Shown here piece by piece: positions 1 to 54,645 of a stretch of DNA of 54,645 nucleotides. The stretch comes from a virus. How positions within the stretch are numbered: the first letter of the stretch is position 1; every line of letters starts with the position of its first letter. The position numbers and the translations under genes were made by a program. The notes under the pieces were generated by a model. That model had not been told where the DNA came from and did no database searches. It saw only the letters and a list, made by a program, of their open reading frames with translations. The DNA lies in the IMG/VR virus record IMGVR_UViG_3300048833_000212, positions 1-54,645 of that record; one strand, written 5' to 3'.

Positions 1-2
1 GA

Positions 3-158
3 CCGTTCCCCACGCTGAACTGGAAGTCGCTCCGCGATGAGTGCGTGGCCTTCGCTGACTCGCTGCGTCGTGGCGAGATGAAGGCGGATGCCTCCACGCT
101 CGCTGACGATCCCTCGGCTGGCTCCAGCAGTGCGCAGGGTGACGATGCCCGCATGTGA
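3..158 (+). CDS. C-terminal end of the gene that crosses the circular join (phage ssDNA-binding-like protein)
   Basis: This is the last part of the gene that begins at 53789. Bases 1-127 repeat the end of the window, and reading through the join gives one uninterrupted frame ending in TGA at 156-158, for a total of 295 residues. The tail is acidic and small-residue rich (DDPSAGSSSAQGDDARM), as is common for disordered tails of phage single-stranded DNA-binding proteins. The next gene starts inside it at 145, so the two are translationally coupled. See the entry at 53789 for the functional discussion. Confidence 0.85.
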   Translation, partial: PFPTLNWKSLRDECVAFADSLRRGEMKADASTLADDPSAGSSSAQGDDARM

Positions 159-732
159 CGATGATGCGGCCGCATTCGACCTTCCACCGGTGAAGCCGGT
201 GGAAGGCGACGCGACGCTGGATGTGCTTCGTGCGAAGATGCGCGACGCCATCCGCGCCGAAGCGCGCGTGGAGGAACTGGAACTCCAGCTGAAGGCAGCG
301 AAGGGGGAACTGCTCCACCTTCGTCGCATGGTCATCCCGGAACTGATGGTGACCATCGGCTCCGATGACTTCACGCTGGACGGCACCCGGTTCCGCAACC
401 AGCTGATGGTGGAAGGCTCGCTGCCGAAGGAGCCGGTGGCACGCAAGAGCGCCATCGACTGGCTGGTGGCGAACGAAGCGGATGGGATCATCAAGACGGA
501 AATCGTCCTGGAGTTCCCCCGCTCTGAGCACAGCGTTGCGAAGGAGGTCTATGAGAAGCTGCGCGACGATGGACAGTCACCGCTGCTGAGCGAGACGGTC
601 CATGCGCAGACACTCATGGCCTTCGCGCGCGAGCGGCTGAAGAATGGCCAGCCTCTCAGCGACGAAGACCAGCTGCGGCTGGGCCTTCACTTCTTCCAGA
701 TCGCCAAGATGGAGAAGGTGAAGGAGAAGTGA
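145..732 (+). CDS. conserved phage protein with N-terminal coiled coil, replication/recombination module
   Basis: A 195-residue protein. The ATG at 145 is chosen because it overlaps the end of the preceding gene by 14 bases; an ATG at 88 in the same frame would overlap much more. Residues about 25-65 are a charged heptad-type helix (VEELELQLKAAKGELLHLRR). This is followed by a compact domain with a WL...DGIIKTEI segment and a VHAQTLMAFAREQL-like helix. The pattern resembles a family of unknown function often found beside phage ssDNA-binding proteins. I know no biochemical role. Its position directly after the putative ssDNA-binding protein suggests a role in replication or recombination (inference). 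Confidence 0.75.
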   Translation: MPACDDDAAAFDLPPVKPVEGDATLDVLRAKMRDAIRAEARVEELELQLKAAKGELLHLRRMVIPELMVTIGSDDFTLDGTRFRNQLMVEGSLPKEPVARKSAIDWLVANEADGIIKTEIVLEFPRSEHSVAKEVYEKLRDDGQSPLLSETVHAQTLMAFARERLKNGQPLSDEDQLRLGLHFFQIAKMEKVKEK

Positions 733-739
733 TCTGCCT

Positions 740-769
740 GGGCTGCGCCGGGGGAACCTAGCGCAGCCC
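740..769 (+). other. intergenic hairpin before the HD gene
   Basis: A perfect 9-bp inverted repeat, GGGCTGCGC (740-748) with GCGCAGCCC (761-769), lies in the 83-bp gap between two plus-strand genes. No T tract follows, so it is not a classical intrinsic terminator. A CGGCGCCG palindrome follows at 777-784. It may be an RNA-stabilising or processing hairpin. Confidence 0.6.
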
Positions 770-815
770 AACTCCCCGGCGCCGCGTGCGCCTTCGATGA
801 ACGATGGAACGAGAC

Positions 816-1373
816 ATGACGAAGAAGCAGGCGAAGATCGCAGCAGTGGCTGCGTTGCTTCCGCAACCGGACCTCTCTGCTGACCTCCCGGAAGACCTCG
901 TGGCGCTGGAACTCCTGCGCATCGAGACGCTGCTGAAGAGCGGTGAGGTCACACGCTACCATACCTTTGGCGCGCGCATGGCGCAGAGCAACGCTGCCCA
1001 CTCGTGGGGCGTGGCAGCGATCCTCGCCATTGTGCGGCCTGATGCGTCGGCAGAACTCCTTCGCGCTGCGATCCTCCACGACTGCCAGGAGGTCGCATTT
1101 GCTGACATCCCATTCCCTGTGAAGCAGCAATTCCCTGTCCTTCGTGACATCGAAGGCAGGGTGGAGGAAGTGTTCTGGTATGACATGGGCATCACCCCTC
1201 CGGTCCTGAACGTCGAAGAGAAGGCGGTGCTCAGTGCTGCTGATCGCCTGGAGAGCATGCTGTTCATGCACCGTGCGAGCGAGCCTGCCATCAGCGACGA
1301 TGAGCAGGAGGCGATGGACAAAATCATCCTGGACTCAATCCAGAAGAAGATGGAAGGCTTCACCGATGGCTGA
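816..1373 (+). CDS. HD-domain 5'-deoxynucleotidase (YfbR-like)
   Basis: A protein of about 185 residues that probably removes the phosphate from deoxynucleoside monophosphates. HD-family metal ligands are visible as H in SNAAHSWGV, the HD pair in AAILHDCQEVAFADI, and D in LSAADRLESML. The length and motif order match YfbR/HDDC2-type nucleotidases. The ATG at 816 follows GGAACGAG; an ATG at 804 would add four residues. It sits with thyX and mazG, which fits remodelling of the dNTP pool during infection. The 3' end overlaps the next start. Confidence 0.85.
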   Translation: MTKKQAKIAAVAALLPQPDLSADLPEDLVALELLRIETLLKSGEVTRYHTFGARMAQSNAAHSWGVAAILAIVRPDASAELLRAAILHDCQEVAFADIPFPVKQQFPVLRDIEGRVEEVFWYDMGITPPVLNVEEKAVLSAADRLESMLFMHRASEPAISDDEQEAMDKIILDSIQKKMEGFTDG

Positions 1374-1551
1374 CGCCTGGAAGATGATCATGGTGGCATG
1401 GATCCACAAGCGTGCAGAAGAGGTCGGTCTGCGGACAGCAGTCATCGAACTCCGCACGGCGCTCTTCCAGGCGGAGTGCGACGTGGGCTTTGACAGTGGC
1501 GCCAATCGGATGGCGCGCACAGATCGCATAGCGAAGGGACGCGAAGAATGA
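1366..1551 (+). CDS. small hypothetical protein
   Basis: A 61-residue protein (begins MADAWKMIMVAW) whose ATG overlaps the end of the HD gene by 8 bases and whose stop overlaps the next ATG (ATGA). It is predicted mainly helical with charged ends and has no recognised motif. Tight coupling on both sides is the main support. Confidence 0.65.
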   Translation: MADAWKMIMVAWIHKRAEEVGLRTAVIELRTALFQAECDVGFDSGANRMARTDRIAKGREE

Positions 1552-2501
1552 TCACCATTGTTGGCGCAGGGATGGCCGGGCTGCTCGCTGCGAACATGTT
1601 CCGGAAGGATGACCGCGTGGCAGTCATTGAGGCAGCGCCATCGCTCCCGAACAACCACAGCGCAGTCCTCCGCTTTCGGTCGATGGTCGTCAGCGATGTG
1701 CTGGGCATCGAGTTCAAGAAGGTGAGCGTCATGCGCGCGATCCACCCGTGGAAGAACCCACTGGCAGATGCGCTGGCATACTCCTTCAAGAGCAACGGTG
1801 TCGGCTCGCTGCGGAGCATCGCTCATGCGGACGGGAGCATGGTGGATCGCTACATCGCTCCACCAGACCTCATCGCGCGGATGGCTGGCGGCGTGGCCAT
1901 CGGCTATGACATCCCTCTCACTGCGGAGATGGTGAGGGAGGGAAGGCTGGAAGGCCACCACATCATCAGCACGATCCCGATGCCGGCTGCGATGGACCTG
2001 CTGGAGTGGAATGGGTTCCGTCCTGAGTTCCGCTACCAGCACGGGACGAACATTGTGGTCAAGCTGAACGATGTGGAGGCGTGGGGATCGCTCTATGTCC
2101 CGGCTCCTTCGTTCCTCGGTGCGCGCCTCTCGCTGATGGGCAACACCATGATCATCGAGTGCCCGACCCTCGACAGCGAGGCGATGCGACTGCGCGACGA
2201 AGCTGCCGGCGCTGCGGAGGATGCAGTGGCGGAGGCATGCGCAATGATGGGCATTCCGCCAGGGAAGGTCGCACACTACCACATCCGCGCGCAGCGATAT
2301 GCGAAGATCATGGAAGTGCCGGATGCGATCCGAAAGACGTTCATCATGTGGGCGAGCGAGGTCCACAACTTCCATTCGCTGGGACGCTTCGCCACATGGC
2401 GTCCTGGCCTGCTGCTGGACGATGTTGTCCATGATGTGCGCGTGATCCAGCGTATCATCCGCGCCTCCCCGGCGCCGCGATACGAAGCGAGGAAGACATG
2501 A
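1548..2501 (+). CDS. FAD/NAD-binding oxidoreductase-like protein
   Basis: A 317-residue protein that begins with a dinucleotide-binding Rossmann motif, IVGAGMAGLLAA, at residues 4-15 (GxGxxG). An acidic residue follows near position 27 (AVIEAAPS), as expected for the ribose-binding end of an FAD fold. The rest resembles flavoprotein amine-oxidase or mutase folds only loosely. A CGGCGCCG palindrome lies in the last codons (2470-2477). The substrate cannot be named; placement next to thyX raises the possibility of a flavin-linked role in nucleotide or base modification (inference). Confidence 0.75.
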   Translation: MITIVGAGMAGLLAANMFRKDDRVAVIEAAPSLPNNHSAVLRFRSMVVSDVLGIEFKKVSVMRAIHPWKNPLADALAYSFKSNGVGSLRSIAHADGSMVDRYIAPPDLIARMAGGVAIGYDIPLTAEMVREGRLEGHHIISTIPMPAAMDLLEWNGFRPEFRYQHGTNIVVKLNDVEAWGSLYVPAPSFLGARLSLMGNTMIIECPTLDSEAMRLRDEAAGAAEDAVAEACAMMGIPPGKVAHYHIRAQRYAKIMEVPDAIRKTFIMWASEVHNFHSLGRFATWRPGLLLDDVVHDVRVIQRIIRASPAPRYEARKT

Positions 2502-2935
2502 AGGAAAGAGATGTGACCGAAGACCTGATGGACCTCGCGCACGACATTGTGCAGGCGAGGAACGGGTGGCGAGGGTTGACGCTTGTGGAGCGGGAGAGCC
2601 TTCCATTCAAGCCCAACTCCGGTGCATTCCACGCGGATGCGAAGCGCGCGGCGTTGACCTCGCGCCGCCTCCGTGAGGGACACTTCGCGGTCTCCTGCCG
2701 CGCTGTGGAGTATCTTCTGGATGCAGTCCACAACGAGCGTCTGCGCGAAGCCTTCGTGGTGGCATATGAATACCACCCGAACCAGGACCGCAATGGATAC
2801 CTCTTCCGCGCTGTCGGCATCATGGAGGCAGCAGCCTTCCGCCGCAAGGCAGGGAAGAACATTGATGGCCCACACGGTCCATACTGGATCGTGAACGACA
2901 ACATGGCGCCATTCGAGCACCATCGTCCATTCTGA
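2498..2935 (+). CDS. hypothetical protein
   Basis: A 145-residue protein with ATGA overlap to the flavoprotein gene. It has several conserved-looking aromatic and His positions (VAYEYHPNQDRNGYLFRAVG, then GPHGPYWIVND) but no motif I can assign. It is followed 14 bases later by the next gene. Confidence 0.7.
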   Translation: MKERDVTEDLMDLAHDIVQARNGWRGLTLVERESLPFKPNSGAFHADAKRAALTSRRLREGHFAVSCRAVEYLLDAVHNERLREAFVVAYEYHPNQDRNGYLFRAVGIMEAAAFRRKAGKNIDGPHGPYWIVNDNMAPFEHHRPF

Positions 2936-2949
2936 GAAGGAAGACCGAA

Positions 2950-3438
2950 GTGAACAAGCGAGAGTTTAAGACCTATAGTGACTTCAGCGAGCCTGGCTGG
3001 CGCGATGCAGATCAACAGAGATTGATCTATCATCACGGCATCCCAGAAAAGGTAAAGGGAAAGTTGAATGAGACTGAGAAGGTCGCAGTGCTGATTTTCC
3101 CGCGTGCGCGTAAAAGGGATTTCTTCATCTCTGTGAATGGAGTGGAACTGCTTCTGCGGCTGGAGAAGGCATACAAGGATGATCCGGAAGGGGAGAAGGC
3201 GAAGAAGGCAGGGAAGCCGCCGCCGCTTCCCATTCGCAAGACCTACATCTGCCTGCTTGACGAAGACAAGCAGACGATTGTGCATGTGATGACTGCAGGC
3301 GAGGCGAAACGCGCCAGCGGTAGCATCTATGCGGGAATTTACAACCACAAGACTAAGAAGAAGAACAGCGACTGGTTCCTTCTCACGGAAGAAGGACTGG
3401 CCACTTCCAATTCGTCTCCCGACCCTGACCGCATCTGA
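2950..3438 (+). CDS. hypothetical protein with unusual codon use
   Basis: A 162-residue basic protein starting with GTG 7 bases after GAAGG. Its codons are visibly richer in A and T at third positions (for example TTT, AAA, ATT, GAT) than those of its neighbours, suggesting recent acquisition. There is no recognised domain; a Lys/Pro-rich stretch (KAKKAGKPPPLP) sits mid-protein. It is flanked by small gaps instead of overlaps, unlike most of the operon. Confidence 0.7.
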   Translation: MNKREFKTYSDFSEPGWRDADQQRLIYHHGIPEKVKGKLNETEKVAVLIFPRARKRDFFISVNGVELLLRLEKAYKDDPEGEKAKKAGKPPPLPIRKTYICLLDEDKQTIVHVMTAGEAKRASGSIYAGIYNHKTKKKNSDWFLLTEEGLATSNSSPDPDRI

Positions 3439-3454
3439 ACGAAGGAACAAGCAC

Positions 3455-4195
3455 ATGCAAGTCTCTCTCATCGACTACACCGGAATGGGATCGCCCAACC
3501 CGGCTCGCCACGCCGCCAATGTCCTGGTCTTCACGAAGAGCACGCGGCTGACGATGTCGCCTGGCCTCTTCGCAGACATCGAAGGATGGGGCGAGGATCG
3601 CATTGCTGCGGAACTCCGCTACATGGCCGACACCATCCCTTCCTCCTGGGAGTTCGTCCACTACTCCTTCATCATCACCGGCGTGACGCGCGCATTCACG
3701 CACCAGTTCGTGCGGACGCGCACCGCCTCCTTCGCGCAGCAGACGATGCGTGTGCTGGATGTGAGCGAGGGGAAGGGATGGGAATACGGCACTGGGCCGT
3801 CCATCCTGGAGGATGACGACACGAAGCGCATCTATGACGATGCCATGAACGGGATCGCCTGGGCCTATCGCTCGCTGCAGGCGAGGGACGCTGCGACGGA
3901 GGATGCGCGCGGCATCCTGCCGACCAACATCCTGACCAACATCGCAGTGTCGATGAACCTTCGGACCTTCGTGGAGACGGTGCGGAAGCGCACCAGCCCG
4001 CGCGTCCAGGGAGAGTATCGCGATGTGCTGAAGGCCATGCGCGAGGCAGTGCTGGCCGTCCACCCGTGGGCGGAGGTCTTCCTGAACCGTGGACCGGACG
4101 AAGCCGCACGCGAACTCTATGCAGCCATCGGCACGCTCCCGAAGGAGCAGGCCATGAAGATGGCCAAGCTGCTCGACAAGGTGTATGCGCCATGA
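3455..4195 (+). CDS. thyX: flavin-dependent thymidylate synthase ThyX
   Basis: A 246-residue protein that methylates dUMP to dTMP using FAD and methylene-tetrahydrofolate. The signature region is RTRTASFAQQTMR at residues 87-99, corresponding to the family motif RHRX7S. A second conserved patch, LPTNILTNIAVSMNLRTF, carries the Asn-Leu-Arg dUMP-binding segment. Two motif positions differ: the His of RHR is Thr88 and the final Ser is Thr97. The ATG at 3455 follows GAAGGAAC. An ATGA overlap links it to the phosphatase gene. Family assignment is firm from motif order and length. Confidence 0.93.
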   Translation: MQVSLIDYTGMGSPNPARHAANVLVFTKSTRLTMSPGLFADIEGWGEDRIAAELRYMADTIPSSWEFVHYSFIITGVTRAFTHQFVRTRTASFAQQTMRVLDVSEGKGWEYGTGPSILEDDDTKRIYDDAMNGIAWAYRSLQARDAATEDARGILPTNILTNIAVSMNLRTFVETVRKRTSPRVQGEYRDVLKAMREAVLAVHPWAEVFLNRGPDEAARELYAAIGTLPKEQAMKMAKLLDKVYAP

Positions 4196-4668
4196 GCGAC
4201 CTGCCGGCGCCGCGCGATGTGATCGTGGTGGACATGGACGGGACGGTGGCCGACTGTGCACACCGCATCCATCTCGCCCAGGACAAGGACTGGGAAGGCT
4301 TCCATGAACTGGCGAAGGAAGACAAGCCGCATGAAGATGTGCTGGCCTTCCTCCGCACGCTCCGTGAACCGGAGGCATTCGCCTTCTTCACCTTCGTCAT
4401 CTGCACAGGCCGCAACGAAGCCTGGCGCGGTGCGACGCGCGAGTGGCTGATGGCGCATGATGTTCCCTTCGATGTCATCCTGATGCGACCGGATGGCGAC
4501 TACAGCCGCGACGGGGAACTGAAGGTGCGGCTGCTCACAGAACACTTCGGCTCGCTGGAGCGAGCGAAGGAGCGCGTGCTCATGATCCTGGAGGATCGTG
4601 ACACTGCCATCGAAGGCCTGCGTGATGCAGGCTTCCCGGTCTGGCAGGTGCGGCCATCTGGATACTGA
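4192..4668 (+). CDS. polynucleotide 3'-phosphatase domain protein (HAD superfamily, PNKP-type)
   Basis: A 158-residue stand-alone phosphatase domain. The HAD motif DMDGTVAD lies near residues 14-21 and CTGRNEAWR forms motif II. A later block, RDGELKVRLL followed by MILEDRDTAIEGLR and a Val-Trp-Gln-Val end, matches the 3'-phosphatase half of the T4 polynucleotide kinase family. No kinase domain is present. In that family the enzyme removes 3'-phosphates and can open 2',3'-cyclic phosphates. Such ends are exactly what the hammerhead ribozymes on the other strand would create, but a functional link is only inference. Confidence 0.85.
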   Translation: MSDLPAPRDVIVVDMDGTVADCAHRIHLAQDKDWEGFHELAKEDKPHEDVLAFLRTLREPEAFAFFTFVICTGRNEAWRGATREWLMAHDVPFDVILMRPDGDYSRDGELKVRLLTEHFGSLERAKERVLMILEDRDTAIEGLRDAGFPVWQVRPSGY

Positions 4669-4705
4669 GCTGCCGCTGAGTGACTACAACATCAACAGAG
4701 GAACG

Positions 4706-5080
4706 ATGATGAGCAGTGAGAAGAAAATCCCCGGCGCCGGGGAAGAGCCGATGGTGGCAATTCGCATCGCAGCGAAGCCTGTGCCGGAACGCATCCATGC
4801 GCTGGCAGACCTCTTCGCGGATCGCAATGCTTCCTATGGGAACTCCTGGCATGAGATCGGCGCGATCATGCATGCCTTCTTCCCTCGCGGTGTGGCGCTG
4901 ACCGAGCCGGAAGACTTCGGGCGCTTCATGGTCCTGCAGCAGATCATCGGCAAGGTCCACCGCTACTGCCTGAACTTCTACCGTGGCGGCCACGTGGACA
5001 GCCTCGATGATCTCAGCGTCTATTCGCAGATGCTGCAGAACCTCGATGAGACCATCAACCTGAACAAGAAGGAAGACTGA
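4706..5080 (+). CDS. all-alpha protein resembling DUF6378/DUF1599-type nucleotide-related proteins
   Basis: A 124-residue helical protein. RNASYGNSWHEIGAIMHAF, then DFGRFMVLQQIIGKVHRY and GHVDSLDDLSVYSQMLQ, matches the common phage pattern R..YG...D..R...I..K..R....GH.DS..D...Y. That pattern is seen in proteins linked with nucleotide pools or base modification. The start at ATGATG 4706 follows AGAGGAAC; the second ATG at 4709 is also possible. It is followed directly by the mazG-like gene. A CGGCGCCG palindrome lies near its 5' end (4732-4739). Confidence 0.7.
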   Translation: MMSSEKKIPGAGEEPMVAIRIAAKPVPERIHALADLFADRNASYGNSWHEIGAIMHAFFPRGVALTEPEDFGRFMVLQQIIGKVHRYCLNFYRGGHVDSLDDLSVYSQMLQNLDETINLNKKED

Positions 5081-5082
5081 TC

Positions 5083-5490
5083 ATGAGCGACTATCGCGAA
5101 GCGATCCTGGTGGATGAAGACCTCCGTGCGCGGATGATCGAAGGCGGGCAGACGCTCGTGGACGTTTGCCACGGGCTGTCCGTGGAAGGCGGCTGGTGGA
5201 GCGGTCCTGATGCGGACCACCCGCTGATGGTCCCGACCAAGCTGGCACTCATCCACAGCGAGGTCAGCGAGGCGCTGGAAGGCCACCGGAAGAACCTGAA
5301 GGACGATCACCTGCCGCACCACTCGATGCTGGCGGTGGAACTCGCTGACGCGGTGATCCGCATCGGTGACCTCGCTGGCCGCCTGCGCATCCCCCTCGGC
5401 GCAGTCATCCTGGAGAAGCTGCTCTACAACGCGCAGCGCGCAGACCACAAGAAGGAAGCGCGTGAAGGCGAGCAGGGGAAGAAGTTCTGA
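5083..5490 (+). CDS. MazG-like nucleotide pyrophosphohydrolase
   Basis: A 135-residue protein of the all-alpha NTP pyrophosphatase family. The metal-binding pattern is visible as KLALIHSEVSEALEGHRK (ExxE) followed by VELADAVIRIGDLAGRL (ExxD). These enzymes cleave NTPs or dNTPs to monophosphates, and phage versions may also act on ppGpp-type signals. Its stop and the next ATG share one base (TGATG). Confidence 0.88.
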   Translation: MSDYREAILVDEDLRARMIEGGQTLVDVCHGLSVEGGWWSGPDADHPLMVPTKLALIHSEVSEALEGHRKNLKDDHLPHHSMLAVELADAVIRIGDLAGRLRIPLGAVILEKLLYNAQRADHKKEAREGEQGKKF

Positions 5491-5750
5491 TGGACCGGCT
5501 CAAGATCGAAGAAGAGGCGCTGGCGCGCCTCTCCCTTCGCGTCTATCGCCAGGAGTTGGGCGACAAGGATGCAGACAGCCAGGTCGCCAAGGATGGCGAC
5601 AATGGAGAGAAGCAGGCGCGCCGCGCGATGGCCTATGGGCCACTGATGCGGTCGATGATCGAAGCGATCCTGCGCGAAGGTGGAACCGTTCCCGGCGCAT
5701 CGCTGGTGGACCCTCCGAAGCCGCAGGGGAAGAAGGGGAAGAAGAAGTGA
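5490..5750 (+). CDS. small basic hypothetical protein
   Basis: An 86-residue protein with an N-terminal helix rich in Glu/Arg and a Lys/Gly tail (PKPQGKKGKKK) suggesting nucleic acid contact. It is coupled by TGATG to the mazG gene and by GTGA to the following gene. There is no known domain. Confidence 0.65.
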   Translation: MDRLKIEEEALARLSLRVYRQELGDKDADSQVAKDGDNGEKQARRAMAYGPLMRSMIEAILREGGTVPGASLVDPPKPQGKKGKKK

Positions 5751-6019
5751 GCGGCACCAACTTCAACTCTCCTGTCGCGGCGCCGGGGGAGACGGAAGGG
5801 ATGAGTGATGACGAGTTCCTTCACTACTGCCTCGCTCATTCCGAAAGCCCGCGCTGCGGCTTCACTCCGGAGCAGGTGATTCGTCTCATGCTGCTTGCTG
5901 GGATGAAGGAGAGTGCGAGCATGGTGAGCCGCGATCCTCCGCGCGTGCTGGAGTGCGATCCGAAGACAATCCAGGATATGGTCCTGGATGCCCGACTAAA
6001 GGAAGGAAAGAACCCATGA
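5747..6019 (+). CDS. hypothetical protein
   Basis: A 90-residue protein. The GTG at 5747 overlaps the previous stop (GTGA). An ATG at 5801 is an alternative start. A CGGCGCCG palindrome (5778-5785) lies in the first codons and encodes part of VAAPGET. The core is acidic and helical (SDDEFLHYCLAH, FTPEQVIRLMLLAGM). Function is unknown. Confidence 0.65.
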   Translation: MSGTNFNSPVAAPGETEGMSDDEFLHYCLAHSESPRCGFTPEQVIRLMLLAGMKESASMVSRDPPRVLECDPKTIQDMVLDARLKEGKNP

Positions 6020-6459
6020 GCCACCCGAACCTCCCGATGCCGCGCTACAAGCATGGCGACATCGTCTGGACCTATCACATCAACTCCACGAAGGCACTCC
6101 ACGAGTGCCCGGATTGCCTCGGCACGAAGAAGTGGGAAGCGACCTCGCCTGCCGGGGAGAAGCACACCGTCTCCTGCCCACGCTGTGAGTCGATGTCCTA
6201 CCTGGACCGCTCCATCCCTCCCCTCACCTACACGAAGAGCGTGGTGGAGGTCCGGAGGCTGACTGTCGGCTCCATCCAGGTGGACACGAAGGAGCGCAAT
6301 GGTGGGCCGCAGATTTCCTACATGGCTCATGAGACCGGCATCGGCTCCGGCAGCATCTGGGCAGAAGATCGCCTGTTTGCTACTGCTGAGGCTGCGGAGG
6401 TCGCTGGCCAGGGCGCAGCGATGGATCTTCCAGGATTTCATCGAGACGCTTTCCAATGA
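6016..6459 (+). CDS. zinc-ribbon-like hypothetical protein, possibly frameshifted at its 3' end
   Basis: A 147-residue reading frame with two CxxC pairs (ECPDCLG and SCPRCES, residues about 33-58) that could bind zinc. It overlaps the previous gene (ATGA). The end of this frame (after AEAAEVAGQ) loses coding character. The +1-shifted frame then continues with a plausible helical sequence (RWIFQDFIETLSNEEARQ) that has no good start of its own. The two frames may be one gene of about 240 residues interrupted by a frameshift or sequence error near 6405-6425. Confidence 0.65.
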   Translation: MSHPNLPMPRYKHGDIVWTYHINSTKALHECPDCLGTKKWEATSPAGEKHTVSCPRCESMSYLDRSIPPLTYTKSVVEVRRLTVGSIQVDTKERNGGPQISYMAHETGIGSGSIWAEDRLFATAEAAEVAGQGAAMDLPGFHRDAFQ

Positions 6460-6733
6460 GGAAGCGCGGCAGGGCGAAGAACTTGACAGCGTCGATGCAG
6501 TCGCAGAAGCTGCAGATGCGGTCCTGGCGCAGGCGAAGCGGATGGTGGTGCGCGAGCCGGGGGAACTGATGGATGAGATGATGGAGGTCATCTCTCTGCT
6601 GATGAAGCCGGTGATGCCTCCGGACGATCTGGATGAGGCAGTGATGCTCATTCTCGAAACTGCGAAGACTGCTTCGCTGAAGGCAGCGAAGGTCATGGAA
6701 CGTCTGCGGCCGCTGATGGAGAAGACGCCATGA
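6299..6733 (+). CDS. acidic helical protein or 3' part of the frameshifted upstream gene
   Basis: The frame is open from ATG 6299, but coding character only appears from about 6420. The likely protein is acidic and helical (NEEARQGEELDSVDAVAEAADAV) and ends in LRPLMEKTP. The part upstream of 6420 simply overlaps the preceding gene in another frame. ATG 6542 is the only later standard start, giving 63 residues. Either a short gene starts there or the region is the continuation of the gene at 6016. The stop overlaps the next ATG. Confidence 0.5.
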   Translation: MVGRRFPTWLMRPASAPAASGQKIACLLLLRLRRSLARAQRWIFQDFIETLSNEEARQGEELDSVDAVAEAADAVLAQAKRMVVREPGELMDEMMEVISLLMKPVMPPDDLDEAVMLILETAKTASLKAAKVMERLRPLMEKTP

Positions 6734-6867
6734 CCTTCATCTGGAACCTTCTCATCATCGGAGGCTTCGCTGGCGCGATGGTGTCGGTGATGCAGGATCG
6801 CACATCGCTTGCGATGCTCTTCTGCACCATCGTCCTCTTCGCTGCGGTGGTGGGGCGACCTCGGTGA
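6730..6867 (+). CDS. small membrane protein, two transmembrane segments
   Basis: A 45-residue protein. ATG 6730 overlaps the previous stop (ATGA) and its own stop overlaps the next GTG (GTGA). Two hydrophobic stretches (FIWNLLIIGGFAGAMVSVM and SLAMLFCTIVLFAAVVG) are separated by QDRT, giving a helical hairpin. It lies far from the endolysin; a holin-like or other inner-membrane role cannot be decided. Confidence 0.6.
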   Translation: MTFIWNLLIIGGFAGAMVSVMQDRTSLAMLFCTIVLFAAVVGRPR

Positions 6868-7046
6868 GAGACTACTCGATGCTGATGGAGGATGGCTCTT
6901 CTGTGAAGGTCTCAGACCTCCCCACGGAGGCGATCCTGGATTGCATCGATGGCGGCATTGAAGTGATGACAGGCGATACGAAGGAGGCTGTCCTGGAACG
7001 TCTCCGCCTGGAACTCTTCATCAGAGAGATGGGATTGAAGGAATGA
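6864..7046 (+). CDS. small hypothetical protein
   Basis: A 60-residue acidic protein starting with GTG at 6864, coupled on both sides by 4-base overlaps. The segment VSDLPTEAILDCIDGGIEVM has a helix-rich look. Function is unknown. Confidence 0.65.
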   Translation: MRDYSMLMEDGSSVKVSDLPTEAILDCIDGGIEVMTGDTKEAVLERLRLELFIREMGLKE

Positions 7047-7540
7047 CCGAAGAAGATGCCGACCGGCTCCGGAAGCTGCTGGCCATGCTCGCTTCCCCTC
7101 ATGACGGGGAGGTTCTGGCTGCGGTGTCCCGGCTGAAGGCGACGCTGGAGCGGATGGGCCTCCGCCCGGAAGACCTCGTGCAGCCTCCAGGGATGGGTGC
7201 CCGCGCCTCCCCGGCGCCGGGGAGGTCCACTCGCCCATCCCCTCCCCCGGAGGCGCCTAGGCGCCCACCGGAGCCCAGCGAGGATGTAGAGGACCGGCTG
7301 GGGGAGGAAGTGCCGGTGGAACCGGCTCATGCCTTCGCAGCAGTCATCCTCTCGTATCGCACTCGGCTGCCACCGGCTGGGGTGCGGTTCCTCAATGACC
7401 TCGTGATGAACCGTCAGCGGAAGGTGAGCGTGAAGCAGGAAGCCTTCCTGCGCTCGCTGGCGTCCCAGACGATCCGAGATGTGAAGCGAGCCGGCATGGG
7501 CGACGCTCGCGCGCATGCGAACAAGGGGATGTGGTCATGA
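7043..7540 (+). CDS. DUF2786-like N-terminus with repeat-derived Pro-rich linker
   Basis: A 165-residue protein. Residues about 6-45 (RLRKLLAMLASPHDGEVLAA, later LKATLERMG) resemble the helical DUF2786 unit, also found in the minus-strand gene at 51110. A Pro/Arg linker (residues about 50-85) is encoded by DNA containing a 14-bp CGGCGCCG-centred palindrome and the 14-bp palindrome centred on CCTAGG at 7252-7265. The C-terminal helical domain (AVILSYRTRLPPAGVRFLND) follows. The linker appears to have grown from the genome's non-coding repeat elements. Confidence 0.7.
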   Translation: MTEEDADRLRKLLAMLASPHDGEVLAAVSRLKATLERMGLRPEDLVQPPGMGARASPAPGRSTRPSPPPEAPRRPPEPSEDVEDRLGEEVPVEPAHAFAAVILSYRTRLPPAGVRFLNDLVMNRQRKVSVKQEAFLRSLASQTIRDVKRAGMGDARAHANKGMWS

Positions 7541-7785
7541 ATGAGCAGCTGGTCCTGCCCTTCGCGGTGGCCGACCTCTTCCGCATCTCGCATCGACCGG
7601 GCGATGTCTTCGTGCTGACGCTGCAGGGACAGTTCAGCTGGCGAGAAGTGGAGGCGCTGAAGGCGATGTGGAAGGCTTCGCCACTGAACGATGCGCCGCT
7701 CATCATCCTCCAGGAGGGGATGAAACTGGAATCAATTCGGCGGGTGCGCGACGATGACCTGCCTGGAGAGAGTGACTGGACATGA
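7537..7785 (+). CDS. hypothetical protein
   Basis: An 82-residue protein; ATG 7537 overlaps the previous stop. The segment RPGDVFVLTLQGQFSWREVE then LIILQEGMKLESI suggests an alpha/beta fold of the kind that binds a partner. No family is recognised. Confidence 0.65.
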   Translation: MNEQLVLPFAVADLFRISHRPGDVFVLTLQGQFSWREVEALKAMWKASPLNDAPLIILQEGMKLESIRRVRDDDLPGESDWT

Positions 7786-8318
7786 AGCGCACGCTGGTCT
7801 TCGACACAGAGACGACATCTCTGCTCCCCATCTCCATCGCCCATGAGGATGCGCACCCTCGCATCATCGAGTTCTATGGCGCCATCGTGGATGAGCGCGG
7901 GGCGATCCTCCGTGAGCTGGAGTTCCTGGCGCACCCAGGCGCTCCCATCTCGGATGAGATCAGGAAGATCACCGGCATCAATGATGAGATGGTGGCTGGC
8001 CTTCCGCCCTTCGCTGCCCACATCGATGAGGTGGACAGCCTCCTGTGCGCTGCTGACTCGGTCGTGGCGCACAACCTGTCCTATGACTTCTCCGTGCTGA
8101 GTGTGGAGTTCGCACGCGAAGGTCGGAAGCCTTCGTGGCCGCTCATCCGCTTCTGCACAGTGGAGCAGACGATCCACCTGAAGGGCTTCCGCCTCTCGCT
8201 GGCGAACCTCCATGAATACCTCTTCGGTGAAGCCTTCACCGGAGCGCATCGGGCGAAGCGTGATGTCACGGCGCTCATCCGATGCTTCAACAAGCTGCGT
8301 GATGAGGACATGCTATGA
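7782..8318 (+). CDS. DnaQ-like 3'-5' exonuclease (DEDDh), likely proofreading subunit
   Basis: A 178-residue protein. Exo I motif VFDTETTSL at residues 6-14 holds the catalytic Asp and Glu, Exo II is HNLSYDFSVLSVEF, and Exo III is HRAKRDVTALIRC with the catalytic His and Asp. The length matches the epsilon subunit of DNA polymerase III. It lies upstream of the two DnaE pieces, which lack an exonuclease domain, so it probably proofreads in trans. Confidence 0.92.
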   Translation: MKRTLVFDTETTSLLPISIAHEDAHPRIIEFYGAIVDERGAILRELEFLAHPGAPISDEIRKITGINDEMVAGLPPFAAHIDEVDSLLCAADSVVAHNLSYDFSVLSVEFAREGRKPSWPLIRFCTVEQTIHLKGFRLSLANLHEYLFGEAFTGAHRAKRDVTALIRCFNKLRDEDML

Positions 8319-8557
8319 GCGATCCTGGTCCAGGCCACAACCTCCCTCCGAACGTCTCGGTGGTCCTGAAGGCGGAGACAGCAGCGGCTCTGCTCGGCCA
8401 GACGGATGCGGCGCTCACCATGATGCTCGGCTTCCTGGGAGACGTGCGACTTTCACGGGAGAATGCGGAGCAGCTGGTGGCGCGCATCGAGGTCCAGAAG
8501 GAACTCCGTGCGGCGCTCATGGAAGCAGGAGTGAAGAATGAGTCCGATGGACAGTGA
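8315..8557 (+). CDS. small hypothetical protein
   Basis: An 80-residue protein with ATGA overlap to the exonuclease gene. It begins MSDPGPGHNLPP and is otherwise helical (LSRENAEQLVARIEVQKELR). The N-terminal GHN motif followed by helices is seen in other phage unknowns. No function is assigned. Confidence 0.65.
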   Translation: MSDPGPGHNLPPNVSVVLKAETAAALLGQTDAALTMMLGFLGDVRLSRENAEQLVARIEVQKELRAALMEAGVKNESDGQ

Positions 8558-8810
8558 GAGCCGCGTGCGCCTGGCAGAGATGATCGCAGGCGCGGCGCCG
8601 GGGGATACCATCGTGCTCGTGGTGATGAACGACAAGGAGGCTGCGCAGTGGACATACCTGCCGACCTCCGGAAGGCTTCTCAGCGCGGCCACGAGCCTTC
8701 TGGATCAGGCTGCGGACCTCGCTGAGAGCGAGGGGGATGAGGTGCTGGTGGAGAACATCCACGAAGCACTCGACATCCTCCCGGATCGCTTCGATGAGAA
8801 GGAGTCATGA
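8538..8810 (+). CDS. small hypothetical protein
   Basis: A 90-residue protein starting at 8538 (overlapping the upstream gene by 20 bases) or at ATG 8547. It has a beta-rich centre (DTIVLVVMNDKEAAQWTYLP) and an acidic C-terminus. A CGGCGCCG palindrome at 8593-8600 encodes the AGAAPGD segment. Function is unknown. Confidence 0.65.
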   Translation: MSPMDSESRVRLAEMIAGAAPGDTIVLVVMNDKEAAQWTYLPTSGRLLSAATSLLDQAADLAESEGDEVLVENIHEALDILPDRFDEKES

Positions 8811-9037
8811 GCGGTCAGAGCCGAGACGCAGCAGAGCGATCTGCGCATGTCCCTGGTAAGGATGCGCGCCGGTTCACTCCATGCTGCGTCTGTGGACGCG
8901 ACGTGAATATCAACAGCCAAGGAAAGGACACCTGCTCTTATGCTGCACGCGTCGGGCCACCGCTCCTTCAGGTGTGCTCCGAAGCCTGCGCCTCCCAGCC
9001 TCCATTCTTGCGTCATCATGACGCAAGCAAACAGTGA
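8807..9037 (+). CDS. small Cys-rich putative zinc-binding protein
   Basis: A 76-residue protein with CCVCGRDVN and two later Cys (DTCSY, VCSEAC), a plausible single zinc finger. It overlaps the previous stop. Its 3' end contains a 10-bp-arm palindrome (see 9007-9027). Confidence 0.6.
   Translation: MSGQSRDAAERSAHVPGKDARRFTPCCVCGRDVNINSQGKDTCSYAARVGPPLLQVCSEACASQPPFLRHHDASKQ
9007..9027. promoter_or_regulatory. 21-bp near-perfect palindrome, operator-like
   Basis: CTTGCGTCAT and ATGACGCAAG flank one central C, a perfect inverted repeat with 10-bp arms. It lies in the last codons of one gene, about 20 bases before the start of the next. Such a site could bind a dimeric regulator, or form an RNA hairpin before the ribosome-binding site of 9048. 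Confidence 0.5.
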
Positions 9038-9047
9038 GAGAAGAACG

Positions 9048-9305
9048 ATGAGCAACGACGAAGACATCATGGGCCAGTATGGCGAGGATCGCATCACGGG
9101 CTTCCGTGGGCGCATCACAGGCATTGTGCGCTACATCAGCGGCTGCACCCAGGTGCTGCTGACTCCGAAGGTCGGCACCGATGGGAAGATGCCGGAAGGC
9201 CAGTTCATCGACATCCAGCGCATCAAGGTCGATGAGACGGTGGTGCGCATCATGCTCGACAACGCGCCCACGCCCGGCTTCGATCAGCTGCCGAAGGCGC
9301 GCTGA
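9048..9305 (+). CDS. conserved small phage protein
   Basis: An 85-residue protein. The start at 9048 follows GAGAGAAG. The segment DRITGFRGRITGIVRYISG, with Cys-Thr-Gln and a later GQFIDIQRI, matches a small beta-barrel-like protein common in proteobacterial phages. Its function is unknown to me. It immediately precedes the polymerase gene (shared TGATG). Confidence 0.75.
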   Translation: MSNDEDIMGQYGEDRITGFRGRITGIVRYISGCTQVLLTPKVGTDGKMPEGQFIDIQRIKVDETVVRIMLDNAPTPGFDQLPKAR

Positions 9306-10414
9306 TGTCTGACCTCCGCACCAAGAAGCCATGGGTGTCGCCTCGGCTGCGCACTGGCTATTCCTTCCGGACGGCAGCGGGGATGCTGCCTGAAATCTTC
9401 ACGCGCTTGAAGGAGATTGGGGCGGAGGTCGCGCCAATCACAGACACAGCATCGACCTTCGGCTATGCAAAATGGGCGAAGGGAGCGAAGGATGCCGGGC
9501 TGCGGCCGATCTTCGGCGTGGAACTCTCCGTCACCCCTGCACCGAATGCGAAGAAGCCGGTGAGCAGCGCATGGACGTTCCTCGCCCACGACAGCATCCA
9601 GCCAATCAACAGGCTGGTGAACCTCGCCACATCGCAGTTCCGCTATGAGCCGCTGCTCACCTATGAGCAGGCAATGACAGTGGAGGGAGTGACGAAGATC
9701 GCAGGGCACGCCGCGCTGCTCAGCGAGATGTCGCCAGCACCCGACCTCTTCATGGGCCTTTCGCCTTCGTCGCCACGCGGTCAGGTTGTGGCAGCGATGA
9801 AGGCAGGCTTCCGTCTCATCGCCATCGGTGACAACCGCTTCCCGGCGCCGGGGGATTTGGCGCTGTATGAACTCGCTGCCGGGCGGAACTCCGGCACGCA
9901 GACTTATCCCCAGCACATCCTCAGCGAGGAAGAGTGGCGCGAGGCGATGGCCATGCTGCGGCTCACGGATGATGTGCTGGACGGCGCGCTGGTGGAGGCG
10001 AGCATCGCGCTGGAGAGGTCCACTGCGTCTCTCCGGAAGGCGACGATGGTGAAGCCTGCCCGACCGAAGACGTTGCGCGAGATGGCGGAGGATGGAGCGA
10101 GGCGCCGGGGGATAGACCTCGCTGACCCGGTCTATGCAGCGCGGCTGGAAAGGGAACTCTCCATCATCGAAGCGAAGCGGCTGGAGGATTACTTTTTCCT
10201 GATGGCCGACATCATGCAGTTCAGCCGGGCGCACATGCTGTGTGGACCGGCGCGCGGCTCCGCTGCCGGCTCGCTTCTCTCGTTCCTGCTCGACATCACG
10301 ACCATCGACCCCATCCCTGGTGGCCTACTGTTCGAGCGTTTCCTGGACGTGACGCGTGGTGGCTGGTTCTTCAAGACGGATTGGCTCAAGAATGTGATGG
10401 AGACGGAATCATGA
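9305..10414 (+). CDS. dnaE: DNA polymerase III alpha subunit, N-terminal piece (PHP plus start of palm)
   Basis: A 369-residue protein. Residues about 15-75 form a PHP-type domain (ITDTASTFGYAKWAKGAKDA, then LRPIFGVELS). Its metal ligands are degraded: the usual HxH is RTGYS and the TDH motif is TDT, so it is probably not catalytic. Near the end is the polymerase motif GPARGSAAGSLLSFLLDITT followed by LLFERFLD. The protein stops where the catalytic Asp motif would normally follow; that motif is in the separate gene at 11122. No intein signature is present at the end. Confidence 0.9.
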   Translation: MSDLRTKKPWVSPRLRTGYSFRTAAGMLPEIFTRLKEIGAEVAPITDTASTFGYAKWAKGAKDAGLRPIFGVELSVTPAPNAKKPVSSAWTFLAHDSIQPINRLVNLATSQFRYEPLLTYEQAMTVEGVTKIAGHAALLSEMSPAPDLFMGLSPSSPRGQVVAAMKAGFRLIAIGDNRFPAPGDLALYELAAGRNSGTQTYPQHILSEEEWREAMAMLRLTDDVLDGALVEASIALERSTASLRKATMVKPARPKTLREMAEDGARRRGIDLADPVYAARLERELSIIEAKRLEDYFFLMADIMQFSRAHMLCGPARGSAAGSLLSFLLDITTIDPIPGGLLFERFLDVTRGGWFFKTDWLKNVMETES

Positions 10415-10593
10415 AGGTGAAGGAGTGCCGGACCTGCATCCATCGTCGCGAGGGGATGCTGGCTGTGGACCCATACGAGTGCCGCCGCTATCCTCCAGCA
10501 GTTGTCACATGGGATCATACTCGCAACCAGACGGTATGGCCGAAGGTCAAGCCAAACGACTGGTGCGGCGAATGGAAGGAAGACAAGTCATGA
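10411..10593 (+). CDS. small Cys-rich protein inserted between the polymerase pieces
   Basis: A 60-residue protein with CRTCIHRR, ECRRYPP and WCGEWK, four Cys arranged for one zinc site. This is a widespread small phage protein type. It overlaps the end of the DnaE N-piece gene (ATGA) and the next gene. Confidence 0.7.
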   Translation: MKVKECRTCIHRREGMLAVDPYECRRYPPAVVTWDHTRNQTVWPKVKPNDWCGEWKEDKS

Positions 10594-10811
10594 GCGAGAC
10601 AAAGGCCCATCTACAGAATGTGATGAAGGCACTGGAAGACATCATCCCAGGCTGCGCCATCGTCCTGCTGGTTGCACCCTTCAATGCGCCGGAAGGAGCG
10701 AGGGTGAACTACATCTCCAACGGGAAGCGCGAGACGATGCTGGTGCTGCTGAAGGAGTTTGTCGCACGCGCCGAAGGTCGCGCCCACGACGCTCCGGAGA
10801 GGAAGCAATGA
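10590..10811 (+). CDS. small hypothetical protein inserted between the polymerase pieces
   Basis: A 73-residue protein (MSETKAHLQNVMKALEDI...). It has a hydrophobic strand, GCAIVLLVAPFN, then ARVNYISNGKRETMLVLLKE. It looks like a small alpha/beta protein that occurs in many phages as an unknown. ATGA overlaps are present on both sides. Confidence 0.65.
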   Translation: MSETKAHLQNVMKALEDIIPGCAIVLLVAPFNAPEGARVNYISNGKRETMLVLLKEFVARAEGRAHDAPERKQ

Positions 10812-11125
10812 GCGAGACGAAGAAAAGGCGACAGGTCTTCTGCCGCGTCAAGCACACGAAGGCAGGGACGGACATTGCCCCATGCGATGCACTCTCATCA
10901 GTCCTGATTTATTCGTATGGCGGCGCAGGCGCTAGGCTCGCCACAATGTTCCCATTCACAGATGGCATCCCGCAAGAGGGAAGGAACAAGCGCCTTGTAA
11001 TTGCGCCGACGAAGAAGCAAGGCAAAGGAGTGGTGGCGAACTTCTGCCCGTATTGTGGCGAGCCTCTGACGGAGGGTGGTCGCGGTTTCGTTGCAGAGCA
11101 GGCGAAGCGAAGGTGCAAGGCATGA
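10808..11125 (+). CDS. hypothetical protein with a zinc-ribbon-like C-terminus
   Basis: A 105-residue protein starting MSETKKRRQVFCRV and ending with NFCPYCGEPLTEGGRGF, a CPxCG knuckle. The first five residues repeat those of the preceding gene product. It overlaps the following polymerase gene by four bases. Confidence 0.7.
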   Translation: MSETKKRRQVFCRVKHTKAGTDIAPCDALSSVLIYSYGGAGARLATMFPFTDGIPQEGRNKRLVIAPTKKQGKGVVANFCPYCGEPLTEGGRGFVAEQAKRRCKA

Positions 11126-13200
11126 ACCCCATCGACGCGATCCGCGCCGCACTGATCCCCTCGCGCGTTCAGCAGGTGGGCCAGCAGGCGATTGACGATG
11201 AGATACACGCGCTCATCGCTGCCTTCGACTTCACGAAGTGGATGGTGGGGAGGCTCGATGCCGGAGCGCGCCTGTCCTCCGCTCATGGCTCTTCGCTGCT
11301 CTACTGCGTGGGCCTGGCCGACAATCCCCCGGCGCCGGGGGAGAAGAAGCATATGTGGTTTGACACGACGCTGCCGGACATCGACGTGGACCTGCAGGAC
11401 GATCTTCGCCACCTGACCTTCGCCCACATCGAAGCGACCTATGGGAAGGAGCGGGTGGCGCGCCTCGGAACGGTCGGCACCTTCAAGGCGCGCAGCGCGC
11501 TCCAGGAGGTCGGCATGGCACTCAAAATTCCGAAGTGGGAAACAGATGCTGTGGCTGACCAGATGATCAAGCGATCCTCCGGTGACGCTCGCGCGCAGCT
11601 GACGATCATCGACACGCTGGAGAATATGCCAGCTGGGAAGGACATGCTGAGGGACCATCCCGAAGCGATCATCGTGACGCGCATCGAAGGCCACCCGAAG
11701 AACGCAGGCCAACACGCGGCAGGCGTCGTCATCTCCAATGATGCCATTGATGAGATTGTCGCGGTGGATGCTCGCACAGGTGCTGCTATGTGCGACAAGG
11801 ATGATGCGGAGGGAGCGTATGGCCTCCTGAAGGCGGACATCCTCGGCCTCACGCAGCTGAGTGTCTTCGCGGAGACGCTGGAGCGTGCCGGCCTCCCGCG
11901 CGACTATCTGGACCACGTGCCGTATGACGACAAACTCGCCTTCGTTGTCATCAATGAGCGACGCTACAGCGGTGTGTTCCAGTTTGAGGGAGGCGCGCTG
12001 CAGAGCGTCGCACGCGCTGTGCACATCGACTCATTCAATGACTTCGTCGCGATGACGGCGCTGGCGCGTCCAGGGCCGCTCGCCAGTGGCTCCACCAACG
12101 AGTGGATCAACCGGCGCACAGGGAAGGATCGCGTCACCTATCCGCACGAGATGCTGCAGCCCTACATGGAAGAGACGCTGGGCGTCATCATCTACCAGGA
12201 GCAAATCCTCACCATCGGTCGCGCCGTTGGCGACCTCGACTGGCCTGAGTTGACTGCTCTTCGCAAGGCGATGAGCAAGAGCCTCGGCAAGGAATACTTC
12301 GACAGGTTCGGCAATCCATGGAAGAGCGCCGCGATACGGAAGGGGATGCCGACGCAGGTGGCGGAAGACGTGTGGACTGCGATGTGCGCATATGGATCGT
12401 ATGGCTTCAACAAGTCGCATGCCTACTCGTATGGACTCATCAGCTACTGGTGCGCTCACCTGAAGGCGCGCTATCCGCTGGAGTTCCTGGCGTCCACTCT
12501 CTCGCACACGAGCGACCCAGCGCAGCAGGTGGAACTCCTGCGCGACCTCCTGGCCGAAGGTTATGACTACATCCCCATTGATCCGTCTGTCTCCACCCAC
12601 CGCTGGGAGGTTGCGGAGAGGGAGGGGAAGAAGGTGGTGGTTGGACCTTTGACGGGTGTGCGTGGTATCGGCAGTGTGGCCGTCCAGAAAATCCTGAGCG
12701 CACGCGGCGCCGGGGAGCCGATGCCTGCGCGCTATGCGAAGCTGCTGGAGGCTCCGAAGACTGACATTGACTCGCTGTTCCCGATACGGGATGCGATCCG
12801 GCGCTGCACTCCGGACCTCCGTGAGAAGAACATCCACACGCCTCCCACGATGATCAGCGTGCTGGAGCACATGCCCGACAACAGCGAGGTTCTCATCATT
12901 GGCGTCCTGCTGAAGATCAACCAGCGTGACGAGAATGAGGAAATCAAGATCGCACGGCGCGGTGGGAAGCGCGTGACGGATGGCTTCCTGCTCTCGCTGA
13001 ATTTGAACATCAAGGATGACACCGGCCAGTTCTTCGCGAAGGTTGGCCGCTTCGATTTCGATGTGCTGGGGAAGCGCATCCTGGACCATGGCCGCGCAGG
13101 GAAGGCCATCTGGGCATTGAAGGGAAGGCTCTTCAAGCGCGGCTCCTTCTCAATGCTGACAGTGCGCAACGCGCGCCTCATCGGTGACCTCGATGAGTAG
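11122..13200 (+). CDS. dnaE: DNA polymerase III alpha subunit, C-terminal piece (catalytic palm, fingers, OB region)
   Basis: A 692-residue protein carrying the catalytic residues. PDIDVDLQDD (residues about 90-99) matches the PDxDxD motif, and LLKADILGLTQLSVF holds the third Asp. GTVGTFKARSALQEVG and NKSHAYSYGLISY are family blocks. About 80 N-terminal residues (from MNPIDAIRAAL) have no counterpart in standard DnaE and may form a docking segment for the N-piece. The C-terminus is OB-like. The two pieces plus the DnaQ-type exonuclease would form the replicase. Confidence 0.92.
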   Translation: MNPIDAIRAALIPSRVQQVGQQAIDDEIHALIAAFDFTKWMVGRLDAGARLSSAHGSSLLYCVGLADNPPAPGEKKHMWFDTTLPDIDVDLQDDLRHLTFAHIEATYGKERVARLGTVGTFKARSALQEVGMALKIPKWETDAVADQMIKRSSGDARAQLTIIDTLENMPAGKDMLRDHPEAIIVTRIEGHPKNAGQHAAGVVISNDAIDEIVAVDARTGAAMCDKDDAEGAYGLLKADILGLTQLSVFAETLERAGLPRDYLDHVPYDDKLAFVVINERRYSGVFQFEGGALQSVARAVHIDSFNDFVAMTALARPGPLASGSTNEWINRRTGKDRVTYPHEMLQPYMEETLGVIIYQEQILTIGRAVGDLDWPELTALRKAMSKSLGKEYFDRFGNPWKSAAIRKGMPTQVAEDVWTAMCAYGSYGFNKSHAYSYGLISYWCAHLKARYPLEFLASTLSHTSDPAQQVELLRDLLAEGYDYIPIDPSVSTHRWEVAEREGKKVVVGPLTGVRGIGSVAVQKILSARGAGEPMPARYAKLLEAPKTDIDSLFPIRDAIRRCTPDLREKNIHTPPTMISVLEHMPDNSEVLIIGVLLKINQRDENEEIKIARRGGKRVTDGFLLSLNLNIKDDTGQFFAKVGRFDFDVLGKRILDHGRAGKAIWALKGRLFKRGSFSMLTVRNARLIGDLDE

Positions 13201-13324
13201 CCTTCCCTTCGCGTCTGAGGAAGCGGAGGATAGGAGGCTGTGGGCGGGCAATCCTGCCAAGATGGCCGCTCATCACCATATCCCCTGCGACCAAACGCCC
13301 ACAGCACCTGGAACGAGAGAATGA
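13193..13324 (+). CDS. very small hypothetical protein
   Basis: A 43-residue frame, ATG 13193 to TGA 13322-13324, overlapping both the polymerase stop (by 8 bases) and the next ATG (ATGA). Beginning MSSLPFASEEAEDRRLWAG, it has no motif. The regular overlap pattern is the main support. Confidence 0.5.
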   Translation: MSSLPFASEEAEDRRLWAGNPAKMAAHHHIPCDQTPTAPGTRE

Positions 13325-13671
13325 CCGAACATCGATGTGCCGGAAGAGTTTTCACGCCCGGCTCCTTCCGTGACTCCGCCTGCTCCCGGAAGGGGAAGCA
13401 CTTCCAGAAGGAACGCTGGTGGTGCGGCACTCACCTCCCATCGAAGGAGGAAGAGCGAAGGGCAGAGCGGAACCGAATTGGCGATCTGAAGAGCGCCGTG
13501 ATGCGCGCAGGCTGGGACCGGGAGAAGATCGCAGGCGACCTCATCAAGGCCGCAATCGCCGCAACGAAGCAGCGTGGCTCGTGGACGCGCGTGGAAGAAC
13601 TCTCGGCGGAACTCGTGGCAGCAGAAGAGAAGATTGCCGCAGCGCAACGCAAGCTGGAGGAAGAACGGTGA
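13321..13671 (+). CDS. Cys-containing N-terminus plus coiled-coil hypothetical protein
   Basis: A 116-residue protein. Residues 1-40 hold HRC, SACSRKGKH and WWCGTHLPS, a likely zinc site. The rest is a charged helix ending in LVAAEEKIAAAQRKLEEER. It overlaps neighbours on both sides. Function is unknown. Confidence 0.65.
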   Translation: MTEHRCAGRVFTPGSFRDSACSRKGKHFQKERWWCGTHLPSKEEERRAERNRIGDLKSAVMRAGWDREKIAGDLIKAAIAATKQRGSWTRVEELSAELVAAEEKIAAAQRKLEEER

Positions 13672-13889
13672 TCAGTATCAATGGCATTTCCGCTACGAAA
13701 ATATACACTGACGACAATCTAATGGAGATGGAGCCTTATCCCCGCTCTCCGTCGCGAGCGAGGCGTCGCACTGCTTTGGGATACAAGCAGCACATGCGCG
13801 AGGTTCCGATGAAGAAGGCATTCCGGGTCGGGGAGGCACTGTGGATGCATCCGGCGCTCTTCGCAGAGTTGAAGGAGAAGATGAAATGA
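13668..13889 (+). CDS. small hypothetical protein
   Basis: A 73-residue protein from GTG 13668 (GTGA overlap). The first half uses AT-rich codons; the second half is basic and helical (PHe-Arg-Val-Gly then LWMHPALFAELKEKMK). There is no known domain. Confidence 0.55.
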   Translation: MISINGISATKIYTDDNLMEMEPYPRSPSRARRRTALGYKQHMREVPMKKAFRVGEALWMHPALFAELKEKMK

Positions 13890-14119
13890 GCATCATCGAA
13901 GCCAAGCAGATCGCAGACGTTGACGACATCAACAAGGATGATGTTCCAGAAATCGCAGACATCGAGATGCTGCGCGAGATGGTCTATGCGGCGCAGGCTC
14001 ACGAGCGTGAAGGGACATTCGTCGCCATCACTGTCGATGCGCTGCGTGACCTTCTCTCCCGTCAGCTGTCGTCGCCCACTGCTGCGAAGAACTTCGTGCG
14101 CGTCCAGAGGTCGCAATGA
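13886..14119 (+). CDS. small acidic hypothetical protein
   Basis: A 77-residue protein, MSIIEAKQIADVDDINKD..., ATG 13886 overlapping the previous stop. It is highly acidic in its first half and helical in its second (VDALRDLLSRQL). It directly precedes the primase and may be an accessory factor. Confidence 0.6.
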   Translation: MSIIEAKQIADVDDINKDDVPEIADIEMLREMVYAAQAHEREGTFVAITVDALRDLLSRQLSSPTAAKNFVRVQRSQ

Positions 14120-15324
14120 TCAGCAACGAAGAGTTCCTGCAAACCGTATTCGGTGACGGGTGGCTCGCTGCACATCTCGCGTCCTTCGTGGATGATCCCA
14201 CGAGCGAGACGATGGACAGGAAGAAGTGGGGTGGCGGCGCCGCGAAGGAGAAGCTGCTGTGGGCCATCCCGACACGCAACAACTACTTCACAGTGTCCCT
14301 CTTCGCGAGGGACGATGAAGGGATCGCACGGCGCCGCAAGGCGCTGTTCCTGTCTATGCATCTCGTGGTGGTGGATGACGTGGACGAAGGGAAGGTGAAG
14401 AGCGAGACAGCGCGCCGTCTCCTGGGGGAGCCTTCCTATCGTCTCGAAACCTCCCCCGGCAACGAGCAGTGGGGATACCTCTTCGATGAGCCGCTGCGCG
14501 ACCGCTTCGCGGGTGAACTGCTCGTGGAAGCGATGGTGGCCCAGGGACTGACGACCACCGGCACCGATCCCGGCATGAAGGGTGTCACGCGATACGTGCG
14601 CCTCCCGGTTGGCACGAACATGAAGGCCAAGTATGGCGCCACCGGCTTCCGGACAGTGCTCCACGAATGGGCTCCGGAGCGCCGCTACAGCCCTGCGATC
14701 CTCGCCCAGGCCTTCGGCCTGCCCGACCTCGCGGAAGCCGCCCGCGTGGCCTGCAGGCGCGCGGAGATGGAACGGGAGGGGCTGGAGGGGAAGGGAGAGG
14801 ATGCGCTGCTGGCCGCACTCACCTTCCTCGGAAAGGTGAAGGACACCCGGCGCCGGGGAGATGCGGTGGACATCACCTGCCCGTTCATCGACACGCACAC
14901 GGGACGGGTGGACACAGGGACTGCCTACATGATCGGTGGCGGCGGCATCTCCTGCCATCATGGCCACTGCGTCGGGAGGTCGCGTGGAGAGTATGTTCAG
15001 AAGATCAAAGATGAACTCAGCGGGATTGTCGATGAGCGAGCAGCGGAGGCAGCTGCTGTAATTTACAGCATCAGCGCGCTGGCAGACCTCCGCCGCTCCC
15101 TTCGGCTCACTGCCTTCGGCCTGATGCGGCGCGGGTTGAAGGCGGAGGATCGCATCCGCGATATGGCCAACGAAGAGATTGATGATGCGAGTGTGGCAGA
15201 GGAAGAGATGTGGGCAGCCATCGCATGGGCGCGGGAGAAGGTGCAGGAGATTGAGACGAAGGAGAAGGTGGTGGAGGCTCCGATAAAGACAGTTAAATTC
15301 GATGTGCCGGAGGAATGGCTGTGA
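14116..15324 (+). CDS. archaeo-eukaryotic-type primase (RepB/AEP-like)
   Basis: A 402-residue protein. HLVVVDDVDEGKV at residues about 76-88 carries the DxD metal motif. It is followed by GEPSYRLETSPGNEQWGYLF, a hallmark of RepB-type primases of the AEP fold. A second acidic/His region (ITCPFIDTHTGR, ISCHHGHCVG) is compatible with a CHC2-like zinc knuckle. It overlaps the helicase gene. It would lay primers for the DnaE replicase. Confidence 0.85.
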   Translation: MISNEEFLQTVFGDGWLAAHLASFVDDPTSETMDRKKWGGGAAKEKLLWAIPTRNNYFTVSLFARDDEGIARRRKALFLSMHLVVVDDVDEGKVKSETARRLLGEPSYRLETSPGNEQWGYLFDEPLRDRFAGELLVEAMVAQGLTTTGTDPGMKGVTRYVRLPVGTNMKAKYGATGFRTVLHEWAPERRYSPAILAQAFGLPDLAEAARVACRRAEMEREGLEGKGEDALLAALTFLGKVKDTRRRGDAVDITCPFIDTHTGRVDTGTAYMIGGGGISCHHGHCVGRSRGEYVQKIKDELSGIVDERAAEAAAVIYSISALADLRRSLRLTAFGLMRRGLKAEDRIRDMANEEIDDASVAEEEMWAAIAWAREKVQEIETKEKVVEAPIKTVKFDVPEEWL

Positions 15325-17972
15325 GTATCGTTCATTGGTTGGCGAGCCGGGACGGGAGCGAAAGCCGCCCCACATCGCTGCTGAGCGGGATGGGCATTCG
15401 CGTCTCCCCGCTGTATGAGAGCGAGTATCACCGCAACTGGCTGAAGGGCCAAGGCGCAGAGGCGCGTGGCATCCTGACGGCCATCGTGCGGGAGGAAGCG
15501 AAGAATGGCACGTGGAAGGACACGAAGGCGATCCACTTCAATGTGGACGGGACGCCCAGCCACATCGTCTCCGCCAGCGGCGCGGTGGCCAACATCGAAG
15601 TGCTGCCGACTGAACGCAATGCCTTCCTCGCTGCCTTCGCTGCGCATCCCTTCGGGGAGAAGGTCGGTGCGGAGGTTCCGGACAGGCTGAGCAATAAGCA
15701 GATTGCCCAGCTGATGGACCTTCCGCCCTTTGCACGGGAGCATGGCGAACTCTTCTTCTTCCGCAATGAGAATGGAGCAGTCACCTTCGTTCACCAGCGG
15801 ATCGAAGTGAACAGTGCGAAGGTCTATGTGGCCTGGCACCTTCGGGAGGTCAGCGGCTCCCTCACGTGGTTCGCCAGTGAACCGGAAGGTGCGCTGCCAA
15901 TCTACGGTGCCCACCTGCTCCCCGGCGCCGCAGGGAAGGTGATCTACATCCATGAGAGCGCGCGTGCGGCGGAGGGAGCCGCTAGGATCGCGCGGGAGGC
16001 TGTTCTAGCGGCGGAGGCTCCGGAGGGACCGGAAGAGAAGCGGAGCCGCCTAGGCGCCCATCCCTGGGGCGAGGAACTAGCGGGCGCAGTCCATGTCGGG
16101 TGGCTCAGCGGCGGGATGAACGTGGAGCGGACCTCCTGGGCCGGCATCAACTCAGCCGCGCCATCGGATGTCGTCATCGTCGCGGACAATGATGAGTCTG
16201 GCCTCGCAAGCATCCCCAAGATCGCGAAGAGCCTGTTCATGACGACCAGTGCGGTGAAGTTCAACTCTTCCTTCCCGGTTGGCTTCGACATGGGTGACCC
16301 ATATCCCGACAGCGCGCGACGGTGGAAGAACGGGAAGCTGAAGCCGCTCCACCTTCAGCGACTGGAACTCATGAAGGTCTTCGCGACATGGGCGACGGAA
16401 GCCTACACGGTGCCGACCGCGAACGGCACAAAGGTGAAGTATCGCGTGCGACGCTCCTTCGCTCGCGCGGTGGGCTATGTGAAGAACATCGACCGCTTCG
16501 TGGTGCGGTCTGCGCCGACACCTGCTCTTGGCTCTTTGACCTTTGACAAAGCGTTCCGCTCCTTCTCCGATGTCGCACAGCTGAGCAATGTCGTTGTGGA
16601 GGATGCTGAGACGATCTTCGACAGCCTGGCATACGTGCCCGGCTCACCGACCGGCGCGATGATGCGTGACTCCATGATGCTCCTGAACACGTATCGGCCA
16701 CCGCTGATCCCCCGGCGCCGGGGAGATGTGAGGCTGTTCGATGAGTTCATGCGCTACCTCGTGCCAGGCGAGGAAGACCGCCTCAACCTCCTGCGGATCA
16801 TCGCGACGATTGTGGCGCATCCGGAGCGCCGCATTCGCTACTCTGTGCTGCTCATCTCCACGCAGGAAGGTGTGGGGAAGAACACGCTCACGGATGCGAT
16901 CCTCCAGCCGCTCGTGGGCCCGCACAACGTCTCGGTCGTGGGCGAGAGCGGCATCACCGGCTCATTCAACGGGTGGGCAGCCAATCGTCGCGTCATCATC
17001 GTCCCGGAAATCTATGAGGGTCACTCGTTTACCACAGCCAACAAGCTGAAGTCAATGGTGACGGATGACCGGATCATGGTGAATGAGAAGAACCAGCCCG
17101 CATATGAGGTGGACAACAACATCACCTTCTTCGCCTGCTCCAACTCGCTGCAGGCTCTGAAGATTGCAGAGGCTGACCGCCGCTGGTTCCTTCCGCAGCT
17201 GTCGGAGGTCGCGTGGCCGCGCGAGCGGTTCGCTGAACTCCACGATGCTCTCTCGCATGGCGACCTTCTGCCAGCGATCATGGACTGGGCACACGAGTAT
17301 GGTGACTATGTCCAGGATGGAGCCACGGCGCCGCGAAGCACCTTCAAGGATGAGTTCATTGAAGGCTCGATCAGCGGCGTGCGCAACGAAACGGATGCGC
17401 TCACCGCGCTCATGAAGAGCCTGCGTGCGCCTCCGGACGGATACAAGAAGCGGCTGCTCACCATGATCAGCAAGCTGCCGTCTGACGGGAAGATGAGTGT
17501 GGAAGGGAGGATGGCCAACAATGAGGCCAAGATGTTCCTCCGTGACGTCATCGATGGGCCGCGTGCGGCGTCGCTCGCGATCCCTGTCCCGCTCGCAGTG
17601 ACGAGTAAGGAGGCGCTGGCTCATGCGACGAAGGCAGTGACCAATCGTGAGCGCATCTTCGACCGTGAGCTGGATGTGCGGAAGAGGATGCTGAAGGAGG
17701 GGCTGGTGGACGGTGGCCGGGTGATGATCGGCAACCGCATGGGGAGGATCGTCTGCAACCGCGCGTGCGAAGACCTCGTGCGGCAGTTCGTGCGCTGGTA
17801 TGAAGAGAAGATGGACGGTGGTGGGCAGGTTCTTCAGGACCATATCCTGGCCAATGCGCTCTATCGCGCGGCGCTGGTTTTCCCCTCTGAACTTCTTCCA
17901 GAAGAGATGGGCGCGGATGGTGGCGGCATTGTTCGCGAGACGATGCACGACGACTGGGAGAGGGATGAATGA
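15321..17972 (+). CDS. TOPRIM plus superfamily 3 (D5/DUF5906-like) replicative helicase
   Basis: An 883-residue protein. A TOPRIM-like segment, VVIVADNDESGLASIPKIAK, lies near residues 285-304. The helicase core follows with Walker A STQEGVGKNTLTDAI near residue 513 and later NRRVIIVPEIYEG and ITFFACSNSLQALK (motif C and sensor). The GTG at 15321 is preferred because GGAGG lies 7 bases upstream and it gives a GTGA overlap; ATG 15315 would be only two bases from GGAGG. Three CGGCGCCG palindromes lie within it. With the primase it forms the initiation module next to the putative origin. Confidence 0.88.
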   Translation: MSIVHWLASRDGSESRPTSLLSGMGIRVSPLYESEYHRNWLKGQGAEARGILTAIVREEAKNGTWKDTKAIHFNVDGTPSHIVSASGAVANIEVLPTERNAFLAAFAAHPFGEKVGAEVPDRLSNKQIAQLMDLPPFAREHGELFFFRNENGAVTFVHQRIEVNSAKVYVAWHLREVSGSLTWFASEPEGALPIYGAHLLPGAAGKVIYIHESARAAEGAARIAREAVLAAEAPEGPEEKRSRLGAHPWGEELAGAVHVGWLSGGMNVERTSWAGINSAAPSDVVIVADNDESGLASIPKIAKSLFMTTSAVKFNSSFPVGFDMGDPYPDSARRWKNGKLKPLHLQRLELMKVFATWATEAYTVPTANGTKVKYRVRRSFARAVGYVKNIDRFVVRSAPTPALGSLTFDKAFRSFSDVAQLSNVVVEDAETIFDSLAYVPGSPTGAMMRDSMMLLNTYRPPLIPRRRGDVRLFDEFMRYLVPGEEDRLNLLRIIATIVAHPERRIRYSVLLISTQEGVGKNTLTDAILQPLVGPHNVSVVGESGITGSFNGWAANRRVIIVPEIYEGHSFTTANKLKSMVTDDRIMVNEKNQPAYEVDNNITFFACSNSLQALKIAEADRRWFLPQLSEVAWPRERFAELHDALSHGDLLPAIMDWAHEYGDYVQDGATAPRSTFKDEFIEGSISGVRNETDALTALMKSLRAPPDGYKKRLLTMISKLPSDGKMSVEGRMANNEAKMFLRDVIDGPRAASLAIPVPLAVTSKEALAHATKAVTNRERIFDRELDVRKRMLKEGLVDGGRVMIGNRMGRIVCNRACEDLVRQFVRWYEEKMDGGGQVLQDHILANALYRAALVFPSELLPEEMGADGGGIVRETMHDDWERDE

Positions 17973-18073
17973 GCGGAGGAACGGAAGTGGGCAGGAGGCT
18001 TGAAAATCGTTTCGGATTGACGACGGATGGCCAACTGTGTCCCGCTCGCTTCCGTTCCATCTTTTTCTTTTGA
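17969..18073 (+). CDS. possible small ORF after the helicase gene
   Basis: A 34-codon frame overlapping the helicase stop (ATGA), beginning MSGGTEVGRRLENRF and ending in FFF. It has no homology clue and may be chance. It is recorded because nearly all genes upstream use the same overlap. Confidence 0.3.
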   Translation: MSGGTEVGRRLENRFGLTTDGQLCPARFRSIFFF

Positions 18074-18394
18074 AGACTTGCTTCCTGGGGAGGTCGCGCG
18101 GCGCCGCGAAGAATGGATTGTGAGGATTGTGAAGAGGCTGCGGAAAACCGCGAAAAAGCCTTTTCCTACTACACAATCCATTCTCTCTAAATTGCTAGGA
18201 TAAAAAGAGGATAGGACTGAATAATATGTTGAGTAATAAAAAGCCGTTCGTTTCGTATATCATTATTACATACTATCTTTTATAGCCTATCAAATTTTTC
18301 CGAATGGATTGTGGAGAACGGACTGTGCAACCTCCCGACCTCCCGGCGCCGCGTGTCCTACCGTTCCCGAAACTGTTGTTCAACGGAGAGTGAG
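18074..18394. other. candidate replication origin: AT-rich block with repeated 12-mers
   Basis: No gene is visible here. Positions 18181-18300 are about 28% GC (34 of 120 bases counted) in an otherwise high-GC genome. The 12-mer GAATGGATTGTG occurs at 18111-18122 and 18302-18313, and its exact reverse complement at 18172-18183. GGATTGTGA is also tandemly doubled at 18115-18132. Repeats flanking an AT-rich block directly downstream of primase and helicase genes fit an origin with initiator sites and an unwinding element. Two CGGCGCCG palindromes (18099, 18344) bracket the region. The role is inferred. Confidence 0.65.
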
Positions 18395-18844
18395 ATGAGT
18401 GGAAAGTTGAAGCCCTTCATGAACGAAGGCGACGTGCGAAAGACGCTGATGAATGACAGTTGGAAAGGCTTCCGGATCGAAGCCGCTCATGGCGGAACTC
18501 TCGGCCTGCCGGACTGCTTCTGGCCGCACAACGGCATGACGATCTTCGCTGAGGTGAAGTGCGCGGTGCTGAGCGCGAGGAATGTGCTCACCTACTCGGT
18601 GCGCCCTGACCAGTGCCGCACTCTTGGGCCGATGAAGGAGCGTGGCATGCCTGTCATGTTCTATGTCGGAGAGAAGGGCACACGCCGCGTCTTCCTACTC
18701 GACATCAACGACACGACGCTCACTGGTCGCGTGTCGCTCAAATTCCCGGCACCGTGGTGGCGCATGGTGGAGGAAGAGGATGTGCGCAGCGAGTGGTGGC
18801 TGGATGACGTGGCTGAGTTCGCACTCAGTAAGCGACAGCGGTGA
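18395..18844 (+). CDS. VRR-NUC-like PD-(D/E)xK nuclease
   Basis: A 149-residue protein. GLPDCFWP followed by TIFAEVKCAV gives the catalytic PD...ExK arrangement, and SVRPDQCRTLGPMKERGMPV matches the RPxQ helix of VRR-NUC-type endonucleases. It may resolve branched DNA before packaging. Start ATG 18395 follows CGGAGAGTGAG. It lies just after the AT-rich region and before the HNH gene. Confidence 0.82.
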   Translation: MSGKLKPFMNEGDVRKTLMNDSWKGFRIEAAHGGTLGLPDCFWPHNGMTIFAEVKCAVLSARNVLTYSVRPDQCRTLGPMKERGMPVMFYVGEKGTRRVFLLDINDTTLTGRVSLKFPAPWWRMVEEEDVRSEWWLDDVAEFALSKRQR

Positions 18845-18886
18845 ATGCTTCCCTTCTGTGCGACAAAGAGCGAAGGTCAGGGCGCG

Positions 18887-19351
18887 ATGAGCCGAGACAA
18901 GAAGCCCAGTGACGCATACCGCAAGGTTGATCCATTCTACCTCACAGCAGAGTGGAGGAAGGTCCGTGCGCGCGTTCTGAAGCGCGATGGGATATGCGTG
19001 GAGTGCCACGTGGTTCCTTCCTCCCACTGCGACCATATCAAGCCGCGCCGTCTCTTCCCTGAACTGGAACTGGATGAGACCAACCTGAGAGGTCTGTGCG
19101 TCTCGTGCCACAACACGCGGTCTGCTCAGCAATACTCGCCCAACGCGATGGGCTGGGATGAGAACGGCGAGCCGCTGGACCCGACCCACCCATGGCACGC
19201 AGGCGAGAGTGCACGTGTGGTCATGCGCGGAAGGGATCGCGCCCCAGCAGGATGGCAGCAGCCTGCCCTGCGCGAGGCGATGGGCCGCGCTCCATCGGAG
19301 GAACCAGCCGAGACTGACGCGCCGTTCTTCTTCGTGCCGAAGGAGCCGTGA
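18887..19351 (+). CDS. HNH endonuclease next to the terminase
   Basis: A 154-residue protein. Zinc-binding CVECH and CVSCHN flank the catalytic SHCDHIKPRRLFPELEL segment, a canonical HNH fold. In HK97-type phages an HNH protein beside the terminase genes takes part in genome-end cleavage and packaging (family knowledge). Start ATG 18887 is chosen; an in-frame ATG at 18845 also exists. Confidence 0.9.
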   Translation: MSRDKKPSDAYRKVDPFYLTAEWRKVRARVLKRDGICVECHVVPSSHCDHIKPRRLFPELELDETNLRGLCVSCHNTRSAQQYSPNAMGWDENGEPLDPTHPWHAGESARVVMRGRDRAPAGWQQPALREAMGRAPSEEPAETDAPFFFVPKEP

Positions 19352-19733
19352 TGGGACCGAACCAGCCTAGGATCGCTTGCCGTGGGCGAGGAAGCCTGCC
19401 TGTGGCTCCGGATGGGCGACGGGAAGCCGGAAGCCTCCGCAGCCTTCTACGCCCACCCCTGGCCATCCCTGCGGCGCTCCCCTCGCGAGCCGGCAGGCCT
19501 GGGCCGGCACCCCACCCTGCCTGCCGCCACGTAACCCAGGAAAGAGCTGGGCTTCCCAGCGTTGGCGCTCGCAAACCCAGGCAGGGCCTGGGGTTCAGAT
19601 CGTTCCGGGGGGGGTATGATCGAATGTTGTGCCCCACAGCCCAAACCGGCGGGGGGACACGATCCTTCACCATTCATGGTCCCGGAACCACCCTCTGTAA
19701 AAACACTCTCCTGATGGAATGTGAGAACTGATC
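19352..19733. other. non-coding region between HNH and small terminase, candidate cos/pac region
   Basis: 382 bases without a convincing gene. It is GC-rich with several short inverted segments around GGCAGGCCTGGGCCGGC and two long G runs (19608-19616 and near 19650). Near its end, CTCCTGATGGAATGTGAG leads into the TerS start. Packaging initiation sites normally lie beside terS in this phage type, so cos or pac may be here; the cut site cannot be identified by eye. Confidence 0.4.
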
Positions 19734-20138
19734 ATGGACGGACGCCATTCCGAATTGACGTCATTTCACCAGTCGCTTTCGCTGGAACCGACACGGCCAC
19801 TGTCGGCGCGCGAGCAATTCCACTGGGACCGCATCATCAACTCCTTTCCAGCAGCATCATTCTGCGACGCTGACATGATCCTTCTCACATCGCTGGTGAA
19901 GGCCATCGTGCGGCTGGAGGAAGCGGAGGAAGCGGACCCGCCTCTGACAAGCGCCGTCATCCACCGATACTTCAACACCGTCAACCACATGATGCGCGCG
20001 CTTCGCCTCCACCGCAACGAGCGGAACACAAAGCCCAACGGAACATCGGGTGACGGCGCCGATCCCAACACTGCGATCCACGATGTGGCGCAGATGAAGA
20101 CGATTTCCTACAAAAGCCCATGGGCGCAGGACAATTGA
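19734..20138 (+). CDS. terS: terminase small subunit (P27-like)
   Basis: A 134-residue protein immediately upstream of the large terminase. A helical body (FCDADMILLTSLVKAIVRLE) resembles the DNA-recognition subunits of the P27 family. Identification rests mainly on size, helical pattern and position. It would recognise the packaging site and recruit TerL. Confidence 0.75.
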   Translation: MDGRHSELTSFHQSLSLEPTRPLSAREQFHWDRIINSFPAASFCDADMILLTSLVKAIVRLEEAEEADPPLTSAVIHRYFNTVNHMMRALRLHRNERNTKPNGTSGDGADPNTAIHDVAQMKTISYKSPWAQDN

Positions 20139-20140
20139 CG

Positions 20141-21733
20141 ATGAGTGCCACAGCGAAGAAGCCGCGCGGCGCCGCGAAGCCCATGGAACTCGCTGCGCCA
20201 TCATATGGCCAGTGGGAACCTCCGCCCGGCCAGACGCTCTATGATGCGATGATTCAGTTCATGGAGTCGCTGCGCATCCCGGAAGGCCCACTGCTCGGCC
20301 AGCCGTGGCAGCTGCTTCCATACCAGCGCAAGGCGATCCGCGCGCTGTGCGATCCGAATGTGCGACGAATCATCATCTCCATCCCACGGAAGAGCGGCAA
20401 GACAGCCTTCGCTGCAGCACTTCTGCTGGCGACAATCTGCGGTCCTCTCTCCCGCATCAACTCGCAGGTGTATTCTGCAGCGCGCTCCCGCGACCAGGCA
20501 TCGCTCGTGTTCAGCCTCGCAGTGAAAATCCGGAACATCACTGCGTGGATGACGCGTGAGGTGAAGGTCTTCCCCTCGCGCAAGGCTCTCACCGGCCTCC
20601 GCTACAATGTGGAGTATCGCGCACTGGCAGCTGATGCGCAGCGCGCACACGGTCTGTCTCCTGTTCTCGCAATCCACGATGAACTCGGACAGGTCAGTGG
20701 GCCAAGCGATGATCTGTATGATGCCATCGAGACAGCATTTGGCGCGCAGGCTTCGCCAAAGTCTATCATCATCAGCACACAGGCCGCAGAAGACCGCGAC
20801 TTGCTCAGCACTCTCATTGATGATGCCATCGCAGCAGGCGATCCTCGCACTGTGGTGATCCTCTATGCGGCAGACCGCAACGATGATCCATACAGCGAAG
20901 CCACATGGAAGAAATGCCATCCCGCATATGGCCTCTTCCGAAACCCAGAAGAGTTTCGTGAAGCAGCAGACCGCGCATCGCGGATGCCGTCAGCAGAGGT
21001 CGCCTTCCGCCGCTACTACCTCAACCAGCGCGTCACAGGCGACACTGGACTGGTGACGCCCACGATCTGGCGTGCCAACAATGGCGCTCCTGATGCTTCG
21101 CTCTTCATGGATGGTCGGAAGGTCTATGGCGGCCTGGACCTCTCCAGCAGCCAAGACCTCACCGCACTCGCGCTGGTGACGGAAGATGATGATGGCAACA
21201 CGCACGCTCTCATTCGCGCGTGGACGCCTGGCAACAGCCTGATAGAACGTGCGAAGCGCGACCGCGCCCCATACATCAGCTGGCGTGATCATGGCTTCCT
21301 CACCGTCACTCCCGGCGCCGTGGTGTCATATGATCACGTCGCACACGACATCATGTCGATCACTGATGGCATGAACCTCATCGCCATCGCATATGACCGC
21401 TGGCGCATCAAGGATTTTCTGAACAGCATGGAGAAGCAGGGCATTGAACTCCCGCTCACACCATGCGGCCAAGGCTATCGCGACATGAGCCCACGCGTGG
21501 ACGCGACTTTGGAGACGCTGCTCAACGAAAAGTTGCGACACGGAGGCAATCCAGTCTTGACTTTCGCTATGTCCTCCGCGACGCTCGCGCGCGATCCTGC
21601 CGGCAACCGCAAGCTGGACAAAGGTCGCGACAACGGTCGCATTGATCCGGCGCAGGCACTGGTCATGGCGATTGGCGAGATGAAGGTGAACAACAGCGAA
21701 GGTGACGGCGCAGCGCCGATCTTCGTGATGTAG
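20141..21733 (+). CDS. terL: terminase large subunit
   Basis: A 530-residue packaging motor. Walker A is IPRKSGKT at residues 81-88, Walker B is VLAIHDELGQ, and ISTQAAEDRD is the coupling motif. The RNase H-like nuclease has Asp in GGLDLSSSQDLTAL and again in GRIDPAQALVMAIG. The start at 20141 is three bases after the TerS stop; ATG 20120 in frame is less likely because no Shine-Dalgarno precedes it. Confidence 0.96.
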   Translation: MSATAKKPRGAAKPMELAAPSYGQWEPPPGQTLYDAMIQFMESLRIPEGPLLGQPWQLLPYQRKAIRALCDPNVRRIIISIPRKSGKTAFAAALLLATICGPLSRINSQVYSAARSRDQASLVFSLAVKIRNITAWMTREVKVFPSRKALTGLRYNVEYRALAADAQRAHGLSPVLAIHDELGQVSGPSDDLYDAIETAFGAQASPKSIIISTQAAEDRDLLSTLIDDAIAAGDPRTVVILYAADRNDDPYSEATWKKCHPAYGLFRNPEEFREAADRASRMPSAEVAFRRYYLNQRVTGDTGLVTPTIWRANNGAPDASLFMDGRKVYGGLDLSSSQDLTALALVTEDDDGNTHALIRAWTPGNSLIERAKRDRAPYISWRDHGFLTVTPGAVVSYDHVAHDIMSITDGMNLIAIAYDRWRIKDFLNSMEKQGIELPLTPCGQGYRDMSPRVDATLETLLNEKLRHGGNPVLTFAMSSATLARDPAGNRKLDKGRDNGRIDPAQALVMAIGEMKVNNSEGDGAAPIFVM

Positions 21734-21751
21734 GTCAGGAGACGATGCGCG

Positions 21752-23701
21752 ATGCCGATGCCCGGAGCAAGTGATCCATCCAAGATGGGCTTCGTGCGCG
21801 CCACGCAGTCCAAGAGTGATCCGTGGACGTTCATCGCGTCCACCGAGACAGTGGACCGCTACGGTGACGTCATCCTCGCCAGCGGCTGGGACCTCCGCTG
21901 GTTCAAGAAGAACCCCATTGCCCTTTGGGCACACAATCACTCGCAGCCCATCGGCACGTGGGAAGATGTCCGCGTGGAGGAAGGCTCGCTGGTGGCGCGC
22001 CTGGAGATGGTGAAGGCTGGCGTGTCCTCCATCGCAGATATGGTGCGAGCCTTCGTTGAGCAGCGCGTCCTGCGCGCCGTCTCCGTGGGCTTCATCCCCA
22101 AGGCTGCGGAGCCGCGCCTGGACGCGAAGGGCAACCCGACTGGTGGCTATACGTTCACCAAATCGGAGTTGCTGGAAATTTCTGTCGTCTCCGTCCCTGC
22201 CAATCAGGAAGCATTGGCAGTCGGCAAGTCGGCAGGGATCGCTGAGAACGAAATCCACCATCTGCTCTCCAAGGTCGATGAGCCCTGGCGGAACTCGAAC
22301 ACCAGCATCATCCGACCGAAGAACTTCAACCCCACCATCAAGGGAACACCGAAGATGCCGACCCTCGCGGAACGGATCGCCCAGCGCGAAGCCGAAGTGG
22401 TCACGCTGCGTGACCAGGTGACGGAACTCTCCGCTGCTGATGCCGATGAGTCCAACGAGACCAGCGCGGCCGCGCTGACCGAAGCGACCCGCAAGCTGGA
22501 CGAAGCCACCGCCTCGCTGGAGCGGCTGAAGTCGGCGCAGGCGACGCTCGCGCGTTCCGCCGCTCCCGCGCAGCCGGTGGCCGGCGTCACCGCTTCCGGC
22601 GCCGCGACCGTCCCTGCGCAGCCGAAGGCGAAGGGCAAGCCGGGCGAGGCGCTGTTCAAGGCAGGCTTCGCGACCTTCCGCGCCATCGTGGAGCGCCGCA
22701 GCGTCGATGACGTGATCAAGGGCATGTATGGCGATGCGCCGGATGTCGCGATCATGGCCAATGCGAAGGCGGCCACCGCTGCCGCGCGCACGGATGCGCC
22801 GGGCTGGGCGCAGGAACTCGTGCAGGATCAGGTGGTGGGCTTCGCCACGCTGCTCGTGCCGATGTCCATCTGGGCCGCGTTCCCCGGCCTGTCGCTGACC
22901 TTCGGTGGCGAAGGCAAGATCATCCTGCCGGGTCGCGACTACACGAAGAACGTGAGCGGCGGCTTCGTGGGCGAAGGCGGCGCCATCCCGGTGAAGGCGG
23001 GTGCGACCCGCTCCGTCACCCTGACGCCCGACAAGGTGGCCGTGATCATCGCGCTGACTCGCGAACTCGCGCGCCGCTCCAGCCCGGCTGCGCTGCCGCT
23101 CTTCCAGCAGATGGTGCTGGAGGATACGTCCATGATGCTGGACACGCTGTTCCTCGACAACAGCGCGGCAGTGCCGAATGTCCGGCCTGCCGGCCTGCAG
23201 ACGCTCGCCACCGGCATCAACACGCGCGCCTCCAGCGGCGCCACGCTGCAGAACATCATCGCGGACATGAAGGCGATGGTCGCGCAGATGGGCACCAACC
23301 GCATGGGCCGCACGCCCGTGTGGGTGATGTCGGAAGCGAACCGGCTGGCGCTGGCGATGCTGACCAACGACCTCGGCCAGTTCATGTTCAAGGATGAAAT
23401 CGGCCAGGGCCGCATGTTCGGCTATCCCATCCTGTCCTCGCTGAACGTGCCGGCTGGCGTCGTGTTCCTCATCGACGCCAATGAGATCGCGAAGGCGGCG
23501 GAAGGTGCGCCGGCATTCGATGTCTCGGAGCAGGCGACGATCCACATGGACAGCGCGCCGAATGCCGAACTCGGCGGCGTCACCACCGGCCTCGTGTCGC
23601 TGTGGCAGACCGACCAGATGGGCCTGCGGATGATCTGGGACCTCACCTGGGGTGCGCGCCAGACCGGCGCTGTGCAGACGCTCACCGGCGTGGCCTGGTG
23701 A
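21752..23701 (+). CDS. prohead protease fused to major capsid protein (HK97 type)
   Basis: A 649-residue fusion. Residues about 10-170 are a U35-type prohead protease with His in LWAHNHSQPIG, Ser in RAVSVGFIP and Glu in LLEISVVSVPAN. Residues about 205-275 form a delta/scaffold-like coiled coil (IAQREAEVVTLRDQVTEL). Residues about 290-649 are an HK97-fold capsid (GWAQELVQDQVVGFATLLVP, TPVWVMSEANRLALAML, GYPILSSLNVP). The protease would release the mature capsid from the fusion. Codons in the capsid half are more GC-biased than elsewhere, as in highly expressed genes. Confidence 0.95.
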   Translation: MPMPGASDPSKMGFVRATQSKSDPWTFIASTETVDRYGDVILASGWDLRWFKKNPIALWAHNHSQPIGTWEDVRVEEGSLVARLEMVKAGVSSIADMVRAFVEQRVLRAVSVGFIPKAAEPRLDAKGNPTGGYTFTKSELLEISVVSVPANQEALAVGKSAGIAENEIHHLLSKVDEPWRNSNTSIIRPKNFNPTIKGTPKMPTLAERIAQREAEVVTLRDQVTELSAADADESNETSAAALTEATRKLDEATASLERLKSAQATLARSAAPAQPVAGVTASGAATVPAQPKAKGKPGEALFKAGFATFRAIVERRSVDDVIKGMYGDAPDVAIMANAKAATAAARTDAPGWAQELVQDQVVGFATLLVPMSIWAAFPGLSLTFGGEGKIILPGRDYTKNVSGGFVGEGGAIPVKAGATRSVTLTPDKVAVIIALTRELARRSSPAALPLFQQMVLEDTSMMLDTLFLDNSAAVPNVRPAGLQTLATGINTRASSGATLQNIIADMKAMVAQMGTNRMGRTPVWVMSEANRLALAMLTNDLGQFMFKDEIGQGRMFGYPILSSLNVPAGVVFLIDANEIAKAAEGAPAFDVSEQATIHMDSAPNAELGGVTTGLVSLWQTDQMGLRMIWDLTWGARQTGAVQTLTGVAW

Positions 23702-23707
23702 TCAATC

Positions 23708-23735
23708 GGCTCCCGGCAGACCTCTGCCGGGAGCC
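23708..23735 (+). other. strong hairpin after the capsid gene
   Basis: Perfect 11-bp inverted repeat GGCTCCCGGCA / TGCCGGGAGCC with a 6-base loop, 6 bases after the capsid stop. No T run follows, so it probably stabilises the 3' end of the capsid message or makes polymerase pause, not a classical terminator. Confidence 0.6.
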
Positions 23736-23767
23736 ACCCGCCTCCAGAACCTCGCGAGGATTGTGCC

Positions 23768-24487
23768 ATGACCGTCGCTCCCTTCCTTCCCCGCCACGGT
23801 GTGGCATACATCCCCCGCCCGCATCTCGGCATTGTCGCGACCGCTGCCGGCGCAGGCGCAGTCGATGTGAAGGTGGAGAACATCACTGCTGGTCTTTCGG
23901 ACAGCACTGTGACCCTTCGCGTCTTCGACCCGGATGGCGTTCTGGTGCATGATGTGAACACCGTCGCAGCCATCGCATCGACGGAAGTGGAGTTCAGCGG
24001 AATCACCATCGCGAAGGCAGGGCCGCACCGCGTGGAGGCGCTGACCAGCCTCGGCCAGATCGGCCGCATGCTGGTGGACAGCGCGGCTCCCGCTGCGGTG
24101 ACATTCGTCAGCATCAGCCCGACCACGGTGGACGCAGGCGTCCACCAGTTTGTCATCACGGGCACCAACATCACTCCGGACTACCTCGTGTGGCCGACGA
24201 TGGTGCCAGGCCCGACCGATGCTGTCTATACGCCAACCAGCATCACCTTCACCCTGGACTACACCGGTCAGGCAGGGCAGAATGATTCCATCAACATGCG
24301 GAAGGATAGCGCAAATGTGCATCTCTTCCAGATGCCTGTGACTGCTGCTGCGCTGAAGGCGCCTTCCGGCACCGACACGACCGCAGGCGCAGGCGGCACC
24401 GACACGACCGCAGGTGCGGCTCCCGCTCCCCCTCCAGCGGCTGCTCCCCTCTCCGCCCGCACCACCCGCAAGGTCGCTCCGAAGTGA
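23768..24487 (+). CDS. putative head decoration protein with Ig-like domain
   Basis: A 239-residue protein. Beta-rich sequence (VKVENITAGLSDSTVTLRVF, then PAAVTFVSISPTTVDAGVHQ) looks like one or two Ig-like/IPT domains. A C-terminal low-complexity tail contains a direct repeat of GTDTTAGA and Pro/Ala runs. Position right after the capsid fits a decoration protein; the family is not certain. Confidence 0.7.
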   Translation: MTVAPFLPRHGVAYIPRPHLGIVATAAGAGAVDVKVENITAGLSDSTVTLRVFDPDGVLVHDVNTVAAIASTEVEFSGITIAKAGPHRVEALTSLGQIGRMLVDSAAPAAVTFVSISPTTVDAGVHQFVITGTNITPDYLVWPTMVPGPTDAVYTPTSITFTLDYTGQAGQNDSINMRKDSANVHLFQMPVTAAALKAPSGTDTTAGAGGTDTTAGAAPAPPPAAAPLSARTTRKVAPK

Positions 24488-24675
24488 AGGGCAGGCGGAG
24501 GTTCCTGGACCCTGCCGAGCAGGAAGCCCAGGAAATCTTCGCCAAGGCGAAGGCGGAGCGCGAGGCGCGCGCCGCACGTCTGGCAAAGATGCGTGACCAG
24601 CATTCGGGTGCAGATCGCGCAGAAGAGCGCGGCACCTATCTGGACAGGGAGATGAGGAATGTCCGCCGCCCGTGA
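24484..24675 (+). CDS. small charged helical protein
   Basis: A 63-residue protein from GTG 24484 (GTGA overlap), overlapping the portal start by 17 bases. Almost wholly a charged helix ([20 protein letters not shown]). Function is unknown; possibly a head-assembly accessory. Confidence 0.6.
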
Positions 24676-27253
24676 CGGTCTTCGCGGCGCCGCGTCGCGG
24701 GCTGTGTCTGCTCTTCGTCGCTCGCTCCTGAATGGCATCGGTCGCCTGCCGCAGTCCTTCCCTGTCAACTGGTGGCAGCTGGGGATGGATGCCAACATTG
24801 GCGGCGGGTCGCCTGCGATGGAGGCGTGCGTCAGCGCCATCTCGCAGACACTCGCCTCGCTCCCCATCGAGCACTGGCAGAAGGATGCGGATGGCGGCCA
24901 GACGCTGCTGACGAATAGCGTCGCAGCGCGCGTGCTCCGCCGCCCGAACAACTACCAGACGCGCGCAGACTTCTTCCTGAACCTCTCCCGCAATGAACTG
25001 CTGGAGGGGAATGGCTATGCCGTCGCGCTGGACAATGGCGACTTCCAGATTGAAAGCCTCCACATCGCTTCGTCGCCCACGACGATGCCGATGGTGGCGC
25101 CTGATGGAACGGTCTTCTACAACGTCGCACTGTCTGACATTGGCGCCGGCATCTTCAAGCAGCCGACGATCATGGTGCCGCAGGAGCGCATGCTGCACAT
25201 TCGGATGCAGACGCCACGGCACCCGCTGATCGGTGAGTCGCCAATCGTCGCAGCCGCACTCGCTGTCTCTTCTGGCGAGGCGATCCAGGCCCACCTGGCA
25301 GCGTTCTTCAAGAACATGTCCCGTCCATCCGGCTATCTGAAGGTGCCCGGCACCATCAGGGCGGAGGTCGGTGAGAAGCTGCGCGAGGAATGGCAGAAAG
25401 CATTCAGCGCTGGCGGCGCCGGGCGGGTGGCTGTCCTCCAGCAGGGGCTGGAGTGGACCTCGCTCACGATGAACGCAGTGGACGCTGCACTCATCGACAG
25501 CTACAAGATGACGGTGTCCGATATTGCGCGCGTCTATCGCGTGCCGCTCGCCATCATCGGAGAGAGTGGCGGCACAACCTATGCGAACACCGAGACGCTG
25601 ATCAACCACTGGCTGGCCACCGGCCTGTCATATGTGGTGGAGCACATCGAACTCGCGCTGGATCGTCTCTTCAATCTGCCGCCTGACCAGTTCATCTCCT
25701 TCGATCTGGATGCGCTGCTGCGCTCCGATTTCGCAGCGCGTGTCGATGCTCTGACGAAGGGCATCAGCGGAGGTCTGTTCAGCCCCAACGAAGCGCGTGG
25801 CCGGGAAGGCCTGCGGCGTGCGACGGCAGGCGATGAGCCGCGCCTCCAGGCGCAGGTTGTGCCGCTGTCCTTCGCGACGATGACCAACAAGCCTGCGGCG
25901 CCATCGATGCCTTCGGCTCCTGCTGCAGGGAAGGAAATCGAAGAGCATCTGACGCGCGCTCTGGACACTGCGCTGAACGAGTTTGGCGAAGCACTCACCC
26001 TGGCGACGGAAGAACTGCGCACGGAGGCGAAAGCCTTCATGACGAAGGATGAGGGTGCGCTGCTGGAGGCGCGTCTCGCAGCCGCCACTGCGGAGCGCGC
26101 GACCTCCGCCATGACCGCCATCAACGAGATGATGGCGCGCTTCATCGATGGCGCCATGCGCACCCCTCCACAAGGGGAGCGCGGCCTGCCGGGTGAGCGC
26201 GGTGAGAAGGGCGATCCAGGGGAGCGCGGGGAGCGTGGTGACCTTGGGGAGCGCGGGGAGAAGGGGGAGGCTGGCGAGCGAGGGGCTGACGGCGCGCCAG
26301 GGATGGCCGGGGAGCCTGGTCCGAAGGGCGAGCCGGGGGAGAGGGGCGCGCCGGGGGAGAAGGGTGCGGACGGGCTTCCCGGCCCAGCCGGGGAGAAGGG
26401 TGAGCGCGGGGAGCGCGGGGAGCCGGGTGAGCGCGGCCTGGACGGCGCGCCAGGGATGGCCGGGGAGCCTGGTCTGAAGGGCGAGACAGGGGAGAGGGGC
26501 GCACCGGGTGCAGACGGGCTTCCTGGCCCAGCCGGGGAGCGCGGGGAGAAGGGTGAGCGCGGGGAGCCGGGTGAGCGCGGGGAGCGCGGCGCTGATGGCT
26601 CCTTCGCGAGCGTCAGCACCTGGAAGCCGGATCATGTCTGGCGCGGTGCTGGTCACCTCGTGATCCATGAGTCGAGCACCTGGACTGCTGTGGCTGATCC
26701 CGAAGGCGCGGCGCCGGGGAGTGATGACCGCTGGCGCTGCGTCGCTGCCGGCATCTCTTCCATCCAGGCAGAGCAGGATGCGGACGATCCACGCATCATC
26801 ACGCTGGGCTTCCGTCTCGGCGCGACCGAAGTGCATGAGATGCGCTTCGCAATCCCTGCGCTGGTGTTCCGTGGGCTCTTCGATCAGTCGAAGAGTTACA
26901 GCATTGGCGATGTCGTGACCTTCAACGGGAGCAGCTGGGCTGCGCTGCGCGAGGTCGCAGGCGACATGCCGGGGAACTCCGATGCGTGGGCCCTGTCTGC
27001 CAAGCACGGTCGCGTGGGCCGCACAGGCGAACAGGGAGCCATTGGCCCAGCCGGTCCTGCCGGCGCCGTGGGCCCTGCCGCTGCAGGCATCATCGAGATG
27101 ATGGTGGAAGATGGATCGCTTGTCGTCATGATGAGCGATGGGGACGTGAAGACGATCCCCATTCCAGAGTTCACGCAAATGCGCAGTCGCCTCGACAGCA
27201 TTGAGCGTTGGCTGGGTGATGCATATGCGCGACGCGAGAGGGGAACCGAGTGA
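24659..27253 (+). CDS. portal protein fused to a collagen-like domain and a C-terminal binding domain
   Basis: An 864-residue protein, about twice the usual portal length. Residues 1-405 are an HK97-type portal ([36 protein letters not shown]). A helical linker follows. Residues 506-646 are 47 uninterrupted Gly-X-Y triplets, many GER, GEK and GEP. Residues 647-864 contain two short beta domains ([20 protein letters not shown] resembles CBM5/12-type binding folds) and a second short GXY run ([12 protein letters not shown]). A GXY triple helix would need trimers, whereas portals are dodecamers, so its placement is puzzling. Confidence 0.92.
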
Positions 27254-27909
27254 TGGCCAGCTTCCCTGAAGTCACGCTTCCTGATCCTCTCCCTCCGCTT
27301 CTCAGCGCGACTCAGCTGCGGAGCCTGCTGGGGCTTGGCGCCAGCGATCCGCCAACTGATGAGCAGCTGACATTCGTGTCGGAGGTCGCATCCGCATCCA
27401 TCCGTGGAAACATCGGCAGGTCGCTCACGCTGGCAGACTACATTGACACGTTCTATGACATTGATCCTTCCGGCATGCTGTCGCTGTCGGAGTATCCTGT
27501 GAAGGATATCACAGAGGTCGATGTCAGCGGCGTCACCCATCCTGGCGATACCTTCCGTGTCCACGCGAAGACCGGCATTCTGTATGCGCCATCCTCCTTC
27601 ACCGTTGGCGATCCGGTGGTTGTGAAGTATGAGGCAGGCTATGCGACGATCCCGCATGACATCCAGGCGGTGATGCTGGAACTATCTCGCCAGCAGCTTC
27701 ACTCCATGGGCCTCCCGAATGGCGCTGTGGATATCAATACACCCATCCGCGCCGTCTCCATCGGTGCGCTGCGCGTGGAGTATGCGGTGTCCCTCACCGC
27801 ATCCGCGACGAAGGGTGCGCAAGCATCGGTGCTGACCTCCATCCTGAAGGAATATGAGGCGACGCTCCAGCCATATCGCCACTCGCGCATCCTGGCGTCT
27901 GTGCCATGA
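27253..27909 (+). CDS. head-tail connector (gp6-like adaptor)
   Basis: A 218-residue protein. Helical N-terminus with SDPPTDEQLTFVSEVASASI, a beta segment LSLSEYPVKDITEVDVSG, and VKYEAGYATIPHDIQAVMLE, typical of HK97 gp6-like adaptors. ATG 27253 shares a base with the portal stop; GTG 27250 is possible. Confidence 0.82.
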   Translation: MASFPEVTLPDPLPPLLSATQLRSLLGLGASDPPTDEQLTFVSEVASASIRGNIGRSLTLADYIDTFYDIDPSGMLSLSEYPVKDITEVDVSGVTHPGDTFRVHAKTGILYAPSSFTVGDPVVVKYEAGYATIPHDIQAVMLELSRQQLHSMGLPNGAVDINTPIRAVSIGALRVEYAVSLTASATKGAQASVLTSILKEYEATLQPYRHSRILASVP

Positions 27910-28229
27910 GCATCGTCCTGCCTGCCGACCTCGCCCAGCGCCTGAAGGGCATACTGGCAGCCTTCGGGGAGCCGGTCACCTACACGTCTCCGGACGGCAG
28001 TGTGACGTGGACAGCAATGGCTTCCATCCAGTCGCCTGTCGCAGCTGGTCTGGTTGGCGACATTGATCAGGATGCGATGATCCTCTTCATCTCGGCTCTG
28101 GATGTCCCGGTCGCTCCCGTGAAGATGGGCACATTCCTCGTGCGCAGCATCCGACGCACCATTGAAGATGTGGTGCTGGAGACACCTGGCGGAAGCCCAA
28201 CCAACTACATGGTGAGGGCACGCGGATGA
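27906..28229 (+). CDS. head completion / head-tail joining protein
   Basis: A 107-residue beta-rich protein with ATGA overlap on both sides. Its position between the adaptor and the tail terminator, and its size, fit a head-closure protein. The sequence motifs themselves are not diagnostic. Confidence 0.65.
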   Translation: MSIVLPADLAQRLKGILAAFGEPVTYTSPDGSVTWTAMASIQSPVAAGLVGDIDQDAMILFISALDVPVAPVKMGTFLVRSIRRTIEDVVLETPGGSPTNYMVRARG

Positions 28230-28648
28230 GTTCCTTGACGGTTCGCTCTGCCTTCCGCACCGGATGGCCGCTGGTTATGCCGAGCATTCCATTCGTGGAG
28301 TCCATCAATGTCCCAATGTCAGATGCGGACATTGAGGCACTGCCAGACATCTGGGGATCGCTCGCCTTCACTGCGGACAGCAACGCTCCTGTCACCATGG
28401 GCACCAGGCCATGGTATGAAGAGACAGGCACAGCATCCATCTTCTTGATGGGGCGATCCGGTGACGGAGACAATCCGGTTTCGGCTGCCGCTGAAGAAGC
28501 GTATGCTTCGTGGCGCGCATGGATCAATCCGACAGGAAACGTCTGGGTGCGCAACGCATCTGGGCCGCGTCCTCTCTCTGATGCTATCGTGGGCAACTGG
28601 CTGGTGCTCACGGTGGACCTATCATACGCCTTCCAGCACCGGCCATAG
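28226..28648 (+). CDS. tail terminator-like protein
   Basis: A 140-residue protein (FRTGWPLVMPSIPFVESINV ... GNWLVLTVDLSYAFQ). Size, order and the alpha/beta pattern match the DUF4128/gpU type of tail-completion proteins that cap the tail tube. Confidence 0.65.
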   Translation: MSSLTVRSAFRTGWPLVMPSIPFVESINVPMSDADIEALPDIWGSLAFTADSNAPVTMGTRPWYEETGTASIFLMGRSGDGDNPVSAAAEEAYASWRAWINPTGNVWVRNASGPRPLSDAIVGNWLVLTVDLSYAFQHRP

Positions 28649-28659
28649 GAGGTCACATC

Positions 28660-29313
28660 ATGGCGCGCGAAAGCACCATTGGCTCGTTCTTCTTCCTGGA
28701 GAACCTCGACACCGTCGCAGTGTCGCAGGCCTTCAGTGCCGTCACGAAGGGACCCACCACGTCCCTCACCGTTGCTGCCGCACTCGCGGGCGCGGCGCCG
28801 GGGAAGTGGGTCCGGATCGCCGGCAGCGACATGCGCACGCTGGATCGCGCAGCGCCGCATCGCGTCATCAGCGCCTCCGCCTCCGCCATCGTGGTGGCGA
28901 CGGACACCAGCGATGAGACGGTCACCGCGACTGCCGGCACGGTGGAACTGGTGGACTTCGTGGAGACGTGCTTCACCGAGTTTACGCCCAACTCCCCGGA
29001 GCCGGGCGAGGTCGATGTGACCACGATGTGCGACACGGAGCGCCGCACCGTCGCAGGGCTGAGCAGCCCTGGCAGCGTCTCGTTCGGTGGGCCGCTCGAC
29101 ATGACCGACACCGGCGTGCTCGCGCTGATCGCAGCGCGGAAGGATGGCCTGGTGCGCGCCATGTATTGGCAGACGCGCGGCGGGCAGGCCGCATCGATGG
29201 CCGGGCAGGTGTCCTCCTTCGTGGGTGCGCCGCAGGCGGTGGAAGCTGCGGTGACCTTCTCCGGCACCTTCCAAATCCAGGATGGTCCGTTCTATCACGC
29301 GCCGCTCGCCTGA
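28660..29313 (+). CDS. major tail tube protein
   Basis: A 217-residue protein. ATG 28660 follows AGGAGG. TCFTEFTPNSPEPGEVDVTT and a C-terminal AAVTFSGTFQIQDGP strand fit a tail tube monomer. It lies directly upstream of the frameshifting chaperone pair, the usual position of the tube gene. It shares TGATG with the next gene. Confidence 0.82.
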   Translation: MARESTIGSFFFLENLDTVAVSQAFSAVTKGPTTSLTVAAALAGAAPGKWVRIAGSDMRTLDRAAPHRVISASASAIVVATDTSDETVTATAGTVELVDFVETCFTEFTPNSPEPGEVDVTTMCDTERRTVAGLSSPGSVSFGGPLDMTDTGVLALIAARKDGLVRAMYWQTRGGQAASMAGQVSSFVGAPQAVEAAVTFSGTFQIQDGPFYHAPLA

Positions 29314-29606
29314 TGCTGCGCGAGGTCGAAGTGAGCGCGCCATCCTGGCAGGAAGGGATGACGCGCGTGCGCGAGCCGAGGGTGAAAGATTTCCTCGCGG
29401 CTCGCGCTGTGACCGATGAGCAGGAGCGCACCGTGCTCATGCTTGGCTCAATGGTCCTGGACAAGGACGGGAAGCCGGTCGGCAAGGATGCGATCCTGGA
29501 AGGGTCGGTGGCGGCGCTGGAAGAACTCAGCGCTGTCATCCCGCAGCTGCTGAGCCGGAAGAAGGAGGGGGATGCTGGTGCCCCTTTGACGCAACCGAGC
29601 GACTGA
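29313..29606 (+). CDS. tail assembly chaperone, short form (gpG-like)
   Basis: A 97-residue protein from ATG 29313 to TGA 29604-29606. Its acidic/basic helical body and position between tube and tape measure match lambda gpG. A slippery heptamer lies at 29582-29588 shortly before the stop, allowing a minority of ribosomes to continue in the -1 frame. Confidence 0.85.
   Translation: MLREVEVSAPSWQEGMTRVREPRVKDFLAARAVTDEQERTVLMLGSMVLDKDGKPVGKDAILEGSVAALEELSAVIPQLLSRKKEGDAGAPLTQPSD
29582..29588 (+). promoter_or_regulatory. -1 ribosomal frameshift slippery site CCCTTTG
   Basis: The heptamer is read in frame as GC[C CCT TTG], fitting X XXY YYZ. A slip of one base back gives CCC TTT and then the tail chaperone extension. 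It lies 16 bases before the zero-frame stop, as in many siphophages. Confidence 0.8.
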
Positions 29607-29932
29607 GTTTCAAGATTGCTCAGGCGCTCGGCATGACGGTGGAAGAGGTTCATGCGAAGATGGCGCTGGGGGAGTTCTACCGCTGGGCTGACTATATGGC
29701 GGAAGAGCCACTGCTGCCGGATCGCGTGGATATCATCGGAGGCGTGATTGCCTCCACCATCGCGAATGTGAACCGTGCGAAGGGAGCGACTGCCTTCACC
29801 CATCTGGACTTCATGCCGATTGCGAAGGCTATACAGCAGCGTCATCTTGATGCCCTGGATGAAGAGCAGTTCGCGCTGATGCAGATGGAACGGTTCCGTG
29901 TGATTGTCGGAGGGAAGGGAAGACTGCGGTGA
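29582..29932 (+). CDS. tail assembly chaperone, frameshift extension (gpGT-like)
   Basis: The -1 frame is open from before 29582 to TGA 29930-29932 and has no well-placed start until ATG 29633. From the slip site it reads FDATERLSFKIAQALGM and so on, with the MALGEFYRWADYMAEEP block typical of chaperone T extensions. Fused to the upstream 90 or so residues it gives a protein of about 206 residues. The long form normally binds the tape measure during tail assembly. Confidence 0.85.
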   Translation, partial: PFDATERLSFKIAQALGMTVEEVHAKMALGEFYRWADYMAEEPLLPDRVDIIGGVIASTIANVNRAKGATAFTHLDFMPIAKAIQQRHLDALDEEQFALMQMERFRVIVGGKGRLR

Positions 29933-30393
29933 AAGTCGAAGGCATGGATGAACTCCTTGCTGCGCTCCAGGCTCTGCCGGAAGGATTGCAGAAGAGGGTC
30001 ATGCGTGCCTGGACCCTCCGGCAGGCACGAGCGGCGGCACGCGCTGCGCAGGCTGCGGCGCCGCGTGGACCGACTGGTAACTTGAAGAAGGGGATTGTGG
30101 CCCGGTCTTCCGGCTCTGCCAAGTTGCAGAAGACTGGCTCACTGGCTCGCGCAGTCGCCATCGGGAAGGCTCCTGCGTATCACTTCCACTGGGTCAACCG
30201 TGGCATCTCTTCCCCGCGCTTCACGAAGAAGGGAGCGAACCGAGGGACGATGCGCGGCAATCCATTCTTCCAGCAGGCCACGCAGCCGATCATCTCGGCA
30301 GCGCAGGCTGACGTCAGCAATGGCCTCGCTCGCGAGGTCCAGGCGCTCCTGGATAAGGCAGTGCGGCGCACAACGAAGAGGGGAGCCACCTGA
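29929..30393 (+). CDS. HK97 gp10-like minor tail/neck protein
   Basis: A 154-residue basic protein starting with GTG at 29929 (GTGA overlap). GMDELLAALQALPEGLQKRV followed by PRGPTGNLKKGI matches the HK97 gp10 family (the P.RTG.LK pattern). In most phages this gene lies before the tube gene; here it follows the chaperones. Confidence 0.78.
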   Translation: MKVEGMDELLAALQALPEGLQKRVMRAWTLRQARAAARAAQAAAPRGPTGNLKKGIVARSSGSAKLQKTGSLARAVAIGKAPAYHFHWVNRGISSPRFTKKGANRGTMRGNPFFQQATQPIISAAQADVSNGLAREVQALLDKAVRRTTKRGAT

Positions 30394-32561
30394 TGGCCAG
30401 CGCCGATCTTGTCATTGCCTTTGATGCCCGCATTGGGAACCTTGAGGCTGCGCTGAAGCGCACGCAGACTGCGCTCCGGAATACGGAGCAGGCAGCATCG
30501 AAGACAAGCACCACAATCTCAAACAACCTATCCACCGCTGCGCAGCGCGCGAGTTCTTCGCTGCTGGCAATGGGGCGGAACATCCTTGGTCTTGGTGCAG
30601 GCTTCCTGCTTGCACAGCGCGCAGTGGAAGCCATCACGACCGTCCTGCGCGACCTCGATGCCCTGAGCGATGTGGCCGCGCAGGTTGGCGTCGAAGCCAA
30701 TGACCTCCGGAACCTACAGGTCATCCTGGAAGAAGCAGGTGGCGCATCTGATCAGGCTGCAGCTGCGCTTGGCCGCCTCAATGACATGGTCGGGGATGCA
30801 GCGCGCGGGAGCGAGGAAGCCAACAACAAGTTCGCTGCACTCGGCATTGCCTATCGGAATGTGGATGGCTCTGTCAGGAGCACCACACAGGTCTTCGATG
30901 ATGTTATCAAGAAGATGCGCGAGGCATCCTCTGTCCAGGAACAGATGTCCATTGCGACAGAGTTCTTCGGGCGTGCTGCGGCGCGCACGATGGTTGCAGG
31001 CCTCAGCGAGATGGAGAATGGCCTCAGTGGTGCGACCTCGCGGCTGGAGAGGTTCGGCATCACACTCGGCGCCGACACCGTCAACAGGCTCGACAATTTG
31101 GGCACCGCGTTCGCAGACCTGGGGCGCGTCATCGGGACCAGCATTGCAAATGCCATCGCATACATCAGCCCTATCATCGTCACCTTCCTGGAGTGGCTGA
31201 CGCGTCAGGTCGCAAATGCAATCCAGATCATTGCCAACATCGTCGGCGCAGTCACGTCTGTGGTGGGGAGGATTGGCGAAGCACTAGGCATCGTCGTTGT
31301 CACTCCGCTGGAGCAGGCGCGCAGGGAGGTTGTTACTGCAGAAACACAGCTGCAGGGAACACTGCGTTTGGTTACGCGTGCAGCGGAGGTTCTTCAGACT
31401 GCATCTGCAGACCCAGACAGCTATGCTGCTCGCCTCGCTCGGCAGACATTCGATCAGATCAGTGCTCGCGCAGACGCTGAGAACTCGCGTCTCATTGATG
31501 CGCGCCGCGCTCTTCGTGCACTCACTCCGCCTGAGCCTCCCACTGTCGATCCGGCTCCAGCAATCGCACAGATGCAGGGAGGCGGCTCAACCACTCGTGC
31601 AGTCGATGAGATGGCGCGCGCCGCACAGCGTCTTTATGACAGCACGCGCGATCCGCTGGAGCAGTTTCAGATCAATGCCAGGGAGGCGCTGTCAGTCTGG
31701 TCATCTGGTCGCGTGACAGAAGCATTGGGCGGCTTCGACACGATCAGCCGCGCTATCAGCGAGTATGCAGTGAACGCATACAACGGTCTGACGCAGGCAG
31801 GCGCGACCTCTGAGCAGGCGCAGGCGCAGGTGTCTGCAGCAATCACCGCAATGGGCGCAAGCCTCACAGTCGGGAGCACGGAGTGGACGCGCTGGCAGGA
31901 GGTTGTCGCAGCAGCCAATGCCGAGGTCGCGCGCAATGTCCGTCAGACCAACAGCGAGTTGGAAGGTGCGACGAAGCAGGCCAGCGGGAACATCGACCAG
32001 TCTCTGCTCGGACTGCTCGAAAGCGTTGGCACTGGCACGTCCACATTTGAGGATGCATGGAAGCGCATGCTGGAAAGCATCCTGCGTAGCGTCATCGAGT
32101 TTGTCTATAAGATGACCATCCAGGCTGCGATCCTCAACGCTCTGAAGGCAGCATTCAATGCCTTCGGCGGAGTGCTGCCTAGCGCGAGCGGAGGCGCCAG
32201 CACGGGAGGGAGCGGGCAGGGGCGATCCTTCGCAGGCTTCCCAGCGGATGGAGGCACAGGCGACGCTCCCGGCGCCGCGCTCTTCTCTGCGTCTTCGTTC
32301 AGCACTGGTGGCGGCGGAGGCAGCACAGTTGGCCGTGGCCTTGTGCCTGCAGTCGATGCGCGCGAAGAGCCACAGGTGAACGTCTCCATCTACAACAACG
32401 CAAACAACACGACCACGCGCCAGCGCGAGACAACTGACAGCCGTGGGAACAAGACGATTGAGGTTATGATCGAAGAGGTTGTGAAGGGAGCCTTCGCATC
32501 CGGCAAGATGGACCCGGTCATGCAGCAGGGATACGGGCTGAGCAGGCAGGGGAGGATTTGA
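30393..32561 (+). CDS. tail tape measure protein
   Basis: A 722-residue protein. The N-terminus is helical (FDARIGNLEAALKRTQTALR), with hydrophobic segments near residues 50-75 (NILGLGAGFLLAQRAVEAIT) and 245-300 (IANAIAYISPIIVTFLEWLT, IIANIVGAVTSVVGRIGEAL). A long helical region and a Gly/Ser-rich C-terminal part follow. The length would predict a tail of roughly 100 nm by the usual residue-per-length rule. TGATGG shares a base with the previous stop. Confidence 0.92.
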   Translation: MASADLVIAFDARIGNLEAALKRTQTALRNTEQAASKTSTTISNNLSTAAQRASSSLLAMGRNILGLGAGFLLAQRAVEAITTVLRDLDALSDVAAQVGVEANDLRNLQVILEEAGGASDQAAAALGRLNDMVGDAARGSEEANNKFAALGIAYRNVDGSVRSTTQVFDDVIKKMREASSVQEQMSIATEFFGRAAARTMVAGLSEMENGLSGATSRLERFGITLGADTVNRLDNLGTAFADLGRVIGTSIANAIAYISPIIVTFLEWLTRQVANAIQIIANIVGAVTSVVGRIGEALGIVVVTPLEQARREVVTAETQLQGTLRLVTRAAEVLQTASADPDSYAARLARQTFDQISARADAENSRLIDARRALRALTPPEPPTVDPAPAIAQMQGGGSTTRAVDEMARAAQRLYDSTRDPLEQFQINAREALSVWSSGRVTEALGGFDTISRAISEYAVNAYNGLTQAGATSEQAQAQVSAAITAMGASLTVGSTEWTRWQEVVAAANAEVARNVRQTNSELEGATKQASGNIDQSLLGLLESVGTGTSTFEDAWKRMLESILRSVIEFVYKMTIQAAILNALKAAFNAFGGVLPSASGGASTGGSGQGRSFAGFPADGGTGDAPGAALFSASSFSTGGGGGSTVGRGLVPAVDAREEPQVNVSIYNNANNTTTRQRETTDSRGNKTIEVMIEEVVKGAFASGKMDPVMQQGYGLSRQGRI

Positions 32562-32562
32562 G

Positions 32563-32919
32563 ATGAGTCAGACATACGCCGCATGGCCGTTTGCGTGCCC
32601 GACCTTGTGGCAGGAGGTGCCGCATCCGGCACTGATCCGCAGCGAGGTTGATGATGGCTATCCGAAGGTGCGCCGCCGCTTCACGAAGACGTGGCGGGAG
32701 TATCAGGCGAAGTGGCGTTTGGGTTGGGAGCAGTTCGCAGCATTCAACTCCTTCGTGGAGACAGACTGCGGCGCAGGCGCGATCCCCTTCACCATGCCGC
32801 ACCCGATGACCGGCGTGACGATCCTCGTGCGCTGGAAGGAGCCGCCCACGACGATGGCCGACACAGGCAGCAAGCCCGTGTTTGAAATCAGCGGCAATCT
32901 GGAAGAGATGTTCAGCTGA
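32563..32919 (+). CDS. minor tail protein (gpM/DUF2460-like position)
   Basis: A 118-residue protein. W-rich sequence (TKTWREYQAKWRLGWEQFAA, then ILVRWKEPPT) resembles short distal tail proteins that follow the tape measure. It is followed immediately by a DUF1833-like gene and NlpC/P60, the standard tail-tip order. Confidence 0.7.
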   Translation: MSQTYAAWPFACPTLWQEVPHPALIRSEVDDGYPKVRRRFTKTWREYQAKWRLGWEQFAAFNSFVETDCGAGAIPFTMPHPMTGVTILVRWKEPPTTMADTGSKPVFEISGNLEEMFS

Positions 32920-33398
32920 TGCCGCGCGCTCTCACCCCACGCGCCGTCCTGGAGGCACAGCGAGAGAACAGTGGCGATGTATTCCTCGCGCTGGTGACGA
33001 TCCACATGGGCGGAGTGACGGATGACATTCGTGTCGTCAACAACACCGAGAACATCATGTCGCGCGGCGTGGAGTTCATTGGCTGCCCATTCTCCATCTC
33101 ACTCCCGGATGACCTGGAGCAGGCCACGACCTCAGCACGCCTATCCATCGACAATGTGGACACTCGCATCTGGCAGGGAGTTCGCATGCTGGGCTTCGCG
33201 CCGGATGTTGTCATTGAGGTTGTGATGGCCAGTCAGCCGGATGAGGTCGTGATGGCGACAATGGGCCTCAAGCTGCGCGATGCGACTGCGAACCTTCAGA
33301 CGGTTTCCGGCACGCTCGTGCCCGACAGCATCTGGCAGTCAGGCTATCCTGAAGGCGACTTCGACCCGCCGCAGAATGCTGGTCTGTTTGCGCTATGA
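32919..33398 (+). CDS. tail tip protein, DUF1833-like (gpL position)
   Basis: A 159-residue protein. FLALVTIHMGGVTDDIRVVN, then SLPDDLEQATTSARLSIDNV, matches DUF1833 proteins that precede the tail peptidase. ATGA overlap follows. Confidence 0.78.
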   Translation: MPRALTPRAVLEAQRENSGDVFLALVTIHMGGVTDDIRVVNNTENIMSRGVEFIGCPFSISLPDDLEQATTSARLSIDNVDTRIWQGVRMLGFAPDVVIEVVMASQPDEVVMATMGLKLRDATANLQTVSGTLVPDSIWQSGYPEGDFDPPQNAGLFAL

Positions 33399-33781
33399 GG
33401 GAACTGATCGGCATCCCGTATCTGAACCGTGGGACCTCCCCCGCAGGGGTGGACTGCTGGGGCTTGGTTGTGCTGTTCCACCGCATGGTCATGCAGAGCG
33501 AGGTTCCGCGCTATGATGAAACCTACAGCGATGCCGACAATGTCGGAGATGCGATCACTGCAGGCTGGGTGGACTGGGAGCCTGTCGCGCTAGGCCAGGA
33601 GAGGAAGGGTGATGTGCTCGCCTTCCGCGATCCTCGCGGCGCCGAGGTCATTCACTGCGGTGTTGTCATTGCGCCTGGGAAATTCCTTCACTGCCTCTCC
33701 GGTCGGAACTCGTGCGTGGAGAGTTACGACAAGGGCATGTGGAAGCAGCTGCTGGTGAGGATCGGTCGATGGAACTCCTGA
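33395..33781 (+). CDS. NlpC/P60 tail-tip peptidase (gpK-like)
   Basis: A 128-residue protein. Catalytic Cys in GVDCWGLVVLFH (residues about 18-29) and His in AEVIHCGVVIAPGKFLHC. These cysteine peptidases cut peptidoglycan during genome entry. It overlaps the start of the tip protein. Confidence 0.9.
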   Translation: MRELIGIPYLNRGTSPAGVDCWGLVVLFHRMVMQSEVPRYDETYSDADNVGDAITAGWVDWEPVALGQERKGDVLAFRDPRGAEVIHCGVVIAPGKFLHCLSGRNSCVESYDKGMWKQLLVRIGRWNS

Positions 33782-36700
33782 CGCGCAGCCGCGCAATTGA
33801 CTCCAGGACGGAGCGGCATGAGCTGCCTGAAGGCCTGGTAGTCAACGACATGATGCGCGCAGTCGGGTGGGACCTCGCCCTGCGCGACTACACTGTTGTG
33901 CTCATCGAAGGTCGCGAGGTTCCGAAGGAAGCGTGGGAGGTCTATGCGCCTCCTGTCGGCTCGCGCGTCATGATTGCTCTGCGGCCATCCGGAGGTCGCA
34001 TGGGCGGTGGCGGCAGCGGCAAGTCGGTCATCATGGCAGTTGCTTCGATTGCCATCATGGTCGTGGCAGCTGTCGTCGCTCCCTACCTCGCGGTGGGCCT
34101 AGGCTTCGTCGCAGGAACCACAGGCTACACGGTTGCCGTGGGTGCTATCACTGCTGGTATCGCCCTGGGTGGTAGCCTCGCCCTATCCGCCTTCATCAAG
34201 CCTCCCGCGATGAGCAACCGCGCCCTGACCCAGAATGCGCCGGGCGGCTCTGGCCCATCGGAGGGGAGCCTGTATGGCGTCACAGGATCGCAGAACCGGG
34301 CGGCACCCTATGGTGTCGTGCCGCGCATCTTCGGTCGCGTGCGCGTCTCCCCCTACCTCGCTGCGGAGCCGTTCGTTGTGTCGTCTGGACCGACCCAGAC
34401 ACTGCGCCTCCTGCTGGACTTCGGCTATGGGCCGCTGCTCATCGAAGATGTTCGCATTGGCACCACGCCCATCTCGCAGTTCCCGACCGCACGCTACAAT
34501 GTCCACACCTTCTACAAGAAGGGTGATCCCCTCACCATCTACACGAATGATCAGTCCAGCCTTTCAGTCGCAGCATCGCTGACGCAGGGTGTGGACAATA
34601 TCCGTCGCGCACCGCAAGACTGCAATGCGGTCTATCTGGAGTTTGCTTTCCCTGGCGGCCTCGTGCAGTTCGATGCCCAGGGGAACTCCTATGACCGGAG
34701 GGAGCACATCACCGTCTTCGCACGCGACGTGGCGAACAATGGCGGATGGATCAGCATCGGAGACGCGCCGCATTGGGCATGGTTCGGAGCGAACGATGTG
34801 GCCGGTGTCGGTCAGTCAGGCGATGTTCAGATCACTGCTTTCTCTCCAACCTTCGCCTTCCGCAGCGACAACAAGCTGCTGGTCAATCGTGGCTATGGCA
34901 TCTTCCAGGTTGGCCAGACGGTGCGCTGGGTCGGCAACCAGTATCAGATCACTGCTGTGGACACCACCACGCCTCCGCCTGAATGGGCGTCGCAGGATTA
35001 CTGGGTGACACTCAGCGGCCTGCCAAACGGGATCGCATGGGGTCAGACTGGCGGCGCAAACACTGATCCAAATATGGCAGCGCGACCTCTGTGGGATCAG
35101 CCGCAGCCTTCGGTCTGGAACCTCTCATATTCATCGCAGGCAGGCCAGCTGTCTGTTCAGTTTGGTCCATCCATCTACGATGTGGAGTTCATCGGGCGCA
35201 CGCGCATCCCTCGCACGGTGACTGTCGCAATGGTCCTCCCCTACTATGGCGAGTGGGAGGTGCTGGTGCGGAGGTCCACGCCCGTCTCGGCTGACCCACT
35301 CATCGCGAACGGCATCACATGGGCGACGCTCCGTGCGGAAGCCTGGCGCAGCCCCATCGCGCCGAATGTCCCGCGCACGATCATGGAAGTGGAGGTCACC
35401 GCCAGCGAAGAGATCAACGGCCAGGTCCAGAACGTCAGCGCGCTGGCAACCTCCTTCTACTGGGATGAGCGCATTCAGCAGATGGTCGTCAGCCGCTCGC
35501 CTGCGCTCGCGTATCAAGACCTTCTCACCGGCGCCGCGAACCGGAAGCGCATCGGCTGGGATCGCATCGACAGTGCGCGCATTCAGGCATGGCAGGACTG
35601 GTGCGCAGCCAAGTCGCCTCAGAACGATGTGAACGCGACGTGCGACATGATTGTGGACTATCGCACGACTGTGGCAGAGGTCGCGCAGACAATCTGCGCT
35701 GCAGGTCGCGCCACGCCAATCGTCGTGGAAGGCTTGTATTCGATCATCACTGAGGAAGAGGATCGTGTGCCAGTCCAGATGCTGACCAACCGCAATGCGC
35801 GGGAGTTCAGCACGACGCGAACCTGGATTGATGAACCGGAGGCAGTGAAGGTTCGCTACATTGATGAGACCACGTGGGAGCGCGCAGAGGTCATCGCCTT
35901 CATGGATGGCCAGGACGCGAACAACACGACCAAGTATGACACCCTGGACCTCGTGGGCACGACGCGACCTTGGCAGGCATGGCGCATGGGCCGCTACTAT
36001 CTGGCCGCTGCTCGCCTGCGAAAGGAGAAGATGTCGCTGACGACTGACGTTGAGAACCTGGTCTGCCAGCGGGGCGACCTCGTGCTTGTTGCGCACGATC
36101 ACCTGCTCAACTCGGCAGTCGCTCGTGTGCGTCAGGTGGACGGGAGCCTGTGGACGCTTGATGCTGACTTTGAGAGCAGCATCGTCAGCGAGCCGTTCCC
36201 TATCACAGAGGCGAATGCCGGCGCATCGAACCAGTGGCCATCCGGCTGGGGCAATTCCGGGCATGTCAATGCTGGCGTAACCGTCGCAATTATCGGGAAG
36301 GGAACTGACGCACAAGGGCGAGGCTTTGTTGATGCGGAGGTCGTGAAGGCAGTCGCAGCAGGGACCACCAACTTCTTTCAGTTGTTCCCTTCTTCGTTCC
36401 AGCGTTTTGTCAACTCGGATGACAACATCGTCTCGGAGTGGGAGATTGAAAATCTCCACATGGAGAATTTTGTTGGCAATACGATTGCGATGCAGACGCA
36501 GCCGACCACTACCACCGGAGGCACTGGCCTTGGCTCGCCAAGCATAACTGTTCCATTCCCGGCAGAAGGCGCGAGCGTCCTCATTCAGGACACGCGCCAG
36601 CCCGGCAACACGCTTGGGGTGGTGGGCGGCTGGCGCCCAAGCATCATCATCAGCTGGAACGCTACCACAGATTATCCAGCGGTGATGCGGCTCCGCTTCT

Positions 36701-38958
36701 TCACGCCGCGCTTCTTCCTCAACAACCGCAAGCCCGACCTCCTGCAGCGCGTCGTGGCAGTGCGCGATCAGCTTGTTGTCAACCCGGAAGGGACCGGCGC
36801 GAATGTCGGCGGTGCAACAGGCAACGGCACAAACATCTATCCAACCGGCTGGTATAATGCACAATACACCGGATGGACGCGCGAGGTTGTGCGCATTGAC
36901 GATGCATGGTCATACAAGGACATTGATGTTCGCGTCGCGGCTCCTGCCGGCACCGCGTCAATGTCCATCGTCTTCGTCGGCAACGCCAAACTCCCGCCAT
37001 CGAAGGTGGTGTGGGGATCGGTCGGTGTTCGCCGCATCTCCGCAGTCGGCACAGCGCCGACAGTGAACACGCGCTTCAGCGCGAAGACCGAAGCAGGCGG
37101 CTTCATCAGCAACAGCGTGTCAGCCGCACACACCATTAGCACAAATGCTGAGTTCCGTGTCGAGCACGGCCCAGTCAACTACTCCGCAACCGCCAATGCA
37201 GAGCGTTTCGATTTCGCCATCATCTTCACCCCGGCAGCAGGTGTCGCATGCGATGCTGTCTTCCGCATTCGCCTGCCAATGGTGTCGGAGACGGTGAGCC
37301 CAACTGCTTCGCTTCCGGCTCCCCCGGAGCCTGCGCCACTATATGCGCAGCTGCGTGGATCGGATGGGGTGATCCACGACCCGGCGCGCGTGCTCGCGCT
37401 CCCTTCCTCCGATCAGGCTCGCATCACCGCGCCTCCCCTCGCGGCGCCGGGGGATGTTGTGGCGTTCGGGCAGCTGGATCAGATCGTCACCGAGTGGCTG
37501 GTGGAAGGTATCTCTCCCGGCACGCAGCTGTCTGCGCAGCTGAACCTCATCGAGTATGCGCCACTGCTGCGCGATGTGGATGATGGCGTCATTCCTCCAT
37601 ACGTGCCGCCCAATTCTGAGAGTGGCTTCCTGACCGAGTTTGGGCCGGTCACAAACATCACCATCCTCGTGAGCGAGACGTTTGAAGACATCTTCTCCGT
37701 CAACGCAGTTCAGGTGACGTGGCTCGCTCCCGGATACGCAGTGGATCACTACATCATTGAGCGCGTCCTGGGAGATGGGAACCGCACGCTGGTGGCGAAT
37801 GTCACAGATGCCCGCTACACAGAGACGATCCCGACAGACGGCATCCCGAAGACCGGCACGCCGGTGGAATACTTCATCACGCCTGTCACCCGTCGCGGCT
37901 TCCGTGGCGCGACCGCATCAGGGACTGCGACTGTTCTGCCGGACACCACCGCGCCGGATGCGCCTCGGCTGAACTCCAATGTGCTGGGGACAATCACGCG
38001 CCTCAGCTGGACGCTCCCGAAGGCGCCGGACATCCGAAACTTTGAAATCCGTTGGTCGCCAGATTACACCACGACGCAGTGGAGCCGGATGCAGCTGGTG
38101 AGCCGGACTATCTCCGGCACAACCAACACGATGAGCACCAACACGCGCTCTGGCCTCTATGCGATCCGCGCTGTGGACCGTTCTGGCAACTACTCGCCTG
38201 TTGCCTACACGCGCACCATCGTGGACGTTGCTCCAGAAGTGGATACGTCTTTCACCATCGCTGGTCCTCCGTGGACTGGCGTATTCGATCGGTGCGAGGT
38301 CGGTTCTGACGGCCACCTTCGTCTCTCCATCGACCCGGCCACTGGCCTATATCACCGCGAAGGCTTCTTCTATTTCGACAACAAGTTTGTCGAGACAAAG
38401 ACGTGGGGCATGCGCGCTGAGTCGGCAGTCGTCATGCGCTCATTCCCTGATACCGCAGACGATGCGACAGGGCATGATGCGCAGGTCATCCTCTCAGTCA
38501 CGAAGGTGCTGCCTGTCCTTAGCAGCCCATGGTTCACTCCGCTTGCTCACGCGATCCCTCTGGCAGGCGATCCAACCAACAAGTCTGAATGGTCGCCACT
38601 TATCGCAGAGTGGCTGGACGGGAGGATCGTGGAAGGCGGCATGTGGCTGCAGTCCTTCGATGGCGTCAACACCCCTGTCGTCCACTCTGCTACGCTTGAT
38701 CTCTTCTTCGATCCGCGCACAGAGTTCGGCAACGATGTCGCGGCGCCGGGGGGAGTTCTGAGTGTGGCGTATCGCTATCCATTCTTCCAGCCACCAGGCC
38801 TCCAGCTGACTCTCAACGCAGGCGCACCGACCGACTACATGGTGCGGACTGCGAACACCGAGACAGGCTTCACTGTGGAGGTCCGTGCAGCTGGCGGTGC
38901 GCTCGTGACGGGACGGCGCATCGACTGGAAAGCAACCGGCATCGGCATCAGCCTGTAA
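33769..38958 (+). CDS. tail tip attachment / host specificity protein (gpJ/TipJ type)
   Basis: A 1729-residue protein. Residues 1-75 resemble a ubiquitin-like gpI region (VVNDMMRAVGWDLALRDYTV). Residues about 85-150 are two hydrophobic segments (VIMAVASIAIMVVAAVVAPY). The tip domain follows with GVVPRIFGRVRVSPYLAAEP. The C-terminal half contains fibronectin III-like domains (PDAPRLNSNVLGTITRLSWT). Start 33769 overlaps the NlpC gene by 13 bases. It likely forms the tail tip and contacts the receptor. Confidence 0.92.
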   Translation: MELLTRSRAIDSRTERHELPEGLVVNDMMRAVGWDLALRDYTVVLIEGREVPKEAWEVYAPPVGSRVMIALRPSGGRMGGGGSGKSVIMAVASIAIMVVAAVVAPYLAVGLGFVAGTTGYTVAVGAITAGIALGGSLALSAFIKPPAMSNRALTQNAPGGSGPSEGSLYGVTGSQNRAAPYGVVPRIFGRVRVSPYLAAEPFVVSSGPTQTLRLLLDFGYGPLLIEDVRIGTTPISQFPTARYNVHTFYKKGDPLTIYTNDQSSLSVAASLTQGVDNIRRAPQDCNAVYLEFAFPGGLVQFDAQGNSYDRREHITVFARDVANNGGWISIGDAPHWAWFGANDVAGVGQSGDVQITAFSPTFAFRSDNKLLVNRGYGIFQVGQTVRWVGNQYQITAVDTTTPPPEWASQDYWVTLSGLPNGIAWGQTGGANTDPNMAARPLWDQPQPSVWNLSYSSQAGQLSVQFGPSIYDVEFIGRTRIPRTVTVAMVLPYYGEWEVLVRRSTPVSADPLIANGITWATLRAEAWRSPIAPNVPRTIMEVEVTASEEINGQVQNVSALATSFYWDERIQQMVVSRSPALAYQDLLTGAANRKRIGWDRIDSARIQAWQDWCAAKSPQNDVNATCDMIVDYRTTVAEVAQTICAAGRATPIVVEGLYSIITEEEDRVPVQMLTNRNAREFSTTRTWIDEPEAVKVRYIDETTWERAEVIAFMDGQDANNTTKYDTLDLVGTTRPWQAWRMGRYYLAAARLRKEKMSLTTDVENLVCQRGDLVLVAHDHLLNSAVARVRQVDGSLWTLDADFESSIVSEPFPITEANAGASNQWPSGWGNSGHVNAGVTVAIIGKGTDAQGRGFVDAEVVKAVAAGTTNFFQLFPSSFQRFVNSDDNIVSEWEIENLHMENFVGNTIAMQTQPTTTTGGTGLGSPSITVPFPAEGASVLIQDTRQPGNTLGVVGGWRPSIIISWNATTDYPAVMRLRFFTPRFFLNNRKPDLLQRVVAVRDQLVVNPEGTGANVGGATGNGTNIYPTGWYNAQYTGWTREVVRIDDAWSYKDIDVRVAAPAGTASMSIVFVGNAKLPPSKVVWGSVGVRRISAVGTAPTVNTRFSAKTEAGGFISNSVSAAHTISTNAEFRVEHGPVNYSATANAERFDFAIIFTPAAGVACDAVFRIRLPMVSETVSPTASLPAPPEPAPLYAQLRGSDGVIHDPARVLALPSSDQARITAPPLAAPGDVVAFGQLDQIVTEWLVEGISPGTQLSAQLNLIEYAPLLRDVDDGVIPPYVPPNSESGFLTEFGPVTNITILVSETFEDIFSVNAVQVTWLAPGYAVDHYIIERVLGDGNRTLVANVTDARYTETIPTDGIPKTGTPVEYFITPVTRRGFRGATASGTATVLPDTTAPDAPRLNSNVLGTITRLSWTLPKAPDIRNFEIRWSPDYTTTQWSRMQLVSRTISGTTNTMSTNTRSGLYAIRAVDRSGNYSPVAYTRTIVDVAPEVDTSFTIAGPPWTGVFDRCEVGSDGHLRLSIDPATGLYHREGFFYFDNKFVETKTWGMRAESAVVMRSFPDTADDATGHDAQVILSVTKVLPVLSSPWFTPLAHAIPLAGDPTNKSEWSPLIAEWLDGRIVEGGMWLQSFDGVNTPVVHSATLDLFFDPRTEFGNDVAAPGGVLSVAYRYPFFQPPGLQLTLNAGAPTDYMVRTANTETGFTVEVRAAGGALVTGRRIDWKATGIGISL

Positions 38959-38968
38959 GGATAAGATC

Positions 38969-40621
38969 ATGACACAGTTTGCAAAGCCCACGCTGGTCGC
39001 TACCACGGACGATGGCACGACGCTCGCTGCCAAGTTCAATGGCGCAATCGGCGCACTCTATTCGATGCACTCGGGAGCGACTGCGCCTGCCTCTCCCACC
39101 GAAGGGCAGGGGTGGGTTGACACGTCGCAGATCAGCGGCACTCCGAAGCGCGTGACGTTCCGGACCTTCCAGGCGGGAGCGTGGTATGCCATCGGCACAC
39201 TCGACATGGACGCCAACCTCTACACCGTCACTGGCGGCGTCCCTTCGTCAGGCGGCACGCTGACGGGACCGATGCTGTTCCCCTTCGGGACGGCAGCTGC
39301 ACCATCCATCGCCTTCGCAGGCAACACCAACACCGGCATCTTCCGGATCGCTGCGAACTCTATCGGCTTCACCACGAATGGCGTTCAGCGTGTCGCGCTC
39401 ACTGGCACATCATTCGACATTGCGACAGGGAACATGAGCCTGTCGGGCGCATCGTCCACATTCAACATCGACCGCGCAGGCTCTGCTGGCTGGTCGCAGA
39501 TCAACTGGCGTGTCGGAACCTCCAACCGTTTCGTCGCTCGGGTTTCTGGAGCGGAGTCAACCGGCAATGCAGGCTCCAGCTTCAACCTCCTGATGTTCGA
39601 TGATGCTGGCACCCAGATCGTCAACTTCATGAACATCCAGCGCAACACCCGCCAGATGGGCATCAATGGGACGTTCATCGGCTCTGCTACCGTAGGCATC
39701 CGGTCCAACGATGGCGCGAGTGCGGCGTATGATGCCATCGAGTGCATGAATACCAGCACTGCAGCAGATGCCTACGCAAGCATCAATCTGCGGACTGCTT
39801 CCGGCGCTCTTCGTGCGGCCATCCGTGGCGAGCGTCCTGGGTCCACAAACCATGGCGACCTCGGCATTTGGACAGGCGTGACTGGCGTCCTGACGAAGGC
39901 TGCGACCTTCCGCTCCAACAATGACCTGGACGTGGTTGGGCAGGTGAATGCTCCGTCCTTCAATGGCGTTCTTGTCTCGCCAACCGGAGGGAAGATCAGG
40001 TCATTCGCAGGTATCAATGACGTCACCTTTGGCTGGCAGGTCATTGGCACCGGCGCCCAACTTTTCTATCGCATTGACGGCGCCAATGACCGCACGCTTC
40101 CCACTGCGACGAATGCCACTGGCTTCACCTATGCGGCAGGCGGCGGTGGACCGACCGGCGTGGCCTTCAATGGCCTGTCCTTCGCTGGTGACTTCTTCGG
40201 CATCTTCGTGGACGCCATCTCCGATGAACGGGTGAAGGAGAACATTCGTCCAACTGAGGTCGATGCTCTCGGCATCGTCGCCTCGGTTCCTGTCCGCGCC
40301 TTCGATGTGAAGGCGGAGGTCGCAGCGTGGCAGAGCACCATCGGCCTCGCGCATGAGCAGCGTGTTGAGCGGATGGCCAATGCGAAGGCAGCGCCGATCC
40401 CCATTGGCTTCGTCACACAGGAACTCGGCGCACGCGTGCCGGAAGCAATCAACACTCCGCCCGCAAGCCACAAGCAGCCGGAAGGTTCCCCGCTGCCGGA
40501 CGATTGCCAGACATACTCGCCAGAGGCGCTGGTGCCTTACCTGTGGCGCGCCATCCAGCAGCAGCAGGAGATGATCAGCGCACTCACCAGCCGGATCGCT
40601 TCCCTGGAGGCGACGAAATAG
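38969..40621 (+). CDS. tail fibre with S74 intramolecular chaperone
   Basis: A 550-residue protein. The N-terminal tip-binding part is followed by a beta-repetitive shaft, with NTNTGIFRIAANSIGFTTNG as a typical fibre repeat. The C-terminal peptidase S74 domain carries the self-cleavage motif ISDERVKENI (Ser and Asp, then Lys), so the chaperone would be released after trimer folding. It ends in a coiled coil (QQEMISALTSRIASLEATK). Confidence 0.92.
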   Translation: MTQFAKPTLVATTDDGTTLAAKFNGAIGALYSMHSGATAPASPTEGQGWVDTSQISGTPKRVTFRTFQAGAWYAIGTLDMDANLYTVTGGVPSSGGTLTGPMLFPFGTAAAPSIAFAGNTNTGIFRIAANSIGFTTNGVQRVALTGTSFDIATGNMSLSGASSTFNIDRAGSAGWSQINWRVGTSNRFVARVSGAESTGNAGSSFNLLMFDDAGTQIVNFMNIQRNTRQMGINGTFIGSATVGIRSNDGASAAYDAIECMNTSTAADAYASINLRTASGALRAAIRGERPGSTNHGDLGIWTGVTGVLTKAATFRSNNDLDVVGQVNAPSFNGVLVSPTGGKIRSFAGINDVTFGWQVIGTGAQLFYRIDGANDRTLPTATNATGFTYAAGGGGPTGVAFNGLSFAGDFFGIFVDAISDERVKENIRPTEVDALGIVASVPVRAFDVKAEVAAWQSTIGLAHEQRVERMANAKAAPIPIGFVTQELGARVPEAINTPPASHKQPEGSPLPDDCQTYSPEALVPYLWRAIQQQQEMISALTSRIASLEATK

Positions 40622-40685
40622 CCTAGGCTCCCGACCTGCTACCGCGACCCGGCGGAACCGGGCAAAACACGAAGGAGACACCGTC

Positions 40686-41132
40686 ATGCGTCCCATCATC
40701 CTCGCCTCCGCCGTCGCGCTGGCCGTCCTGTTCGGTGACCCCACCGCGTCGCGCTCCCAGGAACTCGGCATCGGCCTCGGCTCCATCACCACCGGCGCGC
40801 TGTCCGGCACCGTCCAGGGTGTCCAGTCGCAGGTGGGCGCCGGTTCGCTGACCGCACTCGCGGGCATCGGCGTGGCGGGTGCCACCGCTGGCCAGACCGC
40901 CACCGGAGCCGGTGCGGCCACCGGCCTCGCGGCCTGCAACGGGAACAACTGCGCCTCCGCTGCCGGCAACATCCAGCAGAACACCACGCAGGGTGCCGCC
41001 GCTGGCGGCTCCTTCGCGCTGGGTGGCGCGCTGTCGGGTGCGACCGGCATCGGCGCCGGCCAGTCGCTGGGCGAGAGCATCGGCCAGGGCGGCACCACCT
41101 ACAACTATGGCAGCATCTTCGCGCAGCCCTGA
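40686..41132 (+). CDS. exported Gly/Ala-rich protein
   Basis: A 148-residue protein with a signal peptide (PIILASAVALAVLFGDPTAS) and a repetitive Gly/Ala/Thr body containing many GAG and TGA steps. The RBS GAAGGAGA precedes ATG 40686. A CGGCGCCG site lies near its end. Function is unknown; it may be a periplasmic or secreted filament-like protein. Confidence 0.72.
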   Translation: MRPIILASAVALAVLFGDPTASRSQELGIGLGSITTGALSGTVQGVQSQVGAGSLTALAGIGVAGATAGQTATGAGAATGLAACNGNNCASAAGNIQQNTTQGAAAGGSFALGGALSGATGIGAGQSLGESIGQGGTTYNYGSIFAQP

Positions 41133-41149
41133 TCGGCGCGCGGCTGAAC

Positions 41150-41178
41150 GAGACGGCGCGGGCCACCTGCGCCGTCTC
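41150..41178 (+). other. intergenic hairpin
   Basis: Perfect 10-bp inverted repeat GAGACGGCGC / GCGCCGTCTC with a 9-base loop between two exported-protein genes. No T tract is present. Confidence 0.55.
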
Positions 41179-41212
41179 AACGTATCAACAACGAATGCCA
41201 GGAGGTTTCGCC

Positions 41213-41932
41213 ATGCTTGATCCCGACTATTCCCCGGAGGAAGAGCGCGCATTTGCACGTGGCCTCCGCAATTGCCTTCCCATCTCGCTCGGAATGTGGG
41301 CAGCCATCATCGCTGTGATCCTGGTGATGTGTGGCGCAGCATCTGCGCAGAATGCGACTGCCGGCGCCGCGTCGCAGTCGGGTGCCCAGGCAGCTGCCGG
41401 GTCCAATGCTGGCTCCGCTTCGATCATCCAGCAGACCTTCCAGGGCGCACCCGCCGCCACCCGCAATGTCGTGGGCTATGAGGGATCGTATCGCCAGGAC
41501 TATCGCGCGACGATCCGCAACACGCCTGATGCCTATGCGCCGCCTGTCACAGGCGGAACCAACCCATGCTCGCGTGGCCTGTCGGCTGGCGGCTCCGTCG
41601 CAGGCTTTGGCCTGGGGCTGGGCGGCTCGTGGAGCGATCCGGATTGCGAGCGTCGCAACCTCAGCGCGCTGCTCCACAACCAGGGCCAGCAGGCACTCGC
41701 GCAGGAAGTGCTGTGCGAGACGGATGCTGTGCGCAATGCGCGCCGTCGCCTCGGTCAGCCCTGCGCTGCCGACATTCCGCCCGGCACGCCTGTCGTCTCC
41801 CCGGCTCCCGTCGCTGCGGCGCCGCGCGAGGTCATCGGCGGTGGCGCGGCTCCCGTCGCCTTCACGCGGCCTGCGTGGTGCGAGACGGCATCGCCTGCGG
41901 AGCGCCGCCAGTATCGCTCCACGTGCGGGTGA
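41213..41932 (+). CDS. exported or membrane-anchored hypothetical protein
   Basis: A 239-residue protein. ATG 41213 has a perfect AGGAGG 7 bases upstream, which decides the start over ATG 41195. A hydrophobic segment (LGMWAAIIAVILVMCGAASA) at about residues 27-46 ends in a possible signal peptidase site, Ala-Ser-Ala-Gln. The mature part has Cys residues (NPCSRG, DPDCERR, QPCAAD, WCETAS) that could form disulfides. Function is unknown. Confidence 0.75.
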   Translation: MLDPDYSPEEERAFARGLRNCLPISLGMWAAIIAVILVMCGAASAQNATAGAASQSGAQAAAGSNAGSASIIQQTFQGAPAATRNVVGYEGSYRQDYRATIRNTPDAYAPPVTGGTNPCSRGLSAGGSVAGFGLGLGGSWSDPDCERRNLSALLHNQGQQALAQEVLCETDAVRNARRRLGQPCAADIPPGTPVVSPAPVAAAPREVIGGGAAPVAFTRPAWCETASPAERRQYRSTCG

Positions 41933-41936
41933 CGCC

Positions 41937-42476
41937 ATGAACCGGATTGTCGCCGCTGCCGCCCTTCTGCTCACCCTGTCCCTCGCGGCGCCGGGTGCGC
42001 TGAAGGCGGAGGTCTATGCTGGGCCATTCGCCATGGCCATCGTCCTGGACCAGACGCGCACCGTCAACAACACCAAGCTGGTGGACCTCGGTGGTGATGC
42101 GTTTGGCGGCGGCATCCGTGCTGGATGGGGAACTGCTCTGTCCAGCGGCATCTACCTCGGCGTGGAGGGGGAAGCCTTCGCCCTGACGGGACGATCCCGT
42201 GCTGTGGTGAATGGCGTCGCCTATTCCTACTCGCTGCGTGGTGGCGCGGCTGCGTATGCGCGCGCCGGGTGGAGGTCGCCTGGAGGCGCGCTGCTCTTCG
42301 TGCGCGGTGGCGCTGTCTCCTTCGACACGAATGATGGATGGCAGACAATGCCAGCTGTCGGTGTCGGCATGGAGGTTCCGCTCACCAGCCGCTGGTCAGC
42401 GCGGCTGGACGGAACCTATGCGTGGAACGACATCGAACACTATGGCATTGCGCTTGGCGCGGTGTATCGCTGGTAG
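41937..42476 (+). CDS. outer-membrane beta-barrel protein (Lom-like position)
   Basis: A 179-residue protein with a clear signal peptide (RIVAAAALLLTLSLAAPGA) and alternating amphipathic strands (GGGIRAGWGTALSSGIYLGV, GIALGAVYRW). The terminal Trp is the usual barrel-assembly signal. It lies after the tail genes as lambda lom does. It would insert in the host outer membrane, perhaps blocking superinfection or altering adhesion (inference). Confidence 0.8.
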   Translation: MNRIVAAAALLLTLSLAAPGALKAEVYAGPFAMAIVLDQTRTVNNTKLVDLGGDAFGGGIRAGWGTALSSGIYLGVEGEAFALTGRSRAVVNGVAYSYSLRGGAAAYARAGWRSPGGALLFVRGGAVSFDTNDGWQTMPAVGVGMEVPLTSRWSARLDGTYAWNDIEHYGIALGAVYRW

Positions 42477-42491
42477 GGGGGGAGACGTATC

Positions 42492-42980
42492 ATGGCGTCA
42501 ATCATTGACAACCTGATCGCATGGGCGATCACGCAGGGATACGATCCTGCGGTGGACTACACGGCGCCGGTCCTGCCGGAGACACCGGAGCCGAATGAGC
42601 CGGAAGGCGCACCGGAGTTGGTGCTGCCTCCAGGCCAGCTGTCGCGGAACTTCCATGAGGATGAGTTCCGCTGCCGTGGGACAGGCACGCTCCCGCCTGC
42701 TGGCATGGACCCGGAATTGATCCGCATCCTCCAGGCGATCCGCGACCACTATGGCGCGCCAGTGACGATCAACAGCGGCTATCGCTCGCCATCGCACAAT
42801 GCGTCAGTCGGTGGCGCGCCGAACTCGCAGCACCTGCTCGGCACTGCTGCTGACTTCGTCGTGCGCGGCGTCTCGCCACAGGCAGTCTTCGATCTGCTCA
42901 ATCCACTCCATGCGGGTGGGCTGGGGCGATACAATTCCTTCACCCACATCGACACGCGGTCCAGCCGCGCGCGCTGGTAG
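42492..42980 (+). CDS. peptidase M15A-type endolysin
   Basis: A 162-residue protein. Zinc ligands are visible in NSQHLLGTAADF (HxxxxxxD) and FTHIDTRS (second His), with INSGYRSPSHNASVGG upstream, as in M15A D,D-peptidases that cut peptide crosslinks. An N-terminal Pro/Glu-rich linker (TPEPNEPEGAPE) precedes the domain. It has no signal peptide, so a holin or other release route would be needed; no holin was recognised beside it. Confidence 0.92.
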   Translation: MASIIDNLIAWAITQGYDPAVDYTAPVLPETPEPNEPEGAPELVLPPGQLSRNFHEDEFRCRGTGTLPPAGMDPELIRILQAIRDHYGAPVTINSGYRSPSHNASVGGAPNSQHLLGTAADFVVRGVSPQAVFDLLNPLHAGGLGRYNSFTHIDTRSSRARW

Positions 42981-42981
42981 G

Positions 42982-43392
42982 ATGCCAACTGTGAATGACA
43001 CCATCGTGAAGGGCATCGGGATCGGCGCGCTGATCGTGCTCGCGCTCGCACTCGCGTCGTGCTCGCCTTCGTCGCTGCGCGCTGTCGGCCTGCTCGCGAG
43101 CGGAGGGATGGGTGGCGGAGGTCCACCCGACCTGAATGTGCCGCTGGTGCGGTCGGATGATGGGTCCAATGCGTCTCTGTCGCTGACCACCTGCATCATC
43201 ACCATCGGCCCAAACAGCGCCGCACTCGTGGAAATCCTCCAGTCACTCACTCGCCATGGCGTGCTCGTTCAGGCGGCTGGCGGCGGATCGTCTCGCCTGT
43301 CAATCAACAACTGCCCGCACCCCATCGATGCGGCCATGATCCGGGAAGCCGGGCAGGCAGTGCGGACGGTTCGCCAGCCGGTGGGGCGATAG
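42982..43392 (+). CDS. lipoprotein, possible lysis accessory
   Basis: A 136-residue protein. ATG 42982 is used; GTG 42991 is also possible. GALIVLALALASCSPSS is a lipoprotein signal with lipobox LASC. Position right after the endolysin suggests an outer-membrane spanin-like role, but the sequence is longer than Rz1 and not Pro-rich, so this is uncertain. It is the last plus-strand gene before the convergent block. Confidence 0.7.
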   Translation: MPTVNDTIVKGIGIGALIVLALALASCSPSSLRAVGLLASGGMGGGGPPDLNVPLVRSDDGSNASLSLTTCIITIGPNSAALVEILQSLTRHGVLVQAAGGGSSRLSINNCPHPIDAAMIREAGQAVRTVRQPVGR

Positions 43393-43650
43393 CGCGCCAG
43401 GGATGGGCGCCTAGGCCTGCCGGCTCCCGCGCCTGGGCAACCCTCCCTCCCGGCGCCGCGTCGCCTTCTCCGCCCATCCCTGCCCCAGGAAGGCGATCCC
43501 CTCGGCCAGTCTGGGGAGGTTCCCCGGCCAGGATGCGGCTCCCTGGCCGGGGGAGGGGAGACGATCCCCACGCGGCTGGGCAGGGATGGTCGCCTAGGCC
43601 TGTCCGGCTTCCGCCCGGTCCACCCCTACAGCCCACCCATCCGGAGGCGC
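43393..43650. other. GC-rich non-coding junction between convergent gene blocks
   Basis: Here the late plus-strand genes meet the 3' end of the minus-strand block. It contains three copies of the 8-bp GCCTAGGC palindrome (43409, 43592, 43649), one CGGCGCCG (43451), two copies of CAGGGATGG, and several G/C hairpins. No T-tract terminator was found. It probably stops transcription from both sides by structure or Rho, and its repeats resemble those at 7.2 kb and 53.0 kb. Confidence 0.55.
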
Positions 43651-43869
43651 CTAGGCGCCCACCCTAGGCCGGTCCCGGTCCAGCCTCAGAAGAGCCTCCG
43701 CCCGGCGCCCATCCCCGGCTGCGATCCGGAGCGCGACCTCAGCGAGGTCGCCCAGCCGCACCGCGTGCCGGTTGTCTTCCGGCTTCCGCCCGGCAGCACG
43801 GATGGCGTCATTCATCTCGATGCTGGCCGACACGAGCGCATCGGCCAGAGCGTCGATGTTTGTCGTCAT
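43651..43869 (-). CDS. small hypothetical protein
   Basis: A 72-residue protein (MTTNIDALADALVSASIEMN...) overlapping the helicase stop by ATGA. Mostly helical; the C-terminal third is Arg-rich (GRRAEALLRLDRDRPR). It is the last gene of the minus-strand block. Confidence 0.65.
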   Translation of the reverse strand: MTTNIDALADALVSASIEMNDAIRAAGRKPEDNRHAVRLGDLAEVALRIAAGDGRRAEALLRLDRDRPRVGA

Positions 43870-45302
43870 GACTCCCAGTCTTCATCTTCCAGGATGCGGA
43901 GGATGTCCGGCATCGCCATCGCAGCGATGGTCGCTCCATCGACATAGGACTGGAGGGTGCGCGCATCGAAGGATCGTGCGGCCACGAGGTCCGTGTAATT
44001 GACGACACCAACAGTGCCGAGACGGTGGATGCGATCCTCGCTCTGCCAGCGCGCGATGGCGCCAGGCACGTGCGAATAGTAGATGGCGTCATTGCAGCCA
44101 CCCTGCAGGTTCAGCCCGGCTCCACCCGCCTTCGGGTTGGAGACGAAGAACCTGATGCTTGGGTCGGTGAGGAAGCGAGCCTTCGCCACCTCACGGTTCT
44201 TGTCATTCGTCTCGCCATCATAGCGCACAGCCTGCTCGCCAAGCACGTCCATCAGCAGGGAGATGTCGTCACGGAAGCGTGCCCATATGGCGATCTTCCC
44301 CTCTGTGGCTTCGATCTTCTCCATCAGCGCCGCCATCCGTGGGTTGCGCAGCGGATCATCGAACAAGCGGTGTATCTTCCCCGCCTCATCCTTCACGAAG
44401 CCGCTGGCAACTTGCGAGATGCGGGTGAAGGCGACAGCAGCATTGGCAGCACTCACGACCTCGCCACTGCGGATGGCCGATGCCATCCCCTTCTTCAGCG
44501 TCTTGATCATTGCCAGCTGCTCGGCTGTTAGGTCGAAGTGCCACTTGCCTCGCATCTTCGCTTCGATGCCGGCCTGGTCCTTCGTGAAGTGCGCGATGTA
44601 TGGCGCCGTCTTCTCCTTCCACCGCGCGACATTCCGATGGCCGATGATTTCCCGGTTCTCAAATCCGCCCATGATGCAATACTCGCGGCGGAAGTGCGTG
44701 ACGTATTGGATGCCGATGATGGTGGGGTCCAGGAATAGGAACTGCGCCCACTCTTCCTCCAGGCTCTTCGCGAGCGGAGTGCCAGTCATGATCACGCGAT
44801 GGCTGACCATCGCTCCCAGCCGCCTCGCCTCCTTCGCGCGGCGGCTGCGTGGGTTCTTGATCGTCTGGCTCTCATCGATGATGATGAGCACGCGACCTTT
44901 GTGGAGGTCGATGAACTGCTTGGCGATGTTGAAGCCATTCGCGCTGGCGCTGATCGCGTCGATGTTCATGGAGAGAAACCGGAGCGAGTTCCCCGGCGCC
45001 GCGCTCTCAGGGAGTTTCTTCACAGGCCATTCGATCCCCACGAAGGGGAGAGGCGCGTGGACGGGCAGCTGCTCGCGTATCCACTGGCGATGGACTCCCT
45101 TCAGCGAGAGGATGAGCACGCCAGTGATGACTCCCTCTGCCCAGCGGATGAAGGAGAGGTCAATGCCCACCTTCGTCTTCCCCAGGCCTTGTTCAAAGAA
45201 GACTGCGAAGTGCCGTTGCTTCCGCGCCTTCTCAAGCGCGTCCACCTGCCAGAATTTTCCCGGCACCTTCTCCACGAATGGGATCGCATCTTCAATCATC
45301 AT
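43866..45302 (-). CDS. SNF2-family (superfamily 2) helicase / ATPase
   Basis: A 478-residue protein. Motif I EQGLGKTKV, motif II IIIDESQTIKN, motif III MTGTPLAKS, motif V SNPKAGGAGLNLQG and motif VI RWQSEDRIHRLG are all present in order. This is the compact two-RecA-domain form found in phages, with no accessory domains. It may remodel DNA-protein complexes or help replication or packaging. Its start is one of clustered GTG/ATG codons at 45305-45299. Confidence 0.93.
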   Translation of the reverse strand: MMIEDAIPFVEKVPGKFWQVDALEKARKQRHFAVFFEQGLGKTKVGIDLSFIRWAEGVITGVLILSLKGVHRQWIREQLPVHAPLPFVGIEWPVKKLPESAAPGNSLRFLSMNIDAISASANGFNIAKQFIDLHKGRVLIIIDESQTIKNPRSRRAKEARRLGAMVSHRVIMTGTPLAKSLEEEWAQFLFLDPTIIGIQYVTHFRREYCIMGGFENREIIGHRNVARWKEKTAPYIAHFTKDQAGIEAKMRGKWHFDLTAEQLAMIKTLKKGMASAIRSGEVVSAANAAVAFTRISQVASGFVKDEAGKIHRLFDDPLRNPRMAALMEKIEATEGKIAIWARFRDDISLLMDVLGEQAVRYDGETNDKNREVAKARFLTDPSIRFFVSNPKAGGAGLNLQGGCNDAIYYSHVPGAIARWQSEDRIHRLGTVGVVNYTDLVAARSFDARTLQSYVDGATIAAMAMPDILRILEDEDWES

Positions 45303-45353
45303 CACTCTCGCTTGGCAGGTGGGGAGAGGATCGCCGCAACGGTCCTCACCTCA

Positions 45354-45377
45354 CCTGCCTGGATCGCTCCAGGCAGG
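45354..45377 (-). other. strong intergenic hairpin
   Basis: Perfect 10-bp stem CCTGCCTGGA / TCCAGGCAGG; on the minus-strand RNA the loop is GCGA, a stable GNRA-type tetraloop. It lies between two minus-strand genes where further upstream a ribozyme would sit, so it may act as a 3'-end stabiliser or processing site. Confidence 0.6.
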
Positions 45378-45396
45378 CTGGCCGTGAAGGCGAAGG

Positions 45397-45696
45397 TCAC
45401 TTCACCTTCACGAACTCGTGGGCGACATCCCAGTTCAAATCCTGGGACCGGCCACCCTTCTTGATGTAGTCCTCATACACGATCCCCGGATTGCGCATGA
45501 TGATCGCGTGCGACTTGAAGCCGGTGGAGTTGGGACGGCGCGGGTTGGCCTCGCACGTGCTGGTCAGCGTCTTCCCCGCATGGGCGGAGGGACGCCCGGT
45601 GCCGGTGGCCTTCGCCTTCGGTGCCGCCTTCGGTGCCGCCTTCGGTGCCGCCTTCGCCTTCGGCGCCGTCTTCTTTGTCGTGGTGACTTTCGCCAT
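45397..45696 (-). CDS. basic protein, paralog 1 of the NPRR...GGR...WD domain family
   Basis: A 99-residue protein. The N-terminus is Lys/Ala/Pro repeats (APKAAPKAAPKAK). The C-terminal 45 residues carry NPRRPNSTGFKSHAIIMRN followed by GIVYEDYIKKGGRSQDLNWD. The same domain ends the gene at 45757 and makes up most of the gene at 51936. The basic tail suggests nucleic-acid binding. The RBS AGGAGAG is clear. Function is unknown. Confidence 0.75.
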   Translation of the reverse strand: MAKVTTTKKTAPKAKAAPKAAPKAAPKAKATGTGRPSAHAGKTLTSTCEANPRRPNSTGFKSHAIIMRNPGIVYEDYIKKGGRSQDLNWDVAHEFVKVK

Positions 45697-45716
45697 TGTA
45701 GTCTCTCCTGCTGTCT

Positions 45717-45741
45717 GGTCCCTGGCGGGATGCCAGGGACC
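45717..45741 (-). other. strong intergenic hairpin
   Basis: Perfect 10-bp stem GGTCCCTGGC / GCCAGGGACC with a 5-base loop, between the two paralog genes on the minus strand. No T tract is present. Confidence 0.6.
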
Positions 45742-45756
45742 GGGTGGTGGCCTGCG

Positions 45757-46383
45757 TCAGGCCTTCTTCGGCTCGCTCACCAGAACGTGCCCGAACTTGA
45801 TGTCCCAGCGGAGGTCCACATTGCGACCTCCCGCCGCGATGAAGTCTTCATACTTGATGCCCGGCTTCTGGAGGATGATCTCCATGCTGTTGAATCCGTG
45901 CGACGGATTGCGCCGGTGGTTCTTGTCCTTCACCGCCTTCAGCGTCATGCCGGTGAACTCCGCGACCTTCCCCCGCTTCGCCCCGCCAGCCGCCTTCAGT
46001 GCTGCCTTCTCCGCAGCCTTCTCCGCCTTCACCCGCGCGCGCTCCGCCTTCGCAGTGGTGGCCGCCACCGTCGCCTCCGCGACCTTCGCTGCGATGGAGC
46101 CGGTGACCTTCGTGGTCTTCTCCTTCGGCTGCGTGTTGGCCTCCAGATCGGCCGCAGCCTTCTCCACCGCCTTCGCCGGCACCGCCGCCTTCAGCGTCTC
46201 GGTGATCTTCGCGATCCGCTTCATGGCGGTGGCACGGTCGGTGAACTTGTTCACTTCCGGCTCACCCAGCATCTTCGCCATCGCGTTGTAGAGGTTCACG
46301 ATGCCCTTCATGTTCGCGGTGGCGGTCAAGCCTTCCGCTTCCACGATGCAGTCACCCGCTTCCTGCGCATCAATCTTCGCCAT
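45757..46383 (-). CDS. Ala/Lys-rich protein, paralog 2 of the NPRR...GGR...WD domain family
   Basis: A 208-residue protein. Start ATG 46383 follows GGAGCGAG. Residues about 1-75 are helical (GIVNLYNAMAKMLGEPEVNK), about 85-145 are Ala/Lys/Glu-rich helix, and the C-terminal 50 residues are the shared domain (RRNPSHGFNSMEIILQKPGI, YEDFIAAGGRNVDLRWDI). It looks like a chromatin-type basic protein with a conserved head. Confidence 0.75.
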   Translation of the reverse strand: MAKIDAQEAGDCIVEAEGLTATANMKGIVNLYNAMAKMLGEPEVNKFTDRATAMKRIAKITETLKAAVPAKAVEKAAADLEANTQPKEKTTKVTGSIAAKVAEATVAATTAKAERARVKAEKAAEKAALKAAGGAKRGKVAEFTGMTLKAVKDKNHRRNPSHGFNSMEIILQKPGIKYEDFIAAGGRNVDLRWDIKFGHVLVSEPKKA

Positions 46384-46462
46384 GTCACTCGCTCCATGAT
46401 GGCGCCGTCCCTCGGCGCCGTGGTGATGATAACTGAGCAGCACATGCTGCCCAGGCAGTTGA

Positions 46463-47416
46463 CTACTCGGCCAGCTTCAGCAGAAGCGTCTGGGCCATCG
46501 CCTTCTTCGTGCGCAGATCACCGACCCACGACCGTGCCAGCCGCGACTCAGCGGAGGTCGATGCGATGTGATCGCTCCAGAACGTGATACCGTTCATCAC
46601 GCCCCACGCATCCCCCGGAGTTGCGCCCGGTCCATTCACGATGGCGCCGATCAGCTGCTGAAGAACCTTCGGCTGATTCTCCGGCTGCATGATCACTGCC
46701 GCCAGCTCATTGTCCTCGATGATGTCCGGGAAGAAGGTCGGCAGCAGCACCTTGTTGACCGCATCCTCCAGCCCCAGCTTCGTCTTCGCCAGCAGCCGCG
46801 CATTCGCCTCATGCTGGCCGAAGGCTTCGTTGGCCAGCGCCAGCTGGAGCCGCGCCGCATTGAAGTCGAAAGCCTTCATGTGGTTCTGGCGATACTCCAC
46901 CGAGCCTTCGTTCATCGCGGCCATCATGGTGTTCATGCACACCACACGCACGCTCGTGGTGGAGAGCAGCGAAGCCTTCCCCACGATGTGGGGCGAAGTG
47001 AACAGGACGTATCCCTTCACCCTGTCGCCCTTCCGCACTTCAAACTCCCGGTTGAGGCGCATCAGCCCCCAGATGATCTCACCACCACGCAGTGAGCCGG
47101 CAGTCTCCAGCGCCGCGCCTCCCGCCTTCGCATACTCCCCCATGAACTCCAGCACGTCAGTGTTCTGGATCGGCGCCCACGCTTCGCCAGTGATGGTCAT
47201 CATCTTCTGGTCGCTGTCGCGCACGAGCGCATACTTGTTGTTGGCACGATAGACCTCGCCATCCGTGCCCTGGAAAAACATCGGCTGCTTCGTCACCATC
47301 CAGTCGATGCCAGCCGCCTTCGCCATCTCGGCAGGCGTGACCAGACCTTCGACCTTCGTGCCCTGGCCATGCCACGGCGTCTCACCGGCATATGCCATCG
47401 TCTCAACTTCAGAACT
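46463..47416 (-). CDS. DUF932 phage/plasmid-like protein
   Basis: A 317-residue protein. The N-terminal ETMAYAGETPWHGQGTKV and the central VRVVCMNTMMAAM with a following RQNH match the DUF932 / TIGR03299 family. This protein is common on plasmids and phages and has no settled function. ATG 47416 has AAGGAA 8 bases upstream. About 95 bases of leader separate it from the ribozyme at 47510. Confidence 0.9.
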   Translation of the reverse strand, partial: SSEVETMAYAGETPWHGQGTKVEGLVTPAEMAKAAGIDWMVTKQPMFFQGTDGEVYRANNKYALVRDSDQKMMTITGEAWAPIQNTDVLEFMGEYAKAGGAALETAGSLRGGEIIWGLMRLNREFEVRKGDRVKGYVLFTSPHIVGKASLLSTTSVRVVCMNTMMAAMNEGSVEYRQNHMKAFDFNAARLQLALANEAFGQHEANARLLAKTKLGLEDAVNKVLLPTFFPDIIEDNELAAVIMQPENQPKVLQQLIGAIVNGPGATPGDAWGVMNGITFWSDHIASTSAESRLARSWVGDLRTKKAMAQTLLLKLAE

Positions 47417-47509
47417 CATCACCGTCATTCCTTCTTCATCGACCGTGCCTGTTCCTCCGGAAAAAGGGAAGCCCCAAAATCCAGTCGGCACAAGTGCTGC
47501 ATTTGAGCT

Positions 47510-47579
47510 GGCTCATCAGCGGAGGATGCTCATGTCTCCGGACCTCCCCCGGCGCCGCGATGCCAGGGAGGGTTTCGCC
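47510..47579 (-). ncRNA. type II hammerhead ribozyme, copy A (slightly degenerate)
   Basis: On the minus strand: stem II GGC, core GAAA (47576-47573), stem III CCTCCC/GGGAGG closed by a CGGCGCCG-containing loop, GTC at 47543-47541, stem I CGGAG/CTCCG, core CTGATGA (47519-47513), stem II GCC. One unpaired C follows GAAA, so stem III has a one-base bulge; activity may be lower. It begins at the stop codon of the upstream gene (TAAGGC). Predicted cleavage lies between 47541 and 47540. Confidence 0.75.
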
Positions 47580-48020
47580 TTATGTGACGTATTGATATGA
47601 CCTGCTCTTCTCCGTGGGCACCCACAGGTATCCGCGACCGCCAACCCCTTGTGGCTTGTTGTTCCCTTCAACAAGCCCCATCAGCTTAAGATCATTGAGC
47701 GTCCCAGACACATTCCCCTCAAAGCCAGGCAAAGACCTTGACAGCTGCTGCTTGATCTCCCTGCTTCCAATCCCGTTTGGGTTCGCAGCGACAACGCGCA
47801 GGACAGCCTCACGCTGACGGTTTGTGACGCGGGGATCAGGGCTGCGGCGCTTCTCCCTTTGTGCTGCCGCCACCGGAGCCGCCACCGGAGCCGCCACCGG
47901 AGCCGCCACTGGCATTGCTGTCCCGTCAGCGAAGATCATCACTGACGTGTTGTCAGGGAAAATCCAGTCACCTTTCGTGACAAGGTGGATGACCTCATGC
48001 TTCTTAAAAGTTTCGCTCAT
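47580..48020 (-). CDS. winged-helix DNA-binding protein with Ala/Pro repeat linker
   Basis: A 146-residue protein. The linker contains three tandem Val-Ala-Ala-Pro units encoded by a 12-bp repeat. The C-terminal 70 residues form a winged helix (QREAVLRVVAANPNGIGSRE, GNVSGTLNDLKLMGLVEG), as in MarR/Rrf2-like or replication regulators. The RBS AAGGAACGAAG precedes ATG 48020. It is a candidate regulator of the phage. Confidence 0.75.
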   Translation of the reverse strand: MSETFKKHEVIHLVTKGDWIFPDNTSVMIFADGTAMPVAAPVAAPVAAPVAAAQREKRRSPDPRVTNRQREAVLRVVAANPNGIGSREIKQQLSRSLPGFEGNVSGTLNDLKLMGLVEGNNKPQGVGGRGYLWVPTEKSRSYQYVT

Positions 48021-48247
48021 CACTTCGTTCCTTCGTTCATGTTGCGTTCGCTCGCGAGCCGCAGCGCGGCTTTCGCTTTGGATGGCAGCTTCCGCACTGC
48101 GCGGAAATCGCCTGGGGTGGATAAGAAGAAGATCGTCACACCGCTGCTGTGGACGATACGCAAGTGGTTGGTCGATGTCCGTCCATCGACCTTCCATCCT
48201 TCGCCCAAGGTCTTCTCAACCTCAGTGAAGAATTTACGGACGCCCAT
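48020..48247 (-). CDS. HicA-like small protein
   Basis: A 75-residue protein. GEGWKVDGRTSTNHLRIVHS followed by FFLSTPGDFRAVRKLPSKAK matches the phage variant of the HicA fold (W.....GH...., then STPSD.RAL.NLR). Phage members are often stand-alone, with no HicB partner; none is adjacent here. The start is set by AGGAGG upstream and by stop overlaps on both sides. Confidence 0.75.
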   Translation of the reverse strand: MGVRKFFTEVEKTLGEGWKVDGRTSTNHLRIVHSSGVTIFFLSTPGDFRAVRKLPSKAKAALRLASERNMNEGTK

Positions 48248-48540
48248 CAGCGCCTCCTGCTGTAGTGGGTCCTGTGGCGAGGATAGGCGCGGCAGTGGTA
48301 GCAGAACACCGGCTCCACCGGAGCCTCCAGCCATGCGCGGTATCGGTCTGCGGAGCCGCGTGCCACGCAGGCCTCCATCGTCTCTCCGTCGCGGATGCCT
48401 CCGGCACCGCGTGGCGTGGCAGTGTAGCAGTCCAGGGATCGCGCCTCCGCCGCGAAGCGCCGTCCCAGCGGCGTGTCCGGTCCTGGCGTCCCGCAATGTG
48501 CGAGTGCCAGGAGAGTAAGGAGCATGAGCGCGCGCTTCAC
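48247..48540 (-). CDS. small lipoprotein
   Basis: A 97-residue protein with signal KRALMLLTLLALAHCGTPG and lipobox LAHC. The mature part contains CYTATP, EACVARGS and a CYHC pair. It overlaps its neighbours. It lies in the minus-strand block, so it may be made at a different time from the late lipoprotein at 42982. A role in host envelope change is possible. Confidence 0.7.
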   Translation of the reverse strand: MKRALMLLTLLALAHCGTPGPDTPLGRRFAAEARSLDCYTATPRGAGGIRDGETMEACVARGSADRYRAWLEAPVEPVFCYHCRAYPRHRTHYSRRR

Positions 48541-48902
48541 AGCGTGTTGCTCATACAGAAGGTGAAGGCGCGCTGCTCGGCTCCTGCTGAGGTGCGCGTC
48601 TCATATCCGATGGCGCTGGCAGCGCGGATGCGGAGGCGCACTGCCTCGCTGCTTCCGTTCCGCCGCGCCTGTGCGTCATTGATCGCCTGGAGCGATGCCA
48701 GGGGAACTCCCCGCAGCTTCGCATCGAAGGCGGAAGCCGCGATGGCTCCCAAGGCGCGGCAGATACGCTCCCGCTGGCTTGCGGTGGGCGCTGAGGCTGC
48801 GCTAGAGGGAGGGACAGGCGAGGGTGCGGGAGCAGGGAACACCCCGCTCGCGCCCCACGCTACGGCCAGCAAGGTCGCACTGGCCAGCAGCATCGTCTTC
48901 AT
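48537..48902 (-). CDS. exported hypothetical protein
   Basis: A 121-residue protein with signal peptide (KTMLLASATLLAVAWGASGV), a Pro/Ser/Ala linker and a helical domain with two Cys (ERICRALGAIAASAF ... AFTFCMSNTL) likely disulfide-bonded. It overlaps the lipoprotein gene by four bases, suggesting the two act together in the periplasm. Confidence 0.7.
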   Translation of the reverse strand: MKTMLLASATLLAVAWGASGVFPAPAPSPVPPSSAASAPTASQRERICRALGAIAASAFDAKLRGVPLASLQAINDAQARRNGSSEAVRLRIRAASAIGYETRTSAGAEQRAFTFCMSNTL

Positions 48903-48905
48903 GGC

Positions 48906-49100
48906 TCAGCCTCCCGCGCTGTAGGGCGAGACGCTGACCAGCACCGTCTTACCGCCAGTGGCGCTGTTCATGCACCGCACGTAGTCTTCGGCCTGCTTCT
49001 GCGCATCGGCAGGCGAGGCTGCAGTGATGATCTTCCCCGGCATGTTCTTCGGCGCGCCACCGAGCAGCTGGTTGGTCGTGTGGATGATGTAATAGTTCAT
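48906..49100 (-). CDS. small hypothetical protein
   Basis: A 64-residue protein (MNYYIIHTTNQLLGGAPKNM...). ATG 49100 follows GAAGGAACGAG, the same leader motif as genes behind other ribozymes. The ribozyme at 49119 ends 18 bases upstream. Function is unknown. Confidence 0.7.
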   Translation of the reverse strand: MNYYIIHTTNQLLGGAPKNMPGKIITAASPADAQKQAEDYVRCMNSATGGKTVLVSVSPYSAGG

Positions 49101-49118
49101 GACTCGTTCCTTCGTGGT

Positions 49119-49185
49119 TGGCTCATCAGGTGGGGTCATCCCCACGACCTTCGCGGCGCCGGGGGAGCGCCGCTAGGTTTCGCCA
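49119..49185 (-). ncRNA. type II hammerhead ribozyme, copy B
   Basis: Stem II TGGC/GCCA (4 bp), GAAA at 49181-49178, stem III CCT/AGG plus GCGGCG/CGCCGC with a CGGCGCCG in the 3' arm, GTC at 49148-49146, stem I GTGGGG/CCCCAC with a 4-base loop ATGA, CTGATGA at 49129-49123. The upstream stop codon TGA directly abuts stem II. Predicted cleavage lies between 49146 and 49145. Confidence 0.9.
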
Positions 49186-49356
49186 TCAGTGTGTCTTCCC
49201 TGTCACCATCTGCCCGATGATGAAGCGCGTCATGTCGTTTATGAACATGATGTGGTCTGCGCTCTTCGGCTCTTCGCTGAGGATCGCTCGCATGTGGGCA
49301 CGATATGCGCGCGCCTCCTTCGCGGCTGCGTCGCGCGCAGTCTTGTCCTCCAGCAT
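49186..49356 (-). CDS. small hypothetical protein
   Basis: A 56-residue protein (MLEDKTARDAAAKEARAYRA...). AAGGAGG lies 7 bases before ATG 49356 and the start overlaps the upstream stop. Helical; unknown. Confidence 0.68.
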   Translation of the reverse strand: MLEDKTARDAAAKEARAYRAHMRAILSEEPKSADHIMFINDMTRFIIGQMVTGKTH

Positions 49357-49766
49357 CACGCAGCCTCCTTCGCCAGCGCGATCTTCTCTGCGAAGGGAAG
49401 CGCGCTCCACTCCTTCTTCTCTTCGGTGCTCAGGCCGCAGTAGCTGTCGAAGCATCCGAGGTTCACCACGCAGTCTGCGATGTCGTCTGCGCCCATCTCA
49501 TCCGCGCCATCGATGTCGAATGCGATTGCGTTCCAGACGCGCGAGCATGCCTGGATGAAAGTCTTTCGGTCAGTAAGCCTTCTGGCCCACTCGCAGACGA
49601 TCTTGAACTCATCGCCAAGATCGTTGGCGGCCCATCCGCCATTGTTGTCCCATGGGTCAAGCCGTGTGACCGTCGCCCACTCTCGCGGCCCATCTCCTGA
49701 CAGGCTCAACGGATAGGAAATGCGATCCCCAACCGCAAGACCGTAGTGCCGCCCGTTTCTGCACAT
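49356..49766 (-). CDS. hypothetical protein
   Basis: A 136-residue acidic protein. ATG 49766 shares TGATG with the upstream stop; GTG 49769 is possible. YGLAVGDRISYPLSLSGDG suggests a small beta domain, then DIDGADEMGADDIADCVVN. No family is recognised. Confidence 0.68.
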   Translation of the reverse strand: MCRNGRHYGLAVGDRISYPLSLSGDGPREWATVTRLDPWDNNGGWAANDLGDEFKIVCEWARRLTDRKTFIQACSRVWNAIAFDIDGADEMGADDIADCVVNLGCFDSYCGLSTEEKKEWSALPFAEKIALAKEAA

Positions 49767-50017
49767 CACGCAGCCTCCATCATCTCGGCGCGGAACTCCC
49801 AGAGGTCTTGCGCCTCATTGAAGGAGAAGTGCCGCACGATCCAGTCTGCGCACTCGGTGCTGGTGGCCGTCATCGCCCACCGTCCCTTCGTGCCGTAGAA
49901 ATCCTTGTGGGACTCATACACCCACTCGCGCAGGCTGTCGTGAAGGTCGCGCTCTTCGCCCTGCGCAGCCTCCAACAAGCGCACGCGATCCTTCGCCTGC
50001 TTCTCATCCAACACCAT
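49766..50017 (-). CDS. small hypothetical protein
   Basis: An 83-residue protein starting at ATG 50017, 14 bases after ribozyme copy C and preceded by GAAGGAGCGAG. The frame stays open upstream through the ribozyme, but that part is not protein-like. Sequence SLREWVYESHKDFYGTKGRW has no known domain. Confidence 0.68.
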   Translation of the reverse strand: MVLDEKQAKDRVRLLEAAQGEERDLHDSLREWVYESHKDFYGTKGRWAMTATSTECADWIVRHFSFNEAQDLWEFRAEMMEAA

Positions 50018-50031
50018 CGTCTCGCTCCTTC

Positions 50032-50099
50032 GGCTCATCAGGTGGGGTCCATCCCCACGACGCTCCCCGGAACCTCGCGGCGCCAGGGAGCGTTTCGCC
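50032..50099 (-). ncRNA. type II hammerhead ribozyme, copy C
   Basis: Stem II GGC/GCC with an extra T-G pair, GAAA at 50096-50093, stem III CGCTCCC/GGGAGCG (7 bp) with a loop containing TGGCGCCG, GTC at 50061-50059, stem I GTGGGG/CCCCAC with loop ATGGA, CTGATGA at 50041-50035. It starts immediately after the stop TGA of the upstream gene. Predicted cleavage lies between 50059 and 50058. Confidence 0.93.
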
Positions 50100-50100
50100 A

Positions 50101-50325
50101 TCAGTCGTCGCCTGCTTCCTTCGGCACGATCTTTGCGCCAGCACCGAAGCCTTCGGTGATCACCTTCCCATCCGGCTCGCAGGCGATCTTCACGCCATGG
50201 ATGCTGACCACGAGAGGTCGCGACTGGAACACGATGCCGACCTGCCGCAGCGTCTCCTTTCCGCGCTTCCACACGAGCGTGACACTCATGCCGTATTTGA
50301 ATTTGAGGTCGCTGCCGATTGCCAT
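50101..50325 (-). CDS. small beta-rich hypothetical protein
   Basis: A 74-residue protein (MAIGSDLKFKYGMSVTLVWK...), start 50325 with GGAGG upstream. Alternating strands (GIVFQSRPLVVSIHGVKIAC) suggest a small barrel. Unknown. Confidence 0.68.
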   Translation of the reverse strand: MAIGSDLKFKYGMSVTLVWKRGKETLRQVGIVFQSRPLVVSIHGVKIACEPDGKVITEGFGAGAKIVPKEAGDD

Positions 50326-50621
50326 CACGCGACCTCCTGCGTGGAGAGAGGGATCACCGACTGATAGAGGCTCCACGCGAGCCACCGACCGCCAGTGCGC
50401 TTCCGGACCTCCGCCAGCAGAGCGTCCCAGGTCATGCCCGTCTCCCCCTCCACTTCTGCGATGGCGTCCAGCACCACGCGATCCACGCCGCCATATGCGA
50501 GCGTAGCGCACTCACTCGGCGCGTGGAAAGCAGCCATGTCTTCGCTGATGTCTGCCATCAGCTGGATCGCCTGCTCATTCGCGCGCCACACGCGACCGAA
50601 AGCCGCGCCAAGGTTCATCAT
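50325..50621 (-). CDS. hypothetical protein
   Basis: A 98-residue mostly helical protein. ATG 50621 has GGAG 8 bases upstream; GTG 50630 is an in-frame alternative. The stop overlaps the next start. No motif is recognised. Confidence 0.65.
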   Translation of the reverse strand: MMNLGAAFGRVWRANEQAIQLMADISEDMAAFHAPSECATLAYGGVDRVVLDAIAEVEGETGMTWDALLAEVRKRTGGRWLAWSLYQSVIPLSTQEVA

Positions 50622-50635
50622 CACTCTCACTCCGT

Positions 50636-51025
50636 TCAGGTCTTGATGCGGTTCAGGATGCGGGTGAACTCGCGAAGGAGTTCCCCGCGCGCTTCTGTCT
50701 TCGCAGCCTCCAGCGCGTTGGAGAAGATGTCAGTGCTGCCAGAGGTCGCATTGCAGGCGGAGGTCAGCAGGCGATCCGACAAGTGGGCCACCGTCTCGCG
50801 CGCCGTCGCGATCATCGCATCATCATCCTCCATGCAGTGAGGGTCGAAGCGATAGAGTTCATCAGCAGTGAACTGCGCGACGGCCAGACGGCGCGTGTCG
50901 CTCCAGTCAAGCCTTCCACCATCTGCCAGCGCCTCGCTCATCGCCTTCGCGCGGCTCAAGGCTTCGTCTCGCGCACCCTCGACATTGGCGAGGATCATCT
51001 GCGCAGCGCGGCTCTTCGTCTTCAT
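50636..51025 (-). CDS. hypothetical helical protein
   Basis: A 129-residue protein, MKTKSRAAQMILANVEGARD..., start 51025 behind GAAGGAACGAG, 14 bases after ribozyme copy D. The first gene of a three-gene cistron group (129, 98 and 74 residues) bounded by ribozymes D and C. Unknown function. Confidence 0.68.
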   Translation of the reverse strand: MKTKSRAAQMILANVEGARDEALSRAKAMSEALADGGRLDWSDTRRLAVAQFTADELYRFDPHCMEDDDAMIATARETVAHLSDRLLTSACNATSGSTDIFSNALEAAKTEARGELLREFTRILNRIKT

Positions 51026-51039
51026 CGTCTCGTTCCTTC

Positions 51040-51107
51040 GGCTCATCAGGTGGGGTCCATCCCCACGACGCTCCCCGGAACCTCGCGGCGCCGGGGAGCG
51101 TTTCGCC
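51040..51107 (-). ncRNA. type II hammerhead ribozyme, copy D (best formed)
   Basis: Stem II GGC/GCC, GAAA at 51104-51101, stem III CGCTCCCCGG/CCGGGGAGCG (10 perfect bp) with a CGGCGCCG at the loop, GTC at 51069-51067, stem I GTGGGG/CCCCAC with loop ATGGA, CTGATGA at 51049-51043. The upstream DUF2786 gene ends at 51110. Predicted cleavage lies between 51067 and 51066. Confidence 0.95.
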
Positions 51108-51109
51108 AT

Positions 51110-51850
51110 TCACTTGAGCAGGCCTGCGGTCTTCGTCGCAGCAGGCTTCTTGTCGGCGCCAACCGACATCGTCAGCTGCGCCTTCGCGCCGTGCTCCCGC
51201 CCGGCTTCGCTCGCTGCCGAGTAGCGGTTCACCGTCACAGCCTTGCGCGGCTTCGCCAGCTTCACGTTGTTGTCCACCCAGGCCTGCGCAGCCGACATCT
51301 TCGCCTCATAGAGGTTGACGACCACGAGCGCACGCCCATCGCTCTCAGCGGTGCCGCCTTCCTTCGCCTGCTTGATGAGTTCCTTGCAGCGCCAGTAGAT
51401 CGTCTTGGCTGCCGCATTCGTGAAGTCGGTGCGCGCGCGAGCCGCAGTCAGCTGCATGTTCGCCTTCGCAGCGATCAGCGCGCCAGCCCACACGCCGCTC
51501 AAGATCATCTTCGCGACCGAGTGTGCGACCTCCACATCTGCGCGCGTCCCCACGAAGGTCACGATCAGCGTCTGCGACGGGGAGCGGGTCCAGTAGAATT
51601 TGCAGAAGTAAAGTTCAGCGATGGCGGAGCAAATCCAGCGCGACCACGGGCTGGTGTTGAACTTGTAGCCAAAGGTCGCAGCGTCCACCGTCTCTTCCAC
51701 CGCATCGTCGCCTGCGATGTCAGCCTGGCTGAGGTTGTGCTCCAAGAGCATCGCGTGCGCCTTCGCCAGCGCGCTCTGGCGCTCCGCTTCGCTGCTGTTG
51801 TTGTTGGCGAGCGCCAGCAGCTTGCGAATGCGGTCAATCGTCTTTTCCAT
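51110..51850 (-). CDS. DUF2786-domain protein
   Basis: A 246-residue protein. The N-terminal RIRKLLALANNNSSEAERQS followed by LAKAHAMLLEHNLS is the DUF2786 unit. The middle (WSRWICSAIAELYFCKFYWT, VTFVGTRADVEVAHSVAKMI) matches the companion domain found in phage and plasmid members. Biochemical role unknown. It forms its own cistron between ribozymes E and D. Confidence 0.88.
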   Translation of the reverse strand: MEKTIDRIRKLLALANNNSSEAERQSALAKAHAMLLEHNLSQADIAGDDAVEETVDAATFGYKFNTSPWSRWICSAIAELYFCKFYWTRSPSQTLIVTFVGTRADVEVAHSVAKMILSGVWAGALIAAKANMQLTAARARTDFTNAAAKTIYWRCKELIKQAKEGGTAESDGRALVVVNLYEAKMSAAQAWVDNNVKLAKPRKAVTVNRYSAASEAGREHGAKAQLTMSVGADKKPAATKTAGLLK

Positions 51851-51868
51851 CTCAGTCTCCTTCGTGTG

Positions 51869-51933
51869 GGCTCATCAGGTGGGGTCCATCCCCACGACAC
51901 ATCCCTGCTCCTGGGAGCAGGGAGTGTTTCGCC
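51869..51933 (-). ncRNA. type II hammerhead ribozyme, copy E
   Basis: Stem II GGC/GCC, GAAA at 51930-51927, stem III CAC/GTG then CCCTGCTC/GAGCAGGG with loop CCAG or similar and a small internal bulge, GTC at 51898-51896, stem I GTGGGG/CCCCAC with loop ATGGA, CTGATGA at 51878-51872. No CGGCGCCG is present here, showing that the palindrome is not part of the ribozyme. Predicted cleavage lies between 51896 and 51895. Confidence 0.92.
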
Positions 51934-51935
51934 AT

Positions 51936-52160
51936 TCACTTCCGCGCGCGGCGCGGCTTCGTCGTGGTCACGTTCCCGTGGGCGATGTCCCAGCGGACAT
52001 CGACCGGGCGGCCACCCTTCGCCACAAAGTCTTCGTAGGTGATGCCAGGGTTGCGGAGGATGATCTTCATGGAGTGGAAGCCGCAGCTGTCCTTCCGGCG
52101 CGGGTTGGTCGCGACGGTCGGAAAGAGCGGCTTGGAAGCAATGGAAGAGATGCGGGCCAT
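51936..52160 (-). CDS. paralog 3 of the NPRR...GGR...WD domain family
   Basis: A 74-residue protein consisting almost only of the shared domain (NPRRKDSCGFHSMKIILRNP, GITYEDFVAKGGRPVDVRWD) plus a basic tail (TTKPRRARK). It is the shortest member of the family in this genome and defines the domain borders. It stands alone between ribozymes F and E. Function is unknown. Confidence 0.78.
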   Translation of the reverse strand: MARISSIASKPLFPTVATNPRRKDSCGFHSMKIILRNPGITYEDFVAKGGRPVDVRWDIAHGNVTTTKPRRARK

Positions 52161-52179
52161 TGTCGTGTTCCTTCGTGTG

Positions 52180-52232
52180 GGCTCATCAGGTGGGGTCCAT
52201 CCCCACGACGCTCCAATGCGGAGCGTTTCGCC
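52180..52232 (-). ncRNA. type II hammerhead ribozyme, copy F (minimal form)
   Basis: Stem II GGC/GCC, GAAA at 52229-52226, stem III CGCTCC/GGAGCG with a 5-base loop GCATT, GTC at 52209-52207, stem I GTGGGG/CCCCAC with loop ATGGA, CTGATGA at 52189-52183. With 53 bases it is the smallest copy and a near-minimal hammerhead. Predicted cleavage lies between 52207 and 52206. Confidence 0.95.
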
Positions 52233-52234
52233 AT

Positions 52235-52381
52235 TCACTTCGCAGCGCGCCTCTCAGCAGCGCGCGCTTCCTTCAGCTGCTCACGCAGCTTCGCGACCCG
52301 GCGCAGCAGCGCCTCTGTCGGATAGGAAGCGGCGTGGATGCGTGCGGTTAAGAGGCGCGCTGCAATCGTCTTCGCGTTCAT
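52235..52381 (-). CDS. small basic helical protein
   Basis: A 48-residue protein from ATG 52381 to TGA at 52237-52235. It begins MNAKTIAARLLTARIHAA and continues as an Arg/Lys/Ala helix (LRRVAKLREQLKEARAAERR). It is preceded by AAAGGAAC and lies between ribozymes G and F. It is the first gene of the minus-strand block. Confidence 0.65.
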   Translation of the reverse strand: MNAKTIAARLLTARIHAASYPTEALLRRVAKLREQLKEARAAERRAAK

Positions 52382-52396
52382 CGTCGTGTTCCTTTG

Positions 52397-52459
52397 GACT
52401 CATCAGGCGAGGTCTATCCCCGCGACCTTCGCGGCGCCGAGGCGCCGCTAGGTTTCGTC
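52397..52459 (-). ncRNA. type II hammerhead ribozyme, copy G (first in the transcript)
   Basis: Stem II is GAC/GTC, a compensating change relative to GGC/GCC in the other six copies. GAAA at 52456-52453, stem III CCT/AGG plus GCGGCGC/GCGCCGC with loop CTCG, GTC at 52426-52424, stem I GCGGGG/CCTCGC (one G-T pair) with loop ATAGA, CTGATGA at 52406-52400. No gene lies upstream, so cleavage would trim the 5' leader of the whole transcript. Predicted cleavage lies between 52424 and 52423. Confidence 0.9.
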
Positions 52460-52674
52460 GTTGTTTTTGTTTGGTTGAGAAGACCTGGGGTTAACCTTCC
52501 GAGCGTCGCTGCTGTCTCCGTCTCCTTCCCCTGTGGGTGCGCCTCCCGGCGCTCCTTTCTGGTAGGAAGATCGGCGCATGCTTCGCCTTCTTCTCTGGGT
52601 TCGCTCCGGTGGGTCGCTTCCTCTCCCAGGCTCTTCCGCCGCAGGGGTTAGAGGGTCGCTCTCCGAAACTACTA

Positions 52675-52700
52675 GCCGGTCAACTACCGGCCGGTTTTTT
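52675..52700 (+). terminator. intrinsic terminator on the plus strand
   Basis: Stem GCCGGT (52675-52680) / ACCGGC (52686-52691), loop CAACT, then CGG and six T. It is the only clear stem-plus-T-tract terminator I found. It points rightward although no plus-strand gene lies to its left for about 9 kb, implying an untranslated plus-strand RNA or antisense transcription. Confidence 0.75.
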
Positions 52701-53226
52701 CGTCGCTCTTCGGTCCCTTCCGGGAGCCTGCGACGGGGAACCGTATCCCCGCTTCGCTACTCAGCGCCTCCTGGGGATCAGCCCCACCGCGTTTCGCCAG
52801 ACCTTTATCGTCCAGCGCCTGGAGGAAGGGAAGCAGGAAAAGTGATGGAACCCAAAAAATTTTTGCATAGAGAGGAACGCGCGCGCGGCTTCTGCAGAAG
52901 GCTCCCTGCCCGGCCACCGGGAGAGGTCGCACCCGGCTCCCCTCCGATGGGCGCCGGGGAGGCGCACCCGGCTCCCCTCCCTCCGGTGGGGTCCGGACCT
53001 CGCACCCCACCCCTCGCCCATCCCTGCCCAGCCGCGCCCCATTCCAGGGGAGGGAGGGGAGGCGACGAAAGCGGACACCCACAGGAATGGGCTAGGATGG
53101 GCGCCTAGGCCTGTCTCCCGGTTCCGCACAAGATCGTATGTCCCACGCTCCGAAAACCAGCCTAGCACCCCTCCCTGAAGATGTGAAATCTATTCTTGCA
53201 ATTACTGCATTGTTACGATCCGTTTT

Positions 53227-53267
53227 CAGTATTGGCTGCAAGAACTCGTGCAGTATTGGAAGAACTC
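53227..53267. repeat. short direct repeats in the AT-richer segment
   Basis: CAGTATTGG occurs at 53227-53235 and 53251-53259, and AAGAACTC at 53240-53247 and 53260-53267. The spacing of 20-24 bases (about two helical turns) suggests protein-binding sites in the promoter region between the divergent blocks. Confidence 0.55.
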
Positions 53268-53339
53268 ATCAAGTGAAAGAAGGCTGGTGAAAGGTCTAAA
53301 TAATTAGTTCATCCAGTTTGACTTTCCTTATCTTCCCCA

Positions 53340-53548
53340 GATCATTCCGGCTCCCAAAGGCATGTCGGGCTGGAGCCGGATCATTCTTGCAGCGGGCTGA
53401 CCGACCTTCCGCCAGAGGATCATTCCTCCAGCGTCCCAGGTTCCCTTCTGGCAGAGGATCATTCTTGCAGCGGGCTGACCGACCTTCCGCCAAAGGATCA
53501 TTCCTCCAGCGGCTGGACCTTCGACCTTTTGCCAGAGGATCATTCTGC
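53340..53548. repeat. iteron-like 39-bp tandem repeats (six units)
   Basis: GATCATTC begins at 53340, 53379, 53418, 53457, 53496 and 53538, a 39-bp period with a last step of 42. Units 2 and 4 are nearly identical (GATCATTCTTGCAGCGGGCT, then GACCGACCTTCCGCC). Units 3 and 5 share GATCATTCCTCCAGCG. Because 39 is divisible by three, false reading frames with 13-residue repeats appear on both strands. Location next to an AT-rich segment between divergent operons fits an origin, centromere-like site or operator array. Confidence 0.75.
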
Positions 53549-53788
53549 TGGTAGTGTGAACTGGCTCCCCACCGCGACGATCCCCCGGCGCCGCGATGGC
53601 GATGCTGGCAGTCACCGGCTCTTCGATGATGGGCGGAGACTTTACTGAACATGTCATGAATAGTTGAAGAACTGTTTCACCAGCACCAGGAAAACCAGCT
53701 TTCCTTCCACGAAGAGTTCCCCGATTATTCCGCCTGCCGCAAAAGTGGTGTGGATAACCCGCACACAAGTCGGCAGGAGACTTATGCT

Positions 53789-54645
53789 GTGAAGAATAAA
53801 GACGCCAAGACGAAGGAAGCGGAAGTGCCGACTGCTTCCGATGTGGTCACCGAGACCACGATGGACAAGCTGCCGGTCCCGCTGGACCCGCCCGATACAT
53901 CGGATGACTTCTCCGAACATGCCGGCGCAGGCATGGAGAATGTCGGCGCTGCCGACCTCCTGGTGCCGCGCCTCACGATCCTCCAGCAGCTGTCGCCCCA
54001 GCTGAATGACCGCAAGGCGGAGTTCATCGAAGGCGCGAAGCAGGGGATGCTCTGCGACGTGGGCGTGGGCGAGGTCTGGACGGCCATCCACTTCGTGCCC
54101 TGCCACTATGAGAAGGTCTGGCTGGAGTGGGCGCCGCGCGCTTCCGGGAAGGGACTGGTGGCCGTCCACAACTCCCCGGCCATCCTCGACAAGTGCCGGC
54201 TGAATGAGAAGAACCAGCCGATGAATGGGCCGAACCTCGTGAGCGAGACGGCGCAGGTGTATGGCATCAACCTCTCGGCTGGTGGCCGTCGCTCCTTCAT
54301 CTCCTTCGCGAGCACCCAGCTGAAGAGCGCGCGCAAGTGGATGATGCTCGCCACCGGGGAGAAGCTGATGAGCGCGAAGACCGGGAAGGAGTTCACGCCT
54401 CCCCTGTTCTATCGCAGCTACATCATCGACAGCACGATGACCAGCAATGCGGAGGGTGACTGGTTCCTCTATCGCGTGGCGCGGGCGGAGGCTCTGCCTG
54501 CTCTCGCGGCGCCGGGTGGACCGTTCCCCACGCTGAACTGGAAGTCGCTCCGCGATGAGTGCGTGGCCTTCGCTGACTCGCTGCGTCGTGGCGAGATGAA
54601 GGCGGATGCCTCCACGCTCGCTGACGATCCCTCGGCTGGCTCCAG
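53789..54645 (+). CDS. phage ssDNA-binding / annealing-like protein (continues across the join to 158)
   Basis: A 295-residue protein in the circular genome, starting with GTG 53789 behind CAGGAG; the ATG at 53784 is closed by a stop at once. A disordered acidic N-terminus is followed by ADLLVPRLTILQQLSPQLND, EGAKQGMLCDVGVGEVWTAI and FVPCHYEKVWLEWAPR. This is an OB-like pattern seen in phage Gp2.5-type single-stranded DNA-binding proteins. A later block, FASTQLKSARKWMMLA, is also typical. The acidic C-terminus supports the idea. It is the first gene of the replication operon, right after the iterons. Confidence 0.72.
   Translation, partial: MKNKDAKTKEAEVPTASDVVTETTMDKLPVPLDPPDTSDDFSEHAGAGMENVGAADLLVPRLTILQQLSPQLNDRKAEFIEGAKQGMLCDVGVGEVWTAIHFVPCHYEKVWLEWAPRASGKGLVAVHNSPAILDKCRLNEKNQPMNGPNLVSETAQVYGINLSAGGRRSFISFASTQLKSARKWMMLATGEKLMSAKTGKEFTPPLFYRSYIIDSTMTSNAEGDWFLYRVARAEALPALAAPGGPFPTLNWKSLRDECVAFADSLRRGEMKADASTLADDPSAGS
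54519..54645. repeat. 127-bp terminal direct repeat (circular join)
   Basis: Identical to bases 1-127. The length equals a common assembler k-mer, and an intact gene reads through the join, so this marks a circular assembly. The sequence alone does not show a physical terminal repeat. Confidence 0.95.

Follow-up and report, generated by a model that had tools for sequence, protein, structure and literature searches.

Mobile endonucleases usually spare essential genes by residing in introns or inteins. One kind of gene that has nevertheless been broken, reportedly described by Dassa in 2009, is the fractured gene in which split-intein halves flank a homing endonuclease gene (HEG). For the NrdA protein of Aeromonas phage Aeh1, the new C- and N-terminal tails are said (work of Crona, 2011) to be needed for assembly.

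In phage Aeh1 the gene was fragmented by the HEG mobE into NrdA-a and NrdA-b, and the enzyme is described as fully functional (Friedrich 2007, as cited in the review PMC2988022). Along with Aeh1 nrdA, this review names T4 topoisomerase and gene 43 of Aeromonas phage 25 as cases in which function was kept after HEG fragmentation. It also covers work of Petrov (2010) on the split PolB gp43A/43B of Aeromonas phages 25 and 44RR, both related to T4; there, 43A and 43B co-purify with polymerase activity and a seg-type HEG is found in phage 25, while HEG causation of the gene 43 split is called unclear.

We hereby describe a phage locus in which the alpha subunit of DNA polymerase III (Pol III) is divided over two genes. 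As in Aeh1 NrdA, an essential phage gene appears to have been cut in two by a free-standing HEG without splicing; the two cases differ in the enzyme, in the HEG class (HNH in Aeh1, PD-(D/E)XK here), in the resemblance of one extension to a segment of the host gene and in the presence, here, of the same junction with homologous tails in seven polymerase lineages, the HEG often being lost. gp43A/43B is likewise a replicative polymerase that a phage encodes in two genes, but of the B family, whereas ours is of the C family. Fractured genes of the Dassa type share the arrangement of two half genes around a HEG, and two such loci (L205 and L210) occur at the same DnaE site; the family described here has no intein halves, so that the join would be non-covalent. 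The cyanobacterial split DnaE (Ssp/Npu DnaE intein) also encodes Pol III alpha in two genes, but its break point is another one: residues 48-430 of our C-terminal piece align inside the cyanobacterial N-part model (NCBIfam PRK09532, positions 365-777 of 876), and our locus has no intein. A search of the available literature for split phage Pol III alpha found no report. The principle is the same as in known HEG fragmentation, and what is new is the enzyme, the recurrence at one residue and the homologous tails.

Organization of the locus

The window, i.e. the whole stretch of DNA analyzed here, is a tailed-phage contig of 54,645 b from IMG/VR, with genes for terminase, major head, portal and tape-measure proteins. 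Its replication cluster runs from a DnaQ-like exonuclease through the Pol III alpha N-piece, three small ORFs and the C-piece to primase-like genes. The features are the following:

7782..8318, + strand: DnaQ-like 3'-5' exonuclease, 178 aa (Pfam RNase_T 7e-18, phrog_192 7e-35), same replication cluster
9305..10414, + strand: Pol III alpha N-piece, 369 aa, with PHP domain, start of the palm and intact GS motif (PF02811, PF07733)
10244..10273, + strand: GS motif GPARGSAAGS, residues 314-323 (G314, R317, G318, S319, G322 and S323 invariant in 46 rows)
10358..10411, + strand: N-piece tail GGWFFKTDWLKNVMETES, residues 352-369, with GG linker, aromatic motif and short helix
10411..10593, + strand: intervening ORF 1, 60 aa, 4 Cys (weak phrog_15838)
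10590..10811, + strand: intervening ORF 2, 73 aa (phrog_35296 1e-9)
10808..11125, + strand: intervening ORF 3, 105 aa, 5 Cys (weak zinc-ribbon match)
11122..13200, + strand: Pol III alpha C-piece, 692 aa, with extension, palm bearing catalytic Asp, fingers and C-terminal region (PF07733, PF17657)
11122..11370, + strand: C-piece extension, 83 aa, ahead of LPDIDVD (leave-one-out HMM 37.7 bits, 0/5000 shuffles)
11263..11337, + strand: GS-like stretch GARLSSAHGSSLLYCVGLADNPPAP in the extension, aligned to a 26-letter stretch of unsplit enzymes
11377..11385, + strand: catalytic D86 and D88 (LPDIDVD), invariant in 54 rows
11836..11838, + strand: catalytic D239, the third Asp, invariant in 54 rows
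14116..15324, + strand: primase-like protein, 402 aa, replication cluster (phrog_4861 1e-12)
15315..17972, + strand: primase-helicase-like protein with DUF5906, 885 aa (PF19263 1e-20, phrog_1156 1e-29)

All the parts of a C-family polymerase are present (PHP, palm with GS motif, three catalytic Asp, fingers), and they are divided over two genes in different reading frames with three ORFs between them, not joined in a single polypeptide. The N-piece matches PHP (E 4e-8) and PF07733 from profile position 2 to 98; the C-piece takes up the same Pfam catalytic domain at position 99 and follows it to 260, so that the profile is cut exactly, and spans its second part through the fingers. AlphaFold models of the two pieces have mean pLDDT values of 88.9 (N) and 89 (C), and the N-piece is 52% identical to an unsplit polymerase, L006. 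In this respect the initial annotation was right: it had described a Pol III alpha in two genes without an intein, with PHP and GSAAGS in the first piece, all three catalytic Asp in the second and three small Cys-rich or unknown genes between, and each element is borne out by the clean ORF pair, the domain matches and the invariant residues listed above.

An ATGA overlap is found at every junction from 10411 to 11125, as is typical of a normal phage operon. Relatives of ORF 2 adjoin unsplit dnaE genes in three other loci (L093, L095, L131), and the counterpart of the 885-aa primase-helicase-like protein comes after dnaE both in L006 and in L068, a split locus.

Recurrence of the split in other phages

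Viral contigs were scanned twice with profiles, which yielded more than 130 loci. L006, the nearest unsplit relative among those found first, is one ORF of 1218 aa and has a full intein at another place in the gene; the contiguous gene of the relatives corresponds in the window to two separately started ORFs, and both broken ends carry new sequence that is missing from the unsplit homologues. Sorting the loci by reading frame yielded one further case of the same split, L068, and a DNA pattern of the junction matched split genes only, namely L146, L148, L155, L156 (with L154 and L158, counted together with it as one lineage) and L157. The split is thus present at the same residue in six further distinct phage lineages, as virus contigs; among the matches listed from the phage collection it was found in no sequenced isolate, and a scan of the genome collection gave one distant match only. 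In one phage with the split, G001, the C-piece (14.5-17.3 kb) stands ahead of the N-piece (23.5-24.5 kb); with the order swapped and the pieces 6 kb apart, the products must act in trans.

An assembly error or a pseudogene is ruled out by the recurrence in other lineages and by the intact frames. Unsplit relatives do exist, and they do not speak against a genuine split because split and unsplit forms intermingle in the tree. A frameshifted record is the explanation for Vibrio phage PVA7 (L003), whose polymerase lies in shifted, overlapping ORFs, and not for the split members.

Conserved sequence at the two broken ends

In the window the FERFLDVTR of the N-piece runs into GGWFFKTDWLKNVMETES and then a stop. 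The N-piece of all seven split members ends in the same way, with FERF-x-D-x-x-R-GG-aromatic and a short tail, and the RGG signature occurs at this site in 0/109 unsplit polymerases. The codons of the tail differ between members while RGG-aromatic is constant in 7/7, so that conservation is at the protein level. In the AlphaFold model of the N-piece, residues 347-357 are disordered and a helix at 358-368 has a pLDDT of about 61, which fits a flexible tail that would become ordered on binding.

The C-piece of every split member begins with an extension, of 70-83 aa or, in L146, about 40 aa. The extensions form one sequence family: in leave-one-out searches they score 16-65 bits with 0/5000 shuffles for six members, and the shortest scores 4.9 bits with 4/5000. 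In the window the extension is modelled as helical, with pLDDT 72-92 over C-piece residues 1-70.

The extension also appears to resemble, remotely, the GS-bearing palm segment. When the N- and C-piece are compared by tblastn with unsplit phage polymerases, the matches overlap by about 65 residues, and residues 16-83 of the C-piece align to the segment that closes the N-piece. In a direct comparison of extension and GS segment 2/20,000 shuffles were equally good, and a phmmer alignment to Pol III alpha of Taq and of E. coli starts at C-piece residue 34 and keeps the register of the GS segment. Over the seven extensions the combined shuffle p for this likeness is 1e-8, L068 and L146 not being significant singly. 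In all seven the FERF helix is missing, as is the RGS part of the motif. That the extension is a recent copy of the end of its own N-piece is weakened by the scores, since the extensions match each other with up to 65 bits and the GS-segment profile with at most about 6. In a fold search with the C-piece the best matches were Pol III alpha and PolC (Z 16-26), with little on residues 1-77; because structural alignments to solved Pol III alpha mostly begin at residue 78, a palm position of the extension stays putative.

The roughly 80 extra residues that had been noticed at the start of the C-piece are therefore present but no longer unexplained, given the extension family and its remote kinship with the palm segment. 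The suggestion that the pieces associate through them fits the comparative data, because the extension family occurs in 7/7 split members and the GG signature in 0/109 unsplit polymerases. The earlier reading of the split itself holds; what had been overlooked is that the N-piece has a conserved GG-aromatic tail, that the context is one of homing endonucleases and that the extension is remotely akin to the GS-bearing palm segment.

Homing-endonuclease-like genes in the gap

The gap between the pieces varies. In L068 and L156 it contains homologous ORFs of 263-294 aa, 50% identical, with HTH, zinc-finger-like and PD-(D/E)XK nuclease features; in L157 a homologous endonuclease ORF bears an in-frame stop; in L148 and L155 there is no gene between the pieces, and the N and C genes overlap directly. 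Neither a HEG nor a trace of one was found in the window itself, which is a point against a homing origin. These varied gaps (HEG, decayed HEG, none) appear to be stages of a homing cycle. Relatives of the gap nuclease are common in phages, and in L205 and L210 they lie in distant phage DnaE genes where the same site is broken by a true split intein with HEG; the junctions of the L205 intein are INPLR|CLDP... and ...VLTHN|SEFPDID.

Evolutionary history of the junction

Seven changes are needed to account for the seven split rows on trees of 70 polymerases, whether the full alignment, the N part or the C part is used; the starred branches alone force 7, 5 and 7 changes (full, N-only and C-only), and across the bootstraps of a 32-row tree the count is 7-7. 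A single clade of split rows is rejected, at a cost of 1079 log-likelihood units (p-AU 1.5e-78). Six of the seven sit singly among unsplit rows and the seventh is in a three-row group with an unsplit row. Both halves of L068 group with the unsplit L006 (identities of 74 and 73%), while L155 groups with L098 and L146 with a myophage group, the N and C halves agreeing on the unsplit neighbours. Where resolved, both halves adjoin the same unsplit neighbour, so it is the junction that is shared and not the gene; inheritance or transfer of the whole split gene as a unit is ruled out by the trees. On the simplest account the junction moved or recurred, probably through homing, and the remainder of the gene stayed put; plain recombination may instead have transferred the junction repeatedly.

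Probable origin and proposed assembly of the two-piece polymerase

We consider it likely that a HEG fractured the phage dnaE and that the two tails now allow a non-covalent assembly of Pol III alpha. The HEG would have invaded dnaE past the GS motif but ahead of the first two catalytic Asp, at the conserved site ..FERF[IL]D..R^xDLPDID.., cutting it into two independently translated genes; the lineage of the window would later have lost the HEG, its gap now being filled by three ordinary small phage genes. In the assembled enzyme the N-piece would give the PHP domain and a functional GS motif, and the C-piece the catalytic Asp and the fingers, with the GG-aromatic tail and the helical extension as candidate docking parts. 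Since all GS residues are kept in the N-piece, we infer that its motif completes the polymerase active site; association of the pieces, polymerase activity, mobility of the HEG and the role of each tail are likewise drawn from comparison.

The homology of extensions and tails across distant lineages would also be expected if the ancestor had already consisted of two tailed pieces, most lineages having re-fused them and HEGs being later visitors to the gap, and PMC2988022 voices this caveat for gene 43 of Aeromonas phage 25. This ancestral split seems unlikely to us, because exact re-fusion would have had to take place many times, each time with loss of tail and extension and recovery of NRxDLPD, and the split rows stand scattered among unsplit ones. 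It is distinctly improbable that the C-piece alone is a working polymerase with a stand-in palm segment and the N-piece a separate accessory protein: in the sequence the extension does stand in place of the palm segment, and the model of the C-piece by itself predicts it to be folded, but no extension has the RGS part or the FERF helix, and every N-piece has an intact GS motif, which would be superfluous for a lone PHP protein.

A covalent repair receives even less credit. Inteins are frequent elsewhere in these polymerases, and the true split inteins of L205 and L210 occupy the same site, so that the N-tail and the C extension might be thought to form an unrecognized split intein; trans-splicing is nonetheless very improbable, as the residue after the split is Gly in 7/7 and never Cys, Ser, Thr or Ala, no terminal Asn precedes LPDID (the window has Thr, in a Thr-Leu junction) and there is no match to Pfam intein profiles, in agreement with the initial annotation, which had seen no intein Cys or His-Asn junction. 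Joining of the pieces at the RNA level by a self-splicing intron, a frameshift or read-through is the explanation to which we give the least credence: direct overlap of the N and C genes in L148 and L155 would suit it, but three intact ORFs separate the pieces in the window, the tail is kept in amino acids and not in bases, and G001 has its pieces far apart in swapped order. No Rfam family was found at E <= 1 in 9000-13500.

Under the HEG fracture account, several phage lineages seem to have had their replicative polymerase broken at one and the same residue, next to the active site, and rescued by conserved ends. If this is true, homing elements recurrently survive in essential genes by fragmenting them and letting the parts dock, a route not confined to one ribonucleotide reductase. 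More tentatively, with a chance we put at somewhat under even, the GG-aromatic tail, the endonuclease gene and the C extension could be one mobile cassette spreading between distant phage polymerases; such a homing element would break a replicative polymerase gene and yet bring its own non-covalent docking parts, as a counterpart of the split intein without splicing. For the building of a split Pol III the locus also offers docking parts and a break point that nature has chosen, and the split explains why single-model annotation will label these phages as truncated.

As for the accessory activities, the PHP domain of the N-piece, judged by eye, is without the usual metal-binding His pattern, and proofreading may come from the DnaQ-like gene product.

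Inteins and other breaks in phage polymerases

Canonical split inteins interrupt the DnaE genes of two distant phages, at loci L205 and L210:
L205, 2323-6164: distant phage DnaE, broken by a split intein
L210, 1404-5281: distant phage DnaE, broken by a split intein
At both loci the break falls at the same residue as the split in the window, and a PD-(D/E)XK endonuclease gene sits between the two DnaE halves. The L210 gene is broken a second time by an intein half, farther upstream, and this gap holds another ORF. In L157, which shares the window's split, a TGA codon interrupts the frame of the endonuclease ORF between the polymerase pieces (L165, reverse strand), the kind of lesion that a homing gene in decay should show.

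The polymerases of L006, L068, L066, L102-L109, L119-L123 and L159 contain full inteins that bear HNH-type inserts, at several sites other than the split (before QHAAG and around FNKSH), and the C-pieces of already split polymerases host them too.

A different split, more N-terminal than that of the window, is possibly present at L143. The polymerase ORF there lacks PHP, and some 1.2 kb upstream of it is an ORF with weak likeness to PHP:
L143, 3736-4500: weak PHP-like ORF
L143, 5698-8343: polymerase ORF without PHP

In Vibrio phage PVA7 (L003) three overlapping ORFs are annotated for the polymerase; they look like the product of sequencing frameshifts or a decayed gene rather than the window-type split.

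Follow-up and report, generated by a model that had tools for sequence, protein, structure and literature searches.

A phage portal protein naturally fused to a collagen-like fibre with CBM5/12-like units

Where would a collagen-like fibre go if it were made as one chain with the portal protein of a phage? The question is raised by one gene in the head region of a viral genome (IMG/VR record IMGVR_UViG_3300048833_000212; the window hereafter, meaning the whole stretch of 54,645 nucleotides that was analysed). A single open frame on the + strand, from the ATG at 24659 to the stop at 27253, encodes 864 amino acids. The sequence-only reading of this DNA had described a portal extended to 864 residues by 47 Gly-X-Y triplets and C-terminal beta domains, and the ORF, Pfam and AlphaFold bear this out. 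In what follows, we ask how such a gene arose and on which side of the capsid its fibre half could act.

A portal and a fibre in one open reading frame

The features of the gene and its neighbours are as follows:

21752..23701, + strand: upstream gene, prohead protease fused to major capsid protein (Peptidase_S78, 3.6e-10; phrog_617, 7.8e-92)
24659..25870, + strand: HK97-type portal domain, residues 1-404 (PF04860, TIGR01537, AlphaFold model)
25871..25930, + strand: Pro/Ala-rich linker, residues 405-424, remnant of a portal tail (aligns with the portal tail of the relative L024 through AAGK)
25931..26155, + strand: single alpha helix of 75 residues, 425-499, predicted coil stalk (AlphaFold model)
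26023..26041, + strand: candidate internal start, GGAGG and then the ATG of Met461, which would yield a 404-aa fibre (anti-SD pairing)
26174..26605, + strand: collagen-like region, 47 Gly-X-Y triplets plus GSF, residues 506-649 (triplet count, Pfam)
26606..26752, + strand: first of two CBM5/12-like beta units, residues 650-698 (W/Y and PG...W pattern when 35 relatives are aligned; beta strands in the model)
26870..27010, + strand: second CBM5/12-like unit, residues 738-784 (structure match)
27008..27079, + strand: short collagen run of 8 triplets, residues 784-807 (triplet count)
27080..27250, + strand: C-terminal beta strands and helix, possible trimer cap (predicted strands 811-834 and helix 838-860; position conserved in relatives)
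27250..27909, + strand: downstream gene, head-tail adaptor, overlapping the portal-fibre stop by 4 nt (phrog_442, 6.2e-24)

A small gene lies between the protease-capsid fusion gene and the portal-fibre ORF, and comparison of the head-region DNA with phage records gave no near match. Elsewhere in the window, DNA polymerase III alpha is carried by two ORFs (9305-10414 and 11053-13200) about 640 nt apart, its NTPase domain being divided so that profile position 98 ends the first and position 99 opens the second; an Rfam search of the gap found no intron. A tandem repeat (4.3 copies, period 39) lies at 53378-53546.

The portal half is complete. Phage_portal (PF04860) matches residues 53-384 at 2.5e-76 (257 bits, curated cut-off 39) and TIGR01537 scores 182 bits (cut-off 112), so that Pfam and NCBIfam together place a complete HK97-type portal at residues 52-385. 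The fold agrees: in the AlphaFold model of the N-terminal part (residues 1-505, a monomer prediction), residues 43-391 align with residues 50-398 of the HK97 portal 8cez (Z 21.7, 4.2 A over 262 residues). The extension thus begins just past the point where the resolved HK97 portal structure ends, after the C-terminal crown, with a linker that is poorly defined (low pLDDT at 415-424).

The collagen-like region is equally clear, with 47 canonical triplets, or 48 by pattern if GSF is counted; its X position is mostly Glu (27 of 48) and its Y position mostly Arg, Pro or Lys. Pfam Collagen (PF01391) matches from residue 506 at 3e-28 (97.8 bits, cut-off 27.2), and in 2000 shuffles of the protein the longest Gly-X-Y run never exceeded 6. 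Most of the 35 aligned relatives likewise have a short second run in this position.

Beyond the long collagen run, a second AlphaFold model (residues 641-864) has a low pTM (0.39), and we therefore trust only its beta units and not their arrangement. Model residues 98-144, the second unit, match a cyanophage tail fibre at Z 8.8 and, at Z 9.1, the chitin-binding domain of chitinase C, from which they differ by 1.7 A over 47 residues; for the beta segment and the tail, outside model residues 96-144, the structure search returned nothing clear. CBM_5_12 (PF02839) matches residues 742-762 (0.0013) at 19.1 bits, under its curated cut-off of 26.2, which is why the units are called CBM5/12-like only. 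CBM-like tips are, by structural likeness, common to phage tail fibres and contractile injection systems, and the module itself is one found next to portals: phrog_1289 matches residues 691-789 at 5.2e-16, and phrog_2271 matches at 8e-69.

Origin of the fusion

Related loci were collected with a portal alignment: the 80 nearest and 80 more distant ones came from IMG/VR, and to these were added 10 genome loci and several annotated phages. By raw counts, which include redundant loci and hand-picked E. coli rows, the next gene carries a long collagen run or a CBM-like module behind 144 related portals, neither was found for 46 and 6 are truncated. Where it can be read, the related portal has a normal 430-490 aa and the next gene encodes a fibre-type protein built from a coil, a repeat or collagen stretch and a CBM-like part. 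The frame of this gene differs from that of the portal in 142 of the 144 cases, and its start commonly lies about 70 nt, or 4-8 nt, upstream of the portal stop. Because nearly all relatives thus carry the fibre as a separate neighbouring gene, the window ORF is a natural portal-fibre gene fusion, and the only collagen-bearing one among the surveyed loci: all five rows scored as collagen fusions are copies of the window. With the full-length protein as query, no relative was found in genome contigs and only one locus (L002) in viral contigs.

The nearest relative, L024 (62% portal identity), is split into portal and fibre genes; its portal has another 37 residues after AAGK, with the start of the fibre gene 8 nt upstream of the portal stop. 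The fibre of L024 and of other IMG/VR phages has its parts in the same order as that of the window, with a coil, then 44 triplets, a pair of CBM-like units, a short collagen run and a tail, but is encoded by its own gene overlapping the portal stop. The window linker, taken with the preceding VVPLSFA, aligns with the L024 portal tail (z 5.9), and the helix 425-499 weakly resembles the N-terminus of the L024 fibre (shuffle p 0.1). An overlapping pair of portal and fibre genes would have become one gene when the portal lost its tail and stop, and a deletion that took the portal tail, its stop and the fibre start, leaving the halves in frame, would be the simplest history.

Could the fusion be an assembly or sequencing error that joins two genes of the real genome? 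It is known from one metagenomic contig only, its relatives are split, and in E. coli a single G decides between the two states. Here, however, the portal tail aligns to AAGK, the frame runs on and the other two frames at the junction hold no remnant of a portal tail, which makes a single-base error an unlikely cause; an error of more than one base would be needed. GC by codon position is moreover coding-like all through the linker, the coding signal being continuous across the junction, and we hold such an error to be very improbable. The Rosetta-stone reading of such a fusion, in which it would prove contact between the partners, is too strong: adjacent overlapping genes can fuse by indel, so that a fusion on its own says little about whether fibre and portal touch.

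Fibre genes vary widely among the relatives, their collagen runs ranging from 1 to 210 triplets. In L096 (6277-11070), the coil, CBM-like units and collagen of the portal-adjacent protein run on into more than 1,300 residues with long tail-fibre-like GDTMTG repeats; in L098 and L099 (6343-11130), the gene next to the portal likewise encodes about 1,600 aa or more. In L050, L053 and L044, the gene after the portal is a short one of 88-132 aa, and the collagen gene is found roughly 2-4 kb beyond it.

A search for the same fusion in prophages, as the sequence-only reading had proposed, found no collagen fusion in alphaproteobacterial genomes, and found a collagen-free fused form in E. coli prophages. 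Among the alphaproteobacteria (two draws, 391 and 385 genomes), 16 genomes had a matching portal, in frames of 448-513 aa with one exception of 659 aa whose extension is unrelated. The portal of an alphaproteobacterial prophage (L217, 1401-3368) is extended at its C-terminus by about 250 aa of another kind, with no Pfam or PADLOC match. Portals fused to CBM-like units without collagen are those of E. coli (L004, L010, L011, L013) and of one IMG/VR clade (L066 and L104, the same contig, and L105-L107), in which the portal passes straight into one CBM-like unit, a shorter fusion.

In E. coli prophages (L003-L014), AGGGGGATACTGCGAAAATGA separates the portal from the next ORF and AGGGGGGATACTGAGAAAATGA joins the two: a run of five or six G toggles the pair, one extra G turning split into fused. 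The exact fused junction occurs in 747 of 5426 complete E. coli genomes (1331 places) and the exact split junction in 370 of 5426 (479 places), both lower bounds because the probes differ by other bases too. Both alleles are common and can share one genome. In PGAP annotation, the fused form (WP_000267294.1, 861 aa) is named 'phage portal protein' and the split one is flagged as frameshifted. The fibre ATG and its SD are kept in both alleles (-8.4 and -8.9 kcal/mol, the fused one recorded at -8.9).

Where the fibre could act

In known portals, the C-terminal crown lies at the inner face, towards the head interior (PMC10541612, PMC10359639, PMC4992974), and the C-terminal extension of the P22 portal forms an internal barrel (PMC4992974, PMC10541612). 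Display outside the head would therefore need release; since the extension begins after the crown, the fibre is either released, or inside, or its chain gets out by an unfamiliar route. The earlier picture of a neck fibre holds as to a portal joined to a collagen-like fibre with binding domains; its exposure at the neck does not follow, given that the extension continues from an inward-facing crown.

On indirect evidence, the second half of the protein has the look of an adhesin displayed outside the virion. The reading that we prefer, at a probability of about 0.55, is that a two-gene unit was fused, that the portal ring forms as usual and that a trimeric fibre with CBM5/12-like, glycan-binding tips is freed for display outside. 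The first half would build the ring; the second would trimerise through the long helix and the collagen into an adhesion fibre, whose end units would bind glycans of the host surface. We are less confident of the next step: display would occur only if some fibre is freed, by a start at Met461 or by cleavage, for which the phage's prohead protease could be the cleaver, by its gene location. A freed fibre could then be carried on the virion exterior, perhaps close to the neck.

Met461 is a candidate for release because a strong ribosome site precedes it. Of all sites in the ORF, the GGAGG at 26023-26027 pairs most strongly with the anti-SD (-9.3/-9.7 kcal/mol), more so than the site of the ORF's own start, and an equally good SD precedes 6 of the 271 internal ATGs (2.2%, Met461 included) of the window's listed genes; the linker holds seven ATGs, however, so that an SD as strong as that of Met461 would arise with a chance of about 15%. 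Met461 lies within the helix. M417 was also considered, being placed like the start of the L024 fibre, and was rejected for want of an SD. The sequence-only reading had named separate translation from an internal start as evidence against itself: a concrete site now exists, with the status of a candidate. The recurrent fused alleles of E. coli, which keep the fibre start with a strong SD as the window does at Met461, are a parallel that we count for release.

The alternatives keep fibre and ring together. That the ring carries its own covalent collagen as four trimers, either with C-termini that reach outside or with collagen stalks inside the head beside the DNA, is in our view a somewhat unlikely state of affairs. 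The arithmetic is no obstacle: the symmetry mismatch once proposed falls away, 12 chains making four trimers with no remainder. Collar fibres tethered covalently to the ring, with four trimers reaching the outside of the neck as the sequence-only reading had it, would fit this number and the single frame, in which every portal subunit must be made as a fusion, but they require a C-terminus outside, against known portal topology, and the flexible linker measures about 20-30 residues; we regard them as distinctly improbable. An extension that stays attached inside the head, its helix prolonging the crown and its collagen and beta units acting in packaging or ejection, is less improbable, though we doubt it. 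It agrees with the interior-facing crown and the P22 barrel (PMC10541612, PMC4992974), the portal of L217 also bears a (different) 250-aa C-terminal extension, and 12 extensions amount to only about 580 kDa, to be compared with 2.5 MDa of ejection proteins in P22. Yet in relatives the fibre is a separate gene of fibre-like, variable length: 210 triplets would measure about 180 nm if extended, and the estimated head interior, about 59 nm, is a third of that. CBM-type tips and tail-fibre repeats also fit an outside role.

Relation to known systems

A portal gene overlapping a gene for a fibre with a collagen or DGK-type stalk and CBM-like tips is common and apparently undescribed in the open-access papers searched, among which we found no portal-collagen fusion. 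The pair is present in roughly one in five complete E. coli genomes and in phages from many different hosts, and it often carries the mistaken label 'portal protein'. The natural fused and split alleles of E. coli make the location of the fibre and a separate product of an internal start directly testable, as well as the tolerance of the portal for a C-terminal load of 400 residues.

T4 wac, phi29 gp8.5 and SPP1 gp12 are examples of neck whiskers or head fibres, carried outside the neck or head. Close to the window stands phrog_2271 (WP_000267294.1), in which an HK97-type portal is also followed, in the one chain, by a coil and two CBM-like units at the C-terminus and which exists as fused and split alleles; its middle, however, consists of PxDGK/R repeats with no collagen run longer than 2 triplets, and it is fused by the 5G/6G run. 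Members of phrog_1289 (PAJU2 ORF007, Salmonella FSL SP-016, RHph_X2_26) share a homologous C-terminal module, encoded directly after the portal, but are separate proteins without a portal; their label 'portal protein' was probably inherited from fused members. The P22 portal barrel is likewise a long helical C-terminal extension of a portal, internal and without collagen (PMC4992974, PMC10541612). EPclA and EPclB of E. coli O157:H7 prophages combine coil, collagen stalk and globular ends as the window fibre does, and these prophage collagens were shown to be trimeric in vitro (PMC3368898); they are different proteins, described in a text that makes no mention of a portal (PMC3368898). SPP1 gp12, likened here by description, is a separate small decoration protein placed at hexamers, and like the window fibre it is collagen-like, in this case trimeric and on the head (PMC7602432).

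Follow-up and report, generated by a model that had tools for sequence, protein, structure and literature searches.

The closest described counterparts of the locus analysed here are the hammerhead ribozymes of prophages, which, according to Perreault et al. 2011 (PMC3088659), occur in clusters, flank single genes or short gene blocks and were proposed to process long phage transcripts into mRNAs of operon or gene length. In that work, tandem hammerheads cleaved their own polycistronic RNA in vitro, and for a phage-associated triple array of A. tumefaciens cleavage was also shown in E. coli. The same source gives a predicted pseudoknot for about 40% of hammerheads, about 60% of natural ones being without it, and reports that the rate of a type II construct fell 20- to 100-fold at 0.5 mM Mg2+ when the pseudoknot was weakened. 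A 2017 review described the role of hammerheads as open. In the openly accessible literature, no report was found of arrays of the size described below, or of arrays in R4-type phages.

The window, i.e., the whole 54,645-base viral contig IMGVR_UViG_3300048833_000212, carries seven type II hammerhead ribozymes on its minus strand between positions 47510 and 52459. These share topology, core, GUC site and short stem II with the Rfam type II family (RF02276) and with the clusters of Perreault et al. 2011 (PMC3088659). Like those clusters, they all occupy the same strand of phage DNA and flank single genes or short blocks; further likenesses are the proposed cutting of polycistronic RNA and the presence of an anti-restriction gene (ardA) among the genes flanked by the published clusters. 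The window differs from both in that six of its seven copies are without a pseudoknot of at least 4 bp. As to the number of copies per cluster, the text of Perreault et al. mentions up to three, compared with seven in the window and up to 12 in the other arrays listed. A sequence-only reading of the window knew of no regular punctuating array of this kind; on this point it was wrong in kind: clusters and a processing proposal had been reported in 2011 (PMC3088659), and arrays of 5-12 copies recur in IMG/VR and in cultured Streptomyces phages.

The catalytic core is also that of viroid, satellite and retrozyme hammerheads; these, however, are of type I or III and cleave multimeric circular RNA or the RNA of retroelements, whereas the copies in the window are of type II and stand singly between phage genes.

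Seven type II hammerheads between phage genes

Every copy shows GAAA first, then stem III, GTC and stem I, and finally CTGATGA; stem II is open. The full layout reads GGC or GAC, GAAA, stem III hairpin, GUC, stem I hairpin, CUGAUGA, GCC or GUC, and the type II core GAAA / NUH / CUGANGA is present in circular order in all seven copies. Stems I and III are closed by loops, and the core-adjacent pairs (A15.1-U16.1, C-G at stem II, and stem I) are intact. A bulge-tolerant structural scan for core and stems detects seven elements on the minus strand of the window and none on the plus strand, as does a core-only search in which stems are not demanded; a stricter structural scan detects six, compared with 0.025 per window in Markov-shuffled windows. 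Coordinates are given in Table 1.

Folded alone, six of the seven copies adopt exactly the hammerhead three-way junction as the minimum free energy (MFE) structure, with z-scores from -2.3 to -4.5, and all seven have a strong stem III hairpin. The exception is the divergent copy A, whose MFE fold is not a hammerhead (z -0.1) and which has a 5-bp stem I, an 11-nt loop, a bulge in stem III, and a pseudoknot of 5 bp that joins loop I to the tail (UGAGC/GCUCA). The corresponding complementarity amounts to 1-3 bp in the remaining six, so that a loop I/tail pseudoknot of at least 4 bp is unsupported as a general feature of the window copies outside copy A. In the search with the Rfam type II model, which the sequence-only reading had named as a check, copy F alone exceeds the gathering cut-off (37 bits), copies E, D, C and A score below it (22-32.5 bits), and copies B and G are not picked up. 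For this genome, F, D, C and A reach E<=0.001. The want of a 4-bp pseudoknot in six copies, the fold of copy A and the single score above the RF02276 cut-off are points against cutting; copies without the pseudoknot may rely on another contact, cleave more slowly or need more Mg2+.

Table 1. Hammerheads, leader and genes in the array-bearing part of the window (the first residue of each cleavage pair is the computed residue 5' of the site)
Feature	Position	Strand	Cleavage	Evidence or remarks
Non-coding leader upstream of copy G	52460..52760	-		alignable with L124 leader; hairpin GCCGGU-AGUUG-ACCGGC
Hammerhead II copy G (leader copy, stem II GAC/GUC)	52397..52459	-	52424/52423	structural scan, MFE fold
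48-aa ORF, first cistron	52235..52381	-		
Hammerhead II copy F	52180..52232	-	52207/52206	RF02276 37.4 bits, MFE fold
74-aa protein (gene 2)	51936..52160	-		homologue in L124, 61% identity
Hammerhead II copy E	51869..51933	-	51896/51895	RF02276 22 bits, MFE z -4.1
DUF2786/DUF7168 protein (phrog_421)	51110..51850	-		66% identity to L124 protein
Hammerhead II copy D	51040..51107	-	51067/51066	RF02276 32.5 bits, MFE z -4.5
Three-gene block, copies D-C	50101..51025	-		ORFs 50636-51025, 50325-50621, 50101-50326
Hammerhead II copy C	50032..50099	-	50059/50058	RF02276 32.1 bits, MFE z -3.7
Three-gene block, copies C-B	49186..50017	-		ORFs 49766-50017, 49356-49766, 49186-49357
Hammerhead II copy B	49120..49184	-	49146/49145	structural scans, MFE z -3.7
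Five-gene block, copies B-A	47580..49100	-		
Hammerhead II copy A	47510..47579	-	47541/47540	RF02276 28.8 bits; not MFE fold
phrog_1221-matching ORF, gene after copy A	46463..47491	-		true start probably downstream, near 47418

The contig is that of a tailed phage. Its plus strand encodes terminase, a fused protease/major head protein, portal and tail proteins, and its right part holds a leftward (minus-strand) set of mostly small genes of no known function; no tRNA genes were found in the window. Within the leftward set, six of the seven copies begin 0-2 nt behind a stop codon (2 nt for copy F), and copy G follows the non-coding leader instead, with no gene directly upstream. In six copies a Shine-Dalgarno (SD) sequence (AAGGA or similar) lies directly behind the ribozyme and before the ATG, which is reached after 14, 14, 15, 18, 19 and 19 nt (15 nt for copy G and its 48-aa ORF, 19 nt for copy F); in copy A the start is about 90 nt away. 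From G to A, the blocks between successive copies contain 1, 1, 1, 3, 3 and 5 genes. Copy E separates gene 2 from the DUF2786 gene, and behind copy A comes the phrog_1221 gene. The 48-aa ORF has no Pfam or PHROG match, and the 74-aa protein has two longer paralogues at 45397-45696 and 45757-46443. Only two promoter-like sites occur in 46400-53400 (1.1 expected), neither at a ribozyme copy, and the minus-strand terminator-like sites listed lie inside genes, none at a copy.

The sequence-only reading was right in identifying the seven copies as type II hammerhead ribozymes and in their punctuating placement. It had described seven minus-strand elements with this motif order, stems I and III closed and stem II open, each adjoining an upstream stop except the first, and six of them shortly before a start; all of this is borne out (14-19 nt to the start for six copies), and the six cleavage sites it listed, those of copies B to G, equal the computed residues.

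Hammerhead arrays in other phages

Pattern scans of IMG/VR, together with relatives, gave at least 63 loci with three or more copies, 62 of the 63 having all their copies on the same strand among the matches listed. Some of these loci overlap, in identical or near-identical contigs, and therefore not all are independent. The largest array among the matches listed has 12 copies in 7.5 kb (L496), and the Rfam model independently finds up to 11 on one contig. Placement statistics were computed, after removal of obvious duplicates, from 37 arrays of four or more copies, 209 ribozymes in all. A stop codon within -10 to +3 nt adjoins 67% of these ribozymes, as opposed to 7% of random positions in the same spans; an SD and start follow at 8-35 nt downstream in 83% versus 10%; and 11% lie inside a long ORF versus 48%. 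Across seven phage loci the stems covary, the second pair of stem II being GC, CG, AT or TA and the first pair of stem I being CG, TA or GC, and all stems are present in 43 of 69 core-only matches, compared with 0.08 in shuffles. It should be noted that the exact pattern in bacterial genomes yields 118 stretches, of which eight pass the stem test and none form arrays; nearly all are thus chance matches.

Three cultured Streptomyces phages of the Arquatrovirinae, R4, Hank144 (locus L031) and Salutena, carry 8-11 type II copies that run leftward between small, mostly unknown genes; Rfam matches number nine in R4 and eleven in Salutena. Their gene content differs from that of the window, and there is no blastn similarity to the window region, nor was any found between this region and phage records. 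Many Hank144 copies have a stem I longer than that of the window copies and could form pseudoknots, and one copy of this phage stands 15 nt before an OCR-like antirestriction gene. Hammerheads of R4 fall on its tiny annotated genes gp60.1, gp67.1 and gp75.1, and several annotated "genes" of this phage look like ribozymes. The stem I variant of the window, GUGGGG-AUGGA-CCCCAC, has no match elsewhere in IMG/VR.

Three further contigs are connected with the window through its proteins. L124, reached through the DUF2786 relative, has almost one hammerhead for each gene over 5 kb: nine are complete, and a tenth is truncated where the contig stops. It is also the sole match of the leader element in other viruses. 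Loop I and tail are complementary over 4-7 bp in all nine complete copies and change together. Two more contigs were reached through the small protein encoded between F and E: L250, whose nine copies have GCC/GGC as stem II, and L258, whose four have GUC/GAC, GAC/GUC and others. In BcepGomr and Aminobacter phage Erebus, which have DUF2786 relatives, the stretches examined contain no hammerheads.

Self-cutting of a long mRNA as the proposed function

The core is conserved and the stems are free in sequence but paired, which indicates that catalysis is what has been retained; the position between stop codon and SD, in turn, implies that cutting separates cistrons and harms neither. In our opinion, it is probable that one long leftward mRNA is self-cut in cis by the seven hammerheads into units of the size of a gene or block. 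The ribozymes would be co-transcribed within this phage mRNA, each cutting after the C of GUC. The upstream piece would then end shortly behind its last stop codon, with stem III as a terminal hairpin and a 2',3'-cyclic phosphate, and the downstream piece would carry a 5'-OH and open with stem I, closely followed by SD and start codon. The resulting mRNAs would have structured, chemically unusual ends, and their stability and translation could differ. Decay by RNase E is sensitive to 5'-monophosphate ends; given this established property, a 5'-OH/stem I start would be disfavoured by 5'-monophosphate-sensitive decay. For the window we infer that the operon is co-transcribed, that the copies cleave in vivo, and that mRNA stability and stoichiometry are affected.

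Alternative explanations and significance

Window and L124 have hammerheads in common at four junctions: in the leader, before gene 2, and on either side of the DUF2786 gene, which follows gene 2. Stem identity within a genome is 0.74 in the window, 0.81 in L124 and 0.84 in L250, far above the 0.50-0.54 of the four shared junctions; the latter hardly differs from the 0.503 of random window-L124 pairs. Likeness is thus greater within a genome than at shared junctions, and this indicates homogenisation or recent duplication within each genome. The leader copy has stem II GAC/GUC in both window and L124, a sequence likeness that hints at orthology as an exception to the junction pattern.

This relatedness of copies, together with the 98% identity of copies C and D over 87 nt and the variability between phages of the flanked genes, which are mostly without known function, fits the idea that the ribozymes serve chiefly as spacers and have spread through duplication and recombination, their near-identical blocks between genes allowing small gene cassettes to be swapped by homologous recombination and self-cutting being incidental or merely tolerated. 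We regard this as unlikely: recombination alone leaves the conserved catalytic core and the stem covariation between phages unexplained, and it does not account for the fixed position between stop and SD, since any repeat would serve recombination.

More improbable still is a device for translation or stability for which cleavage is not needed, stem II or the pseudoknot gating the SD, or stem III stabilising the 3' end. The SD does lie within a few nucleotides of stem II in almost every copy, and the strong stem III hairpin in all seven copies would suit such a role; the SD, however, is unpaired in the predicted folds, the conservation resides in a catalytic core that a device of this kind would not need, and no U-run follows stem III. 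Without a U-run, stem III is not a terminator, and this candidate was rejected, there being likewise no minus-strand terminator-like site at the copies. Finally, the view that the elements are not ribozymes but chance matches, coding sequence (ATGGCGAAA = M-A-K) or a generic palindromic repeat has next to no probability: some ORFs do read in frame through copies C and D, but the frame differs between copies, which disposes of a coding role; the chance expectation of 0.025 per window also speaks against this view, and the covarying stems and the same placement in 37 arrays refute it.

Self-cutting of the long mRNA can be extended, tentatively and with considerable doubt, to a general scheme in which many unrelated tailed phages would use type II hammerheads as punctuation in many of their stop-SD gaps. 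A long transcript would become separate mRNAs that begin with a 5'-OH and a hairpin and end in a hairpin and a cyclic phosphate; the decay of these mRNAs and the gene dosage would thereby be withdrawn from host pathways that prefer 5'-monophosphate ends, and recombination would homogenise the copies within each genome.

Clustered prophage hammerheads and the proposal of transcript processing were known already (Perreault et al. 2011; PMC3088659). What is added here is that such arrays are common in phages, cultured Streptomyces phages included, and the case for this kind of system is strengthened. An arrangement that comes close to one ribozyme per gene recurs among phages, with strict stop-SD placement, and the annotation of R4 calls for correction where "genes" look like ribozymes. 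The function of bacterial and phage hammerheads has been a standing question since 2010-2011; as R4, which grows on S. coelicolor, carries nine of them, this question can move from a metagenomic contig to a laboratory phage.

A leader hairpin shared with L124

The leader upstream of the first ribozyme contains a hairpin with a counterpart in L124, a relative contig that also carries hammerheads; between the two, the stem change is compensatory and the loop is invariant. An Rfam search with this hairpin gave no match, and L124 was the sole match to its pattern among IMG/VR contigs. Upstream of the leader lies a tandem repeat (53378-53553) of four copies, with a unit of about 39-42 bases (GGATCATTC...).

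Features in the window and in compared viral sequences
Feature	Sequence	Position	Strand	Detail
Leader hairpin	window	52670-52697	-	GCCGGU-AGUUG-ACCGGC, upstream of first ribozyme
Leader hairpin, counterpart	L124	6716-6737		GCCCGU-AGUUG-ACGGGC
Small unknown protein, three paralogues	window	51936-52160, 45397-45696, 45757-46443	- (all)	motif PGIxYEDF..GGR..D..WD
Hammerhead/annotated-gene overlaps	phage R4 (L243, NC_019414)	3763-3846, 6126-6218, 9074-9175		gp60.1, gp67.1, gp75.1
Hammerhead + OCR-like antirestriction gene	phage Hank144 (L501)	1613-2002

Variation around the arrays

Homologues of the small protein occur in many IMG/VR contigs, some of which carry hammerhead arrays. Paired hammerheads, 68-69 nt apart, stand back to back at one array end in four viral loci (L011, L099, L102 and L078), the gap being too small for an intervening gene. 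In L124 (8940-8970), the remnant-like GAGAAACGGAGGAGGAG, which directly follows a stop codon between two genes and has no GTC...CTGATGA behind it, is possibly a decayed hammerhead.

Hammerheads and genes of Streptomyces phages

Three annotated R4 genes coincide with type II hammerheads and therefore look like misannotated ribozymes; the annotated starts of gp72, gp76 and gp81 also extend into hammerheads. The OCR-like antirestriction gene of Hank144 begins 15 nt after the end of a hammerhead, which recalls ardA: in both A. tumefaciens and Legionella that gene has hammerheads beside it (PMC3088659).

Follow-up and report, generated by a model that had tools for sequence, protein, structure and literature searches.

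The window analysed here, the whole 54,645-nucleotide stretch of IMG/VR virus record IMGVR_UViG_3300048833_000212, carries on its minus strand an operon of mostly small proteins without assigned function, besides a DUF2786/DUF7168 protein, a phrog_1221 family protein and a helicase. Seven predicted hammerhead ribozymes were located in this operon, with minus-strand starts at 52459, 52232, 51933, 51107, 50099, 49184 and 47579. Copies are named below by these starts, except that the leader copy at 52459 is called copy G. The features, in 5' to 3' order of the minus strand, are as follows; L126 is the related IMG/VR contig IMGVR_UViG_3300037462_000199.

52397..52459, minus strand: copy G, type II hammerhead in the operon leader; core CUGAUGA / GAAA, triplet GUC; predicted cut 52424/52423
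52235..52381, minus strand: gene 1, 48 aa; open reading frame after the leader ribozyme, AGGA upstream
52180..52232, minus strand: type II hammerhead, 2 nt past the gene 1 stop; above the RF02276 gathering score; predicted cut 52207/52206
51936..52160, minus strand: gene 2, 74 aa; without Pfam or PHROG match; L126 ortholog also ribozyme-flanked
51869..51933, minus strand: type II hammerhead, 2 nt past the gene 2 stop; predicted cut 51896/51895
51110..51850, minus strand: gene 3, 246 aa, DUF2786/DUF7168 (phrog_421); L126 ortholog 66% identical and also ribozyme-flanked
51040..51107, minus strand: type II hammerhead, 2 nt past the gene 3 stop; predicted cut 51067/51066
50032..50099, minus strand: type II hammerhead, 1 nt past the gene 6 stop; predicted cut 50059/50058
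49120..49184, minus strand: type II hammerhead, 1 nt past the stop at 49186; loop I AUGA; predicted cut 49146/49145
47510..47579, minus strand: type II hammerhead of another lineage, abutting a TAA stop; stem I CGGAG/CTCCG; predicted cut 47541/47540
43866..47491, minus strand: downstream part of the operon without hammerheads; phrog_1221 family protein, small genes and helicase (phrog_62)

The two ends of the window (1-127 and 54519-54645) are identical over 127 nt, and the contig therefore probably represents a whole genome, circular or permuted, of 54,518 bp. Upstream of the ribozyme operon, the intergenic region 53378-53553 holds four direct repeats at a spacing of ~39 nt (GGATCATTC...), which may be iterons or operators. 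At 9305-13200, DNA polymerase III alpha is split inside its NTPase domain, with a 128-aa open reading frame between the halves (9305-10414 covers profile positions 2-98, and 11053-13200 positions 99-260); an inserted element is a possible cause.

Detection and class of the seven copies

A descriptor scan of the window returned seven matches, all of them on the coding strand of the operon and none on the opposite strand. All seven contain the conserved core CUGANGA plus GAAA, with A15.1-U16.1 and a cleavable H17 (triplet GUC), and the whole core is invariant among them. Stem II is 3–4 bp long and open, stem I has 5–6 bp, and stem III is paired at its base in 7/7 copies. On this architecture the seven elements are classed as type II hammerhead ribozymes, and the array as one of the clustered phage hammerheads. 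The region is G+C rich and hairpins occur elsewhere in the operon, as would be expected if the elements were inverted repeats arisen by chance, terminators or hairpins of some other non-catalytic kind. Such an origin is nevertheless extremely unlikely given the invariant core, the absence of matches both on reversed sequences and in 100 whole-window dinucleotide shuffles, the lack of a U-tract past stem III and the covariation of the pairs described below.

With the Rfam model RF02276 (Hammerhead_II), only the copy at 52233-52175 passed the gathering score (37.4 versus 37 bits). Three further copies scored 28.8–32.5 bits, below gathering, and three, copy G among them, were unreported; a long stem III lowers the score. 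Because the covariance model passes one copy and misses copy G, the sequence-only reading from which this analysis started had caught more of the array. No other Rfam ribozymes were found in the window up to E = 5.

Read on the minus strand, copy G is GAC-GAA-ACCTAGCGGCGCCTCGGCGCCGCGAAGGT-C-GCGGGGATAGACCTCGC-CTGATGA-GTC, with AUAGA as its stem I loop. Re-reading of the sequence reproduced, exact in bases and coordinates, the stem II of GAC/GTC and the stem I of GCGGGG/CCTCGC that had been described for it. In stem I, U-A is replaced by C-G at pair 2, where both sides change, and G-C by G-U at pair 4, where one side does. The assertion that the other copies have GTGGGG/CCCCAC in stem I does not extend to the 47579 copy, with its CGGAG/CTCCG. 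Stem III had been said to differ in almost every copy and always to pair; the former is too broad, as copies G and 49184 have nearly the same stem III and 51107 differs from 50099 by a single base, while the latter is correct at the base of the stem in all copies but not throughout, an internal loop or bulge being present in four (52459, 49184, 51933 and 47579).

Placement of the ribozymes at gene junctions

In all six internal copies, stem II lies 0–2 nt past the upstream stop codon. A Shine-Dalgarno-like AGGA and an ATG follow the leader copy and five of the six internal copies; the downstream start is less clear for the 47579 copy. Several junctions of the operon have no ribozyme, and two long gaps at 45697-45756 and 45306-45396, when searched for degenerate hammerheads, contained plain hairpins only. 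Consensus scanning of the operon found no convincing internal promoters.

The fit to the stop codon is seen more widely. Among the 221 viral copies in the matches listed, a stop codon ends −4 to +1 nt from stem II in 45%, versus 2.4% at random positions, and a stop together with a Shine-Dalgarno-preceded start flanks the ribozyme in 65%, versus 10%. The distance from stop to stem II is sharply peaked in these copies, falling at −6 to 0 nt in 129/221, and no comparable stop-codon pattern was found on the opposite strand.

With so short a gap, a terminating ribosome could cover the 5' strand of stem II and the GAAA, in which case cutting would occur only when upstream translation is low, and the array would report or tune translation rather than merely cut constitutively. 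Both the 0–2-nt gap at every internal copy and the sharp peak across viruses speak for such gating. Compact phage genomes would give short gaps anyway, however, and the leader copy has no gene upstream of it; we regard gating as unlikely.

Comparison with a related contig

L126 contains orthologs of gene 2 and gene 3 (63% and 66% identity) in the same order as the window: hammerhead, gene 2, hammerhead, gene 3, hammerhead. It has ~10 copies with a longer stem I and, in nearly all of them, a clear pseudoknot of 5–6 bp between loop I and the 3' tail. By comparison, the array of seven in the window mostly lacks a strong pseudoknot: the 47579 copy has one of 5 bp (UGAGC:GCUCA), and the contact reaches at best ~3 bp in the other six. 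The stem I sequences of L126 are unlike those of the window, yet they are paired, and covariation links loop I with the 3' tail (UUGGCA:UGCCAA, ACGGCA:UGCCGA). The L126 leader copy likewise has a GAC/GTC stem II; that of copy G is therefore probably inherited, reflecting one old event. At 7411 of L126, a remnant, AAGGAGAAACGGAGGAGG, stands directly past a stop codon; it corresponds to the 5' part of a ribozyme from which the rest is deleted, and it now serves as the Shine-Dalgarno of the next gene.

Covariation and selection on the fold

When trimmed, the seven window copies give five distinct rows, in which 92.9% of cells pair. Six pairs changed on both sides, versus 3.0 in shuffles, with nine such cells versus 3.4. 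This covariation is modest and suggestive, and it falls short of the proof of selection that the sequence-only reading had seen in it, because the rows are paralogs, the stem III hairpins move as whole cassettes, and GAC/GTC is shared with L126. Addition of L126 and a further contig, L052, gave 13 distinct rows, with two-sided changes in 10 of 14 pairs and in 45 cells, the latter versus 14.6.

For an unbiased sample, viral contigs were searched for GGCGAAAC-N-GTC-N-CTGATGAGCC, a pattern that requires pairing neither in stem I nor in the inner part of stem III. Among the 163 distinct viral matches in those listed, stem I nonetheless formed at least four flush pairs in 93% (3.7% when shuffled), and stem III at least two further pairs in 90% (19% when shuffled). 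A tree-aware test was then applied to 162 viral hammerheads among the matches listed, using a custom implementation rather than R-scape, with the null simulated on a tree of the same sequences. Exactly the 10 tested pairs of stems I and III were significant, 10/10, and no others. As the search pattern fixed stem II at GGC/GCC, covariation in stem II is less cleanly tested by this sample; when stem II was not required in the search, most copies among the matches listed paired there, as GGC/GCC, GCC/GGC, GAC/GTC, GTC/GAC or TGC/GCA.

Cores were nearly invariant, with 207 intact cores versus three true one-base variants, all U4C, among the viral loci in the matches listed (the remaining six rows of the variant list were alternative readings of intact copies and were not counted). 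With the L126 remnant, these three variants are what a search for broken stems and mutated cores in relatives brought to light, and they show that hammerhead decay occurs but is rare. Comparison with relatives thus strongly supports selection for the hammerhead fold, as had been proposed, and leaves chance repeats unlikely; the word "proves" was too strong for the window by itself.

Arrays in other phages and bacteria

Hammerhead arrays of 7–11 copies are present in several phage contigs among the viral matches listed. The cultivated Streptomyces phage R4 has eight copies, three canonical and five with one extra nucleotide, and Hank144 has eight Rfam matches. In these R4-like phages (R4, Hank144 and Janus), the arrays are co-oriented with small genes, as in the window. 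Their genes are unrelated to those of the window, however, many of their copies have the one extra nucleotide after A9, and each junction has its own inherited hairpin, in contrast to the homogenised array of the window. At least 35 viral copies have one extra nucleotide between A9 and stem II (U in 30, A in 5); they occur in L137, L010, L014, L021, L033, L078, L088, L120 and others, are common in R4-like phages, and often have GCC/GGC as stem II. An extra core nucleotide is also familiar from a viroid hammerhead (CChMVd).

Among the matches listed, clustered copies were also found in bacterial genomes, for example of Sphingomonas, Sphingopyxis, Saccharothrix and Streptomyces. In phage isolates with a distant DUF2786 homolog (Erebus, BcepGomr, S0112, vB_Ade_ART, Me-ZS1 and Manatee Spring myovirus), the stretches scanned contained no hammerheads, and a relaxed scan gave weak chance matches only. 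Searches of viral contigs returned neither terminase relatives nor the exact stem I pattern of the window. An OCR-like antirestriction gene lies at 5150-5680 of L137, inside a hammerhead-bearing region of phage R4; ardA was noted beside hammerheads by Perreault et al. (PMC3088659).

The ribozymes could also be RNA cassettes, mobile or selfish, that multiply by self-copying inside phage operons and are tolerated in intergenic gaps while benefiting the phage little. Five of the seven window copies share a near-identical stem I hairpin, and L126 has a different one. In arrays of at least three copies among the matches listed, a hairpin and its closest relative share a contig in 32/112 cases, versus 5.2 by chance. 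Local homogenisation of this kind is also expected of a spreading element and counts against a role in message processing. R4-like phages, on the other hand, keep a hammerhead at the same junction with the hairpins swapped, in up to 14 genomes among the matches listed; the stems still pair after divergence in the tree-aware test; and a spreading element would have no need to preserve so exact a fit between stop and stem. On balance, selfish spread is quite improbable.

Proposed processing of the operon message

We consider it rather likely that the seven ribozymes cut the minus-strand transcript of the operon during its synthesis, giving single-gene or few-gene mRNAs with protected ends. Of the two ends made by hammerhead cleavage, one carries a 2',3'-cyclic phosphate and the other a 5'-OH; bacterial mRNA decay is slowed by terminal hairpins and by a 5'-OH. 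Each RNA would fold and cleave itself behind the C of GUC. The stem III hairpin, bearing a 2',3'-cyclic phosphate, would then form the 3' end of the upstream mRNA. The downstream mRNA would open immediately with the stem I hairpin, which would carry the 5'-OH, and would continue into its Shine-Dalgarno and start codon. The polycistronic message would in this way become pieces whose ends resist exonucleases and 5'-end-dependent decay, so that mRNA decay and translation could differ from gene to gene within one transcript; the leader copy would likewise trim the 5' end of the transcript.

Processing is favoured by the complete core and three stems, the covariation, the single orientation and the location in the leader and between stop and start codons, and also by the published precedent of clustered phage hammerheads that cleave (PMC3088659). 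Loss of the contact between loop I and the tail strongly slows type II hammerheads (PMC3088659); as this contact spans no more than 3 bp in six of the seven copies, cleavage at the magnesium levels of a cell may be slow. Folding gave no support to exposure of the Shine-Dalgarno by cutting: its predicted accessibility was unchanged or lower after the cut, and at the two upstream copies it was predicted to be less free.

Because hammerhead copies flank single genes, pairs of them might instead release segments that are ligated into circular RNAs, the ends left by hammerheads being joinable by RNA ligases. The subset of window proteins scanned included no RNA ligase or RtcB, however, and no circular products were found by the authors of PMC3088659, which makes this outcome very improbable.

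Relation to known systems and implications

Type II hammerheads, the pseudoknot they form and their clusters flanking phage genes were described by Perreault et al. (2011), who observed cleavage of tandem hammerhead transcripts in vitro and, in the case of A. tumefaciens, also in E. coli (PMC3088659). The window array belongs to this described group: its copies have the same permuted architecture as those of that study and of RF02276, with stem II open, and the same core; its co-oriented clusters likewise flank single genes or short blocks; and the pseudoknot follows the same principle in the 47579 copy and in L126. It differs in having seven copies in one operon, a leader copy with a distinct stem II and, for the most part, no strong pseudoknot.

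What the sequence comparisons appear to add is the tight stop-codon fit across viruses, the 8-copy arrays in cultivated R4-like phages and the extra-nucleotide core variant found there. No description of the stop-codon fit was found in a term search of Perreault et al. (PMC3088659), and a literature search that reached few subscription papers returned nothing on hammerheads in R4 or actinobacteriophages.

A 2017 review treated the biological role of hammerheads in phages as an open question (PMC6155905). One doubtful extension of the present data is that dense arrays are a general design of phage gene expression, in which a ribozyme abuts the stop codon at nearly every non-overlapping junction and termination gates cutting. 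If this were true, termination-gated cutting would set the life and level of each mRNA piece. As to processing of the operon message into protected pieces, the array is dense, ordered and kept at orthologous junctions, and Streptomyces phage R4, which grows on the laboratory host S. coelicolor, has a comparable array of eight copies; for these reasons the mRNA-processing hypothesis is directly testable.
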